Below are positions 1 to 12,409 of a stretch of DNA of 12,409 bases, piece after piece (within the stretch, counting starts at the first letter, position 1; every line of letters starts with the position of its first letter). Source of the DNA: Gloeopeniophorella convolvens (lineage: Eukaryota > Basidiomycota > Agaricomycetes > Russulales); the NCBI GenBank assembly GCA_022496205.1, contig WTXD01000324.1, positions 1 through 12,409 on the forward strand, in the 5' to 3' direction. The notes under the pieces were generated by a model. The model was not told the origin of the DNA and made no database searches. It saw only the letters and a program-made list of their open reading frames with translations. The position numbers and the translations under genes were made by a program.

Positions 1-14
1 CCGGCAGGGGACTT

Positions 15-19
15 TCTTG
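15..19. other. Target-site duplication of A1 (left copy)
   Basis: TCTTG directly before the LTR; the second copy is at 546-550. Perfect 5-bp duplication, the usual length for LTR retroelement integrases. Confidence 0.85.
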
Positions 20-545
20 TGTTGAAGCGCAGCAGAAACAGGGTGCCAACTAGGCAAGCAAGAGCAAAGCTCAGTCAGTGAAGTCAACAGACTAAATGTC
101 ATTGGCACAATACCTAGGCAAGCAAGAGCAAAGCTAAAGTAACTAGGTAAGCGCAAGTCCGGAAGTTCCGGAAGTAAAGTACTTGCCTCAGTCAGTGAAG
201 TCAACAGACTGAGGCTACAAGGGCAAAAACAGCGTCCTTTATATACACAAAAGGAGTGTGGTTTGCATGTGATAAACAACAGCAACATGTGATAACCAGA
301 GACCCATGTGAAAGCAGAACTAAAGTGGGTCGACCGGAACTGCAGGTGGGTCAACCCGGAACTGCATGTGGGTCATGGAAGAGCCCGGAAGAATCTAGAA
401 CAGGAACGAGAGTAGGTACAGCCTTAGGGGCTAGAACATAATGATGTCATATACATTGTAGATCAGATAGCTCGCAGATCACCGAGTCCCTTATCTAATC
501 TAATCAGAGACGTCCTTCCTGTCCTGAGTCCTGTCCGTCTCAACA
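20..545 (+). repeat. Solo LTR, family A, copy 1 (A1)
   Basis: A 526-bp LTR with TGTTGA at the left end and the inverse TCAACA at the right end. It is flanked by the perfect 5-bp duplication TCTTG (15-19 and 546-550), and no internal retroelement sequence is present, so it is a solo LTR left by LTR-LTR recombination. Repeat B copy 2 shows the uninterrupted site at about 9302-9325 (reverse strand). A TATA box lies at about 237-246. Two internal cassettes each occur twice: x at 50-71 and 114-135, y at 72-93 and 189-210. The second y sits in a hairpin with a 9-bp stem (185-215). TGTTG...CAACA ends are typical of many Ty1/copia LTRs but do not prove the class. It is more diverged from the other two copies than they are from each other. 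Confidence 0.88.
185..215 (+). other. Conserved 9-bp-stem hairpin in LTR A1
   Basis: GCCTCAGTC (185-193) pairs perfectly with GACTGAGGC (207-215) around a 13-nt loop. The same stem occurs in the other two A LTRs (1159-1190 and 8834-8865) with different loops. It lies about 20-30 bp upstream of the TATA box, so it could be a U3 regulatory palindrome or an RNA structure if transcription starts upstream. Confidence 0.7.
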
Positions 546-550
546 TCTTG
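546..550. other. Target-site duplication of A1 (right copy)
   Basis: TCTTG directly after the CAACA end of the LTR, matching 15-19. Confidence 0.85.
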
Positions 551-987
551 TTGGAATCAGAGTACAGTAAGGTGTTTTTATACAAAGGGCGAGCCTCTGA
601 CCGCAGGCCGCACACGGGAATCTCCTCAATCGCCGTCCTCTAACCCGATCCGCAATCCAAACCCAAATCCTGCCTAACCGACGCTTGAACCGAGTCGAAA
701 CAGCCGTCTTGAGCCCGGCCGAGGTTCCGGGGCTTCGGCCGAGGTTTCCGAGCAATCGGCCGAGCCTTTTGAGGGCTAGGGGCCTCAGTTCTGATCGCGC
801 TCCAGCCGGAGACTTCAGTAAACTGCTCAGACGCTGCGCAGAGTCGCGGTCCACGAGCACAGGGACTTCCAGGGCTGTAACTAAGGTGCAACTGAGGGCC
901 GAGGGGTCGGAACTAAGGGGAACTGAAGGGACTTAGCTAGGGCCGAGTACTGAGTCGCAGAATCGCGAAATTGGACCGCAACAGGGG

Positions 988-992
988 CTGGA
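988..992. other. Target-site duplication of A2 (left copy)
   Basis: CTGGA directly before TGTTGAAG; repeated at 1478-1482. Confidence 0.85.
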
Positions 993-1477
993 TGTTGAAG
1001 CGCAGCAAAGGGTGGAGTGACAACTGAAGGACACAAAGTGACGCTCAGTCAGAGAAGGTCAAAAGACTTATACATTAGTGCAATACCTGAAGGACACAAA
1101 GTGACGCTATAAGGTAAAGTAAGCATAAGGTAGAAGTGAAAGGAGTGGTAGTGTACTTGCCTCAGTCAGAGAAGGTCAAAAGACTGAGGCTACAAAGGCG
1201 AAAGAGGAGGTCCTTTTATACAAGTAAGGAACGACAATAGCATGTGATAAACACTGCTTAGAAAGCCTAGGAGACCCACATGAAACGGAGTAAGAGTGGG
1301 TACCGGAGTACAAGGTGGGGCATGGAATGCCCTAGAATAGTCCAGAACATGGAAACGAATGTGGGGCTGAACACAGCCTTAAGTCTAGAACATTATGTAC
1401 ACTAGATAAGATAGTCCTTGATCATTAGGTCCATATCTAATCTAATCAGAGCCGCCAGGACACTGTCCGTCTCAACA
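993..1477 (+). repeat. Solo LTR, family A, copy 2 (A2)
   Basis: A 485-bp LTR with the same TGTTGA...TCAACA ends as copy 1. It is flanked by the perfect 5-bp duplication CTGGA (988-992 and 1478-1482). TATA box TTTTATA lies at about 1214-1220. Cassette x is at 1024-1045 and 1087-1108, and cassette y at 1046-1068 and 1163-1185; the second y lies in the 9-bp-stem hairpin 1159-1190. It closely resembles copy 3, especially over the 3' half from about 1240. It is inserted a few bases inside the start of repeat B copy 1; copy 2 of B lacks this insertion at about 8390. No coding sequence. Confidence 0.88.
1159..1190 (+). other. Conserved 9-bp-stem hairpin in LTR A2
   Basis: GCCTCAGTC and GACTGAGGC arms around a 14-nt loop that differs from that of A1; the arms are identical in all three A LTRs. 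Confidence 0.7.
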
Positions 1478-1482
1478 CTGGA
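1478..1482. other. Target-site duplication of A2 (right copy)
   Basis: CTGGA directly after the CAACA terminus, matching 988-992. Confidence 0.85.
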
Positions 1483-1500
1483 CGCCTCGGGGGCGTATCA

Positions 1501-1793
1501 ACGCGTGAAGCGTTTCATCTTGATCAAGGGTCTGGTTACTTTGGGACAAGTAATATGGCCATTCTGAGAGATCCCTAGTCCGGGATCTTGGGGGTATTTC
1601 AGGGTTAATTGGCCATTAGGGAGTAGGGCGAGGAATGGGGGTAAGGGGTCACGTGATGCATTTCGACTTGTAGTCGAAATGTGAGTGGTACGCGTCACAT
1701 TGTGAGTGACACGTAAGGTATTCACTAGTAGGGCTGAGTTTGCTTGAGTGTTCTGAGCATCTCGACCTCCTTGAAGCCCTAGTGTTCATGACA
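1501..1793 (-). repeat. LTR C, 5' portion, interrupted by repeat B
   Basis: On the - strand this segment starts at 1793 with TGTCATGAAC and matches 9698-9990 base for base over 293 bp. I find one substitution (within the TATTTCAGG/TATTCCAGG stretch near 1597) and no gap. It stops exactly where the TGATACGCC start of repeat B lies (1500/1501). The simplest reading is that a B-type element inserted into an LTR C and the remaining 365 bp of C lie beyond the left window edge. It contains the perfect palindrome CATTTCGACT-ACA-AGTCGAAATG (1659-1681) and an E-box CACGTG. The 75-codon ORF on the - strand is an LTR artefact. Confidence 0.85.
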
Positions 1794-1835
1794 GGCGGCA
1801 TGTCAGATGACGTCTATATTAGTCTCGTTCCCGCC

Positions 1836-1982
1836 GCTGTGGAGGAGGTGTGCAAGGGGGAGGGGGGCAGCTGAACCAGCGGGGGAAGCCGGAAAATAAT
1901 CGAATCTCATTGGCTACGGGAATAAAGTTTTGATGCCGAAGATGCCGCCCCCCTCCACCCCTTGCACAACCTCCTCCACAGC
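1836..1982. mobile_element. Small foldback (MITE-like) element at the left terminus
   Basis: A 147-bp unit whose ends are imperfect inverted repeats of about 33-36 bp: GCTGTGGAGGAGG... at 1836-1868 against ...CCTCCTCCACAGC at 1947-1982. They differ by a few small indels and substitutions in the G-rich part. The 78-bp centre has no ORF of note. It abuts the 40-bp terminal repeat of the central element. It could be an independent MITE that landed there, or part of a longer foldback end of the large element. No clear target duplication longer than 2 bp is seen. Confidence 0.5.
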
Positions 1983-2021
1983 GTCTGGGGCATTTGGTCC
2001 AGGCACGGGGGCTCGGTGACA
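1982..2021 (+). repeat. Left terminal inverted repeat
   Basis: Begins CGTCTGGGGCATTT and ends GCTCGGTGACA. It matches the reverse complement of 7884-7923 at 39 of 40 positions (G/C mismatch at 1996/1997). With two or three mismatches the match can be extended outward to about 1976. Confidence 0.8.
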
Positions 2022-2030
2022 AGCAGTCAC
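2016..2030. other. Subterminal palindrome, left end
   Basis: GTGAC-AAGCA-GTCAC. The right end has the same arms with a different 5-nt centre (7875-7889). Conserved arms with a free loop suggest a protein-binding palindrome or a cruciform. Confidence 0.55.
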
Positions 2031-2225
2031 AGCGCGTGCGCTTAGTAACTTAATCACATGACTCAACGCGCCCTCGACGCGTGCTAGGACCTGCTATGAC
2101 TGACCAAGTCTGACTCAACCTGAAACAATTGCAACCATTGCCGACGCGGTCATGGTTGCTAGGTGCAAAATCGTCATTCTAGTCCCTCAAGCAGCGTTCA
2201 GTTCTTCCTGGCAGAGCATGCATCA
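2031..2225 (+). promoter_or_regulatory. Left subterminal region / helicase promoter and 5' leader
   Basis: 195 bp between the subterminal palindrome and the chosen helicase ATG. It holds one TCACATGACT motif (2054-2063) shared with the right end and an ACGCGT hexamer (2077-2082). No convincing TATA box is seen. Two short ORFs overlap it but look like frame shadows. Confidence 0.35.
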
Positions 2226-4967
2226 ATGCCGGCCACACCCGCAACCAACAGGGTGCTACAACAGGCTCGGGATGCAGCAGGGGCTGACCACAAGCCTGCT
2301 GAACTACGGAAGTGCATGTCTGACGCGTGCGAAAAAATGTCGCAAGGAGAGATTTCTCCTCGCGAATGGCAGCTTGATGTCGCTGAGTGCCTCTTGCTCG
2401 GTCTAGACTGCGAGGTGATTGCAGCTACAGGTGCAGGGAAAACCCTACCCTTCGTGCTTCCACTCTTAGTCAAACCAGACATGATGATAATCATCCTGTC
2501 TCCGCTCAATGCTCTCGAATTAGATCAGGTGCGGTCACATTACCATCAGAGTACAAGTCACTGATTTCAGCACATGACCGCAAAGCAACATCGATTTCTG
2601 CAGATGGGCCTGCGCGCGAAAGCCGTGAATGGACAAACATATAATGAGACTGTGAGAAAGGTTTGTGTTAGTATTCTGGGGACAGTGCGCAAGGACTCAC
2701 GTAAAATCATGGCAGCAATTCGAACGGGGGGTCTATCAGGTCGTGATAACGTTGCCCGAGATGTGCTTGAGGCACCCAGAATTCCGCAAAACGCTTCAGG
2801 ATCCATCAGTCTCGCAAAAAATCGCCGCATTCATTATCGACGAGGCTCACTGCATCACGCGTTGGGGGACAAGTTTCGAGAGGCCTATACTGCCATCGGA
2901 ACATTGCGGGCATTCGTACCAGCGAAAGTGCCGTTTCTAGTCACATCAGCGACGCTAACACCAAAAGATCTTACCGCGATCCGGAAATGTGTTCATATGC
3001 AAGAGGACTCTACCTTCCACCTTAATCTTGGGAACGATCGGCCGAATATCTTCTGGAGCGTCCGTCGCATGCAGGCGGGGAAGTCGGATCTGCAGGTGTT
3101 GTCATTCCTGATACCGGGCAGCTTACCTGTGTGCGATCGAAAACTCGAGCGCGGCATCGTGTTCTTCGACGACATCTCCCTGTCAATGCATGCGCGCCGT
3201 TGGTTTGTGATGCGTCTTCCGTCACACCTGCATGACCGCGTCAAGTGTTACAACTCGCGTCGCGGGGAGGAGAGCAAGCTGCGAGTGCTTGACGAGTTTA
3301 ATCGTGGCGATATTGATATCATCTTCGCGAGCGAAGCTGCCGGAATGGTGAGATCGAAAACCCTTTACTGCGAGTTGTTACTGACCTTTCTGTGGCAAAA
3401 TCAGGGCTGTGACCTTGCGAACGTTGATTTCGTCGTGCAATTCATGGTGCCGGACTCGCTTGGTGTTTGGTTACAGCGCGCAGGGCGTGCAGGACGCCAA
3501 AGGGGAAGCCAAGCCAAGGCATACCTGCTGGTTCAACCCACAGTCTTCCAGGAAAAGGGGAAATCAAAGAGGAAACGAGGGGAGGCCGTTAAACATGTGA
3601 AGGAGGTGGAGGATGACTTGCGGGAGTGGATCGAAACTATGGGTTGCCGGCGCGATGTTGCTGACAGACATTTTCGAAACCCTGTTCCGCGCGAAGGTAA
3701 GTAGGGTCTCAAAGTAACGAACGTACGTCTTACCTGTTTTCCAGCACCTACCGGCGGTTGTTGTGATAACTGCGCGCAACAGGACTTAGATTCGAACTCG
3801 CGGTCCGCCGAGCCGGCGTCTAACAGCGGCAACGTGACTTCCGGCATGCAGCCGCGGTCAACTTCGCCTTCCCACACGCCCCTGCCCACGCCCTCAACCA
3901 GCGATCTTTTCGATACCCAAGACCCTCACGCCATGGTGGATGCCGTATCGCCTCCGCAGTCCCCCGCCACCACCATTTCTCAGCTCTTTGCATCCCGATC
4001 TCCATCTCCGGATTTAGATCCATCGGACCTGTCTGATAACGACGTTACACCGAGCGATGAACTCAACGAAGCTGGCAAGCGTCCGTTGGGAAAAGGGTCT
4101 GGGATCCGTCGCGGCGAGATTAGGAAGAAGGTCCGTGATGAACTGACCGAGTGGCGTGACTCTACCTGGGAGACATCTTACTCACACTGTCCCTGGGGTG
4201 CCGAGGGACTTCTTCCCGACCGCGTTCTCACCGCGTTTGTCTCACATGGCCGCTGGAAGACCATCGACGATGTCAAATCCTCCAGAAACGCTGCAGCAGT
4301 CAACTGGTTGTGGCTGGAGGACCATGGCCAGGAGCTGCTAGACCGCGCGAACGAGGCAGACGCGCGCGTGCGGGCAGAAAACGATGCCAAGCGCCGAAAG
4401 ATTGAAGCCGAGCGGGAGGCAGAGAAGACCCGAATCAAGGAGGAGGAGGCGCAGAAGAAGCAGGCCGAGCTTGCACGACGCCAGCAGGAGGCCGAGGTCA
4501 AAAGGAAGCAGAAACTCGAGGAGACCGAGAGGAAGCGGGAGGCGGCAGCGGCGCGTAAACTCGCAGCAGCGCAAAAGGCCAAGGAAGCTGCGCGGAAGAA
4601 GGCCGCAAAGGCAGAGGAACGCGCGGCGAAAGCAGCTGCGAAGGCGGCGAAGGATGAGGAGACTGCGCAGAGGAAGGAGGCAAAACGACTTGCAGCTATG
4701 GTGCGTGCACTACCACCTCTTCCGCGCTGCTGATTCACTTACAATATCTATCAGACCCCCCTTTCGAGTGCCCCCGTTCCGCCGCGACGTATCAAGCCCC
4801 GGCCGATCTTTGCAAACCCCACCGCGCCGACGAATCCCACCACCACTGGACCGGCCTCGACGAGCCAGTACAGCTCACAGCACGTTTCCCATCAACCCGC
4901 CCCTCTTTCAGCATCCTCTTCGCAGCCACATGTCGTATATTCGTCGTATCCCCCGAACGCGCCATGA
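2226..4967 (+). CDS. RecQ-like SF2 DNA helicase with C-terminal coiled coil (frameshifted)
   Basis: ATP-dependent helicase of the RecQ-like branch of superfamily 2, presumed nuclear. Exons 2226-2528, 2586-2660, 2716-3347, 3405-3696, 3745-4700 and 4755-4967; introns of 57, 55, 57, 48 and 54 nt with GT...AG ends and mostly clear CTGAT/CTGAC branch sites. Exon lengths total 2471 nt; one missing base gives 824 codons. Motifs by residue: W48Q49 (Q-like), Walker A ATGAGKT 67-73, Ia LSPLNALELDQ 91-101, DEAH 168-171, SAT 204-206, FASEAAGMGCD about 330-340 (V), QRAGRAGR 361-368 (VI). Cysteines C418, C440, C441 and C444 (CCDNC) resemble the RecQ zinc-binding module. Then come an acidic Ser/Pro linker, a WETSYSHCPWG block near 576, a Lys/Glu/Ala coiled coil (about 635-753) and a Pro/Ser tail. 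The lesion is a G run at 2864-2868, one G short, just after DEAHCITRWG. The start at 2226 is the first ATG in frame; it is not proven. Family confidence is high, function in transposition is inference. Confidence 0.85.
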
Positions 4968-4983
4968 GTCTGGACGTAATATA
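4968..4983. other. 16-bp gap between convergent stop codons
   Basis: The helicase TGA ends at 4967 and the DUF6589 TAG begins (in its own direction) at 4986 and ends at 4984. The 3' UTRs and polyadenylation signals must therefore lie within the opposite gene, and full-length transcripts would overlap as sense-antisense pairs. Confidence 0.8.
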
Positions 4984-7751
4984 CTACTTTAGCCATTTTT
5001 CCTCCAACGACCGTTTGAAGGATCGTGCCAACCACCAGCGTTTGAACGCGCCTTTTTGCGAGAGGTTCTGTATCCCCTTCGTCACGATATCTTTCACGCG
5101 GTCGTCTGCGGATCGCAACTTCCGACCATTGATCTGACGAAACCATTTTTCTTCCAGGGCTATTTTCATCTCGCACTCGACGTCTTGGACTTTGCCAGGT
5201 GTTGTATGGCGACTGTCTCGCGATATCACGTTCTGATGCTGCCATGCCATGTGTTTCGCAACCGCGCGGAACACTGGAATTCCCGGGGAGATGCTCGACA
5301 AGTGCTCTAGCGTCGCACCCGGCCCAACGGAGCGATACGTAACCTGATTAGATAACGTATGTCACGCACGTATGACATTTCGACCTCGAGCTTCAAGCGC
5401 ACCTTGATATCTCTAATGTTATGCTCCTGTGCTTGATCAGTTGCCACAAACCCATCTCGCTTTCCAGAACGGTTGACAAGCCAACAACGGTTCCGAACAA
5501 GATGTCTAGCAGTCGCAAGATCAGCTTGGCGGCGAGATTCGTGGTGCGTCCATGATGCACTGTGCACGCACCTGATCTCAGGTGTCCACTCCCGTTTTAG
5601 ACCTTGTACCACCTCAAGAACCTCAATCGTGTACTTTGGGTTTTCTCCACCCGCAAACCGAAGCAAGATCGGCTTGAGAAGATCCTCCATGCGGCCCACA
5701 TCCCCGATCTTGATCGCCTCGCGCAGATCACAGTAGACGAGAATATCCGTCAGGAACATAACTGAGTTATAGCGGTATTCGTCCATTTCCTCCTTTCTTC
5801 CACGTTTCATCTTCTGCAGGGCTGTTCAGGAGGCGCACTCGGCATGCACCTGGTCAGCAAGCAAGATCAGCTGTCCCGGTGATTTTGAGGTAAGATCCTC
5901 AAGCTTCTCAGCCCCGGAGACCTCCAGCCAGCTGGCAAGGATGAGTGCTTCAGCAACGTGCCACAGGGCTTCATCAAGATGATGCCAGAATGGTCCTTTG
6001 ACTTGCGCTTTCGATAGGTTCTTCCGATTCATCAGGTCGAACGCGCGCCGCAAGCCGATCCCGCCAGATGTACCAATATACTGCTTTAAGAGTGAGTGGG
6101 TGAACATAACGAGGAGATGAAACCATCCAAGGACAGGGATGATGTAGTCCATCCGCTCGTAAGTGTTGTAGTCTTCGTGCCGGAAGCCGGCCAACTTGCG
6201 AAGGCGATCAATGGTGAGTTGATCTCCGACAATAGGAATGAGCCGCCCCGCCAATCCTTTCTTCTCCTCTAGGGTATCCATCTTGAGCTGTCGAAGCCAC
6301 TCTTCTACTACCTTCACGTTCCCTTCATAGCTTGCTTCCTCGATGTCTGCGGTATGGAGGATGAATTGCTTGATAGCATTCTCTACTCCGCATGGAAGCT
6401 GATCTGTAGGTGGTGGGGGTGCTAGGATCGGGTCGTCGCGCCCCTCGTATGCCCCGAATGCAGGGCTTTCAAGTAGAAACCGCAAGATCCGGTGTTTGGC
6501 CTGTGCCTTCATGCGTGAGTCCGCCGCCCCTCCGTCATCTTTGCCGCTAAGGAATGATCCGAGGTTGAAATGTTCATCTGCACCCTCCCGACGCACCCGC
6601 TGATGCTCTCTGACCATCTGCGGCGAAACTGTGAAGGATTCTGGTAGCACCCAGACAGTTCCCGCGCTCGCGCTGTAAAAATGATTCTCTTTGTCAACCC
6701 GCATTGAGAATACCCGTTTTGGGATGTTGACGTTGTCATAGGACCAAAAACAAACTTGATTCTGCATTGCCACCCGTGCAGCCTCTAGCTCGCAGCTTGA
6801 AATCTTCTTGAAGGCCTCGGAAGTCCACTTGACGCTCATGGTGAGTCCCGCGGCATGGAGCGCGTCGAAAGCACGTGATGAGAGGCCACAAGATTTGAGA
6901 TGGATTGCCCACAGTGCCGCGAGACGACTGCGGTGATGTGAACGGCAGAACGAGAGCATTCCAAGAAGGTGAGTTATAACCTGTAATATTTTAGCACCGG
7001 CTACAAACATTTCACCCACAGAACTCACATTCTTCGGAGTCTTGTGCGTGTTTCGGCGTGCCTGACGTGCACTCCACCCAGCCTTCTTCAAGATGCGCCA
7101 GAGGATAGGTGCGTCGTTCTGAAGCTTTGCGGCGATATCAGAGAAGCTGAAGGAGGTCAATGAAGGTAGGGATAGGGGATCCGAGTCCGCGTGAAAGTGT
7201 TGGGCGATCACTTTCATTTCGTCCTGTGTTTCCTCGACAATACACTCTGCTGCAAAAGTCTTCATAATCTCGGTCCCTCGGTGCTCTTGGACATGTGGTG
7301 GCTTGTTCCAATTACGCAGCGTGGCCAATAGCAAGTCATTTTGGAAGAGTGCGGTCCTATGGTAGCGAACAACATCATCCGCGATGCATTCCGGGTCTCC
7401 CCAGCTCAAAGCATGGAGAAAGTCGCCGATATTGAGGTCCAGGTCCGTCAGAAGCTTGCAAACTGCCCGTACTTTTGGTAGCAAGCTTCTACCTTGATTC
7501 CTAAGGTTGCTAGCCCGCCTCGCGGCCTCCTGAATTGGTGGGTTGATAGATTCCGAGTCTGAATCAATGTCCATGTCGTCCGTCTCCTCATCCGACGCAT
7601 CCAGGTCCTCACAAGGAACAAAATCTGGATCATCGTCTGAGTCATAGTCGAAAATGTCTTCTGAGAAGCGTATTTGAGGGACTTCTCGGGGCATTTTTGC
7701 ACGCGTTGCCTGCAAGCGTCCACCATTCAACCTGACTTCGGCATTTTGCAT
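4984..7751 (-). CDS. DUF6589 protein, possible transposase (one in-frame stop)
   Basis: I recognise the DUF6589 family of Agaricomycetes; its biochemical role is not established. Exons on the - strand: 7751-7029, 6980-5572, 5505-5403 and 5343-4984. Introns are 48 nt (GTGAGT...TACAG), 66 nt (GTGCGT...CTGAT...CTAG) and 59 nt (GTGCGC...CTAATCAG). Exon sum is 2595 nt, exactly 865 codons. Family landmarks: an acidic N-terminus (residues about 35-67), SYDNVNIPKRVF with D323, GTVWVLP, IVGDQLTIDRLR with D494, PVLGWFHLL, HHLDEALWHVAEA with E578, IKIGDVGRMEDLL, RFAGGENPKY, CWLVNRSG and AQEHNIRDIKV. An in-frame TGA at 5826-5828 falls inside the normally continuous AS-x-x-AL segment, so it looks like a nonsense mutation rather than a gene end. 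A 36-nt GTGCAT...CTGCAG stretch around it could be called an intron but is too short. The D, D and E suggest, without proof, an RNase H-fold active site. Confidence 0.85.
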
Positions 7752-7883
7752 TGGTCCGGCTCATCTGGTCCGAACTCTGACACATATTTGCTGACAATGA
7801 TGTGTCCACATTAGAAAATATGTATTACAAGCGATGATGGGAAGTCAGGTGAAGTCATGTGAAGTCATGTGAATGTGACACCC
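7752..7883 (-). promoter_or_regulatory. Right subterminal region / DUF6589 promoter
   Basis: 132 bp between the DUF6589 ATG and the right terminal repeat. The part next to the gene is AT-rich (7790-7830), with TACATATTTTC on the - strand. The part next to the terminus is a 10-bp tandem array. No sure TATA box. Confidence 0.4.
7841..7873. repeat. Tandem 10-bp subterminal repeat
   Basis: GAAGTCAGGT, GAAGTCATGT, GAAGTCATGT, GAA: 3.3 units. On the other strand this reads TCACATGACT twice (7853-7862 and 7863-7872), the motif found once at the left end (2054-2063). Confidence 0.75.
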
Positions 7884-7889
7884 TGTCAC
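7875..7889. other. Subterminal palindrome, right end
   Basis: GTGAC-ACCCT-GTCAC: same arms as 2016-2030 at the corresponding distance from the terminus. Confidence 0.55.
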
Positions 7890-7923
7890 CGAGCCCCCGT
7901 GCCTGGACGAAATGCCCCAGACG
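7884..7923 (-). repeat. Right terminal inverted repeat
   Basis: Reverse complement of 1982-2021 with one mismatch. Its outer flank continues into a Ty3/gypsy protease fossil in which the TIR-edge sequence CGCTACAACG recurs (7958-7967). Confidence 0.8.
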
Positions 7924-7930
7924 TTGTAGC

Positions 7931-8128
7931 GACCTTGTGCAGGCGTGCCTGACTGGGCGCTACAACGGCTGGATCCGAGACTACGTCTATATGGACGTTA
8001 TCAACCTCGACTGGTACAACATGATTGTTGGCACACCCTTCATGCGACAGTATGGGGTAGTGCTCGATTTCTCTACAAACAAGCTGCACATCTGTGGTGA
8101 GCTTGTCCCACTCCTCATGAAGGGCTAG
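7931..8128 (+). pseudogene. Ty3/gypsy retrotransposon protease fragment
   Basis: The open frame reads ...GRYNGWIRDYVYMDVINL then DWYNMIVGTPFMRQYGVVLDF and NKLHI...LLMKG, ending at a TAG. The block INLDWYNMIVGTPFMRQYGV is the C-terminal half of a Ty3/gypsy aspartic protease (consensus L..YD.ILGTPFL..). The catalytic DSG part, gag, reverse transcriptase and integrase are all missing, so this is a fossil. It starts within about 10 bp of the right terminal repeat. The in-frame sequence further left is terminal-repeat sequence, not protease. Confidence 0.7.
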
Positions 8129-8369
8129 GAGGATCTCGCAGTGCCTCATCAGCACTGCAAAGAGATCACACGTTGCGTGACAGTGCGCGCATAGCTACAC
8201 TCAGGCCAGGAGAAAGCTCCTTCACCCTCAGGGGGGAGGGAGCAAGGGTACTTGCAATGAGTACCCTCATGCAAGCAGGTAGTATGAGTATGGAGACCCC
8301 ACATTCAGTAGCCGAACCCGGTCAATCACCGGGCAAAACCAAAATTAAACAGAAGACCCGCGATGACGG
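8129..8369. other. Non-coding, hairpin-rich segment
   Basis: No credible gene. It contains a 13-nt polypurine run (8230-8242), which could be an old PPT. A long hairpin follows, CTTGC-(A)-ATGAG / CTCAT-GCAAG (about 8252-8277), overlapping an alternative GGGTAC...GTACCC hairpin (8246-8264). A third perfect hairpin is CCCGGT-CAATC-ACCGGG (8317-8333). Confidence 0.4.
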
Positions 8370-8667
8370 TGATATGCTGCCGGAGCATATACCCTCTGTT
8401 GCGGACCAATTTCGTGATTCTGCAACCTGGTACTCAACCCTAGCTAAGTCCCTCTCGTTCCACTTAGTTCCGACCCCTCGGCCCTCAGTTGCATCTTAGT
8501 TTTAGCTCTGAAGTCCCTGTGCTCGTGGACCGTGACTCTGTGCAGTGTTCAAGCAGCTTATCGAAGTCTCTTGCCGGAGCGTGATTAGAACCGAGGCCCC
8601 TAGCCCTCAAAAGGCTCGGCTGATCACTCAGAAACCTCGGCCAAAGCCTCAGAAACTCGGTCAGGCT

Positions 8668-8672
8668 CAAGA
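8668..8672. other. Target-site duplication of A3 (left copy)
   Basis: CAAGA directly before TGTTAAAG; repeated at 9153-9157. Confidence 0.85.
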
Positions 8673-9152
8673 TGTTAAAGCGCAACAGAGGGTGAAGTGA
8701 CAACTGAAGGACACAGACTGACGCTCAGTCAAGGAAGGTCAAAAGACTTGATTACAACAATACCTGAAGGACACAGAGTGACGCTGTAAGGTAGTGTAAG
8801 TATAAGAAAGTAGAAAGGAGCGTAAGTGTACTTGCCTCAGTCAAGGAAGGTCAAAAGACTGAGGCTACAAAGGCAAAGAAAGGAGTCCTTATATACTGTA
8901 AGGAGTGACAGATAGCATGTGATAAACACTGCTTAGAAAGCCTAGGAGACCCACATGAAACGGAGTAAGAGTGGGTACCGGAGTACAGGGTGGGTCATGG
9001 AATGCCCTAGAAGAGTCCAGAACACGGAAACGAATGTGAGGCTGAGCACAGCCTTAAGTCTAGAACATTATGTACACAAGATAAGATAGTCCTTGATCAT
9101 TAGGTCCATATCTAATCTAATCAGAGCCACCAGGACACTGTCCATCTCAACA
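8673..9152 (+). repeat. Solo LTR, family A, copy 3 (A3)
   Basis: A 480-bp LTR, TGTTAAAGCG at the left and TCTCAACA at the right, flanked by the perfect 5-bp duplication CAAGA (8668-8672 and 9153-9157). TATA box at 8889-8895. Cassette x is at 8704-8725 and 8764-8785, and cassette y at 8726-8748 and 8838-8860; the hairpin is at 8834-8865. It is closest to copy 2. The uninterrupted target is visible in repeat B copy 1 at about 700-712 (reverse strand). All three A copies lie in the same orientation. Confidence 0.88.
8834..8865 (+). other. Conserved 9-bp-stem hairpin in LTR A3
   Basis: GCCTCAGTC and GACTGAGGC arms with a 14-nt loop, as in A1 and A2. Confidence 0.7.
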
Positions 9153-9157
9153 CAAGA
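9153..9157. other. Target-site duplication of A3 (right copy)
   Basis: CAAGA directly after the CAACA terminus, matching 8668-8672. Confidence 0.85.
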
Positions 9158-9330
9158 GGCTGTTTCGACTCGGTTCAAGCGTCGGTTAGGCAGGATTCAG
9201 GCTCAGATTGTGATTGGGTTAGAGGATGGCGATTGAAGAGATTCCCATGTGCAGCCTGCGGTTAGAGGCTTGCAGTTTATATAAAGACACCTTACTGTAC
9301 TCTGATTTCAACAAGAAAGTCCCCCACTGG

Positions 9331-9697
9331 GGCAGTTCACCTCTCAATTCGCTGTTCCGACTCATTTTGTATTAGGGCTGAAGCCCCAGTCCCTTTCATT
9401 TCACTACTTCTCATTGACCGATCAGCCAACTCGCTCGGCCTCTCGGCCATTGGACCGGCCGACTCGCGCATACGTTCCGCCTTTGACCGTTCATGCTTAC
9501 TGTTTTTAGTTCTATTGTTATTTTCATTCTACGAGGCTGAGCCCCTTCCAACTTCATTCACTCACACGCCGCTCGATTCGCACTTGTTCTGCTCAGGCTC
9601 TCAGCCGCCAACTCAGCCGAACCGCTTGGGCACCTTGGCCCATTGTGGCACACTTGGTCCTACCGCCAGGGCCTCAGTCGAAGGGTCTCATGGTTAG
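9331..9697. other. Gene-free stretch, putative 3' part of LTR B and leader
   Basis: No gene seen. ACTGGGGC (about 9329) is complementary to GCCCCAGT (about 9385), giving a possible stem. A pyrimidine-rich, Leu/Ser-like stretch gives a 60-codon ORF at 9515-9697 that has no recognisable protein character. The PBS-like TGGTCCTACCGCC lies at 9655-9667. The segment is cut by the LTR C insertion at 9698. Confidence 0.4.
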
Positions 9698-10355
9698 TGT
9701 CATGAACACTAGGGCTTCAAGGAGGTCGAGATGCTCAGAACACTCAAGCAAACTCAGCCCTACTAGTGAATACCTTACGTGTCACTCACAATGTGACGCG
9801 TACCACTCACATTTCGACTACAAGTCGAAATGCATCACGTGACCCCTTACCCCCATTCCTCGCCCTACTCCCTAATGGCCAATTAACCCTGGAATACCCC
9901 CAAGATCCCGGACTAGGGATCTCTCAGAATGGCCATATTACTTGTCCCAAAGTAACCAGACCCTTGATCAAGATGAAACGCTTCACGCGTCCTCTTTGAG
10001 ACTCTGATTATCAAGAACTCCATGGGGCCTCAAGCCCCACTCTGCGATGGAATCTAAGAAGCGTATCAGAGAGGAGAGGTTATGGGGAATCCCCTCTGGA
10101 ATCCCCATCAGTAATTAGACCAGATTCGTCTGGGGGGTCTCCAGTAGTATATAAGACCCCCATGTATTGCCCAGTGGTCCTCAGACTGTCCATCTGTGGC
10201 ACTCTCATCTGTACCTAGCACTGCAATAGCACTGTTAGTGTGTTCCCACTCCGTTCCTGCATATCGCAGCTCATCTTCTGCCTTCCCCCTTGTGACGCTC
10301 TCCAAAACCCCCTCTGCTATCCTCTCTGCGCGCACACCGCGAGTGAGTCCTGACA
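9698..10355 (+). repeat. 5' LTR of element C (658 bp)
   Basis: The ends are perfect inverted pentamers, TGTCA (9698-9702) and TGACA (10351-10355). The first 293 bp match 1501-1793 in inverse orientation with one substitution. TATATAAG lies at 10148-10155, with a probable transcript start at about 10183, giving U3 of about 485 bp and R-U5 of about 173 bp. U3 contains the palindrome CATTTCGACT-ACA-AGTCGAAATG (9810-9832), an E-box CACGTG (9836-9841) and the hairpin TGGGGC-CTCAA-GCCCCA (about 10023-10039). The base after the LTR does not repeat the upstream GTTAG, so it is not a solo LTR. The 77-codon ORF inside is not a gene. Confidence 0.85.
10148..10155 (+). promoter_or_regulatory. TATA box of LTR C
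   Basis: TATATAAG, about 35 bp upstream of AGACTGTCCA at 10183, the predicted RNA 5' end. Confidence 0.65.
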
Positions 10356-10357
10356 TT

Positions 10358-10367
10358 TGGACAGTCT
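10358..10367 (+). promoter_or_regulatory. Self-primer binding site of element C
   Basis: TGGACAGTCT, two bases after the LTR end. It is the exact reverse complement of AGACTGTCCA at 10183-10192, and the match does not extend beyond ten bases. This fits priming by the folded 5' end of the element's own RNA, known from Tf1, rather than by a tRNA. Confidence 0.7.
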
Positions 10368-10396
10368 CTTACACCCTCTGATCAGCTGCGACCCTA

Positions 10397-12409
10397 GTGT
10401 CTTACTCTTACTCTGGAATCACTGCACCCCGGACTACGCTCCTCTCGGACCATACTCAACCTCAAGCACTGATTCGTCCCTCATCCTATCTTGACCTTGA
10501 CGCTCCCACCTCTGGACCGTCCAACCCTCTTGACTACGGCACTCCCACTCAGGACTGTCTCCGGAACTTCAGTACCCTCCTCTCGTCTCTACTCCTCGTC
10601 CTCCACCCACGCCTCGCTCTCCATCATATCATCCTCACTCCCCATCTCTAATCGACATCGAACTAGGACAAATCCTCGACATTCTCACAGTACCACCTTG
10701 CTCTCCCTCTCCTCATCACTCGGCCTTCGACTTCTTAGTCCGCCTCAGAGCTCAACAGGTGCAAGAATGTTTTGCAGAAATAGTACGCACTTCAGCCATC
10801 CCTCAGTCTCCCACTCCTGGCCCCTCTCGCACTGGTGAATAAGCTCCCAGCCCCTTGGTCGAGCCTACTCCAGCCTCCCGTATCGTATCCACTCCCCAGC
10901 CTCGCTTGTCGCGTTTTTTGCCTCTTTACTCCCCTTCGCATCTCTCTGTCCTTGCCCCTTCTCCTCGCCCTGCATTGTCGACACATACTCCTGCGCTCAG
11001 TCCTGTTCCTGCTCCTACTCCTCATCTTGTATCAACTCCCATACCCTCGCGAGCAGCGACGGTATCCCCTTTAATCTTCACCCCCAATCCAGCACCCGCT
11101 CCTGCCCTTGAAATCTTAGTCGACGTCGCAGTCGAACAAATCCCAGATCAAGCACCTCCTCCATACCAAGCTCCACCTCGTCGTTCTCCCTCTATCTCTG
11201 AGTTCAGTGAGGACCTCACTGACTACGCTAAAACCACTTTGTCCTCCCTCGCTGTGCACCATCCCCTGACTGCGCTCACACCAACCACTACTACCACGAG
11301 CACATCGCCCAAGTCCTACACGGTTATCCAGCAGCAATCGGCAACCATCACCAGCCCTTCCACGTCCCTCGCATTAGCAGCGCCCTTTACTACCTCACCC
11401 ACTTCGACAAGTTCCTTCCTGAAGTATGTCCCTTCAGGTCGATCATCCTCCCCAAGCACTACATCACCATCCCTTCCACACGCGTGAACGGAGACGGTCC
11501 ACCATACGCACCACAACGCATCTGCGCTGTCACTGTGTACGTTCCCCCCTGTCGAGAACTCCCACTTGGCGCCATCCGCTACGACTTCACCTACCATCTT
11601 ATCCACACCTTCAACAAACTCGCCTTCGGTACCCAACGACTCTACGAAGGAGCAAGAATTCCCCTTCGCCATATCGACTTCCTCGACGGCCGCGTCCTCA
11701 CCACTGAAGGCAACCTCCACTTCAATCACGGTCACCTCATCTGCATTGACAACCGGTACTCTGTTGTGAACGACGCCTGCAGCCTCTACCCCCATCTTAA
11801 ACTCTTCACCACCTACACCCGCGTTCCCAACAACATCAAGGAGATAGGCAACGACCCCTTCCTTGCCCTCGACCTTAACCTTATCGCTATTGTTCAAATT
11901 CTGGTAGAAGAGTTCCTGTAAACCAAGTCAATTACCTTGTAGTAGTATCTGCCCAATTACTTTCTAGAGTGCGTAGCACCTCTGTGGGAGATACTATTGA
12001 CTCAGACTCGACTTAGTAGAAGCACCACCCCAAGTATTGCTTGAAGGACTCCATCTGATCCCTTACAACGACGACAATCGTCTAACTTTTGACCAAGCCT
12101 ATCGACGCTTCTTCGACAAATATTATCAAGTCCTTCATCGTATTATCCGACTCCAGTTCTACGACCCTCACGCTCATGTCCACGACTTCTCTACTGACAC
12201 TCTAGTTCACTCTAACTCTTGGCTTACTCCGGTTCTAACAAGACTTCGACGATCTCTCCCTTCCGGACAACTCTTTGACAACGATCTACACCTCAGCCAC
12301 TGGTTCAACGCTGAAAGGAACATCGTCCAAAGTGCTGTAGAAGAACAGCACCTCTTCTGGTTCCTTCAATGACCTAGTGGTGTACGCTGGGAACCCATCC
12401 AAACCACCA
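10397..12409 (+). pseudogene. Degenerate gag-region coding sequence of element C
   Basis: No single ORF is intact, but protein-like frames succeed one another. Frame one: SYSGITAPRTTLLSDHT..., from about 10397. Second frame: open 10534-11231 apart from a TAA at 10840-10842, with IDIELGQILDIL, FDFLVRLRAQQVQECF, a Pro/Ser/Thr-rich stretch, then SISEFSEDLTDYAK. Third frame: open 11232-11921, with HYYHEHIAQVLHGYPAAIG, FDKFLPEVCPF and LPLGAIRYDFTYHLIHTFNKLAFG. Fourth piece: about 12010-12372, with FFDKYYQVLHRIIRLQFYDPHAHVH and LFDNDLHLSHWFNAERNIVQSA. Position after the LTR and PBS suggests gag. I see no CCHC knuckle, protease or RT motif. A tetra-A at 11230-11233 is the likely point of the second frame change. 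Gag identity is inference; coding origin is more secure. Confidence 0.5.

Follow-up and report, generated by a model that had tools for sequence, protein, structure and literature searches.

We very probably identified, in the genome of the agaricomycete Gloeopeniophorella convolvens (Russulales), a copy of a cut-and-paste transposon at positions 1820–7983 of the window (the whole 12,409-nt stretch of DNA that was analyzed, contig C251 of the 36.68-Mb genome scanned). Both of its genes are broken, AcademH is its most probable lineage and a DUF6589 protein is its likely DDE transposase. The element encodes a helicase (Pfam DEAD and Helicase_C, + strand) convergent with the DUF6589 gene (PF20231, - strand). 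This kind of element is already known; the parts that are possibly new are the assignment of DUF6589 and the stem-loops near both termini.

Boundaries, copies and target-site duplications

The whole element measures 6,164 bp, and its limits are the positions at which similarity to two further copies, C163 and C161, ends. BLAST matches of the window to C163 (99.5% identity) and C161 (98.1%) span 1817–1819 to 7983, and the match to a third copy, C290, spans 1966 to 7983. The left tip TAGTCTCG (1820–1827, + strand) is the inverted match of positions 7976–7983, where sequence and copy comparison place the right tip CGAGACTA (- strand). A perfect 9-bp duplication, CGTCTATAT, lies on either side of these tips (1811–1819 and 7984–7992), its boundaries set by copy comparison. 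The original prediction had placed the element ends at 1982 and 7923, the outer limits of a 40-bp inverted repeat; this repeat turned out to be subterminal, as the copies and the duplications put the true ends 162 bp further left and 60 bp further right. The other predicted features were all confirmed in the window: the two copies of the repeat (1982–2021, + strand, and 7884–7923, - strand, 39/40 identical), the GTGAC-N5-GTCAC palindromes (2016–2030 and 7875–7889), the TCACATGACT motifs (2054–2063 on the + strand, and two on the - strand at 7853–7872, with reverse complements starting at 7853 and 7863) and the two convergent genes. Repeat detection extended the inverted repeat to 54 nt at 91% identity. 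A search of the 36.7-Mb genome for its 24-bp core, with no more than 3 mismatches, gave 11 occurrences as against 0 for a reversed-pattern control, and the repeat is thus a real feature beyond chance. Four 6-kb elements, each with both ends, account for eight of these occurrences, the two ends of the element C13 for two more and a lone degenerate end, C23, for the last. Further inverted and direct repeats are present in the window.

Within the same genome, a perfect 9-bp duplication was found in all 10 elements for which both tips could be located: four window-family copies, a 1.1-kb non-autonomous derivative, four relatives belonging to two further families and a distant relative. The TAGTCTCG tip is common to the window element, C163, C161, C290, C13, C235, C323, C290b and C168. 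C163 and C161 each have their own perfect duplication (GGAGGCAGT and GGAAATTAT respectively), and C290 is flanked by GCCCCACTC, with its left tip lying beyond a nested insertion. The derivative C13 (1,105 bp) carries window-family tips and GGGCGAAAC at both flanks, with neither a DUF6589 nor a helicase match inside. The four relatives, C235 (6,817 bp, GAGGCATCC), C323 (7,006 bp, CCTGAATCT), C290b (7,006 bp, TGGAGGAGG) and C168 (GGGGCCTTC), are bounded by tips located via the motif; C323 and C290b are 99.6% identical, while C235 and C168 have the transposase-side tip and hairpin in common. The distant DUF6589 element C2 (6,896 bp) has different tips (CAGGCTCC...) with GACAAACGG on either side, and came from a scan in which an 8-bp inverted tip and a duplication were both mandatory. 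That scan also picked up two palindrome pairs, of 8 and 10 bp, in the interior of C2, which we set aside. The ten target sites are all different 9-bp sequences and none is TTAA. Outside this count are C374, C57, C342 and C23, each with a single usable end (C374 is missing 856 bp from the helicase end, and for C57 and C342 the end on the helicase side was not found within the sequence stretches inspected), as well as the DUF6589 loci C334, C356, C342 at 144 kb, C332, C4, C10, C68, C88 and C105.

One insertion interrupts another. C290b is inserted in the left terminal stem of the C290 copy with TGGAGGAGG on either side, while the stem stretch is intact in the window (equivalent site 1970–1978), C163 and C161 copies. 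Set against the other three copies, C290 shows the filled state, and they the empty state, of a site used by a relative element. The expectation of empty sites with a fixed-length duplication therefore held for the nested relative (9 bp) and found no support at the window insertion itself: a search with the joined flanks (258 nt; 40 of 149 candidates scored) yielded no empty site, the matches being the two halves of the window itself and 38 others to the left-flank repeat alone. None of the four open reading frames flanking the element matched a Pfam family. At the level of sequence, the boundaries and duplications of a cut-and-paste insertion are established. A segmental duplication or satellite with inverted repeats, with no transposon involved, would fit the further inverted and direct repeats in this region, but the copies have different flanks, their similarity breaks off at the tips and no insertion lacks a perfect 9-bp duplication of its own, leaving that explanation with next to no credence.

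The DUF6589 protein and its helicase partner

The DUF6589 gene occupies 4984–7751 on the - strand, its last exon probably at about 4984–5301 (- strand), and is interrupted by an in-frame stop in the window copy; PF20231, the copies and the predicted fold all contribute to its description. The predicted fold is of the RNase H type, interrupted by a long helical insertion, and its best solved-structure matches are Hermes, the P element and RAG1. Predicted catalytic residues include a first aspartate, D309 of protein P0004 (6735–6737, - strand; conserved 42/44, 15/15 and 26/26), and a predicted second, D478 (6222–6224, - strand; 43/44, 13/15 and 25/26, the remainder being gaps). For the third catalytic residue there are two equally conserved candidates, E720 (5424–5426, - strand; 41/44, 14/15 and 21/26) and D623 (43/44, 15/15 and 26/26). 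We tentatively prefer E720 because it would come after the helical insertion, as does the catalytic glutamate of Hermes and RAG1. We predict that the protein acts as a DDE transposase of RNase H fold. In Pfam-A hmmscan, DUF6589 was the sole family for the transposase reading frames at E 0.1 (window) and E 0.5 (P0004), and P0132, a Gloeopeniophorella convolvens protein 100% identical to the C2 query across 98% of its length, gave one additional, sub-threshold unrelated match. Protein searches returned 111, 63 and 75 homologues, the named ones, judged by eye, all from Agaricomycetes; as each search scored about 8,000 word-sharing candidates, this says little on absence outside that class. A scan of viral contigs gave 30 pattern matches, 0 of them confirmed. 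We found nothing relevant on DUF6589 or PF20231 in the literature searched, and the predicted transposase role is possibly new.

The RecQ-like helicase gene (2163–4733, + strand; outer limits are those of the open reading frames, not of mapped transcripts) was recognized by its Pfam DEAD and Helicase_C domains, by RecQ structures and by frame and copy comparison. It is frameshifted in the window copy, appears to have several exons and ends in a basic, coiled-coil-like C-terminal part (3834–4733, + strand). Merging of genome matches reduced 34 DUF6589 matches to 21 loci and 32 helicase matches to 23 loci. At 16 of the 21 DUF6589 loci a helicase lies within 5 kb, convergent every time, where random placement would give about 0.002 helicase partners per locus, and this arrangement extends to the distant loci C2, C334 and C356. 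DUF6589 loci without a helicase are C4, C10, C105, C68 and C88, the last two at contig edges, and 7/23 helicase loci had no DUF6589 partner in these genome searches. Between families, both proteins show constraint (pN/pS 0.33–0.63 in 10 comparisons), with a pS of 0.74–0.82 and dS saturated in 8/10 comparisons; no alignment was obtained for the C4 locus.

Copies, fixed-length duplications, a nested empty site and recurrent convergent pairing together bear out the proposal that the DUF6589 protein and the RecQ-like helicase form one mobile unit. The helicase might still be a passenger outside the transposition machinery, DUF6589 and the ends sufficing for movement: the gene-less C13 is mobile, presumably moved in trans, and three of the 21 DUF6589 loci (C4, C10 and C105) lack a helicase match away from contig edges. 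We consider this quite improbable, as the helicase is kept and constrained in several families with saturated dS and is convergent with DUF6589 at all 16 loci, distant ones included.

Decay differs among the copies of the window family. The helicase frameshift and the transposase in-frame stop of the window copy are both absent from the other three copies, in which different interruptions are found in the helicase and transposase frames. Among C-to-T changes, counted on both strands, 116/134 are in CpG against about 28% of C positions, and C161 contributes 73 of the 116. This bias points to methylation.

Stem-loops near the tips

When folded as single-stranded DNA, the end regions (left 1820–1990, right 7912–7983) gave a left terminal stem-loop at 1835–1983 (z -7.2), which also shows compensatory changes, and a right one at 7917–7972 (z -6.0), with 0/200 shuffles as good in either case. 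We scanned for hairpins at ten ends from five elements of four families (window, C13, C235, C323 and C2). The stem starts at nt 12 in the right ends of the window element and C13 and in both ends of C323 and C2, and at nt 16, 17, 18 and 32 in the remaining four, the last value arising because the left tip of C235 is duplicated. Stem scores ranged from 8 to 31 at the ten ends, compared with 6–8 in 13 interior windows and 6–9 in 30 shuffles. The right end of C13 is weak (score 9, z -1.7), no better than controls, and the right stem of C235 scores 8, within the range of interior windows, yet folds with a z of -6.1. Between families, the stem sequences are unlike one another.

Within the window family, left ends could be compared for the window element, C23 and C13. 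In this comparison 98.1% of 105 cells pair, and five pairs are altered on both sides, as against 2.0 in shuffles (2/500 shuffles reach five). Control registers slid by 1–3 columns gave 46–59% pairing and 0–1 double-changed pairs; because the structure came from the window sequence, this control is biased in its favor. Covariation across these three diverged sequences, a small sample, supports selection for pairing in the window-family left stem-loop. Stem-loops starting 12–32 nt from the tips are possibly a new feature: the accessible portions of the literature on AcademH contained no mention of terminal stem-loops or of DUF6589.

Relation to known transposons and a possible mechanism

AcademH was reportedly described by Kojima in 2020 (Mob DNA 11:15) within the Academ superfamily, and is known here by description. 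On that basis we are largely confident that the present elements are a new set of AcademH families, a placement made because a 9–10-bp duplication and a helicase match AcademH. Every one of the 10 elements has a 9-bp duplication, and a RecQ-like gene is carried by the element and paired with DUF6589 at 16 of 21 loci; a DDD/E transposase is indicated by predicted fold only, with two conserved aspartates and either E720 or D623 as third residue. AcademH duplications are 9 or 10 bp and those of AcademX 3 or 4 bp, a difference related to helicase versus nuclease (PMC10045372), and AcademH occurs at low copy number in Basidiomycota, Ascomycota and Mucoromycota (PMC10799480). The element cannot be called undescribed, as originally predicted, since helicase-bearing DNA transposons with 9–10-bp duplications, including those of Basidiomycota, already go by the name AcademH (PMC10799480, PMC10045372). 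AcademX belongs to the same superfamily, but the window element, with its helicase and no nuclease gene seen, has 9 bp where AcademX has 3 or 4, as do all ten elements, and this identity was rejected.

Other systems share single traits with the element. The RNase H fold predicted for the DUF6589 protein, interrupted by a long helical insertion, is one that it would share with hAT (Hermes), the P element and RAG1/Transib; the top structure matches to Hermes and P are 9–11% identical, and there was no sequence match. Duplications are 8 bp in hAT and P and 5 bp in Transib, unlike the 9 bp of the window element, which in addition carries a helicase gene. The target of Kolobok is TTAA, and Helitrons leave no target-site duplication and encode Rep fused to a Pif1-like helicase. 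In contrast, the window group has ten differing 9-bp duplications, none TTAA, and its helicase is a separate RecQ-like gene, convergent with its neighbor, with no Rep domain in Pfam. KolobokH and Helitron, both named alongside AcademH as helicase carriers (PMC10799480), were rejected on these grounds, and the predicted distinction from Helitrons stands. So does that from KDZ: KDZ and Plavaka (pfam18759) are likewise DNA transposons and abundant in Agaricomycetes, according to a report on another mushroom that also mentions Academ elements there, putative and non-autonomous (PMC8290104), whereas the window frames and P0004 match DUF6589 alone in Pfam, with no KDZ or Plavaka domain.

A separate, unnamed Agaricomycete DDE superfamily could resemble AcademH in its 9-bp duplication and helicase, in which case DUF6589 would not be an Academ transposase. 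The named homologues are Agaricomycetes, and among solved structures the closest folds are those of hAT, P and RAG1, with no Academ protein among the matches listed. We judge this unlikely, though less so than a passenger helicase: in the length of the duplication, the helicase and the presence in Basidiomycota the elements agree with AcademH as it has been described (PMC10045372, PMC10799480), and each protein search scored about 8,000 word-sharing candidates.

For an AcademH-lineage element, transposition might proceed as follows. The DUF6589 transposase would bind the palindromes and subterminal repeats, make its cuts at the TAGTCTCG tips and transfer the ends to target DNA, steps suggested by its predicted fold class; the duplications show that the stagger of this transfer is 9 nt, and gap filling would then produce the 9-bp duplication. 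The likeliest role of the RecQ-like helicase, the second element-encoded protein, would be the opening or resolution of the long tip-proximal stem-loops, the unwinding of DNA around the joined ends to let the gap be filled, or both. More tentatively, we propose that the stem-loops are working parts of the tips (an 8-bp signature, then a palindrome from nt 12, or 16–32 at some ends, with family-specific sequence and retained pairing), that the element's own helicase acts on these hairpins in excision or gap repair, and that DUF6589 is the transposase of the whole group. This combined proposal is possible but well short of probable. If true, it would amount to helicase-assisted cut-and-paste transposition, of which we found no description for DDE transposons in the related literature accessible to us.

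The presence of conserved stem-loops near the ends of an element with its own helicase raises the testable question of a helicase role in cut-and-paste transposition. Also open to test is the helicase as the cause of the longer duplication, as suggested for AcademH versus AcademX in the IS481EU paper (PMC10045372). For the Pfam family DUF6589, the predicted structure supports a function as DDE transposase, and the genes for many RecQ-like helicases and 'hypothetical proteins' of Agaricomycetes may therefore belong to transposons, not to their hosts.

Repeats surrounding the element

The contig carrying the element (window 1820-7983) is dense in repeats. Direct repeats sharing 86-95% identity flank the element on both sides (window 982-1485 and 8662-9160), and one of them was also found adjoining the C161 copy, another member of the family in the same genome. 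In addition, a 293-nt inverted repeat with 100% complementary arms places one arm on each side of the element (window 1501-1793 and 9698-9990). Because the left arm is a member of a high-copy repeat, with many more matches in the genome, this inverted repeat looks like the ends of a recently inserted repeat; the arms are possibly LTRs.

Directly adjoining the right end of the element lies an open peptide (window 7985-8125, + strand), which we take to be similar to a retroelement protease region and for which a Pfam search returned no family match. The insertion site of the element may be a retrotransposon remnant.

Solitary and altered ends

On contig C23 the window family is represented by a solitary left end whose stem-loop is conserved (stretch L012, about 5664-5858). 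The outermost bases of this end depart from TAGT, and a search with the 24-bp core of the subterminal repeat located no partner for it. In the related element on contig C235, the outer 16 bp of the helicase-side tip, TAGTCTCGTTCCCGCC, are present twice in tandem (stretch L059, about 1172-1203). This doubling may be the trace of slippage or of repair there.

Recent movement and C-to-T changes

C290b and C323, each 7,006 bp long, represent a family related to that of the window. Their mutual identity of 99.6% shows recent movement of this family. Among the four window-family copies together, 116 of 134 C-to-T changes are located in CpG (73/83 in the C161 copy). This bias is compatible with transposons being methylated at CpG sites in Gloeopeniophorella convolvens.
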